From assembly GCA_018333515.1 (NCBI GenBank), contig JAGXSZ010000033.1, forward strand, positions 1 through 61,480: DNA of 61,480 bases, given 5' to 3'. This document shows, one piece after another, positions 1 to 61,480 of the stretch (positions are counted from its first letter, which is position 1; each line of letters opens with the position of its first letter). The position numbers and the translations under genes are program-made. The notes beneath the pieces were generated by a model. It was not told the origin of the DNA. It saw only the letters and a list, made by a program, of their open reading frames with translations, and searched no databases. Origin of the DNA: Actinomycetota bacterium (GTDB lineage Bacteria > Actinomycetota > Aquicultoria > Aquicultorales > Aquicultoraceae).

Positions 1-71
1 AACAGGCGAGCACGTTTCTCGCTGCACGGCATCAGCGGCTTCTTTCTGCGATCCAAAACAAACACTGCCAT
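1..71 (-). CDS. iscB: IscB RNA-guided nuclease, N-terminal fragment (runs off the left edge)
   Basis: The reverse strand starts an ATG at 71 with an AAAGGAG ribosome-binding site six bases upstream. Twenty-three codons are readable before the window ends. They begin MAVFVLDRRKKPLMPC, which I recognise as the PLMP domain that opens IscB proteins, the ancestors of Cas9. IscB carries split RuvC and HNH nuclease domains and is guided by an omega RNA encoded just upstream; none of the catalytic part is inside this window. The preceding 290 bases are highly structured and match the HEARO/omega RNA arrangement, which strongly supports the call despite the short protein. Whether the rest of the gene is intact cannot be judged here. 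Confidence 0.85.
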   Translation of the reverse strand, partial: MAVFVLDRRKKPLMPCSEKRARL

Positions 72-364
72 CGAAAACTCCTTTTGTTCAGCCCTTACGG
101 GCCCTGTGACGCGCCCCTTGCGAGGCGTCTCCCCTCGGGAATGTCACCAACCGGCTCCTGCTTGTCAGCAGCGACCCGAACCTTCGGCGCTTTACCTTTC
201 GCCAGCATGATCCGGGTCTTGCAGAGCAGCGAACTGAGGAAGCATTCGCTGGTGCGTCTTAACGACCCGTTGGTAACGGAGTTTGATGTGGTTTACATCT
301 CACTCTCCCTGGTCAACTTAAGCTTGCTTTCACAAGCTCCGCCCTTTAGTGCGGGGTGGTTGAC
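72..364 (-). ncRNA. HEARO / omega RNA scaffold of the IscB system
   Basis: The region directly upstream of iscB, with no convincing ORF, folds on the reverse strand into nested helices. An outer stem GTCAAC/GTTGAC joins 359-364 to 312-317 and encloses hairpins at 337-356 and 321-338. A second module pairs 213-218 with 264-269 (CGGGTC/GACCCG) around a perfect CAGCGAA/TTCGCTG hairpin (227-233 with 245-251). Close to the start codon is a GCCC-GTAA-GGGC hairpin. HEARO RNAs, now known to be the omega RNAs of IscB, are about this long, lie at this place and have this complexity. The guide is known to be at the 5' end, so it would be read from comEA sequence just above 364. Exact ends are estimates. 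Confidence 0.8.
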
Positions 365-1092
365 TCGACCGATATCTCATCTTTGAGCGCATCGAACTTC
401 TTCTGACCGATGCCGTCGATTTGCATGATGTCCTCGACACGCCTGAAAGGACCATTTTTCGTGCGGTGGTCGATGATTTTCTTGGCGGTCACCTCGCCCA
501 CCCCCGGCAAGGAATCGAGCTGCTCGGCGGTGGCCAGGTTTATGTTGACTTTGCCGCCCGCGGATGTCGGGTCACCGATGACGCCGGAATCAGAGCCGGC
601 GCTCACCCCGGCTACAGGCCGCGGTACTTCTCCTTTTTTCGGCACGTAGACCCGTTGTCCATCGATAAGCTCGGCGGCGAGGTTGAGTGCGTCTTCATCG
701 GCATCGGGCGCACCGCCTCCCGCGACCCCAATGGCATCCACGATGCGACTCCCATCTTTGAGCACGTAAACACCGGGTTTGGCGACCGCGCCCGCGACAT
801 GGATGTGGAGTTGGACCGGTTCTTTCGCGGACGTCGTCTTCGGCTCCTCTCGTTGCTCTCGGGACGTCGTTCGTTCATCCGCTTTGACTACGACTACCGG
901 CTTCGGCCTGGAGTTTATATAGAACAACGCGCTGCCGACGACCGTCACTATGAGCAATACTATAATCGCGGCCAACTGGCGGTTGTCAATCGAAAACCCG
1001 CGGCTCTGGAGCTTATCGCATATGTCTACGACGATTTCTTCCGCTTTACGCTTGTCCCTGGGGTTGTCTGTCGTACCGTTGTGCTTTTGCAT
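346..1092 (-). CDS. comEA: ComEA family DNA-binding competence protein
   Basis: 248 residues. A basic cytoplasmic stretch leads to one membrane helix (about 41-60). Then come a proline/glutamate-rich linker, an SLBB-like domain (about 95-155, with HVAGAVAKPGVYVL) and a C-terminal double helix-hairpin-helix domain (about 180-242, LPGVGEVTAKKI and IDGIGQKKFDAL). ComEA binds double-stranded DNA at the outer membrane face and hands it to the ComEC channel. comEC normally follows comEA; here the IscB element sits at that place. The normal ComEA end appears to be near DEISV, and the last residues (about ESTTPH) plus the TAA stop are probably contributed by the inserted element. No clear ribosome-binding site is seen before the ATG. 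Confidence 0.9.
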   Translation of the reverse strand: MQKHNGTTDNPRDKRKAEEIVVDICDKLQSRGFSIDNRQLAAIIVLLIVTVVGSALFYINSRPKPVVVVKADERTTSREQREEPKTTSAKEPVQLHIHVAGAVAKPGVYVLKDGSRIVDAIGVAGGGAPDADEDALNLAAELIDGQRVYVPKKGEVPRPVAGVSAGSDSGVIGDPTSAGGKVNINLATAEQLDSLPGVGEVTAKKIIDHRTKNGPFRRVEDIMQIDGIGQKKFDALKDEISVESTTPH

Positions 1093-1150
1093 AAAAGCGT
1101 TATTCGATGGAGTGGAGGCGGTTCCCTGCTGAGAGATTAAGAATTTTTGC

Positions 1151-3688
1151 TTACGACTGCTCGATCACAATATTGACGAGCTTGCCCGGCACGATGAAGA
1201 TGTTTTTAATATCCGCGTCCCCGACGTAGGTATTGACCTTGTCCGAGGCGAGCGCTATCTCCTTCATCTCGCCTTCGGCGATGTCGGCGGCGACGGTGAT
1301 TTTGTCTCTCACCTTGCCGTTTATTTGCACGACAAGAGTCACCTCTTCGGCTTTGGCGAACTCGGGGTCGAACGCCGGCCAGGCCTGCAGGTGGACGCTG
1401 TCGGCATTGCCCAACCCCTCCCACAACTCCTCAATGAGATGCGGCGCGAACGGCGCGAGCAGCAGCACCAGACTATCGATAGCTTCGCGCATAACCGCGG
1501 GGTTACGCTGAGCGGACTCGTTATATTTATACAGCGTGTTTACCAGCTCCATGACCGCGCTTATCGCGGTATTGAAGCTGAACCGCCCGATGTCTTCGGT
1601 CACGCGTTTTATGGTGCGGTGGACCATGAAGCGTACTTCGCGATCGTGCTGACCTAAGCCATCAGCAGAGCCGGCACCCGCCGCAGGTGCATCGTGTGCC
1701 TGTCTTGAAAAATTGAAAGTTGCTTCATTGCCGGCTCCTGCCTCTACAACCAGCGCTTTACTATCCTCGACCAGTCGCCACACCCGGTTCAAGAAGCGGT
1801 ACGAGCCCTCTACGCCCCGGTCGCTCCACTCCAGCTCTTTTTCCGGGGGTGAGGCGAAGAGAATAAAGAGGCGCGCGGTGTCCGCGCCGTAGCGGCTGAT
1901 GATTTTGCCGGGGTCTACGACATTCCCCTTCGATTTCGACATCTTAGCGCCGTCTTTTATGACCATCCCCTGCGTAAGCAGGTTGGTAAAGGGCTCGATG
2001 ACGCCGACAAGCCCCATATCGCTCAGAACCTTGGTGAAGAAGCGCGAGTAGAGCAAGTGTAAAACAGCGTGCTCGATGCCTCCGATATACTGGTCGACCG
2101 GCATCCAGTAGTCTACCGCATCTTTCGTAAACGGCAGCGTCTCATCGTGAGGGCTGCAGTAGCGCAAGAAGTACCAGGATGAATCGATAAAGGTGTCCAT
2201 GGTGTCGGTTTCGCGCCGCGCCGCGCCGCCGCATGCCGGGCAAGCTGTGTGAATAAATGACTCGTGGCGCGCGAGCGGGGAACCGCCCGAACCGGTTATC
2301 TCCACGTCGTCCGGTAGCTTAATCGGCAGGTCTTCTACTTTTGCGGGCACGACGCCGCAGTTATCGCAGTAGACCATCGGTATCGGGTTGCCCCAGTAGC
2401 GCTGGCGCGATATGAGCCAGTCACGCAGGCGGTAGTTGACCGCCGCCTCGCCGAGACCCCGCTCCTTCAGGTACCCGGTGACCCCTGTAACCCCCTGGGC
2501 CTGCGGCATGCCGTCGAACGGCCCGGAGTTGACCATAACCCCTTCTCCCTCGTAGGCTTGCGCCATCGTCGAGGAAGCCAGCTGCTCACCTTCCGGCTGG
2601 ATAACAACTCGGATTGGCAGGTCGTATTTCGTAGCGAACTCGAAGTCGCGCTGGTCGTGCGCGGGCACCGCCATGACCGCGCCGGTCCCGTAACCCATAA
2701 GCACGTAATCCGCGAGATAAACCGGGATGTCCTCCCCGTTAACCGGGTTTATAGCATAGGCTCCCGTAAAGAAACCGTTCTTCTCTTTCTCGGCCGAGGT
2801 ACGGTCGATTTCGGTCTCGGACGCGACTTTATGGCGAAACTCCTTCGCGCCGGCCTCATATTCAGTGCCCGCGACGAGTCTATCGACCAACGGGTGCTCG
2901 GGCGCCAGCAGGAAGAAAGTCGAGCCATATAAAGTATCCGGCCTGGTAGTAAAGACAGAGACCTTCTCGCCGCCGCCTTTTATCTCGAAGTCGACATAAG
3001 CGCCTTCGCTCCGGCCTATCCAGTTGCGCTGCATTATCTTGACGCGTTCCGGCCATCCGTCGAGGTCGTCCAAATCATATAGCAAACGCTCAGCGTAATC
3101 GGTTATCTTAAAGAACCATTGCTCCAACTCGCGCTGCTCGGCAACCGTACCGCAACGCCAGCACCCCCCAGCCTCCACCTGCTCGTTGGCGAGGACAGTC
3201 TCGCAGCCCGGGCACCAGTTAACGGTAGCTTTTTTGCGATACGCCAGGCCGCGCTCGTAGAACTTGAGAAAGAGCCACTGGCCCCAGCGGTAGTAGTCGG
3301 GGCCGGCCGTGTTTACCTCGCGGCTCCAATCGTAGCTCAAACCCATCTGCTTGAGCTGAACCCGCATGCTTTCGATATTGCCGAAGGTCCATTTCTTCGG
3401 GTGGATGCCGCGCGCTATCGCCGCGTTCTCGGCCGGCATGCCGAAGGCGTCGTAGCCTATCGGATGGAGCACGTTATAGCCGTTCATCTTATTATACCTG
3501 GCGACGACATCGCCTATCGAATAATTGCGAACATGGCCCATATGGAGCGCGCCCGATGGATAAGGGAACATCTCGAGGATGTATTTCTTGGGTTTTGAGT
3601 TGTCCTCATAGGTGCGGTAGATGTCCCGCTCCGCCCATCTATTCCGCCATTTGGCTTCGATTATTTTGTGGTCGTACCGGTCGGCCAT
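1151..3688 (-). CDS. leuS: Leucyl-tRNA synthetase
   Basis: Charges tRNA-Leu with leucine; 845 residues, the usual bacterial size. The class I signature HMGH lies at residues 49-52 ([15 protein letters not shown]) and the KMSKS loop is present ([11 protein letters not shown]). The CP1 editing domain shows [11 protein letters not shown] and [13 protein letters not shown]. Zinc-type cysteine pairs occur in two places (CPGCETV, CPACGG). A low-complexity Ala/Gly insert of about 30 residues precedes the anticodon-binding domain. The start is placed at ATG 3688 because GGAGG lies six bases upstream. The frame stays open for 48 more codons, but those read through a terminator hairpin and a tRNA gene. 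Confidence 0.97.
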
Positions 3689-3714
3689 CTTCATCCTCCA
3701 TCTGCATATTCGAA

Positions 3715-3741
3715 AAAAGCCACCCGCAAAGGGTGGCTTTT
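3715..3741 (-). terminator. Rho-independent terminator between tRNA-Ala and leuS
   Basis: On the reverse strand an 11-bp stem AAAAGCCACCC / GGGTGGCTTTT with a five-base loop is followed by a T-run. It directly follows tRNA-Ala and ends about 25 bases before the leuS ATG, leaving no room for a separate leuS promoter. Confidence 0.85.
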
Positions 3742-3744
3742 CTG

Positions 3745-3816
3745 TGGAGCCAGAGGGATTTGAACCCTCGACCCCTTGGCTGCCAGCCAAGTGCTCTCCC
3801 GCTGAGCTATGGCCCC
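3745..3816 (-). tRNA. tRNA-Ala(GGC)
   Basis: A complete 72-base cloverleaf: acceptor stem GGGGCCA/TGGCTCC, D-arm GCTC...GAGC, anticodon stem CTTGG/CCAAG with loop CTGGCAG (anticodon GGC), five-base variable loop and T-arm GAGGG-TTCAAAT-CCCTC. The acceptor stem contains the G3:U70 wobble pair, the main identity element of alanine tRNAs, which confirms the anticodon reading. CCA is not encoded. Confidence 0.97.
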
Positions 3817-3838
3817 ATTCGTCTACGCGCACTCAATT

Positions 3839-3867
3839 ATTATAGCGAGTTCGCGCCGTTATGCCTA
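3839..3867 (-). promoter_or_regulatory. Probable sigma-70 promoter of tRNA-Ala (and leuS)
   Basis: Reverse strand TAGGCA, 17-base spacer, perfect TATAAT (3839-3844). The -10 lies about 22 bases before the tRNA 5' end. Confidence 0.65.
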
Positions 3868-3995
3868 GCCCGCGCATCCTTGCGCATCTCAAATTTTCGT
3901 CTATTTAATGTCAACCGAGATTTGTTACTGTTCGAGATGCTCAAACCATTCCGCTACGCTTCATTGAGCATACTAAAGTATTAGCCGGCCGGCCC

Positions 3996-4025
3996 TTGAC
4001 ATCCCGCCGGCTCTTGTATTATAAT
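3996..4025 (+). promoter_or_regulatory. Consensus sigma-70 promoter for the SLH/sugar ABC operon
   Basis: Perfect TTGACA (3996-4001), 18-base spacer, perfect TATAAT (4020-4025). It lies about 70 bases upstream of the SLH gene start and is the likely driver of the five-gene cassette to 9341. Confidence 0.85.
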
Positions 4026-4094
4026 CAGTAATAGTTTGCATAATCTTCTATTGTTACTGCTTCGCGCAGCTTACTTCTAAGAAAGGAGCTTTGC

Positions 4095-5270
4095 ATGAAA
4101 AAATCTATCTTTTTTGTCGCCTTGCTTTTAGTAGCCGTTTTAGTGTTGGCGGCGTCATCCGGTATGGCATCCACCCCAAAACCATCGATAAGCGTCGATT
4201 TAGACGCGCTTACCATCGATGGGGTTGGCTTTGAGCTTTCGACCACCGGCACAGTCGAGCAATTTTCCGGAACACAAGCTACGAAGGAAACCTATGATTT
4301 TGAGGTTGATACCGACACTACTTTCTACCTTGAGCTGGTTGGGCTTGAAGAGAACGACACCCTAAGCATTCGCACTGGCGGCAAGCAAATCATTTCCATG
4401 AATATTCCTCGTCTTACCGCCAAGGCGGATTATGCGGCCCTAGGTCATGGTGGCCTACGGGACAAAAATATTTATCCCGCACTAAAAATCACAGGTTTTG
4501 GCCCGCCCCAGGCGCAACTTATTGTAACTATTGAAGAAGAAGATATCGTTAAGTACCAAGAAAAGATAAAAACGGAAGCAAATGGCGCCTACGCGTTCCT
4601 AGTCCCTAAAAGCTGGTCGATAGGTAAAACAGCCACCGGCAAAGTAGCATATGCGCACAGCTCAGGGGGTACAATTACTAAAACTTTCAGTATTCCGCGC
4701 TTTCGCGATATTCCGACGGGCTACTGGGCCTTCAAAGAAATAGAAGCGCTTGCCGAGTGGGGCGCAATTTCGGGGCACACGACAGCGCCAAACACCAGGA
4801 TATTCCAGCCAAATCTTCCGATCAACAGATCACAGCTCGCCAAGATTTTGCTTATAGCGCTCGATGAAACCACAAGTGTTACCCATGAGAAAGCCTTTTC
4901 GGACATTCCGGCGACTCATGGGTCTTGGCCCCATGTGGAAGCGGCAAACAAGCTCGGCTTTATACATGGATACCGGGTTGGCTCTAAAAAAGAGTTTCGC
5001 CCGGAAAAAGCGGTATCGAGAGCGGAATTAGCAGCCATTTTAGTGAGGGCGGCCGGTTTGCTCGATGAGGCGGAACAAAGTATGAACACAAAAACAGCCT
5101 TTAAGGACGATTCAAGTATTCCGAAGTGGGCACGCGGTTATATTGTTATTGCCGCAAAACATGGAATAATCAAAGGCTCTCAGGACAACACTTTCAATGC
5201 CGCAAAGTCGACTTCTCGAGCGGAAGCAGCCGTCGCAGTGGCAAGACTGGTGCTGCAAGATGACCGATAA
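4095..5270 (+). CDS. S-layer homology (SLH) domain surface protein
   Basis: 391 residues, ATG preceded by AGAAAGGAG. An N-terminal signal peptide (about 1-26, KKSIFFVALLLVAVLVLAA) is followed by a beta-rich segment of about 180 residues with no family I can name. Three SLH repeats occupy roughly residues 205-390; each carries the typical W/Y-A-x-x-I/A core (RDIPTGYWAFKEIEAL, FSDIPATHGSWPHVEAA, SIPKWARGYIVIAAKHG). SLH triplets bind pyruvylated secondary cell-wall polymers, so the protein should be held on the outside of a monoderm wall. It is the first gene of a sugar ABC operon and may help capture or present the substrate; that role is inference from position. Confidence 0.9.
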   Translation: MKKSIFFVALLLVAVLVLAASSGMASTPKPSISVDLDALTIDGVGFELSTTGTVEQFSGTQATKETYDFEVDTDTTFYLELVGLEENDTLSIRTGGKQIISMNIPRLTAKADYAALGHGGLRDKNIYPALKITGFGPPQAQLIVTIEEEDIVKYQEKIKTEANGAYAFLVPKSWSIGKTATGKVAYAHSSGGTITKTFSIPRFRDIPTGYWAFKEIEALAEWGAISGHTTAPNTRIFQPNLPINRSQLAKILLIALDETTSVTHEKAFSDIPATHGSWPHVEAANKLGFIHGYRVGSKKEFRPEKAVSRAELAAILVRAAGLLDEAEQSMNTKTAFKDDSSIPKWARGYIVIAAKHGIIKGSQDNTFNAAKSTSRAEAAVAVARLVLQDDR

Positions 5271-5292
5271 GAAGCTGAAAGGAGCAGGGCTG

Positions 5293-6612
5293 ATGATTGA
5301 TTCAAAGTTTAAAGGACGCAAATTTGTTTCTTTGATTTTGGTGGCCGCGCTTATCGCGACTATTGTGATAATTCCGGCGACGGCCGGGGTTGCGAATGCC
5401 CGCGAAGATAAAGTAGTCCTAAAAGTATGGGCGCCAAAGAGCGTCGATACGCAAAAAAGCGTTAAAGAAGCCGAGTTGCGTTTTCAAAAACAACATCCAA
5501 ATATTGAAATAGTAAGAGAATCTTTTGAAGACCCCGTTGCGGGTAAAACCAAGTTCCTGGCGGCTATCAAAGCAGGAAACGCACCTGACGTCGGATTCGT
5601 CAACCTGTGGTGGCTGCCGGACTTTGCCATGAACGGCTGGCTGGTGCCGCTTGATTCTTTTGCGGACCAGCGATTAAAGGCCGACATTCTGCCTCCGTTC
5701 ATTCGCTCCGCGTCCCATGGCGGAAAACTTTACGGCCTCTTCTCCGGGACCGATTGCGCGGTTGTCGTCTACCGAAAGGATCTGTTAAAGAAGGCCGGCA
5801 TAAAGCCCCCGGCTCCGGGAGAAGCCTGGACACAGGCTCAATTTATAGCGGCGGCGAAAAAACTTACAAAGCCCGGCGTCTGGGGTCTTGGCATAAACGC
5901 AAAGCGCGAAGGGCCGACGACCTATACGCAACTCCCCTTCTTCTGGATGCAGGGCGGCAAAATATTGGATAAAAACGGAAAACCGGCCTTTAATAGCCCC
6001 GCCGCGGTAAAATCATTTCAATTCTATCATGATCTTGTGTATAAACATAAGGTCACACCTCCGGAGATAACCTCATACGGCTTTGATGACGTCGCGAGAG
6101 GCGTCGCCGCCGGACGATTTGCCATGGCCTTAATGGGAAGCTGGCAGCCGAGCAACCTCGAAAAGATGGGCAATCTGAAGGGCAAGATCGGCGTCATGCT
6201 ATATCCTGTGCCAAAGAAGGGCATGCGCCCAACCACGATACACGGCGGCTGGCCCATGGTAATTCTTACCAAGGATAAGAAAAAGCAGGAAGCGGCCTGG
6301 AAATATATTAGCTATATGTTTTCTACCAAAGTACAATCCGACATGACTAAGGAACAGGGAAATCTACCGGTAAGGAAATCAATTTATCAGAATGACGCAT
6401 TTTTCAAAACACGCTGGATGAAGGTATTTCAGGCGCAACTTATGAGCGCCAAGCATAAGCCCGGCGACCCGATCTATATGACGGTTCAGGACGAATATAC
6501 AATCGCGCTAATCGAAGTTCTAATGAATAAGAAAACGCCCAAACAAGCACTAAGGGACGCCGAGGATAGAGTTGAAAAGAGAGCAAGGGCCGGGGGGCTT
6601 TGGCAGTGGTAG
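5293..6612 (+). CDS. Extracellular sugar-binding protein of an ABC transporter
   Basis: 439 residues of the family 1 (MalE/UgpB-type) solute-binding fold: KVWAPKS near the N-terminus, GNAPDVGFVNLWWLPDF, and the hinge-region GGWPMVILTKDKKKQEAAW near residue 330. The start at 5293 is chosen for AAAGGAG eight bases upstream; an in-frame ATG at 5260 overlaps the SLH gene. A hydrophobic segment (about 10-30) ends in ATAGVANA, a type I signal peptide. There is no lipobox cysteine, unlike most binding proteins of monoderm bacteria, so retention may depend on an uncleaved anchor or on the neighbouring SLH protein. Followed directly by two permeases and an ATPase. Confidence 0.9.
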   Translation: MIDSKFKGRKFVSLILVAALIATIVIIPATAGVANAREDKVVLKVWAPKSVDTQKSVKEAELRFQKQHPNIEIVRESFEDPVAGKTKFLAAIKAGNAPDVGFVNLWWLPDFAMNGWLVPLDSFADQRLKADILPPFIRSASHGGKLYGLFSGTDCAVVVYRKDLLKKAGIKPPAPGEAWTQAQFIAAAKKLTKPGVWGLGINAKREGPTTYTQLPFFWMQGGKILDKNGKPAFNSPAAVKSFQFYHDLVYKHKVTPPEITSYGFDDVARGVAAGRFAMALMGSWQPSNLEKMGNLKGKIGVMLYPVPKKGMRPTTIHGGWPMVILTKDKKKQEAAWKYISYMFSTKVQSDMTKEQGNLPVRKSIYQNDAFFKTRWMKVFQAQLMSAKHKPGDPIYMTVQDEYTIALIEVLMNKKTPKQALRDAEDRVEKRARAGGLWQW

Positions 6613-7369
6613 GCTGACGACAAATTTCAAGGGTAGCGGCATCTACATCTGGATGCTGCTACCTGTTATCTTATTAGAGACGGCAATCTCACTCTATCCC
6701 ACGCTTTACACATTTTTTATGAGCCTTACAAACGCGACTCTCAGGTCAAACAATTTTGAATTCGTTGGCTTGTCAAACTATCTAAGGGCTATCGGCGATT
6801 CATTCTTTAGGCAATCATTTGTTCTAACGCTAATCTATATGGCGGCGGCTATCGTTCTCAGGCTCATCGCCGGTATTGGCCTGGCGCTCCTCCTAAACAA
6901 GAGGGCCGTTAGCGCCACTGTCGCCCGCGGCTCTATTCTCGTCCCCTGGATAATGGGAGAAGTGGTGGTAGCGGCTATTTGGCTGTGGATACTCGACCAC
7001 CAAACAGGCCTGCTAAACGCGCTGTTACAGGTAGCCCACATCCCGCCGCAGGCCTGGCTGGCTTATCCAACGCTCGCAATTGCCTCGGTAGTATGGGTTG
7101 CGCTCTGGAGAAACCTCGCCTTTTCATTTTTTATACAGTTTGCCGCAATACAATCGATACCGCCGGATTTATACGAAGCGGCAAGAGTGGACGGAGCTTC
7201 TTATCTTTCAAGCCTTCGCTATATTACGATTCCTCTTATTAAAGTGCCGATTCTAATATCGTTCCTCAACGGCGAGCTGGGATACGGGGCGGCTTTATCC
7301 GGCCTAATACTATTAGGAAATTTAGCGCTCTGTCTAATATACTTGGCGGTTTTGCGTATATCGAAGTAG
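6572..7369 (+). CDS. Sugar ABC transporter permease, MalF-type, with an apparent internal deletion
   Basis: 265 residues, TTG start overlapping the end of the binding-protein gene by 41 bases. The first five membrane spans and the EAA loop (EAARVDGASYLSSLRYITIP) are typical of the MalF/UgpA family. After KVPILISFLNG the chain jumps straight to ELGYGAALSGLIL, which is normally the last helix. About 40 residues that usually carry a membrane segment and the external GGGPG-type loop are missing without a frameshift. Either the subunit is a shortened variant or the sequence has an in-frame deletion. Family members are commonly 290-310 residues. Confidence 0.8.
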   Translation: MKREQGPGGFGSGRLTTNFKGSGIYIWMLLPVILLETAISLYPTLYTFFMSLTNATLRSNNFEFVGLSNYLRAIGDSFFRQSFVLTLIYMAAAIVLRLIAGIGLALLLNKRAVSATVARGSILVPWIMGEVVVAAIWLWILDHQTGLLNALLQVAHIPPQAWLAYPTLAIASVVWVALWRNLAFSFFIQFAAIQSIPPDLYEAARVDGASYLSSLRYITIPLIKVPILISFLNGELGYGAALSGLILLGNLALCLIYLAVLRISK

Positions 7370-7384
7370 AAGGAGCTAATGTAG

Positions 7385-8227
7385 GTGCGCAGGCATAGAA
7401 CAGAAAAAATAAGACAGTTTATAACCTGGGTATTGTCGGTGGCTATAATTACTATAATGCTTTTCCCCGTCGCCTGGACCTTTTTGACCTCTATAAAAGA
7501 TCCGGCGGAAATCTTTGATTATCCCCCGTCATTACTTAGCGAGAATCCAACCTTGGTAAATTATATTTACGTCCTGACGCAAACAGCTATACCAAAGCAA
7601 CTTATAAATAGCATCTTTGTCGCGATTGCGGCCATACTGATAACAATTATCGCCTCAAGCCTTGCCGGGTACAGCCTTGCGCGTAGCCGTCTTAAAGGCA
7701 AAAACGCCTTATCTCTTGCCATACTAGCTATTCATATGGTATCGGGAATCGGAAATGTTATCGCCTTGTACATAATCGCATACCAACTTAGACTGCTTGA
7801 CTCACTTCCCTTTCTTGCCCTGATTTACGCATCCGCCGCTACGCCTTTTTCCGTCTGGTTTATGCGGGGATACTTCGAGAAGATTCCGACTGAGCTGGAA
7901 GACGCGGCCATGGTCGATGGTTGTAGTAGATGGCAATCATTTTTTAGAATATCTATTCCTCTCGCCGCGCCGGCCCTTGTCACTGTTTCACTCTATAGTT
8001 TTGCCATAGCCTGGAATGAATTTATAATCGCCTCTATTCTTTTATCGAGCGAAACTAAGAAAACACTTCCGCTTGGAATTTATTCTTTTGTTACTTTCCA
8101 TGGTGGGTTTGAATGGGGCTACATAACAGCAACCGCGATTATTGGCGTACTGCCGGTGCTGGTGCTCTTCCTTTCGTTGCAAAAATATTTCCTGGCGGGA
8201 TTAATGGGCGGCAGCCTGAAAGAATAG
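7385..8227 (+). CDS. Sugar ABC transporter permease, MalG-type
   Basis: 280 residues, GTG start with AGAAGGAG ahead of it. Six predicted membrane spans, a periplasmic segment after the first helix, and the EAA motif EDAAMVDGCSRWQSFFRI that docks on the ATPase. Length and layout are complete, in contrast to the partner permease. It begins 15 bases after that gene and ends 16 bases before the ATPase gene. Confidence 0.92.
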   Translation: MRRHRTEKIRQFITWVLSVAIITIMLFPVAWTFLTSIKDPAEIFDYPPSLLSENPTLVNYIYVLTQTAIPKQLINSIFVAIAAILITIIASSLAGYSLARSRLKGKNALSLAILAIHMVSGIGNVIALYIIAYQLRLLDSLPFLALIYASAATPFSVWFMRGYFEKIPTELEDAAMVDGCSRWQSFFRISIPLAAPALVTVSLYSFAIAWNEFIIASILLSSETKKTLPLGIYSFVTFHGGFEWGYITATAIIGVLPVLVLFLSLQKYFLAGLMGGSLKE

Positions 8228-8243
8228 TAGAAGAGGGCTTGAA

Positions 8244-9341
8244 TTGGGTGGCGTAAGATTCGATCGGGTAACAAAACTATACGGCCGCATTACCGCGGTC
8301 AAGGATGTAGATTTTGATGCGGCGGATGGGGAGTTTCTTGTTCTTCTTGGCCCTTCCGGCTGCGGAAAGACAACGATCCTTAGGCTTGCCGCAGGCCTTG
8401 AGCGGCCCACTCACGGAAGAGTCTACATCGATGATGCCGACGTTACTGATATTGAGCCGAAAGATAGAAATATAGCGATGGTTTTTCAGTCATACGCACT
8501 CTACCCCCACATGGACGTCGGTGAAAATCTATCTTTCGGTCTTAAGATGCGCGGCATCCCAACCGACGAAAGAGAGAAGCGGGTTAACGGAATTGCCGGC
8601 ATGCTCGGCATCGAGCACTTGCTTAAGCGAAAACCGAAGGAGCTTTCCGGGGGCGAGAAACAGCGGGTCGCTGTTGGAAGAGCCATTGTTAGAAACCCAA
8701 GTGTATTTCTTATGGACGAGCCGCTAAGTAGCCTTGACGCAAAACTACGCGTACAAATGCGCGCCGAACTGCTCAGGCTTCACCGGGAACTCGGAACGAC
8801 ATTTTTGTATGTTACGCATGATCAGACCGAAGCAACCATGCTTGGAAACCGAATTGCCGTAATAAACAACGGTCAAGTACGGCAAATCGGATCGCCTGAT
8901 GAAATCTATAGAAATCCCGTCAATCTTTTTGTGGCTGGTTTTATCGGCACCCCGCCAATGAATCTTGTCTCGGCAACTTTTTATCAGAAAGAAAAAACTT
9001 TCTTTAGTTTAGGAGAAGCACAGGTAGGGATCGATGACCGTGCGCATGAGGCATTGATAAGAAACGGCTTTCATGTAGGTGACAAAGTTGTTATTGGTAT
9101 ACGGCCGGGAGACATAAGCGCCGGGCTAATTGAAACAAAAGACGAGCCCTCTCTGAAAGGGACCATCGAACTAGTTGAAGTGCTCGGAACGGAGGTCTTC
9201 GTACACGTACAAACCCAGGTTGGTGTTTTGACCGCAAAACATGTAGGAAATTTATCGTTTAGGGTTGGCGACGCCATCCGGGTAAGCTTAAAACAAAACG
9301 CTATTCATATCTTCGACCCCGAAACCGGCAACCGTATATAG
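8244..9341 (+). CDS. Sugar ABC transporter ATPase, MsmX/UgpC-type
   Basis: 365 residues. Walker A GPSGCGKTT (about 32-40), signature LSGGEKQRVAVGRA, Walker B VFLMDEPLSSLDA, H-loop VTHDQTEA. The C-terminal third is the TOBE/OB regulatory domain typical of CUT1 sugar importers (VVIGIRPGDI, EVLGTEVFVHV). TTG start with AGAAGAGGGC upstream. Closes the operon that begins with the SLH gene; together these genes form a full importer for an oligosaccharide or polyol that cannot be named from sequence. Confidence 0.93.
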   Translation: MGGVRFDRVTKLYGRITAVKDVDFDAADGEFLVLLGPSGCGKTTILRLAAGLERPTHGRVYIDDADVTDIEPKDRNIAMVFQSYALYPHMDVGENLSFGLKMRGIPTDEREKRVNGIAGMLGIEHLLKRKPKELSGGEKQRVAVGRAIVRNPSVFLMDEPLSSLDAKLRVQMRAELLRLHRELGTTFLYVTHDQTEATMLGNRIAVINNGQVRQIGSPDEIYRNPVNLFVAGFIGTPPMNLVSATFYQKEKTFFSLGEAQVGIDDRAHEALIRNGFHVGDKVVIGIRPGDISAGLIETKDEPSLKGTIELVEVLGTEVFVHVQTQVGVLTAKHVGNLSFRVGDAIRVSLKQNAIHIFDPETGNRI

Positions 9342-9418
9342 CGGGAACATTTGACTGGAGTTCCGCAGCCGATAGGCAAACGGGGCGATGGGGACAGTCA
9401 ACGCCCCCCGCGCCCTGC

Positions 9419-9766
9419 CTAGCCCGTCTCCCAGGTGCGCCGCGGAGCGTCCGACCACAACTTCTCGAGCTGATAGAAATTGCGCTGCTCTTGCGTGAAT
9501 ACATGGACGATGACCGCGCCGAAATCGAGCAGTATCCAGCTCTTTTCTTTGTCGCCCTCCAGGCCGATTTTGCGCACCTTCAGCTCGCGCAGCTTGTCCT
9601 CGATGTTCTCGGCGATAGTCTGCACCTGGCGGCCGGTTTGGCCGCTACAAATCATGAAATAATCGGTGATGACGAAGATGCCGCTGACGTCGATGATGGA
9701 TATGTCGGTCGCTAGTTTTTCCGCCGCCGCCTGCGCGGCTATCTCTACTATTTCTTGCGCTTCCAG
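9419..9766 (-). CDS. rsfS: Ribosomal silencing factor RsfS, predicted CTG start
   Basis: 115 residues when started at CTG 9764-9766. RsfS binds ribosomal protein L14 and blocks subunit joining in starvation. The family core is clear: DISIIDVSGIFVITDYFMI, SGQTGRQVQTIAENIEDKL, DFGAVIVHVF and the end LEKLWSDAPR. No ATG, GTG or TTG is in frame before the internal ATG at 9655; starting there would delete a third of the domain. An in-frame TAA lies just upstream, and a full AGGAGG stands seven bases before the CTG. Fourth gene of the nadD-yqeK-lytR-rsfS run, 15 bases after the LCP gene. Confidence 0.88.
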   Translation of the reverse strand: MEAQEIVEIAAQAAAEKLATDISIIDVSGIFVITDYFMICSGQTGRQVQTIAENIEDKLRELKVRKIGLEGDKEKSWILLDFGAVIVHVFTQEQRNFYQLEKLWSDAPRRTWETG

Positions 9767-9781
9767 TTTATGGCCTCCTAG

Positions 9782-10894
9782 TTAGTTGGTGCTCTTGAAA
9801 TCCTTACCCACTATTATCGCGATTTCCGCCACATCCTGCGAGATAAGGTGCGTCGCCACCGTGCCGACGCCGAGTATCTGCTGGATGGTCTTGGCTCTCT
9901 CTTTATACTCCTCTTTATATACGACTATCTGGGTCTTAGTATAGCTGAAATTGCTGGCGTTCTTGACATCGGTGACCATGAATCCGTTCGAGGTCAGCCG
10001 CTGCGAAATCTCGCGCCCTATCCCCGGCGTCCCGGAACCATTCAAGACTATCACGCGGACCGTATCCGATTTGACTACCCTATTTATGCCCCACAGCGCG
10101 AAAACCAGCCGGTTTACCTCGTCGTTGTTGGGCTCATAATACGGCTCCCCGTTGATGCTGACAAACTTTACCGGCAACGGGATGATATCGGTATTGGCCG
10201 AATTTATCTTGCCTACTTCACGGCTGTAAGCCCGAACCTCGTTTTCGAAGAAACCGGTCTCCACGGATTTGTCGAAGACTACGTTGAAGCGCTTCTCATT
10301 GATAAGATATTCGAAATCGCCGTAGTGGAGCACGACATGGTTTTCAATCGGCACCTGCAGCAGGTCCTCAACGGCTTTGCGGGTCGAGTTCAGGCCGACA
10401 TTGTACGATTGGCTAATCTGGTCGAGCCCGAGCCCCGGAATATTGAGATAGACTTTGTCGGGGATGCTGATCGCTTTAATCGAGCCGTTTTGAAAATCTA
10501 CCTTGGCTAAGAGCAATCCTTTCGCGCTCTTGCGGCCGGCAGTCTCCTCCACGCCGATGACCAACAGATTCATCAGCTTTCGCGTCGCTGGCTGCCGCGG
10601 CTCATCGTCGGTCGAGGCCTGGGCGCTCTCGGACGCCACCTCGGCCTTAGGCTCGACCGCGCTTTGAGCGGCATTCTTGCCCGGTTCCTTCACCTGCGTC
10701 GCCGAACGCGCAAACATACCGCTGTAAATACCCCAAGCGATAAAGACGGCAACCGCCAACGACACTACCGCTAAAAAGAATAAAAAGAGGTTTCTCCGAC
10801 GGCGCCTGCCTTTTTCCTTCTTGAGGCGGTCGGCACGCGAGGTAGCTCTATCGGTTTCCTGTGCTTCAAAGAAGTCGTCCATGTTCTTGCGCAA
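9782..10894 (-). CDS. LytR-CpsA-Psr (LCP) family protein with LytR_C domain; active site degenerate
   Basis: 370 residues: charged cytoplasmic N-terminus with RRRRR, one membrane helix (about 36-58), low-complexity linker, LCP domain (about 105-265) and LytR_C domain (about 278-368, RVIVLNGSGTPGIGREI). LCP enzymes attach wall polymers to peptidoglycan using conserved Arg and Asp residues. The usual RSDT is replaced by RKSAKG, and SIPRDT by SIPDKV, so the phosphotransferase site looks lost. It may have a structural or polyprenyl-phosphate-binding role. The gene overlaps yqeK by 29 bases. A second ATG at 10882 is also possible. Confidence 0.85.
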   Translation of the reverse strand: MRKNMDDFFEAQETDRATSRADRLKKEKGRRRRRNLFLFFLAVVSLAVAVFIAWGIYSGMFARSATQVKEPGKNAAQSAVEPKAEVASESAQASTDDEPRQPATRKLMNLLVIGVEETAGRKSAKGLLLAKVDFQNGSIKAISIPDKVYLNIPGLGLDQISQSYNVGLNSTRKAVEDLLQVPIENHVVLHYGDFEYLINEKRFNVVFDKSVETGFFENEVRAYSREVGKINSANTDIIPLPVKFVSINGEPYYEPNNDEVNRLVFALWGINRVVKSDTVRVIVLNGSGTPGIGREISQRLTSNGFMVTDVKNASNFSYTKTQIVVYKEEYKERAKTIQQILGVGTVATHLISQDVAEIAIIVGKDFKSTN

Positions 10895-11447
10895 CTAACC
10901 TATTCCATACTTCGACCGTTATCGGGTGTATCAATTTTCTCGCCCTAATAAGGTGTGCCAGCGAATGCGCGTACGCCTCGCGAAATACCTCATCCAGCCC
11001 TTCCAGCGCCATGTGACGGAGCCTATCCAGCCCGGGATACGCCCGGCCCGGCTCTATCATATCCGCTATATAGATTATCTTATCAAAGTCGGTCATCGAA
11101 CAAGACCCTATTGTATGATACGCGATAGCATCGAGTATCTCCCGGTCGACTATTCCGAGTTCTTCTTTGACCATACAAGCACCGAGTTCAGAGTGCAAGA
11201 GATACGGCGCCTCTCTCTCGACCGGATTGGCCTCGATGCCGAATTTGGCCGCCGCCGCCAGCTGTTCGGCGCCGCTCATCGATTTAGCGTAATCATGGAG
11301 CAAGCCCGCGAGGTATGCTTTCTCCTCATCCAAGCCATAGGCGTGGGCCATATCAGCGGCCGTCCGCGCCGTGCCGAGACTATGCTCGAAATGTCGCGGC
11401 GTCAACCGTGTTTTTAGCTTTTCTTTTATGAATCCGACATCGTCCAT
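10866..11447 (-). CDS. yqeK: HD-domain phosphohydrolase YqeK (Ap4A hydrolase type)
   Basis: 193 residues. HD-fold metal ligands are visible: HFEHSLGTARTA, LLHDYAK, LLHSELGA and IADMIEPGR. YqeK-type proteins split diadenosine tetraphosphate symmetrically and are almost always encoded beside nadD, as here. The ATG at 11447 has AAAAGG six bases upstream and is preferred over a TTG at 11471 that would overlap nadD. The stop is an ordinary TGA, which shows that UGA terminates normally in this genome. Confidence 0.93.
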   Translation of the reverse strand: MDDVGFIKEKLKTRLTPRHFEHSLGTARTAADMAHAYGLDEEKAYLAGLLHDYAKSMSGAEQLAAAAKFGIEANPVEREAPYLLHSELGACMVKEELGIVDREILDAIAYHTIGSCSMTDFDKIIYIADMIEPGRAYPGLDRLRHMALEGLDEVFREAYAHSLAHLIRARKLIHPITVEVWNRLVAQEHGRLL

Positions 11448-11458
11448 GCTCGACCTTT

Positions 11459-12097
11459 TCAGTCCTTCCAAAACGCGGACTTCTTAATATAGCTCGCTAC
11501 GCCTTCGGGAACGAGATATCTGATGGGCTGGTCTTCCCTCACCCGCCGGCGAATGTCGGTAGATGAGATGGCGAGCGCGGGTATCTCCATAATCGACACC
11601 CTTGGCCGACCGGGCTCTCTCCCCTCACCTTCGGGTAGAACATGGAGTTTCTTGAACTTCTCGAGGCTGTACCCTGGTCGCGTCGCGGCGATAAATTCGG
11701 TTAACTCGACGAGTTCTTCGGCGTTTTTCCAGGTAAGAATCTCCCAGACGGCATCCGCGCCGGTGATGAAGAACACCGTCGTGTCGGGACCGAATATCTG
11801 CTGCAGCTGGGCGAGTGTGTCTATCGTATAAGACGGCCCCTTCCGCTCGATTTCAAGGCGCGAGACGACGAAATCGGGGTTGGATGCCGTGGCTATGACG
11901 GTGAGAAGATATCGCTCCTCCGGCAAGAGGATTTCCCGGTCGCTCTTGTGCGGCGGGACGCCCGCCGGCATGAACATCACCTTGTCGAGTTTGAACTGCG
12001 ATAGAGCCTCTTCCGCCGTGACCAGGTGTCCGTAGTGAATCGGGTTAAAAGTACCGCCCATGACCCCGATGCGCGATATTTTCTCTTCCATCGACAT
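11459..12097 (-). CDS. nadD: Nicotinate-nucleotide adenylyltransferase
   Basis: 212 residues. Makes deamido-NAD from nicotinate mononucleotide and ATP in NAD synthesis. The nucleotidyltransferase signature GGTFNPIHYGH is at 14-24 and the second motif ISSTDIRRR near 185; PPHKSD and GADAVWEI are also conserved. Ends in TGA. First gene of the nadD-yqeK-LCP-rsfS run. Confidence 0.96.
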   Translation of the reverse strand: MSMEEKISRIGVMGGTFNPIHYGHLVTAEEALSQFKLDKVMFMPAGVPPHKSDREILLPEERYLLTVIATASNPDFVVSRLEIERKGPSYTIDTLAQLQQIFGPDTTVFFITGADAVWEILTWKNAEELVELTEFIAATRPGYSLEKFKKLHVLPEGEGREPGRPRVSIMEIPALAISSTDIRRRVREDQPIRYLVPEGVASYIKKSAFWKD

Positions 12098-12262
12098 CTC
12101 TTCCCTTTCTCAAAAACCCGCCGGCGGGTCTTGCGTTTGCGGGCAAGTCCTTCGCTGTCAGTAATTATAGCAGCAAATAGGAGGCGCGAGAATCGCGCGA
12201 ACTTGCGCGACCCCATGAAGCGGTTAAGGTACAATTAGTCGCTCGAATAAAAGTAGTAGCTA

Positions 12263-12322
12263 AACCCGTAATCGCCTATGCGAGCCTACAACCGCCTATG
12301 CGGACCCGTAATCGCCTCCGCG
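12263..12322 (+). repeat. Short degenerate direct repeats upstream of the dehydrogenase gene
   Basis: Three imperfect copies built from ACCCGTAATCGCCTATGCG-like units in the 270-base gap between nadD and the next gene. The gap (12098-12369) otherwise shows nothing I can name. Confidence 0.5.
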
Positions 12323-12369
12323 GGGAAGATGCTTGTTTAAACAGGTCGCTGACGGGGTAGAATTCGAGC

Positions 12370-13497
12370 ATGAAAACAACAAGGTCGCCGACTCGTCACT
12401 ACGCTGTTTACATCGTCTCGATGGTCGTCCTACTGCTAGCCGGATGTGCCCAACAGACGACGAAAACGACCACGACCACCGCGCCGGGCGACAGCGCCAA
12501 CGGTGACGCCGCACCGAAATCCGCTTACCCGGCCGAGATAAAAGGCCTCGACTCCCCGACTTCGATGGCGTTCACGCCGGACGGCCGCATTTTCATAACC
12601 GAGAGAGTCGGTCGCATCCGCGTCTTCAAAGATGGCGAACTCCAGGATGAGCCCTTCGCCGTAATAAAAGTCCCGCGGATACTCGGGTACCACGAGACGG
12701 GACTCCTGGGAATCGCCATATCCTCCAACTATCAAGCTCTTCCTTATGTTTACGTTTACCACACGTACGATAAAGACGGCGCGCTCTTCAATAGGGTCGT
12801 AAGGTTTAAAGCCGACGGAGACGCTCAGCCCGGACCCGAAACCATAATGGACGACATCCCGGGCGGCAGAATTCACAATGGCGGCATCCTCGTCTTCGGG
12901 CCGAACGAAAGGCTCTTTATCTCGACCGGGGATGCCGGGGATGCCGGCCTCGCTCAGGATATAGAATCGACCGGCGGCAAAGTCTTGCGGGTGAACGCGG
13001 ATGGTGAAATCCCATCCGACAACCCCTTCCCCGGGTCGCCGGTCTACTCGTATGGGCATCGAAACATCTTCGGGATGGCGATCGAGCCGGTCACAAATAC
13101 GCTCTTCGTAACGGAGAACGGCCCCGCGGACAACGATGAGATAAACAAAATCGAAGCGGGCAAGAACTATGGCTGGCCCGAGGTGACCGGAGAGGCTCGT
13201 GACGCGCGATTCGTAGACCCGGTTGCGGTCTATAGTAAATCTATCGCGCCGACGCAAGCTATCTTCTACACCGGAGATCGCTTCCCCGAAATGCGCGACA
13301 CCTTCGTTTTTGGCGCCTACAACACGCGCGAGGTGCGCGCTATCGAATTCGCCGGTCCCGATTTCGATACGGTCGTCGCCGATAACGCGGTCGTGAACTT
13401 CGATGAACAGGTCATCGGTGTCGCCCAAGCACCCGACGGCTCTTTCTATGTGATCGGCTCGAACACGATCGAGAGAATTGACCGGTTAGAGCGCTAA
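12370..13497 (+). CDS. PQQ-dependent sugar (glucose/sorbosone-type) dehydrogenase lipoprotein
   Basis: 375 residues. Lipoprotein signal peptide with lipobox LLAG-C near residue 25, then a Thr-rich linker. The rest is the six-bladed propeller of the GSDH family: LDSPTSMAFTPDGRIFITER, GLLGIAI, RIHNGGILVFGPNERLF, YSYGHRNIFGMAIEP, ENGPADNDEINKI and NYGWPEVTG. Characterised relatives oxidise aldose sugars with pyrroloquinoline quinone outside the membrane. Cofactor use here is inferred from the family. It is unusual in an otherwise anaerobic gene set. Confidence 0.88.
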   Translation: MKTTRSPTRHYAVYIVSMVVLLLAGCAQQTTKTTTTTAPGDSANGDAAPKSAYPAEIKGLDSPTSMAFTPDGRIFITERVGRIRVFKDGELQDEPFAVIKVPRILGYHETGLLGIAISSNYQALPYVYVYHTYDKDGALFNRVVRFKADGDAQPGPETIMDDIPGGRIHNGGILVFGPNERLFISTGDAGDAGLAQDIESTGGKVLRVNADGEIPSDNPFPGSPVYSYGHRNIFGMAIEPVTNTLFVTENGPADNDEINKIEAGKNYGWPEVTGEARDARFVDPVAVYSKSIAPTQAIFYTGDRFPEMRDTFVFGAYNTREVRAIEFAGPDFDTVVADNAVVNFDEQVIGVAQAPDGSFYVIGSNTIERIDRLER

Positions 13498-13537
13498 CAA
13501 CACGTAGGTCAAAGGTTGTTGCTCTTTGCTTCAAAAG

Positions 13538-14050
13538 TTATTGGATTTTCTCGCGCATGAACACCAGCTTGTCGAGTTCTTCACGCTTCCCGATAAGCTT
13601 GGCCGGCTCGGGATGGCCTACGGCGACCACCGCCATCAGCTCGTAGCTTTCGGGGGCGTCGAGACCCTGCCTTACCATCTCGGCCTTGGCGAGTATTTGG
13701 CCAAGCCAGCACGCGCCGAGACCCAGCCCATGGGCCTGCAGAAGCATGTTTTGGATGCAAGCACCCACCGCCTGGGCGTCTTTTATCTTATCGTATATGA
13801 CGAGACGGTCGAGGAATACCGCTATCAGGGTGTCCGCGCTAAGAATTATAGTCGAATATTTTGTCGCGGCCGCGAGCCGTTTTTTCGTCTCCATGCCGCG
13901 TATAACCGCGAAACGCCACGGCTGGTTGTTGAGACCCGAGGGGGCCCACCTGCCCGCTTCCAGAAGCGTGTCGATATCCTTATCGCTGACAGGTTCACCC
14001 GTATATTTGCGCACACTTCTTCTTGTTTGTATGAGTTCAAGTATGTCCAA
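13538..14050 (-). CDS. Nitroreductase family flavoprotein
   Basis: 170 residues, single-domain FMN-dependent nitroreductase fold. The FMN phosphate motif RRSVRKY is at 10-16; WAPSGLNNQPWRF and the GLGACWLGQ helix near residue 120 are typical. TTG start with GGGG upstream. Substrate unknown. It faces the GSDH gene convergently. The 298 bases between it and nth hold no gene I can support. Confidence 0.88.
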   Translation of the reverse strand: MDILELIQTRRSVRKYTGEPVSDKDIDTLLEAGRWAPSGLNNQPWRFAVIRGMETKKRLAAATKYSTIILSADTLIAVFLDRLVIYDKIKDAQAVGACIQNMLLQAHGLGLGACWLGQILAKAEMVRQGLDAPESYELMAVVAVGHPEPAKLIGKREELDKLVFMREKIQ

Positions 14051-14348
14051 TTATCCCCTCCCGCGATTAGCCTTATTGGTCTTCTTGTTCACTCTCTATT
14101 ACTAAATTTATTAAATAACTAACTTAAACGAGCGGTGTTACTTTGAGATTTAGAAGTATCAAGGAGCAAACCATATATTAAATACAGGTCGAGATCTTAA
14201 ATCGGTTTTTATCATACTGAATGGCTCAGATTAGAAGATATTATACGTTGTTGCCGATAAAACGTCTAGTATGCCTGGCTATAGTATAAGCAAGCGCAAG
14301 ATCGGCCGGGCGAATCCCGCCGACACCCGCTTTATTGACGCACCGGCG

Positions 14349-15011
14349 TTATCGGGTCGCCATCGTCCGCACTTTGAATGCCGAGGGACAGACATCATTC
14401 AGCAAGCATCTGTCGCAACGAGGCTTTTTCGCATCGCAAACTGCCCGGCCATGCTCTATCATCAGATAGGTAAATCCAAACCAATCGCCGTTTGGGACAA
14501 CCTCCATCAGGTCACGCTCTATCTTGTCGGGGTTATCATTCTCGGTGAGTCCGAGGCGCCGGGACAGGCGCTTCACGTGGGTGTCGACCGCGATTCCGAC
14601 GACCACGCCATGAGCGTTCCCGAGGACTATGTTGGCGGTCTTGCGCGCCACGCCGGGCAGCTCTAAAATCTCATCCATCGTCGATGGGATTTTCCCGCCG
14701 AATCTATCGAGCACCACCACCGCGGCGCCCTTTATGCTCTTAGCCTTGTTTCTGAAAAAACCGGTCGGCCTAACATCCCGCTCCAACTCCTCGAGGCCGG
14801 CCCGCGCATAATCGCCGACATCCCTATATTTCTTGAAGAGTTCCGCGGTGACTTCGTTTACCTTCTTGTCGGTACATTGGGCCGAGAGAATGACCGCCAC
14901 CAACAGCTCAAAGTCGTTAGAATAATTCAGGACTATGCCCGCATTCTTGTATTCTTCTTTCAATCTCCCGATGATTTCTCCGGCGCGCTCTGCTATTTGG
15001 GTTCTCTTCAC
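14349..15011 (-). CDS. nth: Endonuclease III (DNA glycosylase/AP lyase)
   Basis: 220 residues. Removes oxidised pyrimidines. Helix-hairpin-helix LPGVARKTANIV carries the catalytic lysine, and VDTHVKRLSRRLGL the catalytic aspartate. The C-terminal iron-sulfur loop has the exact C-x6-C-x2-C-x5-C pattern (CDAKKPRCDRCLLNDVC). GTG start. Confidence 0.96.
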   Translation of the reverse strand: MKRTQIAERAGEIIGRLKEEYKNAGIVLNYSNDFELLVAVILSAQCTDKKVNEVTAELFKKYRDVGDYARAGLEELERDVRPTGFFRNKAKSIKGAAVVVLDRFGGKIPSTMDEILELPGVARKTANIVLGNAHGVVVGIAVDTHVKRLSRRLGLTENDNPDKIERDLMEVVPNGDWFGFTYLMIEHGRAVCDAKKPRCDRCLLNDVCPSAFKVRTMATR

Positions 15012-15077
15012 TTATCACCGCCTCGTCTGTCTATCAATCTATCTATCTGTCTTAGCGATCATGAGCTTGGCACTTGG

Positions 15078-15281
15078 TTATTTTGAGGCCCGCTTATCGA
15101 TTAGTTTGATCGCGCCCGTGGGGCACTCCTCCGCCGCCTCTTCACAGCAGCCCTCCTCCTCGCAGTCGGCGCCTTTGATGACGTGCGATATCCCGTCGTT
15201 ATGGACGGTAAATACGCGCGGGCAAAGCAGTTCGCAGTTTCCGCATCCGATACAAAGACCGGGGTCTACCTTTGGTATCAT
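15078..15281 (-). CDS. Small single-cluster [4Fe-4S] ferredoxin
   Basis: 67 residues. N-terminal CIGCGNCELLCP supplies three or four ligands, and the last ligand is in ECPTGAI near residue 53, the pattern of one-cluster Thermotoga/Desulfovibrio-type ferredoxins. Three additional cysteines (DCEEEGCCEE) fill the middle and could form a disulfide. Lies 66 bases downstream of nth. Confidence 0.9.
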   Translation of the reverse strand: MIPKVDPGLCIGCGNCELLCPRVFTVHNDGISHVIKGADCEEEGCCEEAAEECPTGAIKLIDKRASK

Positions 15282-15475
15282 TCATATCCTCCATTGTTAA
15301 AGCGACGCCACTGAAGACAATTGTAGCAAAAACCGTAGGCCATGACCGCCAAACATTTGATGCCGCGACATCGCGCCGAAGGTGTGAGAACCACGCTTTC
15401 CGGGTAAAGACGAAGGTAAATCGCACCTATGCGCCCGTTCAGGTTGTAAGGGGCAAGACTTAAGGAGGAATAATC

Positions 15476-15901
15476 ATGGCCGCAGTGGAACGCAAAGAAT
15501 ATTTCGAAGAAGGCATCGAGAAGTGGCTTAGGCTCGAAGACGATACGATAGCGAGCTGTGAAAAGATCATCGACGCGAGCGATAACGCCATGGTGAAGTT
15601 GATGGCCGGACTCGTAAAGACCGACTCCCGGAAACACATCGAGATTCTCAACTTCATCAAGGAAGCGCTCGACGGAACCATTACGCTGACTCCGGAGGAA
15701 CTCGGAGATATCTCGGAGCTGCTGGATGCGCACATCCAAATCGAAAAAGACTCGATAACCCTTGGGGAAGCCGAGTACGAGGAGAGCCGGCACTTCGTCG
15801 TCCGCCACCTTCTCTCATACTTAATCATGGATGAAACGAAGCACTTCAAGATATTTAACCAGCTGCGGGACTACAAGAGAAAGCTCTACCCGTACGTTTA
15901 G
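15476..15901 (+). CDS. Ferritin-like four-helix protein
   Basis: 141 residues, helical throughout, ATG with a strong AAGGAGG. Acidic and histidine residues in metal-site spacing are seen in DSRKHIEILNFI and DETKHFKIFNQL, so a diiron site is plausible. No rubredoxin domain. The exact subfamily is not recognised. The next gene encodes a second ferritin-like protein, which suggests a small oxidative-stress or iron-handling unit. Confidence 0.75.
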   Translation: MAAVERKEYFEEGIEKWLRLEDDTIASCEKIIDASDNAMVKLMAGLVKTDSRKHIEILNFIKEALDGTITLTPEELGDISELLDAHIQIEKDSITLGEAEYEESRHFVVRHLLSYLIMDETKHFKIFNQLRDYKRKLYPYV

Positions 15902-16018
15902 GCTATCGGCATGCCGGTTTCGTCGGCGCTATCTCGCGCGCGCCCTGTATCGTTGCACTCGCCTGCCCTATCCGGTTGGCCCTGCTCGGCACGGGGGGCA
16001 AATTAGCCGAGCGCTTGG

Positions 16019-16024
16019 TATAAT
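16019..16024 (+). promoter_or_regulatory. Possible -10 element for the second ferritin-like gene
   Basis: Perfect TATAAT about 60 bases before the next start codon; the matching -35 region is poor (near 15996). Confidence 0.35.
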
Positions 16025-16085
16025 ATCTAATGATCTTCGTCGAACTTAATCTTTAGGTCGATTTCATAGGGGTCTTAAGAAAGGA

Positions 16086-16613
16086 ATGATGTTAGTGGAA
16101 CGAGCGTACTGTGACGCGCTGCGCGTAGCTTTCGAATTCGAGCACAACGGTGAGTTGTTTTACCGTCAACTTATCGACAAGGTAACCGATCCTTTTGCGA
16201 AGAAAGTCCTTATTTTTCTCGCGGACGAAGAGGTCGAGCACGTACGGAAAATCACGGCGTTCAACGACCACCTCTTGGGGAACGGAGACTTCGACATCGC
16301 GACCGAGTGCCGCCTAGACCTCACCGACCGCATTCAAGGACTCGTCGCGGAGCGGATGAAAAGCACCGAAAAAGGTGTCGAACCGTTGGCCGACGATATC
16401 GACATATACGATATCGCGCTCACGATGGAGACGCGTAGCTACGAACTCTATGAGAAGGCGCTGGAGGAAGCCGAAGATGAGCGCGTGGAGACTTTCTTCC
16501 GCTTCATGGTCGCCGAAGAGCAGCAACACTACGACCTCCTCGCCAACTCCAAAAAATACCTTACCGACCCCGCCTATTATTTCGAAGAGTACGGCGGCTG
16601 GATTTTCGGCTAA
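16086..16613 (+). CDS. Rubrerythrin-like diiron protein without rubredoxin domain
   Basis: 175 residues. Two halves each hold a ferritin-type motif: EFEHNGELFYRQL with DEEVEHVRKI, and METRSYELYEKAL with AEEQQHYDLL. These are the four glutamates and histidines expected for a diiron centre in rubrerythrin-like proteins that detoxify peroxide. The C-terminal rubredoxin of classical rubrerythrin is absent. Two adjacent ATGs and a GTG at 16095 compete as starts, with AAAGGA just upstream. A terminator follows 13 bases after the stop. Confidence 0.85.
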   Translation: MMLVERAYCDALRVAFEFEHNGELFYRQLIDKVTDPFAKKVLIFLADEEVEHVRKITAFNDHLLGNGDFDIATECRLDLTDRIQGLVAERMKSTEKGVEPLADDIDIYDIALTMETRSYELYEKALEEAEDERVETFFRFMVAEEQQHYDLLANSKKYLTDPAYYFEEYGGWIFG

Positions 16614-16625
16614 CCAAGCGTTGTC

Positions 16626-16652
16626 AAAGGGCTCGACACGAGCCCTTTTTAT
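16626..16652 (+). terminator. Rho-independent terminator
   Basis: Stem AAAGGGCTCG / CGAGCCCTTT with loop ACA, followed by T-rich sequence; ends the ferritin-like gene. Confidence 0.9.
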
Positions 16653-16805
16653 TTTGCCCGCGCCTCGGGCCAAGCACGTCCGAAAATTGACATAACAGCA
16701 CTTTAGCGATAGGATATAGAACCAGACAATATAAGCAATCAGACTAATCGGGGCGAGAACCCGGTTTTTAAGTTGAGCCTGATTTTTACGAGAAAGGATT
16801 CGATT

Positions 16806-17231
16806 ATGCTTATCAAAAAAGGGTCGACGGTGACATTCGCATACAAGCTTTTCCACGATGAGACCCTGATGGATGAGACCCTCGACGGCAAGCCCATGAC
16901 CTACACGCAAGGCGAAGGCAGCCTTATAGTCGGCCTCGAAAAGGAGATGGACGGCCTAAAGCGGGGTGACAAGAGATCGATAACCGTCACTCCCGAAGAC
17001 GCCTATGGGATGCACACGGAGGAAAGAATAATCCGCGTGCCGCGCAAAGAAATCCCCAAAGAAGCGGACGTACACGTCGGCGACAAGGTTCCCGGCAAGG
17101 ACCCGGAAGGTGAAATGCTCGTCGGCACTATCGTCGAGATAAACGATGAGTTCGTCAGCATCGATTTCAACCACGAGCTGGCAGGTAAAGAGTTGCGCTT
17201 CGAGGTGGAGGTAATAGAGGTCGCGAACTAG
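16806..17231 (+). CDS. FKBP-type peptidyl-prolyl isomerase, SlyD-like
   Basis: 141 residues. FKBP core split by an insert-in-flap domain as in SlyD: VGLEKEMDGLKRGDKR, then the insert (about 80-125, VPRKEIPKEADVHVGDKV), then FNHELAGKELRFEVEV. These proteins catalyse prolyl isomerisation and act as chaperones. The metal-binding His-rich tail of enterobacterial SlyD is missing. Start at ATG 16806 with AAAGGA seven bases upstream. Confidence 0.93.
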   Translation: MLIKKGSTVTFAYKLFHDETLMDETLDGKPMTYTQGEGSLIVGLEKEMDGLKRGDKRSITVTPEDAYGMHTEERIIRVPRKEIPKEADVHVGDKVPGKDPEGEMLVGTIVEINDEFVSIDFNHELAGKELRFEVEVIEVAN

Positions 17232-17251
17232 CCGAAGACATACTTGGGAGC

Positions 17252-17318
17252 ACGGCATGATTTGGCCGCGGAATCATGCCGTTAAAAAGACAGCGACTCG
17301 TGTGAGCCGCTGTCTTTT
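17252..17318. terminator. Two-hairpin bidirectional terminator
   Basis: First hairpin ACGGCATGATT / AATCATGCCGT (17252-17282). Second, AAAAGACAGCG / CGCTGTCTTTT (17285-17318), with A-runs and T-runs on both sides. It separates the convergent FKBP and 17.9-kb genes. Confidence 0.85.
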
Positions 17319-17344
17319 GTGTTTTATTAAAGCCTATCGAGTGC

Positions 17345-17881
17345 CTACTTCTGCGTATCTTCAGCGCTAGCCTTCGCCGGCTCGGTAGATGTTATCTTTT
17401 GGCTGGTCACTTGTCCCTGATGGTTCGCCTTGCTGAGAGCTTCGATAATTTTGTCCTCGCTCACCTTGCTCCCGTCATATTGTACTTCACATAGCTGGTT
17501 ATCGTAATCGGCCCTTACTTGGCCGATGCCGCCGGTAGTCCCAAACTGGGCCGCGATGGTCTCCAAACAATCGGTACCCGCCAACTCGACCAGTTTAAAC
17601 GTGGCCACTTTTGCCTTCGACGCGTCGATTGTGCCGACCGTCTTTACCTCCACGCCCGTCATCGGCGGCGATAGCGGCTGATTCGAATTGACAGGAGCCA
17701 CTTCGGCATTGTTCGCCGCCTGATTCGTGTTACCCGGTTGGAGCGCGTAATACACCAATACCGCCAGCGACATAACGATAACCGCTATCGCGGCCACCTG
17801 ATTCGTGTTCGGACCGGTCTTAACATTAGCTTGTGGTTGAGGTTTTGCGGACGGTCTTCCCTTTACTTTCCGTTTAGCCAT
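17345..17881 (-). CDS. Membrane-anchored protein with a heavy-metal-associated-like C-terminal domain
   Basis: 178 residues. Basic N-terminus, one membrane helix (about 29-46), Asn/Pro-rich linker and a folded domain (about 92-155). That domain has the beta-alpha-beta pattern of HMA/ferredoxin-like folds (TFKLVELAGTDCLETIAAQF, VRADYDNQLCEVQYD, IIEALSKANH). Two cysteines are not in a CXXC pair, so metal binding is uncertain. ATG 17881 with GGAG seven bases upstream. It lies directly downstream of the CcsA-like pair and may serve cytochrome maturation; that is inference only. Confidence 0.65.
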   Translation of the reverse strand: MAKRKVKGRPSAKPQPQANVKTGPNTNQVAAIAVIVMSLAVLVYYALQPGNTNQAANNAEVAPVNSNQPLSPPMTGVEVKTVGTIDASKAKVATFKLVELAGTDCLETIAAQFGTTGGIGQVRADYDNQLCEVQYDGSKVSEDKIIEALSKANHQGQVTSQKITSTEPAKASAEDTQK

Positions 17882-17951
17882 CAAATCACTCCTTACAGTA
17901 AATCCTTATCCTGATTTTCTCAAGAAATGAGCATCAAGTAAAGAGAGTATC

Positions 17952-18575
17952 CTAGCCCTGCTTCGAGCGGCGAACCAATGAGGCTATCTCTCTCGGGTAA
18001 AACGACATCAGAGTCCCAACAGTAATGAGCGCGGTCGAAAACCAGAAGATACCGAGATGGCGCCGGATATCGGCGACGAGCACCAGGTCGAAAACGAATA
18101 CTACGAAACCGAGATGGAGCAGGGCCGAGCCGATCTGAACGAGCGCGCCCTCCCGTTCGAATACGAGCGTGCCTGTGCGCGCGCCTGTCAGCACGACCAC
18201 CACCAGCTGGAGCAGGGCCGATATCAGCAATAAAAAACCCAGCCCCCAAGCGAAACCCCACAATATCCCGACCATCGCGCTCAAGGCCAGGATAACGAAG
18301 CTCGACTGGAGCAGATATGTTCGCGGGATAAACCTCTTCGGTATGCACATACACAAAGCGAGCACGAGCGCGACGACAAACGGATAAGCATACGCGTTCA
18401 TCCGGCCGAGATAATCGGCGTAAAGCGGGCCTCTCGTCCAATTCGGGTTGTTTATGCTATTATTCCAACTCTCCAGGGTCCCGTAGATAAAGACCGCGGA
18501 GAGCGCGGTGAGGATTGCGACCGTCGCAAGCGCCAACACATAGTCGTATACGCCCGGTTTTGTCACCTTCAACAT
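17952..18575 (-). CDS. Polytopic membrane protein, cytochrome assembly partner (unnamed family)
   Basis: 207 residues with about six hydrophobic helices (near 13-32, 62-77, 88-104, 107-128, 145-166, 175-190) and a conserved-looking WGFAWGLGFLLLISALL stretch. I do not recognise a family. The gene starts 26 bases after the CcsA-like gene on the same strand, so a ResB-like or CcmF-partner role in heme handling is a reasonable but unproven guess. Confidence 0.6.
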   Translation of the reverse strand: MLKVTKPGVYDYVLALATVAILTALSAVFIYGTLESWNNSINNPNWTRGPLYADYLGRMNAYAYPFVVALVLALCMCIPKRFIPRTYLLQSSFVILALSAMVGILWGFAWGLGFLLLISALLQLVVVVLTGARTGTLVFEREGALVQIGSALLHLGFVVFVFDLVLVADIRRHLGIFWFSTALITVGTLMSFYPREIASLVRRSKQG

Positions 18576-18600
18576 GCCGTCGGCACCTCCCTATCGACTC

Positions 18601-19557
18601 TTAACCATACGAATGAACACCCGGAATCAGATATGTCGTAATATAAGTCAGGACTAAGGCCACGAAGCAGAGAACCCCCAGGGACGCGGTGACCGCCCAC
18701 ATCCCACGCCTCTGCAAATGAAGGCGCGAGTGGAGATAAGCCGTATATAGCATCCACATCAGAATGGACATATTTACCTTCGGAGACCACCACCACGGCT
18801 CGTTGGGCCAAGCCTTCAGCGCCCACGGGTAGCTCACGAGCATACCGAAGGTCAACAGGGTATAACCGAGCCGTGCATAACGATACGCGATGTTATCGAA
18901 AGCCGTCTCTCCCCTCTTTATCAGCATGAAGACCGACGCGAGAAACGAGACAATCAGCGCGGCATACGATATAAACAAGAGCGGCGGATGTATCCACATA
19001 TAGGTCGAGTTATAGAAATAGACGACTTTGCCGTAAAACATCTGGAAGAACCGCATCTGTGTGGCGGGGTCCCCGCTATTCATCGCCATCTGATAATTCA
19101 TGATTTCCCCATGGAGACCGGGCAGCGGCTCGGTAAAAGGGTTCGACGTGAGCATTGTTAAGTAGACGAACCCGGCAAAGACGACATTTAGCCAACAGCT
19201 AAAGGTCTTGTTCTCGGCGCGTCGATAGACGAAATAGGTAAATAGCCCCAAGAATATCGCCCAGAAATAGAGCTTCTCGCTCTCGATCCAGAGCGGGGCC
19301 GTCAATTTGCCGACAACGAGCGCGTTCGATGGATTGATAATTTGCACGCTCGTATATATTTGATAGTGAAACCACACCAGCACCGCGAAACCGAGAAGCA
19401 GCGAGGCAACGGTCGCGATCAACACGCGGCCGGCATGCGCGCTCCCGGCCACGCTCAAGGCCGCCAGCACCGTCGCTAAGGTGACGAGAAGTATTAACAG
19501 GTAGAGGTCGAGCCCTTGCAGAAACTCTCTCGCCTGAAGATAGGTTGCTATATCCAC
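18601..19557 (-). CDS. ccsA: CcsA/CcmF-superfamily cytochrome c assembly protein
   Basis: 318 residues, eight or so membrane helices. The heme-handling region WPNEPWWWSPKVNMSILMWM aligns with the tryptophan-rich WWD loop, followed by LYTAYLHSRLHL as in CcsA. MWIHPPLLFISY supplies a conserved external histidine. In this WWD loop the usual WDPKE is WSPKV, so aspartate and glutamate are replaced. CcsA presents heme to apocytochromes outside the membrane. The window encodes at least four multiheme cytochromes that would need this step. GTG start with GGGGGAG upstream. Confidence 0.8.
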   Translation of the reverse strand: MDIATYLQAREFLQGLDLYLLILLVTLATVLAALSVAGSAHAGRVLIATVASLLLGFAVLVWFHYQIYTSVQIINPSNALVVGKLTAPLWIESEKLYFWAIFLGLFTYFVYRRAENKTFSCWLNVVFAGFVYLTMLTSNPFTEPLPGLHGEIMNYQMAMNSGDPATQMRFFQMFYGKVVYFYNSTYMWIHPPLLFISYAALIVSFLASVFMLIKRGETAFDNIAYRYARLGYTLLTFGMLVSYPWALKAWPNEPWWWSPKVNMSILMWMLYTAYLHSRLHLQRRGMWAVTASLGVLCFVALVLTYITTYLIPGVHSYG

Positions 19558-19687
19558 ATCTCCCCCACATTTCGGTTTGCCGCCGGCACGGAAATTTAAC
19601 CGGCCGACTAAAAAGCCTTTCAGCGACAGGCTTGCTTACCAAAGTCTATTTTACCAGCTATACTGTCAATTAGGGAGAATTGATTGA

Positions 19688-20068
19688 ATGAACCAACCAG
19701 AAAAGCGCGCTCACATACAGATAAACCTCGGCAGCATCGATGGTTTTCCGCTCGTAACATTGGATGGCGAGTGCGATGCCTTCACGGCGCCGTTCATTCA
19801 CGGCGCGGTCGGCGCCCTCATCGACGCCGGTTATACCGGAATAATCATCGACATCACCGACCTGCGATATATGGACGGGGCCGGATTCGAGGCGCTCGAT
19901 AGTTGTTGCACGAAAATTAAAGCGGTCGACGGCATGCTTCTCATAGTAAATCCCGGAAAGAACGTCGAGAATATCTACGAAATGTTGCGGGAGAAAGAGA
20001 GCTGTGAGATAGAGCGGGATGTCGAGAGCGCGCTTGCAAGATTAAGGGAGACCAAGTGCCGAAAATAA
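19688..20068 (+). CDS. STAS-domain protein (anti-sigma factor antagonist fold), no phosphorylatable serine
   Basis: 126 residues. STAS fold as in SpoIIAA: FPLVTLDGECDAFTAPFI, YTGIIIDITDLRYMDGAGF, LLIVNPGKNVENIYEML. The position phosphorylated in SpoIIAA/RsbV (D-S-S-G or D-S-A-G) reads D-G-A-G, so control by a kinase/phosphatase pair at this residue is not possible. The SpoIIE-type phosphatase at 26.9 kb is a candidate neighbour in such a pathway, but not for this site. Confidence 0.87.
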   Translation: MNQPEKRAHIQINLGSIDGFPLVTLDGECDAFTAPFIHGAVGALIDAGYTGIIIDITDLRYMDGAGFEALDSCCTKIKAVDGMLLIVNPGKNVENIYEMLREKESCEIERDVESALARLRETKCRK

Positions 20069-20080
20069 ACAATGGAAAAT

Positions 20081-20115
20081 AAATAATGGGCACGACCACA
20101 TCGTGCCCATTATTT
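20081..20115. terminator. Strong bidirectional hairpin terminator
   Basis: Stem AAATAATGGGCACG / CGTGCCCATTATTT with a short loop. It ends the STAS gene on one strand and the DsrE-like gene (stop at 20160) on the other, which also supports the longer DsrE-like reading. Confidence 0.88.
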
Positions 20116-20159
20116 ACCGCGTATCGGCCCCGGACATCCGGCGCCCTCAACGACCAACT

Positions 20160-20651
20160 TTAGATAAACCAGTTGATCTGCGAATCTAATGCTTCCGAGA
20201 TAGCTTTAGAAGCGCCCGCCGGCTCTCCCATTCCATCTATCAGGTCTTCACGCTTTAATCCAAAAGCGTCCATGGTCATTTGTCACGGGATGAACTCTAC
20301 GTCGGATAAGAGAGCCATTTCGATAAGCTCGTCGAGGCTAGCGACCCTTTCATGTTTGAATATCTTCTTCATCATCCAAGTGCCCATTCCGCCCATGTTC
20401 AACCTGGATATCTTAAGCTTGTCTGTGCCGCCTTTGCGCATTACCGCGAGCATCTTTGTCATCAAACTCTTGCCCGTAATGCCCTTTTTGTTCTTTTTGA
20501 ACGCCAATAGGCCCCAGAACGTGACGAAGACCGTCACCTTTACATCATAGGCCGCCGCGGTTGTGGCAAGAATTAATTGCGGATAAACTTTGTCTAGATC
20601 GTCGCTCCATGCGATAATGGTAGCTTTTTTGGGTTTTTCGGCTTCGCTCAC
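20160..20651 (-). CDS. DsrE/DsrF-family protein, predicted selenoprotein (UGA = Sec at residue 123)
   Basis: 163 residues when UGA at 20283-20285 is read as selenocysteine. The first 122 residues are a DsrE-like fold (ATIIAWSDDLDKVYPQLILA, VTVFVTFWGLLAF, GGMGTWMMKKIFKHE). The next residues are D-V-E-F-I-P-U-Q-M-T-M-D-A-F-G, then a further 36 codons ending in TAA. In relatives of this family the tract reads IPCQM(T/S)MD, so UGA sits exactly at the conserved cysteine, and the continuation (GLKREDLIDG...INWFI) also matches the family end. GTG start with AAGGAGG. A hairpin fits a bacterial SECIS just after the UGA. The ordinary alternative, a truncated pseudogene, would not explain the conserved tail. 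Confidence 0.82.
20250..20282 (-). promoter_or_regulatory. Candidate bacterial SECIS element
   Basis: Counting from the base after UGA, bases +14 to +20 (ACGCTTT) pair perfectly with +27 to +33 (AAAGCGT) around a six-base loop TGGATT containing GG. Bacterial SECIS hairpins lie right behind the UGA and carry G residues at the tip for SelB; this position and loop fit. Confidence 0.65.
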
Positions 20652-20806
20652 GTTGCCTCCTTAATACATTACATTATTCACGCGCGCTCAAATCGGAAAA
20701 TCATCGTATCGCGCGCGCATAGTGTATCTATTACCATTTGTCGGGTAGCTCGCGGTGAAAGATAATACCATACGGGGTATATTATATAACAATCCACAAC
20801 GAATAG

Positions 20807-21361
20807 CTAGTATTGTTCTGCTTTCGTCACACCGAAATCAGCCGGGGTATACAGTACCTCTAGATTATAGCCTTTGCCCCGTATTATCTCGCTGCCGCCC
20901 TGCTCGCGGTCGACCAGACAGACGACTTTTAAGACCCGGTGCCCCTCGGCTTCGACAGCCTCTATCGCCTCGACTACCGAGCCGCCTTTGGTTATCACAT
21001 CGTCGACAATGACGACGCTCGAGTTCGGCCGGATGGGTCCTTCTATCCGCTTCATCATACCGTGAGACTTCATGCCCTTCCTGACCAAAAATGCCGATAC
21101 CGGTCTCCCCTTTTCGTAACTGCGCATAGAGACCGCGGTCGCGATAGGGTCGGCGCCGAGTGTAAGTCCGCCGACCGCGTCGGCGTCTTCGAGCATATCG
21201 GAGAGTACCTCCCCGATTAAAAAAGCGCCCTTGGCATCGAGCGTGACCTTCCGGCAGTCTATATAATAATTGCTCTTTTCGCCCGACGAGAGCGTGACCT
21301 CACCAATTACGACCGCTTTCTCCTTCAAATAATCCCGTAGTTCGTCTTTGTAGCCGCTCAT
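20807..21361 (-). CDS. pyrE: Orotate phosphoribosyltransferase
   Basis: 184 residues. Joins orotate to PRPP in pyrimidine synthesis. The PRPP loop VVIVDDVITKGGS is near residue 115, and GLTLGADPIATAV and LVRKGMKSHG are typical. ATG 21361 is chosen for GGAGGG upstream; the frame remains open for 37 more codons without conserved sequence. Confidence 0.94.
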   Translation of the reverse strand: MSGYKDELRDYLKEKAVVIGEVTLSSGEKSNYYIDCRKVTLDAKGAFLIGEVLSDMLEDADAVGGLTLGADPIATAVSMRSYEKGRPVSAFLVRKGMKSHGMMKRIEGPIRPNSSVVIVDDVITKGGSVVEAIEAVEAEGHRVLKVVCLVDREQGGSEIIRGKGYNLEVLYTPADFGVTKAEQY

Positions 21362-21547
21362 CAAGTCCCTCCTATTTTTTACTTCGAACAGTGTAGCACA
21401 AATATCGCCTGCTATCACTTCGATAATCCGGCGGCGCGGCGCGCACGTCGCCGACATTATGCTACGATACACAGAACACGTCTAAGATGTAGAATCATAA
21501 GACGCGGGTCGCGAAAGTGATATCGGCTCGCTCGAAGGAGGCGACAA

Positions 21548-21871
21548 GTGGAAGAAGTGAAAACCCATATCGCAAACATCAACGATTTAGTCGAGTTTGC
21601 CAAAGAAGGCACGGTCAGTAAGACCCTGGTCGACAACGCAAAGAGCAAGATCGTTCTCTTTATGATGTCTAAGGGGCAATCGCTCTCGGAGCACACCGCC
21701 GGCACGCCGGCCATAATTCATATTTTGAGCGGTACGGCCAAGGTGCGGCTCGACAAAGAGGCGCATGAGGCGACGCCGGGCTCGTTGATATTTATGCCGC
21801 CAAAACTCGTTCACGCGGTCGATGCCGAAGACGACCTGGTCTTTTTGCTGACGCTGGTGCGAGGTAGTTAG
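21548..21871 (+). CDS. Small single-domain cupin
   Basis: 107 residues, GTG start behind GAAGGAGG. The cupin barrel motifs are partly kept: LSEHTAGTPAIIHILSG, then PGSLIFMPPKLVHAV. Only some metal-binding histidines of the first motif remain. Function unknown; these proteins often bind metals or small ligands. It ends 14 bases before the convergent chemoreceptor gene. Confidence 0.8.
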   Translation: MEEVKTHIANINDLVEFAKEGTVSKTLVDNAKSKIVLFMMSKGQSLSEHTAGTPAIIHILSGTAKVRLDKEAHEATPGSLIFMPPKLVHAVDAEDDLVFLLTLVRGS

Positions 21872-21885
21872 AAAAACGGTTTGGG

Positions 21886-23625
21886 CTAAAGGTTAAAACT
21901 TGCAACTAGTCCGTCAAGCTCTTGCGACATTCCCGCAAGCGCCTGCACCTGAGCCGCGATTTGCTCGACAGAAGCGGCCTGCTCTTCAGTGGAAGCCGAG
22001 ACCTCTTCGGCTGAGGCCGCGGCTTCTTCAGCCGCCGCGGCGACGGAGTTGACCGAGTGCGCTACCTGATCGGCTGAGGCCGCGACTTCTTGGGTCGCCG
22101 CCGTGTTTTGTTCGGTGATAGCCGCGATTTGGTCCATCGCCTGGCTTACCTGGGTTGACGCGGCCGCCATTTGAGCGGCCGCGTCTGTGACTTCGCTGAT
22201 TTGGCTGACGACTTCGTTGATGGCGGTCATCATCTCGGCTATAGCGCCGCCGGCGGCCTCGGCAAGCTCGGAGCCCTGCTCGACCTCGGCCATACCGGCC
22301 TCCATCGCGCTTACCGCATGCATCGTCTCGTCTTGGATGCCCTTGATAAGATTGGCTATCTCACCGGTGGCCTTGGCGCTTCGCTCAGCTAATTTTCTGA
22401 CCTCGTCGGCTACGACCGCGAAGCCCTTTCCATGCTCGCCGGCTCTTGCCGCCTCTATCGCGGCGTTTAGCGCGAGCAAGTTGGTCTGCTCGGCGATATC
22501 GTCGATTACTTCGATTATCTCGCCTATCTGCTTGGATTTCTCGCCAAGCTCCTGTATTTTGGCGGCGCTTACCTCAACCGTTCTTTTGGTTTTACCCATA
22601 CCGTCTATCGCTTTACCGACGGTCTCTTTGCCCTGCATAGCCGTCTCTTTTGTGGTGGTAGCCACCTCTGATACCGCATGCGCTTTGCTCGATACCATGT
22701 CTATAGCCTCGGCGAGTTTGCCTACGCCGTTGACGCTATCGGAAACCGACCTCGCCTGTGACTGGGCACCCTGGGCCACCTGCTCGATGGCCGCCTTTAT
22801 CTGCTCGGCTATGACCAGCGACTCGCTGGTCGCCCTGCTTTGGTCCGCCGAGCCGGACGCCACCTGAGAAATCGCGCCGGCCACCTGGTTGGCGGCGTCG
22901 TTTACCTGTTCGGAATTTCTACTTATATCGCCAATCGACACGACGATGCGTCGCACCGCTTCGGATATATGTAAAAAGCTATCGCGGAGCGGGCTGATTA
23001 CCTTCCTGAGAACGAAGAATACCGCACCGGCACTAACACCGAGGTTGAGCAATATGAAAAAGATTTGAAGTCGCTTCGAGGTCGCTTCGGTGGCCGCCGA
23101 TGCCTCCATGGAGTCCGCCGCCTCCTTGCCCAACAATTCACGCAACTTCTCGGCGCGGACCGAGGCCTCGATTGCGCTAAGATCGTAGTCTTCCATCAAC
23201 GCACCGGCTTCTTTAGAGGTGTACGCGTCAAAGACCTTCTGGGCTTTCTGATCGGCCGTAGCCAGGCTTGCGTTTATCTCGGCCAAAATGCTCTTTGCTT
23301 CCTCGGAAGTCATCACGCGCTCGAGTTCTTCAGCCCGCTGGTCGACTTCCGCTCTCAGTTCGGCATACTCGTCCATCGCGGCTACTTCATGCGTGATGAT
23401 GATGACGTTTACCGGCATCGCCGTGCGCTCGATAGTTAGGCGCAGGTCCGCGACCTTCTCGAGTTTTTCAGATCCGGCCTCTAACTTATTAGCTTGTGTG
23501 CTCAGCGAATTTATCGACGTATAGCCGATAATGGACGCCGCAACGCCGATAACCGCAATGACAACGACCAAGGCAACGATCTGTGTTCCCGCTCTCTGGT
23601 TCTTCAATGATAACTGTAGATTCAT
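21886..23625 (-). CDS. Methyl-accepting chemotaxis protein
   Basis: 579 residues. Membrane helix at about 12-34, an extracellular four-helix-bundle sensor (about 35-185), second helix (about 187-207), a short HAMP-like linker and a long coiled-coil signalling domain. The CheA/CheW-binding tip reads [19 protein letters not shown], and alanine/glutamate-rich methylation helices flank it. ATG 23625 has GGGAGG upstream; codons before it are unlikely to be used. Other chemotaxis genes are not in the window. Confidence 0.95.
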
Positions 23626-23928
23626 AACGCCTCCCGTATATCTGAGGGCCTTCCCCATAATGTGCTCCACTCTGTATCGGCGTATGTATACCCGCCTTTA
23701 ATAACTAAGTTTATATACGTTGACTTAGTAAATTCTTTAGAGGCTCAATGCGGGAATCATGGCGCAAACCGGCTTGTGATCAACGGCGATCAACGGCGAT
23801 TTAAGGGTTGCCGAACATTGTGCCGCGCGGAAGATGTCCCCGCGGGGTGTTTCGTCAAAGGGGCTTAAATACTCGGTTGGTTCGAAGGACTCTTTGTTGG
23901 GCCGACCGGCCTACTGTTTGGGCGGAGG
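23626..23928. other. Intergenic region with an inverted and a tandem repeat
   Basis: The 303-base gap upstream of the chemoreceptor holds the inverted repeat ACTAAGT / ACTTAGT (23704-23710 and 23723-23729) and a two-copy tandem GATCAACGGC (23778-23797). The inverted repeat could be an operator for the chemoreceptor gene. No gene is seen. Confidence 0.45.
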
Positions 23929-24441
23929 TCAAGCATTGCACTCTTCGGCCGACTTTACCTCGAGCGTGCTCTTGGCGACCGCGGTCCGCCCATCGATAGA
24001 CTTGGCTGTCACCAATATGGGGTAGGCGCCATAAGGCACCGATGGGTCGACAGTCCAAGTCCACGAAACCATGCCGCTCGCGTTGGCCTGTTTCGGGTCT
24101 AAAGCGCCTTCTTCGTTTTGGCCGCCCCGATATCCAAGTTCGATTTGACTAATCGCCCCGGGTTCGGTCTTCACGAAGACGGTTACAGGGTTGCCGCCCG
24201 GACTCACGGGGGAGGTGGCCGATATAACTTCGACAAACATGGGCTTCTCTGTTGTCGTCGTGCTTGCCGGCAATTCCTGGTTAGCTTCGGCTTCGAGCGC
24301 ACCTTGTGCCCGCTCATCGCCTATAGCTATCCCGGCGTTCTCTTTGGTATCCGCCCCCGATGTGAAACACCCAGTTGCGACGATAGTTAAAGCAACAAGA
24401 CTTAATATCAAAAGGAATGGCTTCGCGCTCGTTCTCAGCAT
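23929..24441 (-). CDS. Lipoprotein of unknown function
   Basis: 170 residues. Lipoprotein signal peptide with lipobox VATG-C at about 22-25. A Glu/Ala/Thr-rich linker precedes a beta-sandwich-like domain (about 68-165) with GGNPVTVFVKTEPGAI and VPYGAYPILVTAKS, resembling an immunoglobulin-like fold. ATG start with AAGGAG-like purines upstream. No family recognised. Confidence 0.75.
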   Translation of the reverse strand: MLRTSAKPFLLILSLVALTIVATGCFTSGADTKENAGIAIGDERAQGALEAEANQELPASTTTTEKPMFVEVISATSPVSPGGNPVTVFVKTEPGAISQIELGYRGGQNEEGALDPKQANASGMVSWTWTVDPSVPYGAYPILVTAKSIDGRTAVAKSTLEVKSAEECNA

Positions 24442-24495
24442 TCAAACTCCTTTAGTCCACTTCTTACCGAAAAGGCCGCCTTATACCCCCTCGGG

Positions 24496-24516
24496 GTACT
24501 TTACAATATAGTACCT
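24496..24516. promoter_or_regulatory. Inverted repeat GGTACT...AGTACC
   Basis: Six-base arms separated by about nine bases, upstream of the lipoprotein start (24441). It may be an operator or a small hairpin. Confidence 0.35.
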
Positions 24517-24608
24517 TTTTAGCCAAGCCGTGTCGAGGCTAAAACGAAACAACCGGCGCATGATATAAACACCGGTTGTCTTAGAGTATTGTCTTCGCTC
24601 TCTTCGCG

Positions 24609-24875
24609 CTAACCCAACTTCGCTTCGTCTTCCTCGAAGTGCTGGACAAATTGGCCTATCTGAACTCCGAGATAGACACACTTTATACCATTCATACAAT
24701 CGTCGGCGTCCTGCTTCTCGAGGTGTGTCGTCAGCTCGTGCTTACCTTTGGTCAAACCGATTACCCATGCGTTTTTCTCATCGTTAAAATCGAGGGCCAG
24801 GTCCATATTGTGGTCGTCTATCTCTTTATACATCTCGCGCAACTTCACCGCCAGCTCTTCTTTGGTAAATCCCAT
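24609..24875 (-). CDS. Small conserved-looking soluble protein, function unknown
   Basis: 88 residues, charged, alpha/beta pattern, ATG with GGGAGG upstream. Two cysteines (DDCMNGIKCVYLG) are eight residues apart. It lies between the lipoprotein and superoxide dismutase genes on the same strand. I cannot assign a family. Confidence 0.65.
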   Translation of the reverse strand: MGFTKEELAVKLREMYKEIDDHNMDLALDFNDEKNAWVIGLTKGKHELTTHLEKQDADDCMNGIKCVYLGVQIGQFVQHFEEDEAKLG

Positions 24876-24942
24876 ACTTATGCCTCCCTATTCAAAATCG
24901 ATATGCCTCATCTTCGGGTCGAATAAAGCCGTTCGCGCACGG

Positions 24943-25521
24943 TTAACCAAGCCTGGCTTGCGCGGCGTTATAGTCGACGTTTTTGAAGAACGCCTCGATG
25001 TAGTCGGGCCGCTTGATGCCGTAATCGGTCATATACGCGTGCTCGAAGACATCCATTACGAGAATCGGCGTGCAGCCGGCCGGATGGCCGACGTCGTGCT
25101 CGTTTATCCAGAAATTGATGAGATTGCCGTTCGCGTTATCCGCGTAAAGAACGGCCCAGCCTATGCCTCGCATGGCGGCGACCGCCCTGAATTCTTTCTC
25201 CCACGCCTCCACGCCGCCGAAAACCTCGGCCAGTTGCCGCGCTAGTTTGCCCCCCGCCTCTATCGAGCCGTTGCCCCCAAGGTTTTCGAAATAATATTCA
25301 TGGAGGCGCATCCCGTTAAACTCCCAACCAAGCCTTCTTTTGAGTTCCGCGAACTCGGGCGCGCCCGTCTGGCCGTCGTTTAACATCCGACCCAATATGT
25401 CGAGCGCTTTGTTGGTGTTGGTCACATATCCCTGATAGAGCGTAAAATGATTGTTCAGAAGCGCTTCGCTAAATCCCTCCATCCCGACCAATCCGCTGTA
25501 GTCTTTCGCCACGTAAGCCAT
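24943..25521 (-). CDS. Iron/manganese superoxide dismutase
   Basis: 192 residues. Converts superoxide to peroxide and oxygen. Metal ligands are visible in LLNNHFTLYQGYV, RLHEYYFENLGG and LVMDVFEHAYMTDYG. The C-terminal alpha/beta domain GIGWAVLYAD is typical. ATG 25521 has GAGGAG six bases upstream. Its presence, with two ferritin-like proteins, suggests exposure to oxygen despite anaerobic metabolism. Iron versus manganese cannot be fixed from sequence. Confidence 0.94.
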   Translation of the reverse strand: MAYVAKDYSGLVGMEGFSEALLNNHFTLYQGYVTNTNKALDILGRMLNDGQTGAPEFAELKRRLGWEFNGMRLHEYYFENLGGNGSIEAGGKLARQLAEVFGGVEAWEKEFRAVAAMRGIGWAVLYADNANGNLINFWINEHDVGHPAGCTPILVMDVFEHAYMTDYGIKRPDYIEAFFKNVDYNAAQARLG

Positions 25522-25756
25522 ATCGTTCTCCTCTCCGACTTCCTGCCTTAGGGGGTGCACGCGTTAAAGAACGCGGTAACCTCGAATCTTACGACTACTT
25601 ATACCCAGGATTATATAGTCCAAAACGCTTGCCGACATATTTTACGGTACCTTATGGTACAAACGCTCGCTTGTTAGCGCTACGCGGATTACCTGCGCGG
25701 TACGGGTTTGCTATGTCCGGAAATCATCTCGATAAAGAGCGCTGTAACGGGCGGTA

Positions 25757-26620
25757 TTACGCATCTTTCGACTGGTGGAGATAGACCGTCCTCACCGGGA
25801 ACGGGATATCGATGCCGGCGTCGTCGAGGGCGGCTTTTACCAGCTTGAGAGCCTCGGACTGCGCCTGGATATAGCCGTGCTCTTTCCAGTCGACCCATAT
25901 CCGCACGCGGAGCATGATGGCGCTATCGCCGAATTCCGTCACTATCACATCGGGTATGGGCTGCTCGACAAAGCCGGGCAACCGGGCGGCGGCCTCAAGA
26001 CAAGCCTTAACGGCGCGGTTGATGTCGCTGCTATACGGGATGCCCGCGTCCACGTCTACGCGGCGCAAGGGAAGCGCCGTCAGGTTTATGATATTACTCG
26101 TCGACATAGTGTTGTTCGGGACATATATAAGGCGACCGTCATTAGTGGTAAGCTGGGTGTCGCGGACGCGAATATTGGTCACGGTGCCCTCGACATCGCC
26201 GATTTTGATATAGTCGTCGATGGTAAACGGCCGTTGAATCAACAAGATGATGCCGGCGAGAAAGTTGCCCAGGATATCCTTCATAGCGAAACCGACGGCA
26301 AAGCCAGCGAGGCCGAGGCCTGTGAAGAGCGCGGAAAGGTTGATCGGCAAGATGCCGAGCGACATAATGATACCCAGCGCGAGCGCCCCTATATAGGCCA
26401 GCTGGGCGACGAGAATGTCGATGTGGCCTTCGGTGCTGGTCTTGGCCATGGCTCGCCTGGCCATATTCCGTATCATCTTTGCTACGAAAATGGAGATGAC
26501 CAAGGCAACGATTGCTATGATGATGTTCGGCACCCATCTTGCAAATTCAAGGTAGAGGTCTTGGAAGCCGCCGCTGATGGAGACGATACGTCCTTCGATG
26601 GTCGCCGTGTCTTCGTTCAC
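25757..26620 (-). CDS. mscS: Small-conductance mechanosensitive channel
   Basis: 287 residues. Three N-terminal membrane helices (about 29-50, 66-88, 95-125). The third has the Gly/Ala-rich pore helix GLGLAGFAVGFAMKDILGNF. The beta domain has IGDVEGTVTNIRVRDTQL and the cytoplasmic cage follows. It releases solutes on osmotic down-shock. GTG start at 26620 with AGGAGAG upstream. Confidence 0.95.
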   Translation of the reverse strand: MNEDTATIEGRIVSISGGFQDLYLEFARWVPNIIIAIVALVISIFVAKMIRNMARRAMAKTSTEGHIDILVAQLAYIGALALGIIMSLGILPINLSALFTGLGLAGFAVGFAMKDILGNFLAGIILLIQRPFTIDDYIKIGDVEGTVTNIRVRDTQLTTNDGRLIYVPNNTMSTSNIINLTALPLRRVDVDAGIPYSSDINRAVKACLEAAARLPGFVEQPIPDVIVTEFGDSAIMLRVRIWVDWKEHGYIQAQSEALKLVKAALDDAGIDIPFPVRTVYLHQSKDA

Positions 26621-26924
26621 TCACTCTCTCCTTATATTAGACCCTAAGACTCTACCTTGGAAGCGTTTGTTTAGGGCAATCATGTGTCATTCTAGTAGAT
26701 TTCACAAACAAGCGCAAATACATAAGACACAAAAAGAAAGGGGTCAGGTCTTTATTTTTTAGCCTAACGCCGCCCGCGCGCATAGACTTAGAGAGCAGGT
26801 ATCCGTAACAGCCGTAGCAACGTCCCCTATTTGATAAACCTTTGCCCATATGGGTAATAACCTTTAAGATCGTTTAAGCCGTGCAGTATGACAAACGCGA
26901 TTTTCACAAGTGAGGTATTCGTTG
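26621..26924. other. Intergenic region with a transposon-end-like tract
   Basis: No gene is seen between mscS and the phosphatase gene. At 26736-26760 the tract AAAGGGGTCAGGTCTTTATT resembles sequence often found at the ends of Y1/REP-associated tyrosine transposase units; no transposase is left. Confidence 0.35.
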
Positions 26925-29756
26925 GTGACACCCATTCCTGAAGAGCTGTTTCCTCAACCACATACCGATACATCGCCGGGTTTTGGAGAGAAGATGTCGT
27001 CGCTCGTCTCCATTATGGTCGACATCTCCTCGGAACTCGAACTCGACGAACTCTTCAAAAAGATCGTCCACCATGCGACGCATCTCTGCGAGGGAGACGG
27101 CGGTCTCATCGCGCTCGTTGCGGAGGACGGTTCGGTAACTAAGCGATACGCATACAACGTCCCCGACGCCGTCATGGTTGAAAAGATACCCCGTGGCCGG
27201 GGCACGCTATATGAGGTACTTCGAGAGCGGCGCACGATCATCGTCGATGACTACGCGACCTATCCGATGAAAATCGAGGCCTTTGCCGCACAGGGAATTA
27301 AGAGTGTCTTGGCGACCCCGATAATGCGCAAGAACCGCCTTACCGGCGTTATCGAAATATTTAGCATGACGAATAAGGGGCGAATTAAGCGCTATGGGGC
27401 AAACTTGCTGGAGACAGTCGCGGCTCAGGCAGCCGTCGCCCTTGAAAATGCGAGCTTGTACGACACGCAGCGGCAGCATGAGGAAGAGCTGGCGGAGACG
27501 CTCCGCATCGCAAACATACTTATTGAAGCGGCTAACGTCATCGGCTCGACCCTCGATACCGAGCAGGTTCTGAAGAGATTTTCCGACCTGGTCGCGGAGA
27601 TAACCAAGCTCAAGCGCAATGTCATATTCCTCTATGACCCGGTTGAAAACACGCACGAAGTCATCGCCGAGCACAACGGCGGCGTGGCGGTGGGCGCCGG
27701 CTTCACAGTCGCCGATTTCGGCGCGGAGTTCTTCGAAATATACCGGAGCGGACTGACGACGGTTTTAGACTACGAAGACCCCGGTCTCTCCCCTGCCGCT
27801 AAACGTACGATGGATGGATTCAACGCAAAAACCGGGCTGTTCGTTCCACTAACAATCGGCGACCGGGTCATAGGAAGTATCGGTATAGACAATCCCGGAC
27901 AGTCGCATAAATTCACCGACCGCGAAATCGAACTCGCGAGCGGCCTCGCGAAGCAGGCCGCGGTCGCCATTGAGAACGCGCGGCTCTTCGAACGTGTCAA
28001 GAACACATCGAGCGAGCTTGAGGAGCGCGGCAAAGATCTCCAGACTCTCCTCGACGTCACACTCGACATAACAGGCGGTCTTAAGCTCGAAGAACTCATG
28101 TACAAGATTGCCAAGAACGCGACCGAACTCATCGGCGCGGACGTCGGCGCCGTAGGTCTCTTCGATAAAAAAAGGGGCGTTGTCACATACCCGTTCGTAT
28201 ACAACCTGCCCGAAGTGCTGACAAAAGTGGATGTCCCACTGACCAGCAGCATGACAGGCCTCGTCATCGAAGAGAGCGAACCGTTGATAATCGATGATTA
28301 CCAGCAATTGAAAGAGCGAGTGCCGGTCTTCGCGGAAGCGGGCTTGCGAGCCATCGCGATGGTTCCCCTCACCTACCGCGGCGAGATAACCGGCACCCTC
28401 TGGGTCTCGAGCCGGCGGCCCGAGAAACACTTCGACGAGCACGATATCTCGATTCTCGACGGTATCGCGCTCCACGCCGCCATAGCGCTTGAGAACTCGC
28501 GACTATACGAGAGCGTCAGGCAATCCGAAGAGGCGGCAAAACGGCGCACAAGGGAACTGTCGATTCTCAATGACCTCTCAAACGTGCTCTCGCAAACGCT
28601 CGACCTCGATACGATGCTCAAGGCTGCCATCGATAGCATGATGGAATTACTCGAAGCCGACGGGGCTGCCATTTATATCTTGGATGAGGAAAAGAATTCC
28701 CTGAGACTGGGAGCCCACAAGGGTCTCAGCGAGAATTTTGTCGCCAACAGCAGGATAATACCTGTCGGGGAGCGCTTACCGGGCCGGGTGGTGGAAACCG
28801 GTCATTCGCTCATCATCGAAAACCTCGCCGATTCCGCTGATTTTGAGGCGACGGTAGTCAACGAGGCCTTCGCCAGTTTGATTGGCGCGCCTATTAAATC
28901 GAAAGGAAAGACTATCGGCTCATTCCCTTTAGGCAGCCGCCATCCCGGCAAGTTCAGCAAGGGTGACGCCACGCTGCTCGAGTCGATCGGAAACGAACTC
29001 GGCGTCGCGATGGAAAACTCGAGACTATACGCCGCGCAGCTCAATATCGCCGAATCTCTCCAGCGCAGCATGCTCCCCGCGTTTATCCCATCGATACCGG
29101 GCGCGGAGATAGGCGTGATGTATTCGTCGGCGACTGAAGAGGCAAAGGTCGGGGGCGATTTCTACGATATCTTCGATATCGACGGGCGCTTCGCCCTCAT
29201 CATCGGGGACGTCTCCGGCAAGGGTATCGCGGCGGCCGCCTATACCTCGATGGTGAAGTACGCCTTGCGCGCTTACCTCTATCAAGACCCCTCGCCCGCC
29301 CATGCTATCTCCCAAGTCAACGGATTTGTGCGACGGCAGGTCGATCACGCGGTTTTCATAACGGCGTTCTGCGCCATATATGAACCCGAAACCGGGGTTC
29401 TCGCCTACGTAAACGCCGGTCACCCTTATCCGTGCCTGCTCGACAACACCGCCGAGAAATGCACCTTCTTGACGACCAACGATCCCGCCATCGGCATTAT
29501 CGCGGACTACGCGTACCGGGAGAAGTCCATCCAAGTGCGGCTCGGCAACCTTCTTGTCGCTTATACCGACGGCGTCCTCGAGGCGCGGGCGGATTCGGAA
29601 TTTTTCGGAGAGGGCCGCCTCGAAGAGACACTCTTGGAAACCATCGGAAAGCACGCCCAGGAGACCGCTAACAGCATCATCGACGCCTGCCTCGCGTTTT
29701 CACGCGGGCGCCTGACCGACGATATCGCGCTCCTGGTTATGAAAAGGACTATCTAG
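26925..29756 (+). CDS. Multi-GAF sensor with SpoIIE/PP2C serine phosphatase domain
   Basis: About 943 residues. Four GAF-type sensor domains (roughly 25-170, 200-345, 370-515, 545-690), each introduced by a similar helix (ELELDELFKKIVHHAT, GGLKLEELMYKIAKNAT, TLDLDTMLKAAIDSMMELL). A C-terminal PP2C domain of the SpoIIE/RsbU type follows (about 715-943) with VGGDFYDIFDIDGRFALI, GDVSGKGIAAA, VAYTDGVLEARA and DDIALLVMKR. Such proteins dephosphorylate anti-sigma antagonists in stress responses. GAGG at 26912 supports TTG 26922 or GTG 26925 rather than GTG 26910. No membrane segment is seen. Confidence 0.92.
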   Translation: MTPIPEELFPQPHTDTSPGFGEKMSSLVSIMVDISSELELDELFKKIVHHATHLCEGDGGLIALVAEDGSVTKRYAYNVPDAVMVEKIPRGRGTLYEVLRERRTIIVDDYATYPMKIEAFAAQGIKSVLATPIMRKNRLTGVIEIFSMTNKGRIKRYGANLLETVAAQAAVALENASLYDTQRQHEEELAETLRIANILIEAANVIGSTLDTEQVLKRFSDLVAEITKLKRNVIFLYDPVENTHEVIAEHNGGVAVGAGFTVADFGAEFFEIYRSGLTTVLDYEDPGLSPAAKRTMDGFNAKTGLFVPLTIGDRVIGSIGIDNPGQSHKFTDREIELASGLAKQAAVAIENARLFERVKNTSSELEERGKDLQTLLDVTLDITGGLKLEELMYKIAKNATELIGADVGAVGLFDKKRGVVTYPFVYNLPEVLTKVDVPLTSSMTGLVIEESEPLIIDDYQQLKERVPVFAEAGLRAIAMVPLTYRGEITGTLWVSSRRPEKHFDEHDISILDGIALHAAIALENSRLYESVRQSEEAAKRRTRELSILNDLSNVLSQTLDLDTMLKAAIDSMMELLEADGAAIYILDEEKNSLRLGAHKGLSENFVANSRIIPVGERLPGRVVETGHSLIIENLADSADFEATVVNEAFASLIGAPIKSKGKTIGSFPLGSRHPGKFSKGDATLLESIGNELGVAMENSRLYAAQLNIAESLQRSMLPAFIPSIPGAEIGVMYSSATEEAKVGGDFYDIFDIDGRFALIIGDVSGKGIAAAAYTSMVKYALRAYLYQDPSPAHAISQVNGFVRRQVDHAVFITAFCAIYEPETGVLAYVNAGHPYPCLLDNTAEKCTFLTTNDPAIGIIADYAYREKSIQVRLGNLLVAYTDGVLEARADSEFFGEGRLEETLLETIGKHAQETANSIIDACLAFSRGRLTDDIALLVMKRTI

Positions 29757-29863
29757 CTCGACATTTCCGGCCACATCCTCTCCCTAATCCGGCGCTTTAG
29801 AGATAGGAACGAGCTGCCGATATTAGGCCTAGCGACCAACGACAGATAAGCCGGGGTTTTAAA

Positions 29864-30184
29864 ATGGACAAATACGAATTTCTCAGACATTGGGAATCCT
29901 ACAGCGGGCTGCGCCTTATAGGTGATAAGCGCATGCGTTTCTTGGGCGAGTGCGAACTCATCCTCTATCTCGACGACGATATCCTGGACATGTCGCTCAA
30001 AGTCGCGGCGCAGAAACACAACTTCGACCTCAAATATATCGAGACAGTCGGCCTTCACCTTCGTCAATATCTCAATCGCGTCCAATACGCGACCGTCGAA
30101 GGCGACGGCGCCGATACGCATAAGACACCCATCGACCGCGACCGGACCTTTTTGACCGTTATTCCCGGCGGCAAAAACTTTTAA
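29864..30184 (+). CDS. Hypothetical protein
   Basis: 106 residues, ATG 29864 with GGGG seven bases ahead. Charged alpha/beta sequence, no cysteines apart from one near residue 30, no membrane helix, no family recognised. An overlapping reverse frame is also open, but this strand has the better start and more ordinary composition. Confidence 0.55.
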   Translation: MDKYEFLRHWESYSGLRLIGDKRMRFLGECELILYLDDDILDMSLKVAAQKHNFDLKYIETVGLHLRQYLNRVQYATVEGDGADTHKTPIDRDRTFLTVIPGGKNF

Positions 30185-30251
30185 GAGGCCGTTTGAAAAT
30201 TATCTCGCGGCCATACCTTTGACAGCCCGAAGTCCTACGGCGTCGGATCAA

Positions 30252-30866
30252 TCACTTGTCTTCACCAGAGACCCTCTCTTTCTCGCCGGCGACCATCGGG
30301 TTGACGAGGGCCCCCTCGGTCGCCATGTACGCCATTCGCTGTGAGAGCCGAATCCGGTCGAACATTACGAGCACGATGAAGACGACGAGCAATAGATTGA
30401 GAACTAAAATACCCGCCGGTGTCTTCGTGTATGCGAGCGCCCGACCAGCCGACGGAATAACCGCCAGAGCTTTCCCCATCAAATTATCTTCGCTTACGAG
30501 CAGCTCGTCGCCGCGGTGATTGCTGTCGCCTTTTGTCCTTAAAAGAAATTCGCCTTCCTCATATGCCTTTTCGACTACCCGGTGCGTGACGAGCGAGTTT
30601 GTCGCTGAGCCCTCCCGAAAGACTGCCGTATCCCCTATCTCCACCTGGTCGATACCGGCTCTTGCGAAGACCAGAAGCGAGCCTGCCGGCATCGACGGGC
30701 TCATGCTGTCGCTTTTGACTATGAGCAGCCCTAAGCCGCCTTGCGCGATGAGGGCGAAGAGCGCGAGAAATAAAACGACTATCGCCATGGTCGCCATGGA
30801 CATCGCCTTGTCGATAAATCCGGTCCGCCCCCACCAACCTTTGACTCTTGAAAATATATAAACCAT
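30252..30866 (-). CDS. SipW-type (ER-type) signal peptidase I
   Basis: 204 residues. N-terminal membrane helix (about 24-45), catalytic serine in SDSMSPSMPAGSLL, and SLVTHRVVEKAY where ER/SipW-type enzymes use histidine instead of the usual lysine. TKGDSNHRGDE is the last conserved box. A second membrane helix lies near 160-180. SipW-type enzymes process dedicated substrates; the upstream gene encodes a protein with exactly such a signal sequence. ATG 30866 is preferred over GTG 30875. Confidence 0.9.
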   Translation of the reverse strand: MVYIFSRVKGWWGRTGFIDKAMSMATMAIVVLFLALFALIAQGGLGLLIVKSDSMSPSMPAGSLLVFARAGIDQVEIGDTAVFREGSATNSLVTHRVVEKAYEEGEFLLRTKGDSNHRGDELLVSEDNLMGKALAVIPSAGRALAYTKTPAGILVLNLLLVVFIVLVMFDRIRLSQRMAYMATEGALVNPMVAGEKERVSGEDK

Positions 30867-31016
30867 CGTCCCCACCTTCTTAAGATTCGGCCTGCGCCCC
30901 GCATATCACTGGAAACTCGGTCGTATTGGCCGGGGACCTTATGGCGAATGGCCGGCCCCCGGCCAAGAGTATGGCGAGTTCTTCAGCGACGTTCTAGCCG
31001 CCGAATTTGGTAATCA

Positions 31017-31538
31017 CTATATTGCCGGTCGCCACTGCTCGGCGTCGAATCTGAACATGATCGTGGCTGTGGTCTCCTCATCGACATCCGCTTCTTGCGG
31101 TATCCAGACCTTGAAATTGATTTTGCGTCCGTTGCTCGGGCCGCCCCCGGAGACACCGCTCTCCCTCGCAAGCCATCCGGTCTGGAGACCGTTTAGGTTG
31201 CCCGTCCACACCTCGCCCGTCACACTGTCGGTAATCCGCACCATGACGGCATTCCAGAGCTTAGTGCTCGTCCCCACCTGCCTCACGGATTTGACCTTGT
31301 AGAAGAATTTCGTGGGAGTGTTCGTAAAAACGGTGACCGTCGACTCATAGGCCGGACCGCCGGGCATGGCTCCGTTTACCGTTAGAAACGGCTCCGGGTC
31401 GGTTCCTATGCACATAGTGCCTGTCGTGACCGTGTTGTCCATATTTTCGGCCTGCGCCGTCATGTAGGCGAATGTCCCACCCGTAAGCATAGCCAGGACA
31501 AGCGTGATGCCGAGCAAGGCCGTCATCAGCTTTTTCAT
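31017..31538 (-). CDS. TasA/camelysin-like protein with SipW-type signal peptide
   Basis: 173 residues, ATG behind AAGGAGGGGG. The signal sequence MLTGGTFAYMTAQAENMDNT followed by VTTGTM is the SipW-dependent pattern (GGTFAYF-T...N-x-F-x-x-G-T). The mature part (about 25-173) is beta-rich, as in TasA/camelysin biofilm-fibre proteins. Together with the following signal peptidase gene it forms a minimal matrix-protein/processing pair. Fibre formation is inferred from the family. Confidence 0.83.
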   Translation of the reverse strand: MKKLMTALLGITLVLAMLTGGTFAYMTAQAENMDNTVTTGTMCIGTDPEPFLTVNGAMPGGPAYESTVTVFTNTPTKFFYKVKSVRQVGTSTKLWNAVMVRITDSVTGEVWTGNLNGLQTGWLARESGVSGGGPSNGRKINFKVWIPQEADVDEETTATIMFRFDAEQWRPAI

Positions 31539-31607
31539 AGTTCCCCCTCCTTATGTAGTTTCCGTCTGAAGAGATCTCTCGCGAAACTGCGCCAATATAA
31601 GCGCATA

Positions 31608-31649
31608 CTTGTATTTGTGCAATTGCACTTCTGAATATAGCAATACAAG
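31608..31649. promoter_or_regulatory. Nested inverted repeats upstream of the TasA-like gene
   Basis: A perfect 12-base palindrome GTGCAATTGCAC (31617-31628) lies inside the arms CTTGTATT (31608-31615) and AATACAAG (31642-31649). It sits about 70-110 bases before the ATG, in an AT-rich stretch, the place for an operator. Confidence 0.5.
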
Positions 31650-31763
31650 CGTCCTTTGGTCAAGGGCTAATTAATAATTTTTCGCTAAAATCCCGGCAAA
31701 AGTTTTTTCAAAAAACTTCGCTGAGTGGTTACAATATTTTTATTCCGCGAGGATTGGATGCGG

Positions 31764-32411
31764 CTAGAGGATTTCCCGGATATGCTCGTAGAGGTTTTCG
31801 ATGTCGGCGTAGACCCGTTCGGCTCCGGCGTCGCGAAGGATGGACTCTGTATTACCGCCGGTAAGGACGCCAACCGGGGTCATCCCGGCCCGCACCGCCG
31901 CCTCTATGTCATGCGCGCTGTCGCCGACGACGACCGCTTCTTCCGGGGCGACGCCGAGGAGGGCGGCGGCTTTCAGAAATATCTCGGGGTGCGGCTTCGA
32001 GTGCTCGGTGTCTTCGGCGGCGACCACCGCCTTGAGGTATGGTCCCGCCGAGAGGAGTTCTACATAAAACTCGGCGTCTTGGCGCTTGGCCGATGTGGCG
32101 AGCGCAAGCTCTAATCCCTTGTCGTGTAGGTATGCGAAGAGTTCTTTTGTCTTCGGAAAGACCTTGATATCGGCGTAGGCGTCGCGAAACGCCCGCCATT
32201 TCTTATCGAGGACATCGGCTCGCAGTTCAGGCCGGTCTTCGGGGATAAAGTCCTCGATGATGTCGACCGCCCTGCGACCGAGCTGCCCTTGGATTGCCTC
32301 GGCGCTCAGCTCTATGCCGACCGCGGCAAGCGCCTTTTTCCAGGCGTTAGTATGGATATCTCTGGTATCGACGAGGGTGCCGTCGACGTCGAAGATAAAC
32401 GCTCTTATCAT
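31764..32411 (-). CDS. HAD-superfamily phosphatase (phosphoglycolate/beta-phosphoglucomutase type)
   Basis: 215 residues. Motif I FDVDGTLVDT with both aspartates, motif II LATSAK, motif III lysine in SKPHPEIF, motif IV VVGDSAHDIEAA. A helical cap is inserted after motif I. Substrate unknown. The ATG follows directly on the stop of the upstream gene (TAAATG), so the two are translationally coupled. Confidence 0.9.
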   Translation of the reverse strand: MIRAFIFDVDGTLVDTRDIHTNAWKKALAAVGIELSAEAIQGQLGRRAVDIIEDFIPEDRPELRADVLDKKWRAFRDAYADIKVFPKTKELFAYLHDKGLELALATSAKRQDAEFYVELLSAGPYLKAVVAAEDTEHSKPHPEIFLKAAALLGVAPEEAVVVGDSAHDIEAAVRAGMTPVGVLTGGNTESILRDAGAERVYADIENLYEHIREIL

Positions 32412-32867
32412 TTAGAGATGCTTGCCGAGGATATCCTGAATCTCGGCAACGCGTTTTTCGCTCTCACCGTTAGGCGCTTGTGTCTTGATTGGCGGATATT
32501 CGCCCTCAGCCTCCACACCCTTATCTTCGGCCTTGACCGGCTCAGCCGCTTGGGTCTCTTGGGTCGCTTGGGTCTCTTGGGCCGCTTCGGCCTCGATAGT
32601 TACTTCCGGCTCTTTCGCTTTCTCGGCTTCTTTCGGCTCCGCGACCACCGCCGGTCGCGGCGCCTGGGCTGGTGCCGCCCCCGGTTTTGCCGCTGCCTGC
32701 GCGGGTTTCGGCATTGCCGTCATGATTGCGCGCGGTGCGGCTGGTGATCGCTCTGCTTGTTCCTCTTTGCCCTCGCGAATGTAGTTCTTTATCGCGCGAA
32801 AGATCACATAAAGAGCGAGCAAGGATATTATGCCGAACAATACAGCGGTGACAATAAATCCATCCAT
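32412..32867 (-). CDS. Single-span membrane protein with Ala/Pro/Glu-rich tail
   Basis: 151 residues. One N-terminal membrane helix (about 4-26), then a low-complexity cytoplasmic tail of Ala, Pro, Glu and Gln with short QETQATQETQAAEP repeats, and a short charged end (EKRVAEIQDILGKHL). ATG 32867 with GGGAGA seven bases upstream. No family recognised; coupled to the HAD gene. Confidence 0.7.
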   Translation of the reverse strand: MDGFIVTAVLFGIISLLALYVIFRAIKNYIREGKEEQAERSPAAPRAIMTAMPKPAQAAAKPGAAPAQAPRPAVVAEPKEAEKAKEPEVTIEAEAAQETQATQETQAAEPVKAEDKGVEAEGEYPPIKTQAPNGESEKRVAEIQDILGKHL

Positions 32868-33052
32868 AGCCAAATCTCCCCTCTTCCTGTTTTTCCCACA
32901 TTAATGTTAACCGCAAGCAGCGGTTTTAGCAAGATATAAGCCTATCAATTGATATATCGGCCCGATTCTCGCCTTTTTAATATCGGCAAAAAGTGGGAAT
33001 ACCAAAATAAGCCACATAAGACACGAAAGTGTTTGGAACGGAGGTGTTTGGA

Positions 33053-33490
33053 ATGAAGATTAAAGATCTGATGACAAAAGACCCGAAGACGGTCCAGACC
33101 ACGAGTAACCTGGTGGAGACGGCGCGTAAGATGAAGGAACTCAATGTCGGGTTTATGCCGGTCATGGATGGCAACGCGCTGGTCGGCGTGGTGACCGACC
33201 GGGACATCGCTATGCGAGCGGTCGCCGAGGAGATGCTGCCCCTTGAGACCAACGCGGAAGACATAATGAGCACCGATGTCCACGTCGTTTCACCCGAAAC
33301 CAGCCTGGAGGAAGCCGGCGAAATCATGGAGAAGTTCCGGATTCGCAGGCTTCCGGTTGTCGATGAGTTCGGCGCGCTCGTCGGTGTCTGCGCGCTCGGC
33401 GACATCGCGGTACGCGGCGGCAACCTTGAGGGGGCCGGCGAGATTCTCGAAGAGATATCGGAGCCGAGCCGTCCCGAGATGGCGGCGTAA
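33053..33490 (+). CDS. Two-CBS-domain protein
   Basis: 145 residues holding two CBS motifs (about 1-60 and 70-130), with MKELNVGFMPVMDG-NALVGVVTDRDI and MEKFRIRRLPVVDEFGALVG. Stand-alone CBS pairs bind adenine nucleotides and regulate partners. ATG 33053 has GGAGGTG six bases upstream. A strong hairpin follows the stop. Confidence 0.93.
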   Translation: MKIKDLMTKDPKTVQTTSNLVETARKMKELNVGFMPVMDGNALVGVVTDRDIAMRAVAEEMLPLETNAEDIMSTDVHVVSPETSLEEAGEIMEKFRIRRLPVVDEFGALVGVCALGDIAVRGGNLEGAGEILEEISEPSRPEMAA

Positions 33491-33511
33491 GGTGATTCAC
33501 GCATGTTCGAT

Positions 33512-33541
33512 GCGAGGCCCGGCGCTCATGCCGGGCCTCGC
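33512..33541. terminator. GC-rich hairpin between convergent genes
   Basis: Twelve-base perfect stem GCGAGGCCCGGC / GCCGGGCCTCGC with a six-base loop, between the CBS gene and the small membrane peptide gene. No long T-run, so termination strength is uncertain. Confidence 0.7.
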
Positions 33542-33545
33542 GCTC

Positions 33546-33644
33546 TTACTCTTCCTTCGCGGATGTCGATTCTTTATATGCCCAGACGGCAAAGAGCAGT
33601 ATTAACAGAAGAACGACTAATGTGACGATTTGTTCTATGGTCAA
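33546..33644 (-). CDS. Small single-span membrane peptide
   Basis: 32 residues, TTG start five bases behind a full AGGAGG that overlaps the proA stop. The translation is acidic N-terminus, a hydrophobic helix (VTLVVLLLILLFAVWAY) and a charged tail ending in TAA. The perfect ribosome-binding site and the clear membrane helix argue for a real gene translated from the proBA transcript. No family recognised. Confidence 0.55.
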   Translation of the reverse strand: MTIEQIVTLVVLLLILLFAVWAYKESTSAKEE

Positions 33645-33653
33645 GATATCCTC

Positions 33654-34922
33654 CTATAGCCTGATTTGACCGTTTCCCTCTATAACGTATTTCGTAGACG
33701 TCAACGCTGTCAAGCCCAACGGCCCGCGCGCGTGTAATTTCTGCGTGCTGATACCGATTTCAGCGCCCATCCCGAACTGTCCGCCATCGGTAAAGCGCGT
33801 CGAGGCGTTGACATAGACCGCCGCCGAATCTACTTCTCGCGTAAATTTGCGCGCCGCGTCGTGGTCCCGGGTGATGATGGACTCCGAGTGCATGGTGCCG
33901 TATTTGTTGATATGCGCGACCGCCTCGTCTATCGAGTCGACGACGCGCACCGCTATTTTGAGTTCTAGATACTCCGTATACCAGTCCTTCTCGGTAGCTT
34001 CTTGTGCCTCGGGGACGAGGCCGCGTACGGTTTCGTCTCCGATGATGGTAACGCCCTGCTCGATTAGGTCCGCACAGGCTTTCGGGACAAATTCGGCTGC
34101 GACCGCTCTATGTACCAGAAGCGTCTCCGCCGCGTTGCAGACACTCGGGCGCCCGCATTTGGCGTTGACTACTATCTTAGCCGCCATATCCGGGTCGCCG
34201 GTCTCATCGACGTAGATGTGGCAGTTACCCGCGCCGGCCCACAAGACCGGAACGGTCGCGTGCGAGACGACCGCGTGGATAAGCTCCGGACCTCCCCTGG
34301 GCACGAGCAGGTCGACGTACCGGTCGAGACGGATCAGCTCATTCGCGGATTCGCGGCTGGGGTCGGCCAACGCCTGAATCGCGGCGGCCGGCAGACCCGC
34401 ATCCGCGGCGGCTTTCGCTATGACCTCGGTCAGCGCTATGTTCGAGTGGTTCGCCATCGAGCCGCCCCGCAGGATTATCGCGTTGCCGCTCTTTACGCAG
34501 AGCGCCGCCGCCTCGACAGTGACGTTCGGTCGGGCCTCATAGATTATGCCGACTACTCCGAGCGGCACTCTGACTTGGCGAATCTCCAGCCCGTTCGGCA
34601 CCCGCCATCCTTTGACGGTCTCCCCGACCGGGTCGGTGAGGATCGCCACGTCGAAAAGGCTCTCGGCCATCTCTTTGACGCGCGCCGAGTTGAGCATCAG
34701 GCGGTCGATTAGCGATGAGCCGATACCTCTGGCGGCGGCTTCTACCATATCTTTTTCATTTGCCGCGAGAATCTTGTCGGCGTTGGCTACCAGTGCTTCG
34801 GCCATGCTGGTCAGCGCGTTGTTTTTCTCGGCTGTACTAAGCGTCGCCATTATCCGGGATGCGGCTTTCGCCCGCGCGCCCAGCTCTAAAATTTCGGTCT
34901 TTATCTCCCCCGACTCTGCCAT
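33654..34922 (-). CDS. proA: Glutamate-5-semialdehyde dehydrogenase (gamma-glutamyl phosphate reductase)
   Basis: 422 residues. Second step of proline synthesis, NADPH-dependent. Aldehyde dehydrogenase fold with catalytic cysteine in NAKCGRPSVCNAAETLLVH, and family tracts IYEARPNVTVEAAALCVKSG, LRGGSMANHSN and FGMGAEIGISTQKLHARGP. ATG with AGGGGG upstream, 11 bases after proB. Confidence 0.97.
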   Translation of the reverse strand: MAESGEIKTEILELGARAKAASRIMATLSTAEKNNALTSMAEALVANADKILAANEKDMVEAAARGIGSSLIDRLMLNSARVKEMAESLFDVAILTDPVGETVKGWRVPNGLEIRQVRVPLGVVGIIYEARPNVTVEAAALCVKSGNAIILRGGSMANHSNIALTEVIAKAAADAGLPAAAIQALADPSRESANELIRLDRYVDLLVPRGGPELIHAVVSHATVPVLWAGAGNCHIYVDETGDPDMAAKIVVNAKCGRPSVCNAAETLLVHRAVAAEFVPKACADLIEQGVTIIGDETVRGLVPEAQEATEKDWYTEYLELKIAVRVVDSIDEAVAHINKYGTMHSESIITRDHDAARKFTREVDSAAVYVNASTRFTDGGQFGMGAEIGISTQKLHARGPLGLTALTSTKYVIEGNGQIRL

Positions 34923-34933
34923 CGTCCGACCCC

Positions 34934-36067
34934 CTAGCGTAATATTACCAAACAGTTCCTGTGGATTATCTCTTCACTGGCGCTGTCGCTAAATTTCTCC
35001 AGCACCTGTGAACTTTTGAGTCCCTTTATCTCATCGACTTCGCTAGAGGAAAAATTCGTCAGCCCTTTCGCGAAGACATTGCCCTGCAAATCTTTGACCG
35101 TTATCGCGTCGCCCGCCTGAAACCTGCCCTCGCAGCCGACTACGCCTGCGGGAAGAAGGCTCTTGCCCGCCGATATCAACGCGTTCGCGGCGCCGTCGTC
35201 GACGACGACGCTGCCCCGAGGCGACTTGCCAAACGCTATCCATAACTTCATCGCGCTCAGACGTTTCTTGCGCGGCGCGAAAAACGTGCCGACACGCTCA
35301 TCGTTCATTATATCGATAAGAACGTTCGCCCTCCGGCCATGAGCTATGACCATACCGACTTGCGCGAAGATAGCGATGCGCGCCGCCTGTATCTTTGTGA
35401 CCATTCCCCCCGAGCTAAACGACGAGCCGCCTCCACCGGCCAGCGACTCTATCTCGGTCGTGATATCTTCGACCATCTCTATCAGCTTCGCGTCCCCGCC
35501 GTCGCGAGGGTCACCGGTGTAGAGCCCTTCGATATCCGAGAGCAAAATCAGCAGGTCGGCGCGGATAAGATTCGAAACGAGCGCGGCGAGCGTGTCGTTG
35601 TCGCCGAAACGAATCTCGTCGACCGCCGTCGCGTCGTTCTCGTTGACGATAGGGACGACGCCGAGCGCGAGCAGGGTCTTTAAGGCATTGCGCGAGTTGA
35701 GATATTGTTGGCGGTGGATAACATCGTACTGCGTCAACAATACCTGGCCGACCTTAATACCGTGCTTACTGAATAGGCTCGCGTATTCGTGGAGAAGAAG
35801 TCCCTGGCCGACCGATGCGGCGGCCTGAAGCTCCGGGATGGTCGAAGGCCGCGCCTTAAGGCCGAGGCCTTCGACACCCGCCGCAATCGCGCCCGAAGAG
35901 ACGATTACCACATCGTAACCGTCCTTTTTCAATTGCGCGACCTGTTCGACTATGCTCTTCAGTTGGACGTGGTCGATACCGCCCGTCTCTTTAGCGACCG
36001 TGCTCGTCCCGAGTTTTACGACAATCCGGCGAGCGTTACGGAAGACATTCAGTCCTTTGCAAGGCAA
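34934..36067 (-). CDS. proB: Glutamate 5-kinase with PUA domain
   Basis: 377 residues. First step of proline synthesis. Amino-acid kinase domain (about 12-265: VVKLGTSTV, IVSSGAIAAG, NENDATAVDEIRFGDND, GGGSSFSSGGMVTKIQAA) followed by a C-terminal PUA domain (about 290-370), the usual feedback-regulated layout. TTG start at 36067; the first residues are uncertain because no good ATG exists. Confidence 0.96.
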   Translation of the reverse strand: MPCKGLNVFRNARRIVVKLGTSTVAKETGGIDHVQLKSIVEQVAQLKKDGYDVVIVSSGAIAAGVEGLGLKARPSTIPELQAAASVGQGLLLHEYASLFSKHGIKVGQVLLTQYDVIHRQQYLNSRNALKTLLALGVVPIVNENDATAVDEIRFGDNDTLAALVSNLIRADLLILLSDIEGLYTGDPRDGGDAKLIEMVEDITTEIESLAGGGGSSFSSGGMVTKIQAARIAIFAQVGMVIAHGRRANVLIDIMNDERVGTFFAPRKKRLSAMKLWIAFGKSPRGSVVVDDGAANALISAGKSLLPAGVVGCEGRFQAGDAITVKDLQGNVFAKGLTNFSSSEVDEIKGLKSSQVLEKFSDSASEEIIHRNCLVILR

Positions 36068-36134
36068 ACACCTCTAATTAGATTTTAAGACTAACTTCTA
36101 TTTTATCACTTTTATGCGGCGCCGTGATAGCCGC

Positions 36135-37460
<1,326 letters not shown>

Positions 37461-37466
37461 CTAAAC

Positions 37467-37493
37467 AAAAAAAGCCACAGTCTCCTGTGGCTT
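37467..37493 (-). terminator. Rho-independent terminator after rpmA
   Basis: Reverse-strand stem AGCCACAG / CTGTGGCT with loop GAGA followed by seven T residues, between rpmA and obgE. Confidence 0.88.
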
Positions 37494-37510
37494 CTATCGA
37501 CCTTTAAAAT

Positions 37511-37780
37511 CTACGCTTCCGCAACGGCTTCGCTTAAGATGCTTACCTTGCGTCCGCTCTTAGTGTGGCCGCCAAAAGCCACGTACCCATCGATAAGAGC
37601 GAAGATGGTGTAGTCGCGTCCGAGACCGACGTTCTTGCCGGGCTTAATCTTGGTGCCGCGCTGGCGCACAATGATACTGCCGGCGCTGACATGCTGGCCG
37701 CCAAAAGCTTTAACGCCCAACCTCTTAGATTGGCTGTCGCGACCGTTCCTGGTACTTCCCATTCCTTTTTTGTGTGCCAT
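37511..37780 (-). CDS. rpmA: Ribosomal protein L27
   Basis: 89 residues with the conserved N-terminal tail [20 protein letters not shown] that reaches the peptidyl-transferase centre, then [20 protein letters not shown]. The rplU (L21) gene that normally precedes rpmA is not here; a consensus promoter stands directly upstream instead. Confidence 0.98.
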
Positions 37781-37832
37781 CTATATCACCTCAATCAAGA
37801 CAAAATAATCAGCATTGATTTACACCCAACTA

Positions 37833-37861
37833 AGTATATGGGTCTAGAAATGTTTTGTCAA
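37833..37861 (-). promoter_or_regulatory. Consensus sigma-70 promoter of rpmA
   Basis: Reverse-strand TTGACA (37856-37861), 17-base spacer, TATACT (37833-37838), about 53 bases before the rpmA ATG. Confidence 0.85.
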
Positions 37862-38139
37862 ACATAAAACAGGTCGGGGGACACATCCAAAATTATGTGG
37901 GCGCCGAGAACCCCGCTGGCTTATCGGGTTTGCGACCGATAAATTACCGCTGTCTCGAAGATTTAGCGAAGAGCATCGCCGCAACACCTATCTTATGCCG
38001 CGGATATCGAGAACTGTGCGCCGTAAAATGCGGGCACAACTACGACAGGCGGGGTCTTCAAAGACCCCGCCTCCGCCTTGTCAAATGCCGTAGAGTCTGC
38101 GGACATCATGGCGTGTCGTCAACGATTAGACTGCCTTAT
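37862..38139. other. Intergenic region with a strong hairpin
   Basis: No gene seen. A perfect 12-base stem AGGCGGGGTCTT / AAGACCCCGCCT (38047-38072) probably ends the hemerythrin transcript. Near 37872 the tract GTCGGGGGACACATCC resembles ends of Y1-type transposase units. Confidence 0.5.
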
Positions 38140-38553
38140 CTACGCGGCTCTTCCAATCGTAAAATCCTTATAAGCCGAGAAAATTACATCTTCTTCCCTG
38201 CGTGCGAACGCGCTCATTATTATAGCGAGCCGGCTGATGTCCCCGGCATAATCGCTCTGGGATCCGCCCTGGGAATATTTATCCAGGAACTCGATGAAAA
38301 CGGTCGCAAGACGGACGATGTCGCGCGCGAAAAGGTCGAGTGTCTGTTGAAGCCGCGGGTTGTTAAATGATTCCTCGCGTAGCTTCGGGTAGATCGTCTC
38401 GTTCTCTTTTTTCAAGTGCGCGAGCAGAGCCGTCTTTATGGACTGCAGCAGCACCGGGGCGCCGTCTGAATTAATTTCGAGTCTCTTTATCTTGTTGAAC
38501 GAGTCGACGAGAGACGCGTGTTCGGATTCTAGCCGGCGGATCAAGTCTGACAT
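38140..38553 (-). CDS. Hemerythrin-like domain protein
   Basis: 137 residues, all-helical. Histidine and glutamate ligands appear in ESEHASLVDSF, LLAHLKKENETIYPKL and ARREEDVIFSAY, the hemerythrin/HHE pattern, although the last histidine pair is not obvious. Such proteins bind oxygen or sense iron/redox. ATG 38553 follows AGGAGG by six bases. Confidence 0.75.
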   Translation of the reverse strand: MSDLIRRLESEHASLVDSFNKIKRLEINSDGAPVLLQSIKTALLAHLKKENETIYPKLREESFNNPRLQQTLDLFARDIVRLATVFIEFLDKYSQGGSQSDYAGDISRLAIIMSAFARREEDVIFSAYKDFTIGRAA

Positions 38554-38723
38554 ATGTTTCCTCCTTGAATGCATATGATGTAGAACTGGCTAGATTATTC
38601 ATCGGCGACGCCCATGAAAGCTAAAGAATGATTTCGATATGATTAGGGATGATTTTGTCCGTGAAAATAGTTGAAACGCTCCGGGCATCCATGATGAAAT
38701 AGCCTAGCCTTCCGGGGTCGACA

Positions 38724-39710
38724 CTAGTTAGGCTGAACCTCCCGGTTGACAAGGTCGTCGTAGGTCAAACCGGCTTTGATGATGTCTTTCTTGACCATCC
38801 AGTCGAGGAGACGCTCGACATCGTCCTCGGTTGGGAGCTGCACCTGCGGGTAGAGATTTACCTGATACGATTCGGCAATCGCCTCGGGGAGTTCGGCTTT
38901 CTCGATAAGGAGGCCGCGATACGAATCGGGCTTGACATTGATGAGAATGACCGCGTCATTGACGGCCTCGAGCATGTCCCCAACCGCGTCCCGGTTCTCG
39001 CTGAGGAATTCATCCCCGAAGAGCAGAATCGTCTGGGAGAGGTTCGCGCCTTTGGTATCGTCTACTATTAAACGAGCACCCCGTGCTTGGGCAAGCGACA
39101 GCAACGGGTCCGGCAAAGCCGCGGCTTGTGTTTGCCCGCTCATCAGCGCCTCCAGGCGCACGGGAATCTTCTTGATCTCGATTTTCTCGATGTCGGCATC
39201 GGCAAACCCGTTCCCGGTCAAGATGCCGTCGACGACATATTCGATGATTGTGTTGCCGGAGACGGCAATCGGCACGCCCTTGAGGTCTTCGATTGCCTTG
39301 ATTTCGGATTTCGGCGAGGCCAGAATGCCGAACCGGCCCTCGGTCGGCTGCGAGCCGAGCAAGACACTGACTATGGAGACCGGAACCCCGCCCCGCTCAA
39401 GCACCGCGGCCGCTAGGATATCCCCCGTAAGCCCGTCTATCCGGCCTGCTTGAAGCGCCGCGTCGCGCTCTTGCGCGCTGTTGAAAACGATGACTTCGAC
39501 ATCGACGCCGACCTCGCTAAAGAGTTCTTTTTGCTTCGCCACGTAAATCGGGAGTGCGTCTTCGGTGGGGAGTGTGCCTATCTTTATTTTGACGGCTTCT
39601 TTCTTGACAGTGGTCTCCGTGGTCTTAGTGTCGGTTGCGCCCGTGTTCGAGCAGCCTACCGCCAAAACGACCAATAGTGCGACGAGTATGCCGGCGATGG
39701 TCTTCTTCAT
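38724..39710 (-). CDS. NMT1/SsuA-type ABC substrate-binding lipoprotein
   Basis: 328 residues. Lipobox LAVG-C near residue 20, then a periplasmic-binding-protein fold of the NMT1/ThiY/SsuA group (VKIKIGTLPTEDALPIYVAK, AGRIDGLTGDILAA, GRFGILASPKSEIKAIEDLKG). Ligands of this group are thiamine precursors, sulfonates, nitrate or taurine; the ligand here is unknown. No permease or ATPase gene is adjacent. ATG 39710 has GGAGGAG upstream; the longer open frame includes a duplicated ribosome-binding segment. Confidence 0.85.
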   Translation of the reverse strand: MKKTIAGILVALLVVLAVGCSNTGATDTKTTETTVKKEAVKIKIGTLPTEDALPIYVAKQKELFSEVGVDVEVIVFNSAQERDAALQAGRIDGLTGDILAAAVLERGGVPVSIVSVLLGSQPTEGRFGILASPKSEIKAIEDLKGVPIAVSGNTIIEYVVDGILTGNGFADADIEKIEIKKIPVRLEALMSGQTQAAALPDPLLSLAQARGARLIVDDTKGANLSQTILLFGDEFLSENRDAVGDMLEAVNDAVILINVKPDSYRGLLIEKAELPEAIAESYQVNLYPQVQLPTEDDVERLLDWMVKKDIIKAGLTYDDLVNREVQPN

Positions 39711-39753
39711 GAGTCTCCTCCGTAGGGTCATTGGTCTCCTCCGTAGGGTGCCG
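39711..39753 (-). repeat. Tandem duplication of a ribosome-binding segment
   Basis: Two adjacent copies, about 21 bases each, of GACCCTACGGAGGAGAC followed by a near-identical CAT/CCAAT end. Each copy contains a full Shine-Dalgarno sequence and an ATG in the same frame, so translation could begin at either. Confidence 0.65.
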
Positions 39754-39875
39754 CGCCGCCTAAGTGTGTTGGTATGAGTGCGAGTGTGCGGCAAAACAGT
39801 CCGGTCCGCAAAGACCGACCTGAAAAGTATAGTAGCACAAAACAGGGGTATCCGACAGCGCTTGGACGGCAAGAC

Positions 39876-41939
39876 TTAGGCTCTCAACAGCCTCGCGTTT
39901 ATAGCGACGATAACAGTGCTAATGGACATGAAGACGGCGCCTATTGCCGGGCTCAACACGACTCCATAACTATATAACACGCCCGCGGCGAGCGGGAGCG
40001 CGAAAACATTGTAGCCGGTCGCCCAGGCAAGATTCTGCAGCATCTTACGGTATGTCGCTTTTGAGAGCCCGACTATAGAGACGGCGTCGAGCGGGTTACT
40101 CTTGACCAGGATGATATCGGCCGTCTCGACCGCCACGTCGGTTCCCGCCCCTATCGCGATACCGATATCGGCCTGCGCGAGCGCCGGTGCGTCGTTGACA
40201 CCATCGCCGACCATCGCAACGGTGAGCCCTCTGGCCTGCACCTCTTTGACCTTGGCCGATTTCTCATGCGGCAGCACCTCGGCAAAGTAATCGTCGAGAC
40301 CCAGCTCGCCCGCTACCCATTTGGCGACTTGGCGGTTGTCGCCGGTGAGCATCATCACCCGCACACCCATCTCCTTGAGCTTGGCGACCGCCTCACGCGA
40401 CTCGGGCCGGATGATATCGGCAAGCCCTATGGCACCGTTAAGCTCGCCGTCGATGAGGACGAAGACGACCGTTTTCCCCTGCTCGGCTATCTTTCCGATG
40501 CGGGCATCGTCATACGGAATATTTTTCTCTCTGAGATAACCGGGGCTAACCACTTTCACATCGCGGCCGTTAACCTTAGCCTCGGCCCCCTTGCCGGGGA
40601 TAGAGTTAAAGCCGGTCGTCTCAAAGGTCTCAACGACCGAGCCGGCTATGCTCTTGGCGATAGGATGCTCGGAGTACGCCTCGACAGACGCCGCATATTT
40701 GACGAGTTCGTCTTCGCTCAACACGTCCGCAAGGATGACCTTATCGGTGACGCCGAATTTGCCCTGGGTGAGCGTCCCCGTCTTGTCGAAGATGACGGCC
40801 TGGATATTTCTCGCCCGCTCGAACGCCGCGCGATCTCTAATCAGAAGACCTTTGCTCGCGGAAAGCGCGGTCGAAATCGCGACGACCAACGGTATGGCAA
40901 GCCCCAGCGCGTGCGGACAGGCTATGACCATCACGGTCACCGCCCGCTCGATGGCGAAAGAGAGTTCGGAGTTTAAGACAACAAACCAGACCAACCATGT
41001 GATAGAACCACCGGTAAGCGCTATGATAGTCAACCACAGCGCGGCGCGATCCGCCAAATCCTGCGTCCTCGACTTGCTCTCCTGAGCCTCGCGTACCAAG
41101 TCGATGACTTGCGAGAGAAATGAGTCCCTACCGGTCTTATCGATTACTATGGTAACCGAGCCCTCGCCGTTTATCGAGCCGCCGATTACCATCGAGCCTG
41201 GCGTCTTCGATACCGGTTTCGACTCACCGGTAAGCATCGACTCGTTGACGCTGGTCGCTCCATCGACGACTTCGCCGTCGGCGGGCACTTTCTCCCCCGG
41301 CTTGACAATCACCCTGTCGCCGAGGATAAGGGCGCTTAAGGGTACGTCTTTGACGCTTCCGTCCGGCGTCACCTTGTGAGCGTCCTGAGGCATCAGACGC
41401 GCCAGTTCTTCGAGCGCGCGCGAGGCCCCCATTATCGAGCGCATCTCAACCCAGTGACCGAGAAGCATGATATCTATCAATGTCGCGAGTTCCCAGAAGA
41501 AGTCGATTCCGGGCAGGCCGAAAACGGTCGCGCTGCTGTAGAAATACGCGGTCGAGGTGGCCACGCCGATGAGCGTCATCATCCCCGGCGTGCGCTTGCG
41601 CACCTCGTCGATGAGGCCCGCCAGGAAGGGATAGCCCCCATAGAAGAAGATGACCGATGAGAGCCCGAAGAGGACTAACTGGTCGCCCGCGAAGCGCAGC
41701 GACTCCCCAAACCCGGCAAACATCTGTAGCATCGGGGACAATATGAGGACCGGGATGGTTATAGCGAGCGAAATCCAGAAACGTTTCCTGAAATCGGCGA
41801 CCATCATCTCGTGGTGGCCCGCCCGGCCCATTCCGCCGCCGTGGTCCATCCCTTCCATCCCTTGCATATCGTGCCCTGTCTTATCGTCTTGCGGGTTTTG
41901 TTCATCCGGCTCGCGCCGCGGGTATTCGCTATGGTCCAT
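39876..41939 (-). CDS. copB: Copper-translocating P1B-type ATPase, CopB class
   Basis: 687 residues. A His/Met-rich N-terminal tail (DMQGMEGMDHGGGMGRAGHH) replaces the CXXC metal domains. The membrane metal site is CPH (VMVIACPHALGLAIPL), which marks the CopB class, rather than CPC. Phosphorylation motif DKTGTLT, hinge MVGDGVNDAPAL and TGES are present. It exports copper or silver. No copper regulator or chaperone lies next to it. Confidence 0.95.
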   Translation of the reverse strand: MDHSEYPRREPDEQNPQDDKTGHDMQGMEGMDHGGGMGRAGHHEMMVADFRKRFWISLAITIPVLILSPMLQMFAGFGESLRFAGDQLVLFGLSSVIFFYGGYPFLAGLIDEVRKRTPGMMTLIGVATSTAYFYSSATVFGLPGIDFFWELATLIDIMLLGHWVEMRSIMGASRALEELARLMPQDAHKVTPDGSVKDVPLSALILGDRVIVKPGEKVPADGEVVDGATSVNESMLTGESKPVSKTPGSMVIGGSINGEGSVTIVIDKTGRDSFLSQVIDLVREAQESKSRTQDLADRAALWLTIIALTGGSITWLVWFVVLNSELSFAIERAVTVMVIACPHALGLAIPLVVAISTALSASKGLLIRDRAAFERARNIQAVIFDKTGTLTQGKFGVTDKVILADVLSEDELVKYAASVEAYSEHPIAKSIAGSVVETFETTGFNSIPGKGAEAKVNGRDVKVVSPGYLREKNIPYDDARIGKIAEQGKTVVFVLIDGELNGAIGLADIIRPESREAVAKLKEMGVRVMMLTGDNRQVAKWVAGELGLDDYFAEVLPHEKSAKVKEVQARGLTVAMVGDGVNDAPALAQADIGIAIGAGTDVAVETADIILVKSNPLDAVSIVGLSKATYRKMLQNLAWATGYNVFALPLAAGVLYSYGVVLSPAIGAVFMSISTVIVAINARLLRA

Positions 41940-42086
41940 GGCAGCCTCCTGCTATCGTCCGCATTGCTCAATAAACAAGCGTATGTCTAATAGATAACCA
42001 TTTCTATTTTAATACCGCACTTCTGTGATTTATACACACGTGAATTATCGGGGTTTTCACACGGTCTGCCGTCCCCCTCTTTCTTT

Positions 42087-42974
42087 TTAGAAAGTCTTTA
42101 AGGTAAAGGAGCGACGTATAAGCGCGCTTATGCTGTCGACCACAAACACCATCATAAATACAGCCGCCATCAGTGTAAGCAGTTCGTTATAGCGAAATAG
42201 CCTCATAGCCAAATCAATACTTTGACCGATACCGCCCGCGCCGACAAAGCCGAGAATAGTCGCCGTGCGAATGTTGCACTCCCATAGATATAGAGTATAA
42301 GATACAATACCGTTTAACGCCTGAGGAACTAACGCGAAAGCCGCGATCTTAAACCGGTTGCCCCCCATCACCCGCGCCGCTTCCACCGGTCCCACGAGAA
42401 CACCCTCCATGGTCTCCGAGTAAATCTTGCCCATCAGCCCGGCGTTATGCACAGCGAGCGCTAGTACGCCGGCAAAGCTCCCTAAGCCCACTGCCGTAAT
42501 AAAAATCAGCGCCCAGACTAACTCCGGTATCGTGCGCAGGAAGTTAAGGACATTTCTGGCGACGAGATATGGGAGGTGTCCGCCAACCCATCGCGATAAT
42601 AATCCCACACCAGGCACTTGTGCGCGACTAAGTGTACGGGTTGCGGCAAACGCGAAGGGAATCGATATGACAAGGCCTAGCACTATGCCCATAATCGATA
42701 TCTGAATTGTTTCAAGGATTGGGGTTACGAGCGAAAGCAGGAAGTTCGACGATATTTCCGGGGGGAAAAGACTCAGGACAAACTTCTTCATGTTCGCCCG
42801 ACCCGCATCACCAAAGAGCATGGCAAAATCTATCTTAGCTCCTTTTGCGCTCCATGAGACGGCAAACGCAAATGCGGCCATAACAAGAAGAGTCTTCAGC
42901 GACTTCTTTTGCACGATAACGTTGAGCGCGCCATTTCTGTCTGTTCCCTTGCCTGTTCCGGGCTTGTTTTGCAT
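42087..42974 (-). CDS. phnE: Phosphonate/phosphite ABC transporter permease
   Basis: About 295 residues, five to six membrane helices, with the PhnE EAA-loop GPVEAARVMGGNRFKIAAFA and the helical tract NVLNFLRTIPELVWALIF. ATG 42974 overlaps the phnC stop by one base (TAATG), the signature of translational coupling; a GTG or ATG further upstream would lie inside phnC. Confidence 0.92.
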   Translation of the reverse strand: MQNKPGTGKGTDRNGALNVIVQKKSLKTLLVMAAFAFAVSWSAKGAKIDFAMLFGDAGRANMKKFVLSLFPPEISSNFLLSLVTPILETIQISIMGIVLGLVISIPFAFAATRTLSRAQVPGVGLLSRWVGGHLPYLVARNVLNFLRTIPELVWALIFITAVGLGSFAGVLALAVHNAGLMGKIYSETMEGVLVGPVEAARVMGGNRFKIAAFALVPQALNGIVSYTLYLWECNIRTATILGFVGAGGIGQSIDLAMRLFRYNELLTLMAAVFMMVFVVDSISALIRRSFTLKTF

Positions 42975-43864
42975 TACCCGCACGGCCCCCCTCGCTCCTT
43001 TCGGACACATGAATGCCTGTCGTTGTCCTGTTCCATCGAGGGCTCGCGGGCGGAATTGATGCTCGCCGCACTCTTGCCGTGGTCGTTAACGTACCAGCCT
43101 TTAAGCATATCGTCTTCGTTCCCCTCGTAAATCGAAGCAAGCAACTCGGCACTGAATTCCCTGGGCGAACCATCAAACACAAGTTGTCCGCGTCGCATGG
43201 CGATAACGCGCGTGAAATACCTGCGAGCGATGTCGATGTTGTGGATATTGCAGATCAGGGTTTTACCGCGCATAGCCGCCATCGCTATTAGCGCATCCAT
43301 GATGCGCTCCGCCGAGATAGGATCAACAGAAGCGATCGGCTCGTCAGCGAGGATGATGTCCGGGTCTTGCATTAGCAAACGTGCGACCGCCACTCTCTGC
43401 TGCTCACCACCGCTTAAGTTTCCGGCGCGCATACGGAGCTTATTCTGAATTCCCACTTCATCAAGGTACATAGCGGCTTTCTGGTACGAAAATGGTGTTG
43501 GGCCAAATAGGAGTAGACGCAATACCGCCGGCGTTGAAAGCCGGCCTAGAAGCCCGGCAACCACATTTGTCGCGACCGAAAGCTCCCTCACCAGGTTGTG
43601 CTGCTGGTAAATGACGCCAATCGTACCGCGGACTTTCTTGAGTCGCGCATATGGCAGCGAATACAAATCAAGGCCATTGAGAGCGATAGCGCCTTTGTCG
43701 ATATGAATAGAGCGGGTAAGCGCTCGAAACAGCGTCGTCTTACCCGCTCCGCTTGGCCCTATAATCGCGACGGTTTCGCCCTTGTCGACCGATAACGACA
43801 GGTCGTTAAGGGCGACAGCGCCGCCCGGAAATGTTTTTGTAAGGCTCTCGACTTGGATACTCAT
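42974..43864 (-). CDS. phnC: Phosphonate/phosphite ABC transporter ATPase
   Basis: 296 residues. Walker A GPSGAGKTTLFRAL, Q-loop YQQHNLVRELSV (a PhnC-like variant), signature LSGGEQQRVAVARL, Walker B DIILADEPIASVDP, H-loop NIHNIDIA. The C-terminal 45 residues after MLKGWYVNDHGK are low-complexity and unlike the family. Middle gene of phnD-phnC-phnE. Confidence 0.94.
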   Translation of the reverse strand: MSIQVESLTKTFPGGAVALNDLSLSVDKGETVAIIGPSGAGKTTLFRALTRSIHIDKGAIALNGLDLYSLPYARLKKVRGTIGVIYQQHNLVRELSVATNVVAGLLGRLSTPAVLRLLLFGPTPFSYQKAAMYLDEVGIQNKLRMRAGNLSGGEQQRVAVARLLMQDPDIILADEPIASVDPISAERIMDALIAMAAMRGKTLICNIHNIDIARRYFTRVIAMRRGQLVFDGSPREFSAELLASIYEGNEDDMLKGWYVNDHGKSAASINSAREPSMEQDNDRHSCVRKERGGPCG

Positions 43865-43921
43865 ATAAAGCTACAATCCAATAATTCAGACATCGCGTGC
43901 CGGACTTAGTTTGTTAGTATG

Positions 43922-44857
43922 TTAAACTTTCGGCGAAATCAGGCCAAGCTCGATACCCTTGTCAAGAGCTTCCTTATACGCGTCGGCATTGATTTCGACA
44001 TATCTCTCAGCCCTAAGAAGGTCGAGAAGCTCAGGGTCGTCTATCGTTACGAATATTTCCACTAGTTTTTTCTTGAGTTCCGGGTCGAGATTTGACGGCA
44101 CACACCACGGGTAACCCTCGACTTCTTGCTTCGCTATCGTTTTGAGCTTGCCGCCATCCACCTTGCCGTCTTTGATGAGTTTCCTCAAGATGCGACCCTC
44201 CACGCCGCCCGCGTCAACGGTGCCGTTGAGAACAGCCTGGGCCGTTGCATCATGACCGCCAGAGAAGATAGCAAGCGAAAGCGGCGCGAACTTCTCTTTC
44301 CAATCATAACCGGCCTCGACAAGCATCATGCGCGGATACAGCGAGCCCGATGTAGAGCTAGGGTCACCAAACGCAAAGGTCTTGCCTTTGAGGTCATCGA
44401 GCGTGTTTACGCCGCTATCGGTACGGGCGATTATCTCGCTGTAATACTTGGTCGTGCCCGTCTCCTTGTCAATCTCCGTGACTATTGGCTCAAGTTCTGT
44501 CTGCTGCAATGCCTGAGCATATGTAAGCGCACCAAAATAGGCCAGGTCAAGCTTTTCGGCAACCATCGCCTGAACAACTCCTGTATAGTTGGTAGCCACA
44601 AACAGCTCCACCGGCATCCCCAGTTTTTCTTCCAAATATTTTTCGAGCGGCTCGTACTTTGCCAGTTGCTTCTCGGGAGAAATGTTCGGGATCAAGCCTA
44701 CGCGCAGGGTCTCCGGCTTGTAGTACTTTGATTCTTTCGCTTCAGGCAGATTGTTAGCGCTCACCGTCTCCTTTGGCCCCTGCGCACCGCAGCCCGCGGC
44801 GAGAAGCACTACAAACGCAACCGTCACGGCCATGACTACCTTTAACAACTTACCCAC
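43922..44857 (-). CDS. phnD: Phosphonate/phosphite-binding lipoprotein
   Basis: 311 residues. Lipobox LLAAG-C near residue 22. PhnD/PtxB-type binding fold: LRVGLIPNISPEKQLAKYEP, FVATNYTGVVQAMVAEKLDL, FAFGDPSSTSGSLYPRMML. GTG 44857 is chosen for GGAGGG seven bases upstream. Ligand may be phosphonate, phosphite or hypophosphite; no C-P lyase or ptxD gene is in the window. Confidence 0.93.
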   Translation of the reverse strand: MGKLLKVVMAVTVAFVVLLAAGCGAQGPKETVSANNLPEAKESKYYKPETLRVGLIPNISPEKQLAKYEPLEKYLEEKLGMPVELFVATNYTGVVQAMVAEKLDLAYFGALTYAQALQQTELEPIVTEIDKETGTTKYYSEIIARTDSGVNTLDDLKGKTFAFGDPSSTSGSLYPRMMLVEAGYDWKEKFAPLSLAIFSGGHDATAQAVLNGTVDAGGVEGRILRKLIKDGKVDGGKLKTIAKQEVEGYPWCVPSNLDPELKKKLVEIFVTIDDPELLDLLRAERYVEINADAYKEALDKGIELGLISPKV

Positions 44858-44911
44858 CGGCAATCCCTCCTAATAATCGTAAATACATACCTTAAGCGAA
44901 CCTTATTAGCG

Positions 44912-44941
44912 ATTATACGTGCTTGCTTGCTACGCTGTCAA
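44912..44941 (-). promoter_or_regulatory. Consensus sigma-70 promoter of phnDCE
   Basis: Reverse-strand TTGACA (44936-44941), 18-base spacer, TATAAT (44912-44917), about 55 bases before the phnD start. Confidence 0.85.
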
Positions 44942-44948
44942 TATATTT

Positions 44949-44974
44949 ACAGTTGTTAATCGATTAGCAACTGT
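44949..44974. promoter_or_regulatory. 26-base palindrome upstream of the phn promoter
   Basis: ACAGTTG-T-TAATCGATTA-G-CAACTGT: perfect dyad except the pair flanking the core. It begins eight bases behind the -35 element, the usual place for an activator. A second dyad CATAAG-TATTG-CTTATG follows at 44978-44994. Confidence 0.65.
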
Positions 44975-45118
44975 ATTCATAAGTATTGCTTATGGTATGA
45001 GGACTTTGGCTATCGATGGCCCGAATTGCCGATTACCGGAAATAAAATCGGGACTAATCTAATCCGCCGGCGCGACGAGGGCTTGCCTAAGCCGGGAATC
45101 GGTATCGGAATGTCGGCT

Positions 45119-46348
45119 CTAACCCGCCGACGCGAGGATGGCGCGGACATAGTTTTTCGTCTCTTGATACGGGGGGATGCCGCCGTAGCGCAGAACCGCG
45201 CCGGGGCCGGCATTGTACGCGGCGAGCGCCAAGTCCCACCGGTCGAAGGTCTTGAATTGCCGGCTCAAGTATCTCGCGCCCGCTTCGAGCTGGTCGGATG
45301 GAGATTCCTTGAAACTTTCGATATCATAGCCCATAGCGATGACATTAAACGGCATCACCTGGGTCAACCCGAGCGCGCCGGAGCGCGATACGGCGCCATA
45401 GTCCCACCCCGACTCCTGGGTGATGAGCGCAAAGAAGAGCTTCTCCGGGATATCGTATTTCTCGGCGGTCGCCGCCGCGAGCGGCCTTAAATCCTTCGGT
45501 ATATTTGCCGCATTGGACGTGGCGGACGCGGCTCCCCCAAGCGCGCGAATCCGCGCGGCTATCTTGACCGAGCTGGACCTGAGGTTGTCCTCGGCCTGCG
45601 CGAGTTGCCGCTGTTCTTCTTCGATTTGGGCATAGAGCTGCTGCTGCTTTCCTACCTCTGTCTCCAGCCGCTCCTGCTGCGCGATGACGCTCGCCATCTT
45701 CTCGTCCATCCGCTTCTTATCCGCGACCAGGCGCCGGTGTTGCTCGTCGATAACCTTTTTCATAGTCCTGACTTGAGTGACCTCGCCTGAAATATCGGTG
45801 GTGAGCTGCTTGAGGTCTAAGACAAGCCGTCCGCCGTGCTCGGCTATCATGCGCAAAAACGCCAAGCGCGACATAAAATCGCCGAAGTCTTCGGACTTAA
45901 GAAGGATGGTCAGCGTGTTCTCGGTGCCGCGTTTATATGTGTTTACCAGGCGCTTGTCGAAAGCTCCGCGCCGCAACGAGAGCCCTGTGCGCGCATCGGA
46001 AAGCCTGGTCTCCGCTTCGCCGAGCTTCTTTTTCGTATCGTCTAGCTTGGTCTCGGTCGCCTTCGTGCGCTCGATTAGCTCGTTGAGTTCTGTCTGCAGC
46101 GCATTGAGTCGCGTCTGCATCTGAACGAGTTTTTGGCTGCTCTCCTCAATCTGCCCGCGGATATCCGCTTGGCGTCGCTCAGCAGACGCTTGCTTGCTCT
46201 TATTCACCTTGATTTGCGCGTCGATACTCTTTAGCTCGGAGCGCTTAGAATCGAGCGGAGATGCGTAAGCCGCCGGTGAGAGTAGTATAAACGCCGTGAC
46301 GATCAATGCCGCGATTTTTGTTCGGTCAAGCGTGCGAAAGAGTCTCAT
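45119..46348 (-). CDS. Secreted lytic transglycosylase with coiled-coil domain
   Basis: 409 residues. Signal peptide (about 8-29, ending AAYASP), a long coiled coil (about 35-245, similar to the N-terminal part of CwlO/PcsB hydrolases) and a C-terminal SLT lysozyme-like domain (about 290-405). Catalytic glutamate in ALITQESGWDYGAVS, then GALGLTQVMP and ALAAYNAGPGAV. Cuts glycan strands of peptidoglycan. ATG 46348 is chosen to place the signal peptide properly. Confidence 0.92.
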   Translation of the reverse strand: MRLFRTLDRTKIAALIVTAFILLSPAAYASPLDSKRSELKSIDAQIKVNKSKQASAERRQADIRGQIEESSQKLVQMQTRLNALQTELNELIERTKATETKLDDTKKKLGEAETRLSDARTGLSLRRGAFDKRLVNTYKRGTENTLTILLKSEDFGDFMSRLAFLRMIAEHGGRLVLDLKQLTTDISGEVTQVRTMKKVIDEQHRRLVADKKRMDEKMASVIAQQERLETEVGKQQQLYAQIEEEQRQLAQAEDNLRSSSVKIAARIRALGGAASATSNAANIPKDLRPLAAATAEKYDIPEKLFFALITQESGWDYGAVSRSGALGLTQVMPFNVIAMGYDIESFKESPSDQLEAGARYLSRQFKTFDRWDLALAAYNAGPGAVLRYGGIPPYQETKNYVRAILASAG

Positions 46349-46440
46349 ACAAGGTTTCAATCTACCAGTAACGGCGGGATGGGTCAACTTCTGGGGGGGG
46401 CAGAATAATAAAATGTCTCTTATCTTGCGAGCGGACGCAA

Positions 46441-46468
46441 AAAGAGCCCCAATCGCTCGAGGCTCTTT
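46441..46468 (-). terminator. Terminator of the hdr-flox operon
   Basis: Reverse-strand stem AAAGAGCC / GGCTCTTT with a 12-base loop followed by T residues, about 63 bases after the last stop of the operon. Confidence 0.8.
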
Positions 46469-46530
46469 AAAGTTGGACTATTCAATGCACCGGCGGTGAT
46501 TCGCACGGCGACCGACAACTATGCGGTTTT

Positions 46531-47367
46531 CTAAAAATCCCCATTTATGCCATTCAGCTCGGCCAGCGTAAAGACCGGGCCGTCCTTGCAGATGAAGAGG
46601 CTGCCGATGTTGCAGCGCCCGCAGAGGCCGACGCAACACTGCATCTTGCCCTCTAGCGTGGTCACTATCTGCTCGGGGCTAAAGTTCATCTCGGCCAAAT
46701 CTTGGAGGACGAACTTGATCATAATCGGCGGCCCGCAGGTTAAGGCGATCGCGTTCTCCGGCGATGGGGCGACCTCTTTTAGGATGGTCGGCACGAAGCC
46801 TACCTTGCCGCTCCATTTGTCGTCGCCGCAGTCTACGGTGATATTCATATCGAGGTCTTTGACCGCCCCCCAGCGCTCGTACTCCCATTTGAAGACGAGG
46901 TCTTCGGGGCTTCTCGCGCCGTAGACGAGCGTTATGTGCCCGAAATCGTCGCGGTTGTCGATGGCGTAGTTCAAAACGCTGCGAACCGGGGCCAGGCCGA
47001 TACCGCCGCCGATGATTATTAAGTTCTTGCCCTTCCAGGCATCGACGGGAAAACCGTTTCCGTAGGGGCCGCGGATGCCGAGTTTATCCCCCGCGCCCAT
47101 GGTGTGGATGTAGTCGGTGACCACGCCGCAGCGCTTGATGGAGAACTCGAGGTACTCGGTCTGCGTCGGAGACGAGGTTATAGAGATAACGCTCTCGCCC
47201 GCGCCGAAGACCGACAACTCGGCGACTTGACCCGGTCTTTGCTTGAAGTTCTCCCAGGCCTGCTCGTCGTCTATTCTGACCCGAAATGTCTTTACATCCG
47301 GCGTCTCGTCGAACGCCTCGATGATGGTGGCGATTGTCGGTACTAATGTTTTGACTGCGCTAGTCAT
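46531..47367 (-). CDS. floxA: FloxA-type NAD(P)H/FAD oxidoreductase subunit
   Basis: 278 residues of the ferredoxin-NADP reductase/PyrK/sulfhydrogenase-gamma family. FAD domain ISITSSPTQTEYLEFSI, NAD domain IIIGGGIGLAPVRSVLNY, and a C-terminal [2Fe-2S]-type cysteine cluster KMQCCVGLCGRCNIG. It should draw electrons from NADH into the Flox-Hdr complex. Start ATG directly follows the previous stop, with GGGAGGGG upstream. Last gene of the operon. Confidence 0.9.
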   Translation of the reverse strand: MTSAVKTLVPTIATIIEAFDETPDVKTFRVRIDDEQAWENFKQRPGQVAELSVFGAGESVISITSSPTQTEYLEFSIKRCGVVTDYIHTMGAGDKLGIRGPYGNGFPVDAWKGKNLIIIGGGIGLAPVRSVLNYAIDNRDDFGHITLVYGARSPEDLVFKWEYERWGAVKDLDMNITVDCGDDKWSGKVGFVPTILKEVAPSPENAIALTCGPPIMIKFVLQDLAEMNFSPEQIVTTLEGKMQCCVGLCGRCNIGSLFICKDGPVFTLAELNGINGDF

Positions 47368-48492
47368 CTAAACCCCTCCCGTCTTGACGGTCTCATCGGC
47401 CGGCTTTACTTCGCATGTGCGAACTTTTTCGTCTTCGCTTGGCAGCTCTTTCTCGAAGCCTACCGGCGCGGCGCCGGTAGCCGCAAGCGAGCCCTCTAAA
47501 AAGTCGCGGAGGTCATAGGAGACAGGGCAGCTTCTGATGCAGCGCCCGCAACCGACACAGTCGATGTCGCCGTATTTCTCCGGGAAGTAGCTGAATTTGT
47601 GGAGCATTCTCTGGCGCATGCGCTTCCAGTGGAACTCCCTGGGGTTGTGGCCGCCGGCCGCCCGGTTGTACTGGTAGAACATGCATGAATCCCAGCCACG
47701 ATAGCGCTCGCCTTTTCTGGTGTTGCCCTCGTCGCGCACGTCGAAACAGTAGCACGTCGGGCAGACAAAGGTACACGCGCCGCAGCTTAAGCACTTGTCG
47801 GTCAGCTTCCGCCAGAAAGCATCGTCGTTGAAGAGCGCGTCGAGCGTTTTGGCGTCGGCGATATCGAGCTTCGGCATCGAGTTTGCGACCTCTTCACCGA
47901 CGCGCTTGGCCGCCGCTTCGTCGTCGGCGCTCGCGTCGCTGAAGAGACCTTCGTTTGCCCTGATAAGCTCCTCGCCCTTCTCGGTGAGCGACTCGACGAG
48001 ATACTTATCACCGATGTCCATCATCCAGACGTCGCCGGTCTTCTCGTCGGGCGCGCCCCCTATCGAGGTACAAAAACACGTGCGGCAAGCGCTGGTACAC
48101 GCCGTTGTGACAAGCGCCGACGCGTTACGATGCCCCATATATTGGTTCTCGGGCAGCTCGGGGTCGAAGAAGGGTTTGTCGGTCAAGGTAAACGACCTGC
48201 TGTCGCAAGGGCGGATACCGAAGACCACCTTTTTCGTCCCGTTCTCATCCCCGGGTGTGACGGTGATGCCGTCCGGGTTTACCTCGAACGAAAGGATTTT
48301 CTCGACTTGCTTGAATATCAAGCCTTTCGGCGGGGTGTCTGTGCGAATATCCATCGCGGGCATCCGCCCTTTATCGATTTTCTTAAACGATGAGGCGCCC
48401 TCACCCTCCACCGGGGCGTAGACCTCGTAGGCCGCGACCAGCGAATCAAGCCAGGCTTGCAGGTTGCCGGCTGGTAATATCTTAGTGACCAC
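47368..48492 (-). CDS. floxB: FloxB-type iron-sulfur subunit (AsrA/sulfhydrogenase-beta family)
   Basis: 374 residues. C-terminal ferredoxin-like pair CLSCGACTFVCPTCYCFD and CVGCGRCIRSCPVSYDL binds two [4Fe-4S] clusters. An upstream TTACTSACRTCFC may hold another. The N-terminal part resembles the anaerobic sulfite reductase A / hydrogenase beta family. GTG 48492 overlaps the end of floxC and has GGAGGAG upstream. It should relay electrons between FloxA and the Hdr part. Confidence 0.87.
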   Translation of the reverse strand: MVTKILPAGNLQAWLDSLVAAYEVYAPVEGEGASSFKKIDKGRMPAMDIRTDTPPKGLIFKQVEKILSFEVNPDGITVTPGDENGTKKVVFGIRPCDSRSFTLTDKPFFDPELPENQYMGHRNASALVTTACTSACRTCFCTSIGGAPDEKTGDVWMMDIGDKYLVESLTEKGEELIRANEGLFSDASADDEAAAKRVGEEVANSMPKLDIADAKTLDALFNDDAFWRKLTDKCLSCGACTFVCPTCYCFDVRDEGNTRKGERYRGWDSCMFYQYNRAAGGHNPREFHWKRMRQRMLHKFSYFPEKYGDIDCVGCGRCIRSCPVSYDLRDFLEGSLAATGAAPVGFEKELPSEDEKVRTCEVKPADETVKTGGV

Positions 48493-49423
48493 TTTCCAAC
48501 TCCTCCTTACGGAAGACTTCCAGCGGCGGACGCGCATCCGCTTTCTCCCCCACGTTGAAATCGAAGAGTTTGCGCACCGCGTCGCCGACCTGCTTGTGCA
48601 GCAGGCTCAACGGTATGCCTACCGGGCACGCCCGCTCGCACGAGCCGCACTCGGTACAGCGCCCCGCCACGTGCATGGCGCGTTGGGCATGGAACATGAG
48701 TGCTTCTTTCGCGTCGAGTTTGGCGCCCGTCCAGCGCTCGCGCAGCGCTTGGACCGCGCAGTTATCGCGGCAGTAGCAGGCCGGGCACGCCTCGCGGCAC
48801 GCGTAGCAGCGTATGCAACGGTCGAACTCTTTGGCCCAGAAATCGCGCCACCAGGCCGAATCGGCGTCTTCGGGGACGATTGAGACCGCCTCACCGGTGA
48901 CTTTGGTGACGCCTTCGTCTATGACGATGTCGCCGAACGCGTTCTCCTGGTTACACAGGTAACACCTATCGAGCGCGACCTGTGCGAACGGCACCCGTTT
49001 AGCCTCGCCGTCTACCTCGACGACTATAGTGTCGCCATCGAGATAGGCCGCTGTGGCGTCGTCCAGCGAGCCGACAGCCGCCTCGAGCTTGGCCGGATTG
49101 ACCGTCCCCGGACACTTAATACTTATAACCTTGACGTTTTCGCGATCTATCTTGCCCTCCGCGATAAGGGCGACTACCGAGCCCGCGTCGCACGGCTTGG
49201 TTATGACCGCCGCTTTCTCATTTAACCTCGGAAGGTAAACCGCCAGGTTATTCTGGCAAAACGGATTAAAGACCAGCTTGCCCGCATCTTGCGCGTCGCG
49301 CGCGAAGAGCGGTGAGGCTTTCGCCGGGTTCCAACCCGCGCCCCAGCCGATGACCGTGGTCACCTCTTCCTTCTCGAGAAGCTCTTTCGCTTTTTCTCGC
49401 AGCTCCGCTTCGAGTTTTTCCAT
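48482..49423 (-). CDS. floxC: FloxC-type iron-sulfur subunit
   Basis: 313 residues. Two [4Fe-4S] motifs, CIRCYACREACPACYCRDNC and CTECGSCERACPVGIPL, plus further cysteines (RCYLCNQEN, KPCDAGS) in an FrhB-like N-terminal region. ATG starts two bases after the floxD stop. Role as a relay is inferred from Flox operons of sulfate reducers. Confidence 0.85.
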   Translation of the reverse strand: MEKLEAELREKAKELLEKEEVTTVIGWGAGWNPAKASPLFARDAQDAGKLVFNPFCQNNLAVYLPRLNEKAAVITKPCDAGSVVALIAEGKIDRENVKVISIKCPGTVNPAKLEAAVGSLDDATAAYLDGDTIVVEVDGEAKRVPFAQVALDRCYLCNQENAFGDIVIDEGVTKVTGEAVSIVPEDADSAWWRDFWAKEFDRCIRCYACREACPACYCRDNCAVQALRERWTGAKLDAKEALMFHAQRAMHVAGRCTECGSCERACPVGIPLSLLHKQVGDAVRKLFDFNVGEKADARPPLEVFRKEELESGH

Positions 49424-49425
49424 CT

Positions 49426-49902
49426 TTAAGCCTCAACCTTCTCTCCCGCGTTCTCTATCTCGGCAACCGTATCCGGAGCGAGCATAGAGAAAACGTCTGG
49501 GTTGAATTTACCTACTTTTTGGAGCGCGACTATAAAGTCCTCGACTTCCTCTTTGAGTTCCTTGCCCTCGGACGCCGCGATCCAGGTATACCTGAACCTC
49601 TCCGGCTCGATGCCGAGAACCGGTAGTATTTCGTTGAACAGCGCCAGGCGCCGCCTGGCATAGTAATTGCCCTCACGATAGTGGCAATCACCCGGGTGTC
49701 AGCCGGACACCATGACCCCGTCCGCGCCGTCGAGCAAAGCTTTAAGGGCGAACAAGGGGTCCATCCGGCCGGTACAAGGGATTCTTGCGATCCTCAAGTC
49801 CGCCGGATAGGCGAGTCGTAAATTGCCCGCCAAATCCGCACCGGCGTAGCTACACCAGTTGCAGAAAAACCCGATAATCTTGAACTCTTGATTATCTACC
49901 AC
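49426..49902 (-). CDS. floxD: MvhD/FloxD electron-transfer subunit, predicted selenoprotein (UGA = Sec at residue 68)
   Basis: 158 residues when UGA at 49699-49701 is read as selenocysteine. Before it: GFFCNWCSYAGADLAG and IPCTGRMDPLFALKALLDG. Across it: G-V-M-V-S-G-U-H-P-G-D-C-H-Y. After it: REGNYYARRRLALF, YTWIAASEGKEL and a normal C-terminus with TAA. MvhD proteins carry cysteine in G-C-H-x-G-D-C-H-Y at this place, and selenocysteine versions (VhuD) are known in methanogens. GTG 49902 overlaps the hdrA stop, so it is coupled. MvhD links HdrA to the electron-input module through a [2Fe-2S] cluster. Hairpins after the UGA exist, but none is a textbook SECIS. Confidence 0.85.
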
Positions 49903-51908
49903 TGTAATACCGCCTCTATCGATTTTAATATCTGCTCATCGGTCTGACCTCTGAGCTGCGCGGCGCCCGGACGGCACGCGGCCGAACAGGTTCCGCAACC
50001 CTGACACATCGCCTCGTTTACCTTGGCGAATTTCTTGCCTCTGAACTCTTCCATCGTGATCGCCGAGTACGGGCAGACCTCGACGCAGGCGCCGCAGGCC
50101 ACACATATCATCGGGTCGACATTGGCGACCATCGGGTCGCTCATCAATATATCATTCGAGAAGAGCACGCCGACTTTGGCGGCTACCGCACCGGCGGTCG
50201 CGACCGTGTCGGGAATATCTCTCGGCGATAGCGCCGCGCCGCAGGCGAAGACGCCTTCGCGCGGAACCTCGACCGGTTTCAGCTTCGGATGAACCTCGCT
50301 GATAAAGCCGTAAGCATCGGTGGTGATGCCGATTGTGTTTGCGAGAGCGACGCTGTCCTCGCGGGCGATCGAGCCGGTCGCTAGAATGATCATGTCGGCC
50401 TCCATCTCAAGCGGCATGCCGAGAATGGTGTCCGCGGCCTTCAGCACCAGGTGGCCGTCGTGCTCGTAGATGCGCGAAACGCGACCGCGCACGTAATTGG
50501 CGCCGTATTCGCGCTGGGCGCGCAGGACAAACTCCTCGTAACCTTTACCGGCCGCGCGGATGTCCATGTAGAAGACGTATATCTCGGCGTCGGGCAACTT
50601 TTCGCGCACCAAAATCGCCTGCTTCGCCGTGTACATGCAGCAGATGCGCGAACAATACGGGACGCCCTTGGCCTCATCGCGCGAGCCGACGCACTGGATA
50701 AAGGCGACTTTCTTCGGCTTCTCGCCGTTTGACGGCCTCACGATTTTGCCTTCGGTCGGGCCGGATGAGTTGACCATGCGCTCGAAGTCGAGCCCGGTGA
50801 TGACATCGGGTATTTCGCCCGCGCCGTACTCGCCGTATTTCTTCTGGTCGAAGAGGTTAAAGCCGGTCGCGAGTACAATCGCGCCGAACTTCTCGTTGAT
50901 AAGTTCGTCTTCCATATCGAAGTCGATTGCGCCCGGCTCGCATTTCTTGGCGCAGACGCCACATTTGCGCTTCGGCTTCTTCTCGCCTTCCGCGACCTCG
51001 ATGGTGTCGGGGTCCGGCGACAGCAGCCATTGGCAATACTCCTTGTCTATGACCGGGACTTTTGGAACGGCCTGCGCGAACGGCACATAGATAGCGCCGC
51101 GCGGCGCTTTGCCGTTCTCGAACTCGTTCGGGATTTTCTTCCTGAGCGGACACTTGGTCACGCACTCGAGACATCCGGTGCAGGTGCTCTCATCGACGAA
51201 CTTGGCTTTCTTTCGGATAGTCACGTTAAAATTACCGACGTAACCGTTGACGTTCTCGACCTCCGAATAGGTCAGCAACCGTATCTTCGGGTGCTGCGCC
51301 ACATCGACCATTCTCGGCGAGAGAATACACGCCGAGCAGTCGAGCGTCGGGAAGGTCTTATCGAGCTGCGCCATGCGCCCGCCGATAGACGGTTCCTTCT
51401 CGACCATGACGACCTCGTATCCCATGTTGGCTATATCGAGCGCCGCCTGAATTCCCGCTATTCCTCCCCCGATTACCAACGCGCGCTTCTCGACCGTGAC
51501 CCGGCCCGGCGTAAGCGGTTTGGCGAAGGAGACCTTGCCGACCGCCGCCTTTACCAAGTCGAAGGCTTTGCGCGTCGCGCTGTCCTTGTCCGCCGTCACC
51601 CACGAGACATGCTCGCGCAGGTTGGCGATTTCGAGCATGTACGGGTTGAGACCCGCCTGTTCGATAGTCTTTCTAAAAGTATTCTCATGCATCTTCGGCG
51701 AGCAAGAACCGATGACGACCTTGTCGATGCGGTTTTCCTTTATCGCGTCGATTATCACTTTTTGCCCGGCCTCAGAGCAGGAATACTTCTGGTGGCTCGA
51801 ATACACTACGCCGGGTATATCGATAGCGTCGTCAGAGACTTTCGCCACGTCTACCTTGCCCGCGATGTTCGTACCACAATGACAGATAAATACACCGACT
51901 CTTGACAT
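49896..51908 (-). CDS. hdrA: Heterodisulfide reductase subunit A (FAD, bifurcating core)
   Basis: 670 residues. N-terminal cluster domain (ICHCGTNIAG, YSCSEAGQ, GSCSPKMHENTF), FAD-binding VIGGGIAGIQAALD with LDCSACILSPRM, inner ferredoxin motifs CTGCLECVTKCPLR and CGVCAKKCEPGAI, and a C-terminal pair ICVACGACVEVCPYSAI and CQGCGTCSAACRPGA. The flavin of HdrA splits electrons between ferredoxin and the disulfide branch. The N-terminal cysteine that is selenocysteine in some archaeal HdrA is cysteine here. Confidence 0.95.
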   Translation of the reverse strand: MSRVGVFICHCGTNIAGKVDVAKVSDDAIDIPGVVYSSHQKYSCSEAGQKVIIDAIKENRIDKVVIGSCSPKMHENTFRKTIEQAGLNPYMLEIANLREHVSWVTADKDSATRKAFDLVKAAVGKVSFAKPLTPGRVTVEKRALVIGGGIAGIQAALDIANMGYEVVMVEKEPSIGGRMAQLDKTFPTLDCSACILSPRMVDVAQHPKIRLLTYSEVENVNGYVGNFNVTIRKKAKFVDESTCTGCLECVTKCPLRKKIPNEFENGKAPRGAIYVPFAQAVPKVPVIDKEYCQWLLSPDPDTIEVAEGEKKPKRKCGVCAKKCEPGAIDFDMEDELINEKFGAIVLATGFNLFDQKKYGEYGAGEIPDVITGLDFERMVNSSGPTEGKIVRPSNGEKPKKVAFIQCVGSRDEAKGVPYCSRICCMYTAKQAILVREKLPDAEIYVFYMDIRAAGKGYEEFVLRAQREYGANYVRGRVSRIYEHDGHLVLKAADTILGMPLEMEADMIILATGSIAREDSVALANTIGITTDAYGFISEVHPKLKPVEVPREGVFACGAALSPRDIPDTVATAGAVAAKVGVLFSNDILMSDPMVANVDPMICVACGACVEVCPYSAITMEEFRGKKFAKVNEAMCQGCGTCSAACRPGAAQLRGQTDEQILKSIEAVLQW

Positions 51909-51909
51909 A

Positions 51910-52794
51910 CTAACCGACTTCCTTTGCTTCGTCGGCTCCTTGCCGACGTTTATCGATAAGCCTCATCACTTCTCCGTCGATCTCCAAATCCTGCTCGTCG
52001 GCGTTGAGCGCCACACCGAGAAGTTGGGAGAAATAGACGACTGGTATTTCGCTTTTCAACCCATATTTCCGCATCATAAGCGGTTGGCGCATCACCAAGT
52101 TCATGTGGCAGAGCGGGCACGCCGCCGCGACGAGATCCGCGCCGGCGGAGACCGCCGCGTTGAGGATGTTGCGAACCAAGTTGAGCGTCATATCCTTGTC
52201 GACCATTATGTAGGCGTTGCCGCAGCACTCGGTCTTGTGCGACCACTTGACCGGTGTGGCTCCCGCCGCTTCCATCAATCTATCCATAGACATAGGGTTT
52301 TCGACGTCGTCGAATTGCGCGATTTTCGGCGGGCGAACCAGCAGGCAGCCATAGTACGAGGCCACTTTGAGGTTTTTGAGCGGTTTAGTTACTTTGCCCT
52401 CGAACACGCCCTTCTCCAGGGCGTTGTGCGCGGCCTCGACCGTCGAGACGACGCGGACGCTGCCCGGAAGATACTCGAGACCCGCCTCTTTGAGGGTGTC
52501 GCGTACCTCACTGTCATGCTCAAGCTCGACGGCGGCCTCTTTGAGGCTCATAAAACATGAGGCGCACGGCGCGACGATGTCGCCGATTTCGCTCGCCAAG
52601 ACCAGGTTGCGCCCGGCGATTGCCGCGGCCATCTCCCGGTCGACTTTGTGCGCCTGCGACGAGCCGCAGCACGACCAATCCGGCACCTCTTTTAGCCCGA
52701 TGCCGAGTTTATCGAAGACGGCCCGGGTCGAGGTATCATATTCTTTAGCGCTCGTCTCAAGCGAGCACCCTGGGAAATAAGCGTAAGTCCGCAT
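51910..52794 (-). CDS. hdrB: Heterodisulfide reductase subunit B
   Basis: 294 residues with two complete CCG domains: C10, WSCCGSSQ and APCASCF in the first; YYGCLLV, TECCGNAY and ACPLCHMN in the second. These hold the two non-cubane [4Fe-4S] clusters that reduce a disulfide or a DsrC-like partner. ATG overlaps the hdrC stop by one base (TAATG). Confidence 0.95.
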   Translation of the reverse strand: MRTYAYFPGCSLETSAKEYDTSTRAVFDKLGIGLKEVPDWSCCGSSQAHKVDREMAAAIAGRNLVLASEIGDIVAPCASCFMSLKEAAVELEHDSEVRDTLKEAGLEYLPGSVRVVSTVEAAHNALEKGVFEGKVTKPLKNLKVASYYGCLLVRPPKIAQFDDVENPMSMDRLMEAAGATPVKWSHKTECCGNAYIMVDKDMTLNLVRNILNAAVSAGADLVAAACPLCHMNLVMRQPLMMRKYGLKSEIPVVYFSQLLGVALNADEQDLEIDGEVMRLIDKRRQGADEAKEVG

Positions 52795-53363
52795 TACTTA
52801 TCCCCTTCCTTCTTCGCTTTTTTACCGTTGAAGAGCTTCTGGAAATTGTTGAGGTCTTTTATCTGGTGACCGAAGAGGGGAAACTTGCCCTGGAAAAACA
52901 TCGGGATGCCTACGTCGAGGTCACCGAGGTAGTCCTTGGTCGCCACCTTCATGGCCATAGCCAAAGGCAACTCGTGGACACGTCCGTTGCTCTTGACCGA
53001 CTCGACGAATTTCTCACGCAGCGCGGACGCGGCGGGGTCGGCTACGATCCCTTCGCGCTTCGCGATTTGCGTTATCGCCTCACAGACCTTCGCTACATCC
53101 ACGTCGTTTGGACAACGCGTGTAACACGTTGCGCAAGCAACACAATTCCAAATCATCTTCGACTCCAGTACCTTACTACTCCCCCACTGCGCCAGACGTA
53201 AGACGATATGCGGTGGGATATCCTGGTACGGAGCGACCGGGCAGCCTGCCGTGCACTTACCGCAAAGGTAGCACATGTCGACTTTCTGCCCCGACAACCT
53301 GTCAATCTCTTTCTTTAAATCCGCGTCGATGGACTTAAATCTCGCGGCCGCGCCCAAAACCAT
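52794..53363 (-). CDS. hdrC: Heterodisulfide reductase subunit C
   Basis: 189 residues. Two [4Fe-4S] motifs CYLCGKCTAGCPVAPY and CVACATCYTRCPNDVD in the usual HdrC spacing. It carries electrons from HdrA to HdrB. No membrane helix, so the complex is soluble. ATG 53363 has GGAAGGAAGGG directly upstream. First gene of the seven-gene operon. Confidence 0.94.
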   Translation of the reverse strand: MVLGAAARFKSIDADLKKEIDRLSGQKVDMCYLCGKCTAGCPVAPYQDIPPHIVLRLAQWGSSKVLESKMIWNCVACATCYTRCPNDVDVAKVCEAITQIAKREGIVADPAASALREKFVESVKSNGRVHELPLAMAMKVATKDYLGDLDVGIPMFFQGKFPLFGHQIKDLNNFQKLFNGKKAKKEGDK

Positions 53364-53430
53364 ACCCTTCCTTCCGGTCGATATCTCGCAACGAAGATTG
53401 TGAAGCAATCCACAATCGGCATACAATATT

Positions 53431-53456
53431 AAAGCAGACTTTTCAAGGTCTGCTTT
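53431..53456 (-). promoter_or_regulatory. Leader hairpin of the hdr-flox operon
   Basis: Perfect nine-base stem AAAGCAGAC / GTCTGCTTT with an eight-base loop, 68 bases before the hdrC ATG. Flanks are AT-rich but without a clean T-run. Confidence 0.55.
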
Positions 53457-53950
53457 ATCCTCTTGTCTATTAACTTACGCTCGTCTCTTGGCTTACCAGT
53501 CAAGTCATCCGCATGCTATTTTACTATAGCCGCATAGCCATAAGTATTCAACAATGAGCTGCAAAAATCAACACATTTTACTAATTCTTTATCAAGCTTT
53601 GTGTCCAATGTTACGTAGTCTATCGCGTTATCCACGTTTCTTCCAATATTATACATCGTTATTGGTAGGTTTTGAAGACTAAGCGTCGTTCGCCGTGCCG
53701 AGATTCTCGCGGTTATGAGGGTCACAACCTAATCGCGCGCTTCGCGTGCCCGGTTGAGGGCTATTGCGAAAGCGCGGACAGCATCCGTCCAGCCCTCCCC
53801 CTTGCTTGCGCTCGCGTCACGGATATCTACCCGCCGACCCCATCCCATAGAGCTGCTTAAACATAAAACGCCGTTTCACGCCGGGTTTGCCCCATCCGGC
53901 TTGCGGGAAAAGGAACGCTGCGAGCACGCAAAGAGAGGTGGCGATGAGCC
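53457..53950. other. Intergenic region between the divergent hdr and cytochrome operons
   Basis: About 490 bases, AT-rich to 53680 and GC-rich beyond. It must contain the promoters of both operons, but I find no clean -35/-10 pair. A 46-codon reverse frame (start 53656, stop 53516) lacks a ribosome-binding site and is not called a gene. Confidence 0.5.
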
Positions 53951-54907
53951 CTGAGAAGACGAGTAGTTATAGCGCTCGCGGTGCTGGTTATCCTTGTAAT
54001 CGCCGGGTACGCGAGCCTCGAGATAACAGCTCTGCCCGCGTTCTGTAAACTCTGCCACCAGATGACCCCTTTCTATCTCTCCTGGCAAGAAGCTCCCCAT
54101 AAGGACTTCGCTTGCATCGATTGCCATGAGGGAGAAGGCGTCGCGGGCTTTGTCTACCATCTCCTCGACTCCTCGGTTTCGATAGTCGGATGGGTCACCG
54201 GCGATTACGAGGAACCCATAGTCGGCTTTCTGCCGGATGTCTGGTGCTTAAAATGCCACGAGGAGGTTGTAGGGCAGCCGGTCGTGACCGCGAACGGTAT
54301 CCGAATGAGCCATAGTGAGCCCAAAGCCGACGCCTGGAACTGCATCGACTGCCATAGCGGGGTCGGCCATCCCAAAGGGACCGCCTGGCCCACCTTCCCC
54401 AGAATGGAGGATTGTTTCTACTGCCACGACGGCAAACGCGCCTCGTTCGCGTGCGGCGTGTGCCACACGCGAGACGTCACCGGCCTGCCGTCCGGTTCGC
54501 ACGGGGCCCCGAATTTCAGGCAAGAGACCCACGTCGTGCTCGGACGCGGGTCGCTCTTTAACTGCCGTCCGTGCCACGGCGCGCAGGCCGGCGCCGACCC
54601 GTGTTTTGAATGCCACCGGCTCTCCCTTCCCCATGCGGCGGATTTTGTGACCGCCCATGGCGAACTGGTCCGCACCGACAAGGTCGACTGCTCGGACTGC
54701 CATAAGGACGAAGGGTTTTGCGGCAACTGCCACGGGCTCGAGATGCCGCACCGGGAGGGATTCGTCGTCGACCATATCGATATCGCGCAGGAGCGCGAGG
54801 ATGAGCTTTGCCTGCGCTGCCATACGCAAAAAGATTGTATTGATTGCCACGGGCAACACCCCGAGAACACCGGGCACAAGACAATAGAGGGCAAAGATGA
54901 GCGATAA
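53951..54907 (+). CDS. Membrane-anchored 12-heme cytochrome c (NapC/NirT-like N-terminus)
   Basis: 318 residues if begun at CTG 53951. That start gives a proper anchor, LRRRVVIALAVLVILVIAG, directly before the first heme site PAFCKLCH. A GTG at 53981 would cut the helix in half. Twelve CXXCH motifs follow (CKLCH, CIDCH, CLKCH, CIDCH, CFYCH, CGVCH, CRPCH, CFECH, CSDCH, CGNCH, CLRCH, CIDCH). An ATG with a good ribosome-binding site lies at 53944 in another frame, so a one-base error is the other explanation. NapC-like proteins take electrons from quinol. The gene overlaps the next cytochrome by 11 bases. Confidence 0.85.
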   Translation: MRRRVVIALAVLVILVIAGYASLEITALPAFCKLCHQMTPFYLSWQEAPHKDFACIDCHEGEGVAGFVYHLLDSSVSIVGWVTGDYEEPIVGFLPDVWCLKCHEEVVGQPVVTANGIRMSHSEPKADAWNCIDCHSGVGHPKGTAWPTFPRMEDCFYCHDGKRASFACGVCHTRDVTGLPSGSHGAPNFRQETHVVLGRGSLFNCRPCHGAQAGADPCFECHRLSLPHAADFVTAHGELVRTDKVDCSDCHKDEGFCGNCHGLEMPHREGFVVDHIDIAQEREDELCLRCHTQKDCIDCHGQHPENTGHKTIEGKDER

Positions 54908-55829
54908 GCCGGGGGCGCCGGACAACCTTAATAGCGGTAGCGAAGATGTTGGCGGGCAACGCGCCGGACTCTGGACTCGCCTGCGCGGATATCTCCGGAC
55001 GCCTTCCGGAAAGCGGCTTCTCTTGTGGGTCTTGACCGCTTTCGCGGTCGTCTTCGTCCTGGCCGTCGCGCTGGAGGTCGCCCGGGAGCCCTTCGTCTGC
55101 CAATACTGCCATATGGTGCGCGGCGAATGGGAGGCCTGGCGGGCCGGCCCTCACAAAGAGGTCGGCTGCGAGTCGTGCCACATAGGGCCGGGGGTGCTCG
55201 GTTATCTCTTCTTCCTCACCGACGCCTCGGTCGGGTTGTACGAAACGATAACCGGCGATTATCCCGACCCTATAACATCGAATGTGCCGCGCCGGGAGTG
55301 TCTCGCCTGCCACGAGGAGACCAACAAGAAGACGCTTACCGTAGGCGGCATAAAAGTGAGTCACAAAGAGATGTTTTCGGCCGGGCTTCGCTGCACGAAC
55401 TGCCACGCCGCCACCGGGCACCCGGCCAAAAGCAACGTCTTTTTTCAGCAAGCGACCCCGCAAATGGAGAGCTGCGCCCAGCGCGACTGCCACAACGGCA
55501 AAGACGCCCCGAACGGCTGCGGAACGTGCCATACGCAAAACCCGCAGGCTCGCGCCGGTCTGGATAAGCCGGTCGCCGGCTCGCACGATATCGAGGTCGA
55601 TTTCGGCACTATCGAGAATGTCGCGGCCTGCGGCACCTGTCATAAGCGCCGATTTTGCGCCGACTGCCACGGTCTCGAGTTGCCGCATCCCGCCGCCTTT
55701 ATCGCGACCCATTTCAACTTCATCGACCGGCTCGGCCCCGCGCTCTGCGCAAAGTGCCATGATAACGATCCGGCGACACCAAGGGGGTGCTTCGAGGGTG
55801 AATGTCATCCGCGGGAACCGTCTCGATAG
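54897..55829 (+). CDS. Membrane-anchored 10-heme cytochrome c
   Basis: 310 residues. Gly/Asn-rich N-terminus, one membrane helix (about 44-65, LLLWVLTAFAVVFVLAVAL), then eight CXXCH sites (CQYCH, CESCH, CLACH, CTNCH, CGTCH, CGTCH, CADCH, CAKCH) and two CX4CH sites (CAQRDCH, CFEGECH). The same anchor-plus-CXXCH beginning as the preceding protein shows that they are paralogues (EPFVCQYCHM against LPAFCKLCHQ). Likely second carrier on the outer membrane face. Confidence 0.9.
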   Translation: MSDKPGAPDNLNSGSEDVGGQRAGLWTRLRGYLRTPSGKRLLLWVLTAFAVVFVLAVALEVAREPFVCQYCHMVRGEWEAWRAGPHKEVGCESCHIGPGVLGYLFFLTDASVGLYETITGDYPDPITSNVPRRECLACHEETNKKTLTVGGIKVSHKEMFSAGLRCTNCHAATGHPAKSNVFFQQATPQMESCAQRDCHNGKDAPNGCGTCHTQNPQARAGLDKPVAGSHDIEVDFGTIENVAACGTCHKRRFCADCHGLELPHPAAFIATHFNFIDRLGPALCAKCHDNDPATPRGCFEGECHPREPSR

Positions 55830-55865
55830 CTGCGGGAGTATATACATTAGCAGAGCCGGGGAACG

Positions 55866-58250
55866 GTGGCCTCGATGCTAGCCCCAGAGCGAATCTCGTC
55901 GACCATGCGAACACCGGTCTTGCTTGTCGCGATAACCATCGTTGGATTACTCGCGGCCGTATGGCTCCTCTGGCCAACGCAGCAGGCGGCCGCGCTGCCG
56001 GAGTGGGGTGTCCACGCGGGCGGCGACTGCTCGGCCTGCCACGTCCATCCCGACCGGTTCGCGTGCCCCGATTGTCACAAGCCGGCACAGGCAAACCTCG
56101 CCTGCGGCCGCCTCGATGGCTGCCACACCGGCACCACCAGCCCGACCGAATTCTGCTGGAATTGTCACATCCAAGAGAACAGCCATGTCGACGCGCTGAC
56201 AAAAGGCGGCGATGAACGGGGCGGGACGGTTCCCCTCTGCACTGCGTGCCATGGCGACGCGCACGGCTTTCCGGCGGGTTGCCGGGGTTGTCACTCGGTG
56301 GCCACTCACAACACGCACACCGGCCAGGCGAGCGTCTTCGACACACTCGCCCAGGTAGACCTTACCGCCTGCGGTGCCTGCCATCCGGGAAAAAACCCGC
56401 ATGGGCCGCAACAGATAGATTGTCTCGTCTGTCACCCGGCGAAACACACGCCTGAGACCCGCGCGACGCTCCAATGCGCGACCTGCCACCCGCTGCAGCC
56501 GCACGACGGGCTCGATTGCATCGATTGCCATATCGGACTCGACAGCATCGAAGATACGTCGACGCAGCACAATATCGAGATACGGATTCCGGATTGCCGT
56601 GATTGCCACGGACTGGAGCTCCACCCGGGGGCTGTTAACTGCGGCACCTGCCACGGGGCGAACATCCAACATGAGACGCTGCCCACCATTCCCGGACTTA
56701 CTGTATGCCTCACCTGCCATCCGGCGCAAGCCGAGCATGCGGGCGGCGCTCCGTGTACGAGCTGCCACACCGATACCGTCCACAGCACGACGCCGCAGAC
56801 CCCGGCGCCGCAGTTTAGCGGCTGCTTCCAGTGTCACCCGAGACAGTCGACTGCCGGCAACTGTTTTGAGTGCCACCCCAGAGAGGGAGCGCATGACTTC
56901 GATAGGGTGCAACGCCCCTGCGGCGGGTGCCACAACCAGGAGTTTCACGCGGGGACGATTCCGTGCGGCGGGTGCCATGTTATGGACCACCACGACAACC
57001 GGCTGGTCATAACGCGGGACGAGTGTGAGGATTGTCATGAGTTGGAACTCCACCCGGGAACCGACGAGTGCGAGGACTGTCACGGGCAGACGAATGTGCA
57101 CAAAGCAGAGCCGTTCATCCCGGGCTTCGACGTCTGCCTCACCTGCCATCCGGCGCAAGCCGAGCATGCGGGCGGCGCTCCGTGTACGAGCTGCCACACC
57201 GATACCGTCCACAGCACGACGCCGCAGACCCCGGCGCCGCAGTTTAGCGGCTGCTTCCAGTGTCACCCGAGACAGTCGACTGCCGGCAACTGTTTTGAGT
57301 GCCACCCCAGAGAGGGAGCGCATGACTTCGATAGGGTGCAACGCCCCTGCGGCGATTGCCATAACCAACAATTTCATGCCGGAACAGTCGCGTGCGCTCA
57401 ATGCCATGCGCTCGACCATCACGACAACAGGCTGGTGGTGACAAAAGATGATTGCCGGGACTGCCATGCCCTCGCGCTCCATCCGGGGGCCGTCAATTGC
57501 GATACCTGCCACGGCGAAGGCAACCAGCACAAATCGATGCCAACCGTCCCGAGCCTCGATATCTGCCTCGATTGCCATCCGCTCGCCCGCGGCAACTGCT
57601 TAGGCAGGTGCCACGGCAGCCAGATCCACGAGAGCAATCCGTCCGTCCCCTTCTGCACCGGTTGCCACGCGCAGCGCATCCACGCGGATTCGGTGACCTG
57701 CACACGCTGCCATCAGGTCAACGACCATCACCGCGAGGCGTTTAGCGTCCGCGAGTGCCAGGCGTGCCACAACCAGAACTATCACGCGGGGGGTGTCGCG
57801 TGCGCAAACTGCCACCTCCCCGTCCACGGGGCGACCGCTGTCCCCGGCGAGAGCAGCTGTTTTAACTGTCATCGCGTGGCGCATGCGAGCCGCGACTGCC
57901 TCGTCTGCCACACAGCGCTCCGCGTCCACCACCGCATCACCGAGCGCGCGCTAAAAATAATCAGGGTGCCAAAGCGGCTCGCCACCGCCCTCGAGCGCTC
58001 GCTCGACGCCCAAATACCGGACCTGCGCGGTATTAGCCCGGATGGGCTGCCCATTCCCGCGACCGAGGGAGCCGCGACCATCGCCCCTAAACGTCCGCTA
58101 ATCGAGCGCCTGCCGCTCACCGGCTTGTCGACCATAGACATCGTCTTCCCGGTCGTGCTCATCCTCGCGCTTATCGCAGTAGCTATGCTGGCCTTGAGCG
58201 CGCGCGAGCGGACGAAGCGCGGGCAAGACGATGACACTGCGAACCCTTAA
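55866..58250 (+). CDS. 34-heme cytochrome c with LPLTG cell-wall sorting signal
   Basis: 794 residues. Signal peptide (about 14-38, ending WPTQQAAA), then 34 CXXCH motifs plus CX5CH and CX3CH variants up to about residue 690. The C-terminus reads LPLTG (749-753), a 25-residue hydrophobic helix and a basic tail RERTKRG, the three-part signal used by sortases to fix proteins to peptidoglycan. Hemes 12-19 and 20-27 are a duplicated unit of 143 residues, with 220 bases identical. GTG start (or ATG at 55875). Would act as a long electron wire through the wall; no sortase gene is in the window. Confidence 0.9.
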   Translation: MASMLAPERISSTMRTPVLLVAITIVGLLAAVWLLWPTQQAAALPEWGVHAGGDCSACHVHPDRFACPDCHKPAQANLACGRLDGCHTGTTSPTEFCWNCHIQENSHVDALTKGGDERGGTVPLCTACHGDAHGFPAGCRGCHSVATHNTHTGQASVFDTLAQVDLTACGACHPGKNPHGPQQIDCLVCHPAKHTPETRATLQCATCHPLQPHDGLDCIDCHIGLDSIEDTSTQHNIEIRIPDCRDCHGLELHPGAVNCGTCHGANIQHETLPTIPGLTVCLTCHPAQAEHAGGAPCTSCHTDTVHSTTPQTPAPQFSGCFQCHPRQSTAGNCFECHPREGAHDFDRVQRPCGGCHNQEFHAGTIPCGGCHVMDHHDNRLVITRDECEDCHELELHPGTDECEDCHGQTNVHKAEPFIPGFDVCLTCHPAQAEHAGGAPCTSCHTDTVHSTTPQTPAPQFSGCFQCHPRQSTAGNCFECHPREGAHDFDRVQRPCGDCHNQQFHAGTVACAQCHALDHHDNRLVVTKDDCRDCHALALHPGAVNCDTCHGEGNQHKSMPTVPSLDICLDCHPLARGNCLGRCHGSQIHESNPSVPFCTGCHAQRIHADSVTCTRCHQVNDHHREAFSVRECQACHNQNYHAGGVACANCHLPVHGATAVPGESSCFNCHRVAHASRDCLVCHTALRVHHRITERALKIIRVPKRLATALERSLDAQIPDLRGISPDGLPIPATEGAATIAPKRPLIERLPLTGLSTIDIVFPVVLILALIAVAMLALSARERTKRGQDDDTANP
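56706..56925 (+). repeat. 220-base direct repeat, copy 1
   Basis: Inside the 34-heme gene; identical by eye to 57135-57354. Encodes heme sites 12 to most of 16. Confidence 0.95.
57135..57354 (+). repeat. 220-base direct repeat, copy 2
   Basis: Second identical copy, 429 bases (143 codons) downstream of the first, in the same frame. Encodes heme sites 20 to most of 24. Confidence 0.95.
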
Positions 58251-58421
58251 GGTGTTGTGCGGTTTGCGATGAATAATGCGCTTTGCCCTCGCTCATTTCG
58301 GTTCCCCGGCATGACCGGGCTAACTCGAAACCCTCCTCTCACGGCAACCGCCGGCCATGACAAGCGTGACTAGTCTTTCGGATAATGGTGAATAATTGCA
58401 TTATAAGGAAAAAGCAGAGTA

Positions 58422-59531
58422 TTACTTATAAACCGAAAAAATGACCCCCAGATTCATCGGTTCCTTGCTTCCCTTAATCACCGTTGAGACCTTTCCGGTT
58501 TCTGTATCGTAGTAATAAAGATGCGCGCCCGGTTGATGGTCTCTTACTTTTACCGCTGAGAACACGATATATTTATCATCAGGAGACCAGAGCGGCAATA
58601 GCTCCGTATACTTATCAAGGTCGGTGATGCGCTTTTCGTTGTTGCCGTCAGAATCGGCGATAAATAGCTGGTTGCCGTATTTCTTGTAATTCTTACGATA
58701 AACCAGCTTTTCACCGTCGTGTGAAAGGGTTACAAAATTACTCGGTAGTGCGCCTTTAATAACTTCCTTCAGGTTGCGGCCATCTTTGCCTTGCCATAGC
58801 TCCCAGCCGCCGGTTACTGAATTTGGCGTATCCGAACTATTTACAGCGCGTACAACATTTAAATAACCACTAGGCGTAAATCCCCTGGATTGTGCGTTTT
58901 TGGCGATATCTTTTGTCTTTCCGTTGTCTACGTTGACCTCAAATAGGGTACTTGATGACATGCTTTCGCCACCCGCAAAAACAGTCACGCTCTCGCCATC
59001 GGGATACCAGTCCAGGACTACGCAGCCCAAGTCGGCATACTTACCTAGTTGCATTATCTTTTTCTTGCCTGTCTCTAAGTTATAAATAGCAACCGTGCTC
59101 TTGCTATTTCCAGAGGAATAGTCCAACTTCACATAAGCAAGTCGCTTGCCATCGGGCGACCAGGTTGGCCATCCGAAAACCACATCGTCAACAAAAAACC
59201 TATTCTTGCCGGCGATATCGGCAACAAACAACCTATCATAGTCGAAAAGATAGGCAAATTTTGCGCCATCCGGTGATGCCTTTAGCCCATCGATCCGGCT
59301 ATTCTCTCCGAACAGTATCTCCTTCTTATCATCACCCAGAGCGGCAATACTTACCGTTGATTTAAAGCCGCCCTTTTCTGTGTCGATTTGCCACTCGGAA
59401 AATATTACCTTGGTTTCAAGCGCCTCTCGTTGGTTTGCCCAAGACGAACATCCGGAAATAACTACGGAAAATAGAAGCAGACTAAAGAGAATCGACAATA
59501 TAGACTTGCTGCTGTTGTTAACTGAAATCAT
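58422..59531 (-). CDS. TolB/PD40-type beta-propeller lipoprotein
   Basis: 369 residues. Lipobox VISG-C near residue 28. The body is a series of PD40 repeats: ASPDGAKFAYLFDYDRLFV, WSPDGKRLAYVKLDY, LSHDGEKLVYRKNY and WSPDDKYIVFSA. ATG 59531 with GGGAG five bases upstream. Neighbours are multiheme cytochromes, but no direct link is visible. AT-richer than most of the window. Confidence 0.85.
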   Translation of the reverse strand: MISVNNSSKSILSILFSLLLFSVVISGCSSWANQREALETKVIFSEWQIDTEKGGFKSTVSIAALGDDKKEILFGENSRIDGLKASPDGAKFAYLFDYDRLFVADIAGKNRFFVDDVVFGWPTWSPDGKRLAYVKLDYSSGNSKSTVAIYNLETGKKKIMQLGKYADLGCVVLDWYPDGESVTVFAGGESMSSSTLFEVNVDNGKTKDIAKNAQSRGFTPSGYLNVVRAVNSSDTPNSVTGGWELWQGKDGRNLKEVIKGALPSNFVTLSHDGEKLVYRKNYKKYGNQLFIADSDGNNEKRITDLDKYTELLPLWSPDDKYIVFSAVKVRDHQPGAHLYYYDTETGKVSTVIKGSKEPMNLGVIFSVYK

Positions 59532-59601
59532 AAATGCTCCCACCGATCAGCTGAACGCTCATAAATTTGTTATATCACACACCGGGCGTCCAGAGTAGAG
59601 A

Positions 59602-59626
59602 GAGGCCACCCGTTACGGGTGGCCTC
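59602..59626. terminator. Hairpin after the decaheme gene
   Basis: Stem GAGGCCACCCG / CGGGTGGCCTC with loop TTA, 24 bases after the stop of the 59.6-kb cytochrome gene. T-run weak. Confidence 0.7.
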
Positions 59627-59649
59627 AAGTAGTTTACTGCGTGCCTGGT

Positions 59650-61236
59650 TTATTGAGGCATTATTCCGCCCTTCTCGGGACGCGAGTAGGTATGGCACCA
59701 GGAACAATCCCAATTCTGGATATCCGTGTGCAGATAGTGTCCCTCCTCATAGTTCGGCCAGTTCCTGTCGACGTGACACTGGGAGCAGATGATCGGCTTC
59801 GTATTCTTCAGGTTGTAGCCCAGCTCGCCGACGAGATTCATCCGTGTGGTATTCGCGTGGCAATCGTTGCACTGGAGCACTCGGGTTGCCGTCGGCGATA
59901 CCTGATGATTAAGCAACTGGTAGGTATCCGTAATGGCCCACTCCCATGCGGTTGTGGATGCAAGGCCCATGTTTACAAGGCCTTTTTCGACCGATCTAGT
60001 AGCGTCACCGGAAACCACGAGAAACTCGTAGGTGTCAAGAGCGATCAGCTTCTTGTCGGCCGTTACCATCGGCTGCTCTGCTGTCTTATACTTGAACGGG
60101 TATAACTTGGTGCCTAGGGCACCGTCAACAGAGCCGACCGGACGCGATGTCGGGCGATAGCCGGTCGCCGCGTCGATTGTCGATAAATCGTGGAGCAGAT
60201 AAGAGTTGTTCCTCCTATCCCAGAACTTATACTTCGGCATTAGATCGTTTTGTCTGATTATAGACGGGTGATACTGTCCGCCCGAGAAGGTGCTGGTCTT
60301 CCACGTACGGTGAACCTCGGTCGCCTCTGATGCCGCGGTGTCACCGGCATTCTTGCCATAGGTCGGGACATGACAGGTCTGGCAGGCCACCCTGGCTACG
60401 TGATCGTTGACCGCCGCTGTTGTGTGACCGGTAGACGACGCTTTGTTCGGGTGGCAGGTGGAGTTGGAGCACGTTACCTCGGAATGAGGATTGGACGCAT
60501 CGCTGTAATCCATCTGCCTGATATCGGACCCCTTACCGATTACTTTGTGGCCGGTGAACTTGTGGCAAGCCTGGCAAGTAAGGTTGGCGCCGGTCGTCGA
60601 CAAGTGCACATCATAGCCCCTGTCGGTTGTGCTTATCGATGCCAGGGCCAGAGTACCCCTCTTCAAGGCATCGCCGCCACCCGCTCTAGCGTGACACATG
60701 ATGCAGTTTTTCCTGGTCGGCTTAGTTATGTTCTTAACATAGCCATCGAGGGTTGCCGTGTCTGTGGTCGAGGGACCCATCGATCCATCGGATAGCCTAA
60801 CCCTTGCCGCCGCGTAGTCCTCGTTGTGGCACATCAAGCAATCGATATTGGCAAGCTGCGTATCGGTCGGGCTCGTTGTCGCGACCGGCTGTGCGCCGCG
60901 ACCGGCGTGGCATCTGCCGCAAACCGCCCAGTTACCCAAGATGTTTACGCAGTAGCTGTTAACCGAATTGCTGATCTTGCCCTGCTTGACGAGTGGCTGG
61001 TTGGCGTTATCTTTGGCATCGCCCAGCCACTGATAATGAACGCCCTGGTACATATCATTGTACCTGCTCTTGTGGTCTTTAGCGGTGCCGGTGTGGCAGG
61101 CATCGTTTAAGCACTTGCTCGGATAATCGGCCCAGACCAGGTTGGCGTGCGGGTTGGTAGCCCCGCCGGCTACATTAACAAACGTGGCCAACATCGCGAC
61201 CAGCATGACTGCCAGGAATAATAAGCGCTTGTTCAC
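59650..61236 (-). CDS. Secreted 10-heme cytochrome c
   Basis: 528 residues. Signal peptide MNKRLLFLAVMLVAMLATF, no lipobox or anchor. Ten heme sites: CX4CH (CLNDACH), CGRCH, CLMCH, CIMCH, CQACH, CX4CH (CSNSTCH), CQTCH, CNDCH, CSQCH, CSWCH. Hemes 8-10 are separated from the rest by about 150 residues that could form a substrate or docking domain (YKFWDRRNNSYLLHD). GTG 61236 is chosen for AAAGGAGG seven bases upstream; the frame is open further up but carries no signal peptide. Substrate unknown; octaheme tetrathionate-reductase-like or extracellular carrier are possible. Confidence 0.88.
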   Translation of the reverse strand: MNKRLLFLAVMLVAMLATFVNVAGGATNPHANLVWADYPSKCLNDACHTGTAKDHKSRYNDMYQGVHYQWLGDAKDNANQPLVKQGKISNSVNSYCVNILGNWAVCGRCHAGRGAQPVATTSPTDTQLANIDCLMCHNEDYAAARVRLSDGSMGPSTTDTATLDGYVKNITKPTRKNCIMCHARAGGGDALKRGTLALASISTTDRGYDVHLSTTGANLTCQACHKFTGHKVIGKGSDIRQMDYSDASNPHSEVTCSNSTCHPNKASSTGHTTAAVNDHVARVACQTCHVPTYGKNAGDTAASEATEVHRTWKTSTFSGGQYHPSIIRQNDLMPKYKFWDRRNNSYLLHDLSTIDAATGYRPTSRPVGSVDGALGTKLYPFKYKTAEQPMVTADKKLIALDTYEFLVVSGDATRSVEKGLVNMGLASTTAWEWAITDTYQLLNHQVSPTATRVLQCNDCHANTTRMNLVGELGYNLKNTKPIICSQCHVDRNWPNYEEGHYLHTDIQNWDCSWCHTYSRPEKGGIMPQ

Positions 61237-61349
61237 TAAGTTTCCTCCTTTGCAATACGTCAATTCGTTCTTTGAAAATCGCTCAATCTTCATAAAAATC
61301 TTCACCTCCTCGTTTTGCTTATTTACACCCGCTTGAGCAACGGGGTATT

Positions 61350-61411
61350 TTAATAGTTATTCGGAGTCGATATCCGACTCCTCGTAGCTTCCAAATAACG
61401 ACTCGTAGCTT
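61350..61411 (-). promoter_or_regulatory. Structured leader upstream of the decaheme gene
   Basis: Reverse strand: GGAGTCG / CGACTCC hairpin (near 61362-61380) nested in GTTATT / AATAAC arms, with two direct copies of AAGCTACGAG (61381-61390 and 61402-61411). About 115-175 bases before the start codon. Confidence 0.5.
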
Positions 61412-61480
61412 TTTTGGCAAACTTTTCTAGCGGCATAACTGCCGGTTTCTCCCTTGGTTTACAGGTATAGAGTGTAGTAC

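Follow-up and report, generated by a model that had tools for sequence, protein, structure and literature searches.

The question raised by this locus is whether a UGA codon inside a gene of the DsrE superfamily is a stop signal or a codon for selenocysteine (Sec) and, in the latter case, which chemistry a selenol would serve in such a protein. The window (the whole stretch of 61,480 nucleotides that was analysed) corresponds to contig 33 of a draft genome of 2.33 Mb with a completeness rating of 100%. The original prediction had described an in-frame UGA, a 40-codon extension to a TAA, a family tract and a 163-residue product. All of these are present, on the minus strand, which had not been stated.

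The interrupted reading frame

The features of the gene are as follows.

20160..20651, minus strand: coding sequence of a predicted DsrE2-type selenoprotein, 163 aa with U123 (translation with TGA read as U, PF13686 match)
20651-20649 and 20162-20160, minus strand: GTG start and TAA stop of this coding sequence
20283..20285, minus strand: in-frame UGA (predicted Sec123) at the site of the family's only invariant Cys (translation, orthologue alignment)
20250..20269, minus strand: putative bacterial SECIS element, a hairpin of 7 bp with the loop UGGAUU, downstream of the UGA (+14 to +33)
20656..20660, minus strand: ribosome-binding site GGAGG, read from the sequence, four bases upstream of the GTG

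The TGA at 20285-20283 is reached after 122 codons, and 40 more open codons follow before the TAA. Simple gene callers truncate the protein at 122 residues, right before its active residue, as had been foreseen; this is a concrete annotation error. The plus strand across 20160-20651 is full of stops, and a GGAGG likewise lies 5' of the orthologues displayed in the alignment. In translation, the tract around U123 reads F-I-P-U-Q-M-T-M-D. The protein has no Cys at all, and U123 would be its sole chalcogen nucleophile. In a profile search, residues 8-162 match PF13686 (DrsE_2) at 8.7e-51 with 172.4 bits, against a gathering cut-off of 25. The score rises from 118 bits for the truncated form to 172 bits with the UGA read through, and the alignment then runs to the end of the profile.

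UGA and Cys forms in related genomes

Ten further genomes from the same taxonomic family were searched for orthologues, and seven have one. TGA stands at the same codon in G003 (same genus, 94% identity) and G007 (same family, 80%), and TGC in the other five (G004, G006, G008, G009 and G010; 77-81% identity). An alignment with DsrE-like families, proposed earlier as a check, places Cys in the homologues exactly at the UGA position. In an alignment of 30 homologues from the phylum, no Cys other than that at position 123 is invariant. For 396 Actinomycetota genomes, PF13686 matches were listed, and an internal stop occurs in just three of them, namely the genes of the window, G003 and G007. The pairing of UGA and Cys across independent genomes exceeds chance. 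It also provides natural Sec/Cys pairs at one locus, including a within-genus pair (G007 versus G009 and G010). No orthologue was found at 1e-5 in the sister genome G002 (100% complete), so the gene seems dispensable.

The frame behind the UGA is under purifying selection. Between the window and G003, dN is 0.032 versus a dS of 0.23 behind the UGA; between the window and G007, pN is 0.105 versus a pS of 0.94. A stop or pseudogene does not fit this selection.

Two genes flank the coding sequence in the window.

20807..21472, minus strand: pyrE-like phosphoribosyltransferase, conserved upstream neighbour (Pfam, synteny)
19688..20068, plus strand: STAS-domain protein, downstream neighbour kept in most relatives (Pfam, synteny)

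Sec and Cys forms share this neighbourhood, with pyrE adjoining in the window, G003, G007, G006, G009 and G010. For G008 and G004, the contig stops short of the expected pyrE, and the STAS side is unchanged. An FKBP/SlyD-like gene lies 3' of dsrE2 in relatives outside the genus (L070-L075) and is missing from the window's genus (20068-20160 in the window).

In the DsrE2 protein tree, UGA appears at two separate spots. One gain with losses is possible, as are two gains; the hairpin codons shared by the UGA genes (see below) favour a common origin. A search for Sec forms outside the phylum used the pattern [FLIMV][AP]UQM..M[DE], which divergent motifs would escape. In the scan of GTDB r220, where the genome of the window and those close to it may be absent by design, 28 matches were obtained, and the only genuine one was G003's contig, recorded there as coming from an uncultured 'Actinomycetota bacterium'. 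The same scan of IMG/VR gave three matches, and translation in the matching frame showed that no DsrE2 gene was among them.

The hairpin behind the UGA

The original prediction had pointed to a SECIS-like hairpin. The structure is there at +14 to +33, and its sequence is ACGCUUU-UGGAUU-AAAGCGU, with a stem of 7 bp, a 6-nt loop and GG at loop positions 2-3. The distance from the UGA to the loop is 20 nt and the energy -8.1 kcal/mol. The bSECIS model describes a loop of 3-9 nt, a stem of 4-16 bp and a G in the first two loop positions, with 16-37 nt to the UGA and an MFE <= -7.5 (PMC13188914). The window hairpin satisfies all of these terms (7 bp, 6 nt, G at loop position 2, 20 nt, -8.1). The hairpin of G007, at -6.7 kcal/mol, misses the energy threshold of -7.5. 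Taken alone, however, the hairpin is weak evidence because a SECIS-like hairpin of at least 7 bp stands behind 11.5% of the 1514 TGA triplets in the window. As stand-alone proof of Sec it was rejected for the same reason.

Comparison across genomes gives a better signal than the presence of the hairpin. All three UGA genes (window, G003 and G007) have the same hairpin codons from +6 to +10, the only run of at least five identical codons among them (hypergeometric P 0.0011, given the overall synonymous divergence). In G007, both partners of the second stem pair have changed, C-G having become U-A. As for the Cys orthologues, the stem is kept in G010 and G009 (loci L016 and L017), and one or two hairpin pairs are lost in G008, G006 and G004. 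The Cys orthologues of the family thus have the same neighbourhood as the window gene and differ from it in carrying TGC instead of TGA and, in three of five cases, in having lost hairpin pairs.

Selenocysteine machinery and other UGA genes

The absence of Sec machinery had been named as a finding that would count against a selenoprotein. On the contrary, contig 23 of the genome carries selD, selA, selB and tRNA-Sec in a row, in one cluster. SelA was recognised at 1.2e-160, tRNA-Sec with 76.4 bits and SelB by its domains. The selD gene (G000:C23, locus L010 11506-12543, minus strand) has an in-frame UGA of its own (...TKSGUAAKMGPGDL...), and SelD scores above the NCBIfam cut-off once this UGA is read through. 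Ordinary callers begin selD at a downstream ATG, and the active residue is lost.

Moreover, a type III sulfide:quinone reductase (SQR) gene (G000:C30, locus L090 9733-10968, minus strand) contains an in-frame UGA within a HATU motif. Its score of 611.5 bits exceeds the cut-off of 525 set for the NCBIfam selenoprotein subtype (NF049943), and UGA-type SQR relatives occur in most genomes of the family. The standard gene call stops this SQR at 333 residues. On the same contig (locus L090 7122-19901), dsrEFH/tusDCB, tusA, aprBA and HdrA-like (Qmo-type) genes are clustered, with the Sec-SQR close by. The Sec cluster and the UGA-bearing selD and SQR genes indicate, independently of the DsrE2-type gene, that the organism decodes UGA as Sec.

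In G009, selA, tRNA-Sec and selD gave no matches. An origin of its Cys form through loss of Sec decoding was considered and rejected, as a UGA-type SQR is still there (83% identity). A missing contig is the simpler and likelier reading since the sel genes sit together in a single cluster elsewhere.

Is the UGA a selenocysteine codon?

The UGA at residue 123 very probably directs Sec insertion. This reading is supported by the UGA/Cys pairing, the purifying selection behind the UGA and the complete Sec machinery. SelA, SelB and tRNA-Sec would insert Sec at the UGA, directed by the hairpin just downstream. What speaks against it is that the hairpin is nothing exceptional for a TGA here, that two Cys orthologues retain it and that its G007 counterpart falls short of the energy threshold.

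UGA is a normal stop in this organism, and TGA-terminated ORFs are common in the window. A genuine stop would leave a truncated protein of 122 residues or mark a recent pseudogene. This is very unlikely because the same UGA recurs in three genomes whose proteins are as little as 80% identical, the 40 codons under purifying selection match the family to its C-terminus, there is no other disruption in the gene and the genome holds Sec machinery. Read-through by a near-cognate tRNA (Trp, Cys or Arg), giving a low level of full-length product without selenium, would have the same appearance in the sequence, and the hairpin is not unusual. Such read-through is nevertheless very unlikely, as the UGA coincides exactly with the position of the invariant Cys, and the genome possesses a Sec operon as well as at least two other UGA genes from known Sec families (SelD and SQR). 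As for a sequencing or assembly error that turned TGC or TGT into TGA, the window offers only one read-out of the codon. The possibility of TGC or TGT in reads, raised by the original prediction, is nevertheless refuted in practice by the same TGA in G003 and G007, and the chance of such an error is negligible.

Structure and family placement

An AlphaFold2 model of the protein was obtained with a pLDDT of 89. The solved structures most similar to it are 3pnx (Z 22.4, 156 residues, 1.8 A) and 2qs7 (Z 18.0); next come other folds of the DsrE superfamily, such as DsrE of DsrEFH (2hy5, Z 12.0) and TusBCD (2d1p, Z 11.9). In sequence alignments, U123 falls on the Cys of 3pnx and 2qs7; a weak alignment also pairs it with the Cys in the TusD/DsrE that this genome encodes. 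By this computed placement, U123 sits at the position of the DsrE active-site cysteine.

The label "DsrE family" given originally holds at the level of the superfamily and can be refined to PF13686, the DsrE2 branch. The PF02635 score (29.2 against a cut-off of 22.7 bits) is far below that for PF13686. The NCBIfam equivalog for the sulfur carrier DsrE2 (NF047629) gave 92.3 bits, below its cut-off of 210. Several known proteins are close without being equivalent. The Cys-containing DsrE2 proteins Swol_2425 (3pnx) and SSO1126 (DsrE2B, 2qs7) share the fold, have a similar length and an active-site tract that aligns to U123, but they have Cys where the window protein would have Sec. DsrE2A possesses two strictly conserved cysteines (PMC4175335), whereas the window protein has none besides the predicted Sec. 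Classical DsrE2 genes also have a neighbourhood of their own, which the window gene lacks. The PF02635 DsrE-like UxxC selenoprotein of Desulfovibrio vulgaris and the Sargasso Sea belongs to the same superfamily, with Sec at the presumed active-site Cys. By its description, it is set apart from the window protein, which belongs to another Pfam family and has UQMT, with no second Cys.

Likely function

Among the proteins encoded in the genome are DsrEFH/TusBCD, TusA, AprAB and HdrA-like (Qmo-type) flavoproteins, and dsrA was found in all eight family genomes tested, that of the window included. With dsrA, aprAB, tusA and dsrEFH, the gene content points to dissimilatory sulfur metabolism, and the organism is, as predicted from its genes, a sulfur-cycling bacterium, be it a reducer, a disproportionator or an oxidiser. 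In Metallosphaera, the equivalent Cys of DsrE3A carries thiosulfonate and passes it to TusA (PMC4175335). The DsrE2-type protein is likely a sulfane-sulfur carrier or reductase acting through its selenol. The Sec123 selenolate would be the nucleophile that takes up sulfane sulfur (or thiosulfonate or polysulfide) as Se-S-R. Sec123 may then hand the sulfur on to a partner thiol (TusA, DsrEFH or DsrC, for example) or be reduced by it, which would resolve the selenosulfide. Such a partner would be needed because the protein has no other Cys to resolve the intermediate, so internal resolution is impossible.

A role as sulfur carrier in particular is held with slightly better than even confidence. 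A DsrE2B from Metallosphaera was unreactive towards every sulfur compound tried (PMC4175335), which makes such a role uncertain for the whole DsrE2 group. This inertness would also suit a selenoprotein that acts as a thiol/peroxide-type redox enzyme or binds a metal(loid) instead of carrying sulfur, and redox enzymes are believed to make up the majority of selenoproteins (PMC13188914). The surroundings of the gene point the same way. Around it lie pyrE, STAS and cytochrome c assembly genes, and linkage to tusA, rhodanese, hdr or dsr genes was not found at the locus; tusA, dsrEFH and dsrA lie elsewhere in the genome. The DsrE superfamily fold, the active-site position of U123 and the abundance of sulfur-trafficking genes in the genome argue against a redox or metal(loid)-binding function, which is the less probable of the two and still deserves serious consideration.

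Novelty and significance

A 2026 catalogue lists 119 prokaryotic selenoprotein (sub)families with a single DsrE-like one, the PF02635 UxxC protein, and holds no PF13686 member (PMC13188914). No PF13686 or DsrE2 protein was found described as a selenoprotein in the literature searched, outside which lie two recent papers on new selenoproteins. The protein is likely to represent a new selenoprotein family or subfamily. The fuller proposal, a new selenoprotein family of the DsrE2 branch in which the selenol is the sole chalcogen nucleophile of a sulfur carrier, is put forward tentatively, with confidence somewhat short of even.

The decoding of the DsrE2-type UGA gene is ordinary, and the interest lies in the sulfur biochemistry. 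A Sec form would be added to a widespread sulfur-trafficking family. If the proposal is true, selenium would serve both sulfide oxidation (Sec-SQR) and sulfane-sulfur relay (Sec-DsrE2) in these bacteria, via protein-bound Se-S intermediates. As the protein has no other Cys, the contribution of selenium to sulfur transfer is directly testable. The Sec-type III SQR of the same genome is likewise a UGA-encoded selenoprotein of sulfur metabolism, but it is an unrelated flavoprotein with an HxxU motif and has already been catalogued (PMC13188914). An SQR homologue in G006 (C199:677-1873) contains two in-frame TGA codons, perhaps reflecting a double Sec or read-through beyond the end of the gene.

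Follow-up and report, generated by a model that had tools for sequence, protein, structure and literature searches.

A 34-heme cytochrome with a predicted LPXTG sortase anchor in a bacterium of the class Aquicultoria (Actinomycetota)

It is unsettled how electrons cross the thick wall of Gram-positive cells, and current models have cytochromes either packed into the wall or loosely bound in it. In Thermincola potens and Carboxydothermus, quinol-linked membrane cytochromes and large surface multiheme proteins (OcwA, OmhA) form a proposed route for electrons through the Gram-positive wall (PMC6497744, PMC9686372), whose thickness is 20-80 nm (PMC6497744); these proteins are described as lying embedded or packed inside the wall, and those accounts mention no covalent sortase signal. 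Reviews describe cytochromes as 'anchored to the peptidoglycan' without giving a mechanism (PMC6497744), and in the surface proteome of Desulfotomaculum reducens sortase-type anchors were looked for and not found (PMC4137172). The giant cytochromes of ANME are likewise very large secreted multiheme proteins on the outer envelope, some of them with a C-terminal helix, but they are archaeal and carry S-layer domains, not LPXTG (PMC9012536). Since small ANME cytochromes carry PGF-CTERM archaeosortase signals for lipid attachment (PMC9012536), enzyme-mediated anchoring of a cytochrome is not without parallel.

In Gram-positive bacteria, substrates of LPXTG sortases (Gram_pos_anchor, PF00746) combine an export signal, a long exposed region, a proline-containing spacer, LPXTG, a helix and a charged tail, and sortases occur in the same genome. 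The protein described here has the same layout, and it differs from those substrates in its cargo, which is a 34-heme cytochrome. In the full-text literature searched, which covers few subscription papers and no preprints, no cytochrome is described as anchored by a sortase; within that literature, the device is known and its cargo here is without precedent. A covalent anchor, if true, would fix the electron carriers in place and make their path open to simple tests.

The gene lies in the window, that is, in the whole stretch of 61,480 nucleotides that was analysed (contig JAGXSZ010000033.1), and its features are collected in Table 1. A sequence-only reading had attributed to it 34 CXXCH sites, a signal peptide and a C-terminal sorting signal, and had predicted a cytochrome covalently linked to peptidoglycan. 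The count is confirmed at exactly 34 CXXCH, to which we add a CX3CH at residue 578, which may be the site of a 35th heme, and a CX5CH at residue 80. The reading frame opens with GTG at 55866, alternative ATG codons stand at 55875 and 55905, and translation likely starts at one of these three. The protein contains 72 cysteines and 73 histidines, a number of histidines that would suffice for bis-His coordination, and it matches PF14522 (39.8 bits) and PF14537 (29.8 bits), both above cut-off. By its number of CXXCH sites, its export signal and its cytochrome c7/c3-type domains, it qualifies as a multiheme c-type cytochrome. The signal peptide, too, holds up as a prediction: a hydrophobic helix of 20 residues precedes PTQQAAALPEW, where a signal peptidase could plausibly cut.

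Table 1. Features of the cytochrome operon and of the sortase-cytochrome pair found elsewhere in the genome. Positions are those of the window unless a locus (L) is named.
Feature	Position	Strand	Basis
Gene 1: membrane-bound 12-heme NapC/NirT-type cytochrome	53951..54907	+	PF03264 E 2e-11, PF14522; upstream sequence, translation
Gene 2: membrane-bound NapC/NirT-type cytochrome, 8 CXXCH + two CX4CH	54897..55829	+	PF03264, PF14522; homologues before giant cytochrome in G029/G030, G075/G264
Giant multiheme cytochrome, 794 aa, 34 CXXCH + one CX3CH	55866..58250	+	ORF translation, motif count, PF14522/PF14537
Predicted Sec signal peptide, aa 14-44, possible cleavage ...QQAAA/LPEW	55905..55997	+	sequence; AlphaFold2 helix 15-35; cleavage inferred
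Heme-binding region, aa 55-682	56028..57911	+	CXXCH positions
Tandem repeat copy 1, 300 nt, 92% identity, 429-nt period = 143 aa, 8 hemes	56703..57002	+	repeat search; heme spacing
Tandem repeat copy 2	57132..57431	+	repeat search
Heme-free spacer, aa 683-748, separating hemes from sorting motif	57912..58109	+	sequence
LPLTG sorting motif, aa 749-753	58110..58124	+	motif search; PF00746 match 58107-58208
C-terminal hydrophobic helix, aa 759-779	58140..58202	+	sequence; AlphaFold2 helix 757-791
Charged tail RERTKRGQDDDTANP	58203..58247	+	sequence
Convergent pair: QAxTG-tailed cytochrome c and class E-like sortase-TPR	L050:9529-10113 (+) and L050:10220-11626 (-); also, in other genomes, L081-L088, L090, L091	+ and -	

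Within the heme-binding region, the series of CXXCH spacings 16-23-13-19-15-20-15-22 occurs exactly twice. From this doubled series and the 300-nt repeat we conclude that the giant cytochrome grew by duplication of an 8-heme module of 143 residues. The AlphaFold2 model (five sequences) reaches high confidence in just two helices, at residues 15-35 and 757-791, and its heme part is uninformative, because the mean pLDDT is 35.9. In known cytochrome filaments the hemes are spaced at about 0.7-1 nm per heme. If the 34 hemes formed a chain at such a spacing, its length would be some 25-35 nm, comparable to the thickness of a Gram-positive wall, which is a matter of arithmetic and not evidence. Compared by sequence with solved surface multiheme proteins, as a test for a Gram-positive terminal reductase of the OcwA/OmhA type, the protein matches none of them; the one hit, a weak one, is subunit A of Alternative Complex III (E 0.0036).

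The C-terminus reads ...KRPLIERLPLTGLSTIDIVFPVVLILALIAVAMLALSARERTKRGQDDDTANP, so that LPLTG, a helix and the RERTKR tail stand in the tripartite order of a sorting signal, with the predicted helix beginning directly after LPLTG; this part of the sequence-only reading likewise agrees with what we find. In a search of the genome, the PF00746 (Gram_pos_anchor) model matches the cytochrome at 19.1 bits (E 0.004), against a curated cut-off of 20, and the tail fragment alone scores 17.6 bits against the same cut-off. The cytochrome thereby ranks third in the genome for this model, after an LPYTG protein (27.0 bits) and an LPFTG protein (20.0 bits). The NCBIfam LPXTG models match neither the giant cytochrome nor the LPFTG protein. 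The charged tail has 15 residues and includes an acidic DDD, which we count against sortase anchoring.

It is important to ask how often such a motif would arise by chance. Given the local amino acid composition, an LPXTG is expected at 1.9e-5 per residue, or about 2e-4 within the 12 residues before the C-terminal helix, and the LPLTG tail is therefore very unlikely to be accidental. Among 153 reading frames taken from the genome, LPXTG occurs only three times, each time in a tail that combines LPXTG with a helix; this count is biased, because two of the three loci were fetched for matching PF00746. The DNA pattern for LPXTG proves nothing by itself, since its 82+55 matches barely exceed the 60+48 obtained with a reversed control. 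Other LPXTG candidates from the class were set aside, as they are not multiheme.

The sequence-only reading had proposed a search of the genome for sortases and their preferred motif. The assembly holding the window (40 contigs; stated completeness 100% and contamination 0.25%) encodes four sortases above the Pfam cut-off: C12 (251 aa), C9 (468 aa, with TPRs), C22 (206 aa) and C27 (232 aa), all of them with intact catalytic His, Cys and Arg. Among the NCBIfam class models, class E gives the top score for three of them and class C for one (C22), and none of these scores reaches its class cut-off; for C9, class E is the best-scoring model, at 118.5 bits against a cut-off of 160. None of the four genes is near the giant-cytochrome operon, a further point against the anchor. 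The LPYTG protein (L048:2918-3538) sits 4 kb from the C27 sortase; in genome G005 an LPFTG protein adjoins a related sortase, and in G034 an LPYTG protein adjoins a sortase. Within the class, 29 of 36 genomes encode sortases. From these neighbours and this spread, LP[aromatic or hydrophobic]TG appears to be the working type of motif here, and LPLTG would fit it. On the tripartite tail, the four sortases, the third rank under PF00746 and the LPYTG gene 4 kb from a sortase, we consider sortase anchoring of the giant cytochrome to be well supported as a prediction.

Two further proteins were observed in the same genome. A repetitive secreted protein of 897 residues (L049:5619-8312, +) lies two genes from the LPFTG protein, and has a C-terminal helix and a KPKRR tail without LPXTG. 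A 275-residue protein with SLH-like repeats (L050:13279-14106, +) suggests that S-layer or SLH-bound surface proteins occur in the same organism. Together with the sortases, the SLH-type protein may indicate a thick wall and a single membrane. The genome has no WhiB.

The giant cytochrome is the third and last gene of a compact operon of three multiheme genes (53951-58250), and the products of the first two combine N-terminal NapC/NirT domains with cytochrome c7-like regions. Several further pairs of NapC/NirT-like cytochromes occur elsewhere in the genome. We propose that the operon encodes an electron conduit across the envelope, in which a NapC/NirT-type pair feeds a secreted 34-heme cytochrome joined to peptidoglycan by a sortase through its LPLTG, and we assign this reading a probability of about 0.68. 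That is, the two membrane-anchored cytochromes would exchange electrons with the quinol pool and pass them to the 34-heme protein, which would be exported by Sec and held at first by its C-terminal helix; a sortase would then cut LPLTG between T and G and join the cytochrome to the peptidoglycan. The heme chain would thus be fixed in the wall, reaching outward to an external acceptor or donor, such as a mineral, a partner cell or another cytochrome. The model draws directly on the observed gene order, the heme motifs, the architecture of the sorting signal, the four sortases of the assembly and the comparable LP[YF]TG proteins. We infer from these the cleavage, the covalent linkage, the acting sortase, the heme occupancy, the direction and partner of electron flow, and the single membrane.

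If the anchor is a general property of this cytochrome family, then the homologues should carry LPXTG tails, as the sequence-only reading had suggested might be looked for. There is no close orthologue in the genus or family, nor among the 36 genomes of the class, and at E 1e-12 only 5 of 396 genomes of the phylum, the present one included, give a match. In G029 and G030 (same class, family f12) a three-gene operon ends with a 14-heme gene whose product has a C-terminal helix and basic tail without a TG motif. In G075 and G264 (another family of the phylum, f38) a smaller multiheme gene precedes a 27-heme protein, and the operon context is shared in part. In both f12 and f38 at least one upstream multiheme gene is lipoprotein-like, judged from a lipobox recognised by eye, and not of the NapC type. 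The 27-heme proteins (L079:4060-6198, -; L080:6940-9093, +) end in FSGTG or FTNTG, followed by ADLRIYVLLGGALMMAG, a helix, RR and then about 60 mostly basic residues; the tail reads DEFSGTGADLRIYVLLGGALMMAGMVARYWRR, or has FTNTG in its place. By eye this tail looks like a sorting signal, and a Pfam search of it gave no sorting-signal match; it may be a sorting signal that has degenerated, or else a long-tailed membrane anchor. Thus, the LPXTG motif is not conserved across the homologues. The four sortases, the LP[YF]TG substrates and the tripartite tail speak for the sortase-anchor reading, whereas its expectation of a conserved motif fails. The refuting condition named in that reading, homologues without a conserved LPXTG, thus holds in part: the cytochrome family extends beyond this anchor, which varies by lineage.

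Other candidate relatives were rejected: among plasmids the only match, in Emticicia, was at 22%, and a scan of GTDB contigs returned one weak Bryobacterales locus that was not informative. We also considered horizontal acquisition on grounds of base composition and set it aside, as the GC3 of the three operon genes (0.73-0.76, versus 0.68 with sd 0.08 in neighbouring genes) is not clearly foreign.

One alternative is that LPLTG is incidental or a relict and that the C-terminal helix anchors the protein in the membrane for good, in which case the cytochrome would be tethered to the cytoplasmic membrane and extend into the wall without a covalent bond. G029 and G030 agree with this, because they share the operon and the helix with its basic tail and have no TG motif, and because one of them has a single sortase and the other, which is incomplete, none. 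Yet an LPXTG would stand right before the helix of any given protein with a chance of only some 2e-4, and the present genome holds, besides its four sortases, two other LP[YF]TG proteins of like build. We therefore regard a permanent anchor as unlikely.

The remaining alternatives accept an envelope location and differ on what the protein does there. It would be quite improbable, in our judgement, for the cytochrome to be mainly a heme-rich store or redox buffer of the envelope with no role in outward transfer. A count of CXXCH alone cannot reveal function, and AlphaFold2 gave no usable structure for the heme region, but the co-encoded NapC/NirT-type cytochromes point to quinol exchange, and further NapC/NirT-like pairs occur elsewhere in the genome. 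We give very little credence to the idea that a sortase polymerises the LPLTG cytochrome into a covalent, pilus-like conductive fibre instead of attaching single molecules to the wall: C22 does reach its highest score, though far below cut-off, under the class C (pilus) sortase model, but there is no match to a pilin family, no sortase gene adjoins that of the giant cytochrome, and none of the neighbours of C22 is a matching substrate.

Attachment of cytochromes by sortases, the reading that we prefer, can also be approached from a different gene pair in the same genome. The C9 sortase is adjoined by a monoheme cytochrome c of 194 residues, whose C-terminus is ...GQQAETGVEMVWYLLGGGMLLGSGISLRNKNKQ. 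The sortase-TPR gene is present in 12 genomes of the class, and 11 of these, which span four families, have a cytochrome c-like gene next to it; in the twelfth genome, G004, no QAxTG cytochrome gene adjoins it. All 11 cytochromes end in [EQ]QAxTG, a helix and a basic tail, and have a linker that is free to vary in length and sequence. The heme motif is CXXCH in 10 of the 11, and CX6CH (CSDTQSGCH) in the member from G009 (L085:1994-2641, +). An invariant QAxTG next to a variable linker is the pattern that recognition by a sortase would produce.

Where other substrates have proline, those of class E sortases may have alanine, which the enzymes accept by means of a tyrosine in the beta3/beta4 loop; this residue is Tyr229 of Streptomyces SrtE1 and lies in the sequence GHY; SrtE1 cleaves LPETG as well, with a two-fold preference for LAETG (PMC5148588). 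All 12 sortase-TPR proteins have GPGHY at the equivalent position, the GHY being aligned with that of the solved sortase 5go5. Among the four sortases of the present genome, the tyrosine is found only in C9, the residue being M in C12 and V in C22 and C27. Thus, the sole enzyme expected to read alanine stands beside the sole alanine substrate found. The system resembles that of SrtE1, whose motif is LAXTG, in that class E is the top-scoring model for three of the four sortases and C9 has both the tyrosine and an alanine-motif neighbour; it differs in that all class E scores are below 160 bits, that C9 carries a TPR extension, and that the apparent motif is QAxTG. Because SrtE1 also cleaves LPETG, any of the four sortases might process LPLTG.

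The conserved pair of sortase and cytochrome c offers a second, evolutionarily tested case, with the specific motif QAxTG. It is an independent instance of a tailed cytochrome beside a sortase, and an unexpected, stronger clue; anchoring of cytochromes by sortases seems to recur in the class. More tentatively, and at somewhat less than even odds, this could be an old and general strategy of the class, in which many lineages use a dedicated class E-like sortase-TPR to attach a small QAxTG cytochrome c to the wall. The giant multiheme cytochromes with LPXTG, and possibly FTNTG, would be additional clients, and the result would be a path for electrons across a thick wall that is put together by covalent bonds.

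Some details of the operon and its surroundings may be added. Gene 1 was called from GTG at 53981, and an upstream CTG at 53951 yields a signal anchor headed by RRR; gene 1 probably starts at this CTG, which would supply the RRR n-region. In the same place (53940-53985) a good ribosome site precedes an ATG at 53944 that is out of frame with the gene 1 cytochrome, which means either that the CTG is the start or that the sequence contains a frameshift of one base or an error of assembly. Directly upstream and divergent from the operon (46531-53426, -) lie genes for an FAD/NAD oxidoreductase, two 4Fe-4S proteins and HdrABC-like proteins, resembling an Flx-Hdr bifurcation cluster. Two genes downstream of the operon (59650-61305, -) is a gene for a secreted protein of 551 residues with 8 CXXCH and a Cytochrome_cB (PF11783) domain.
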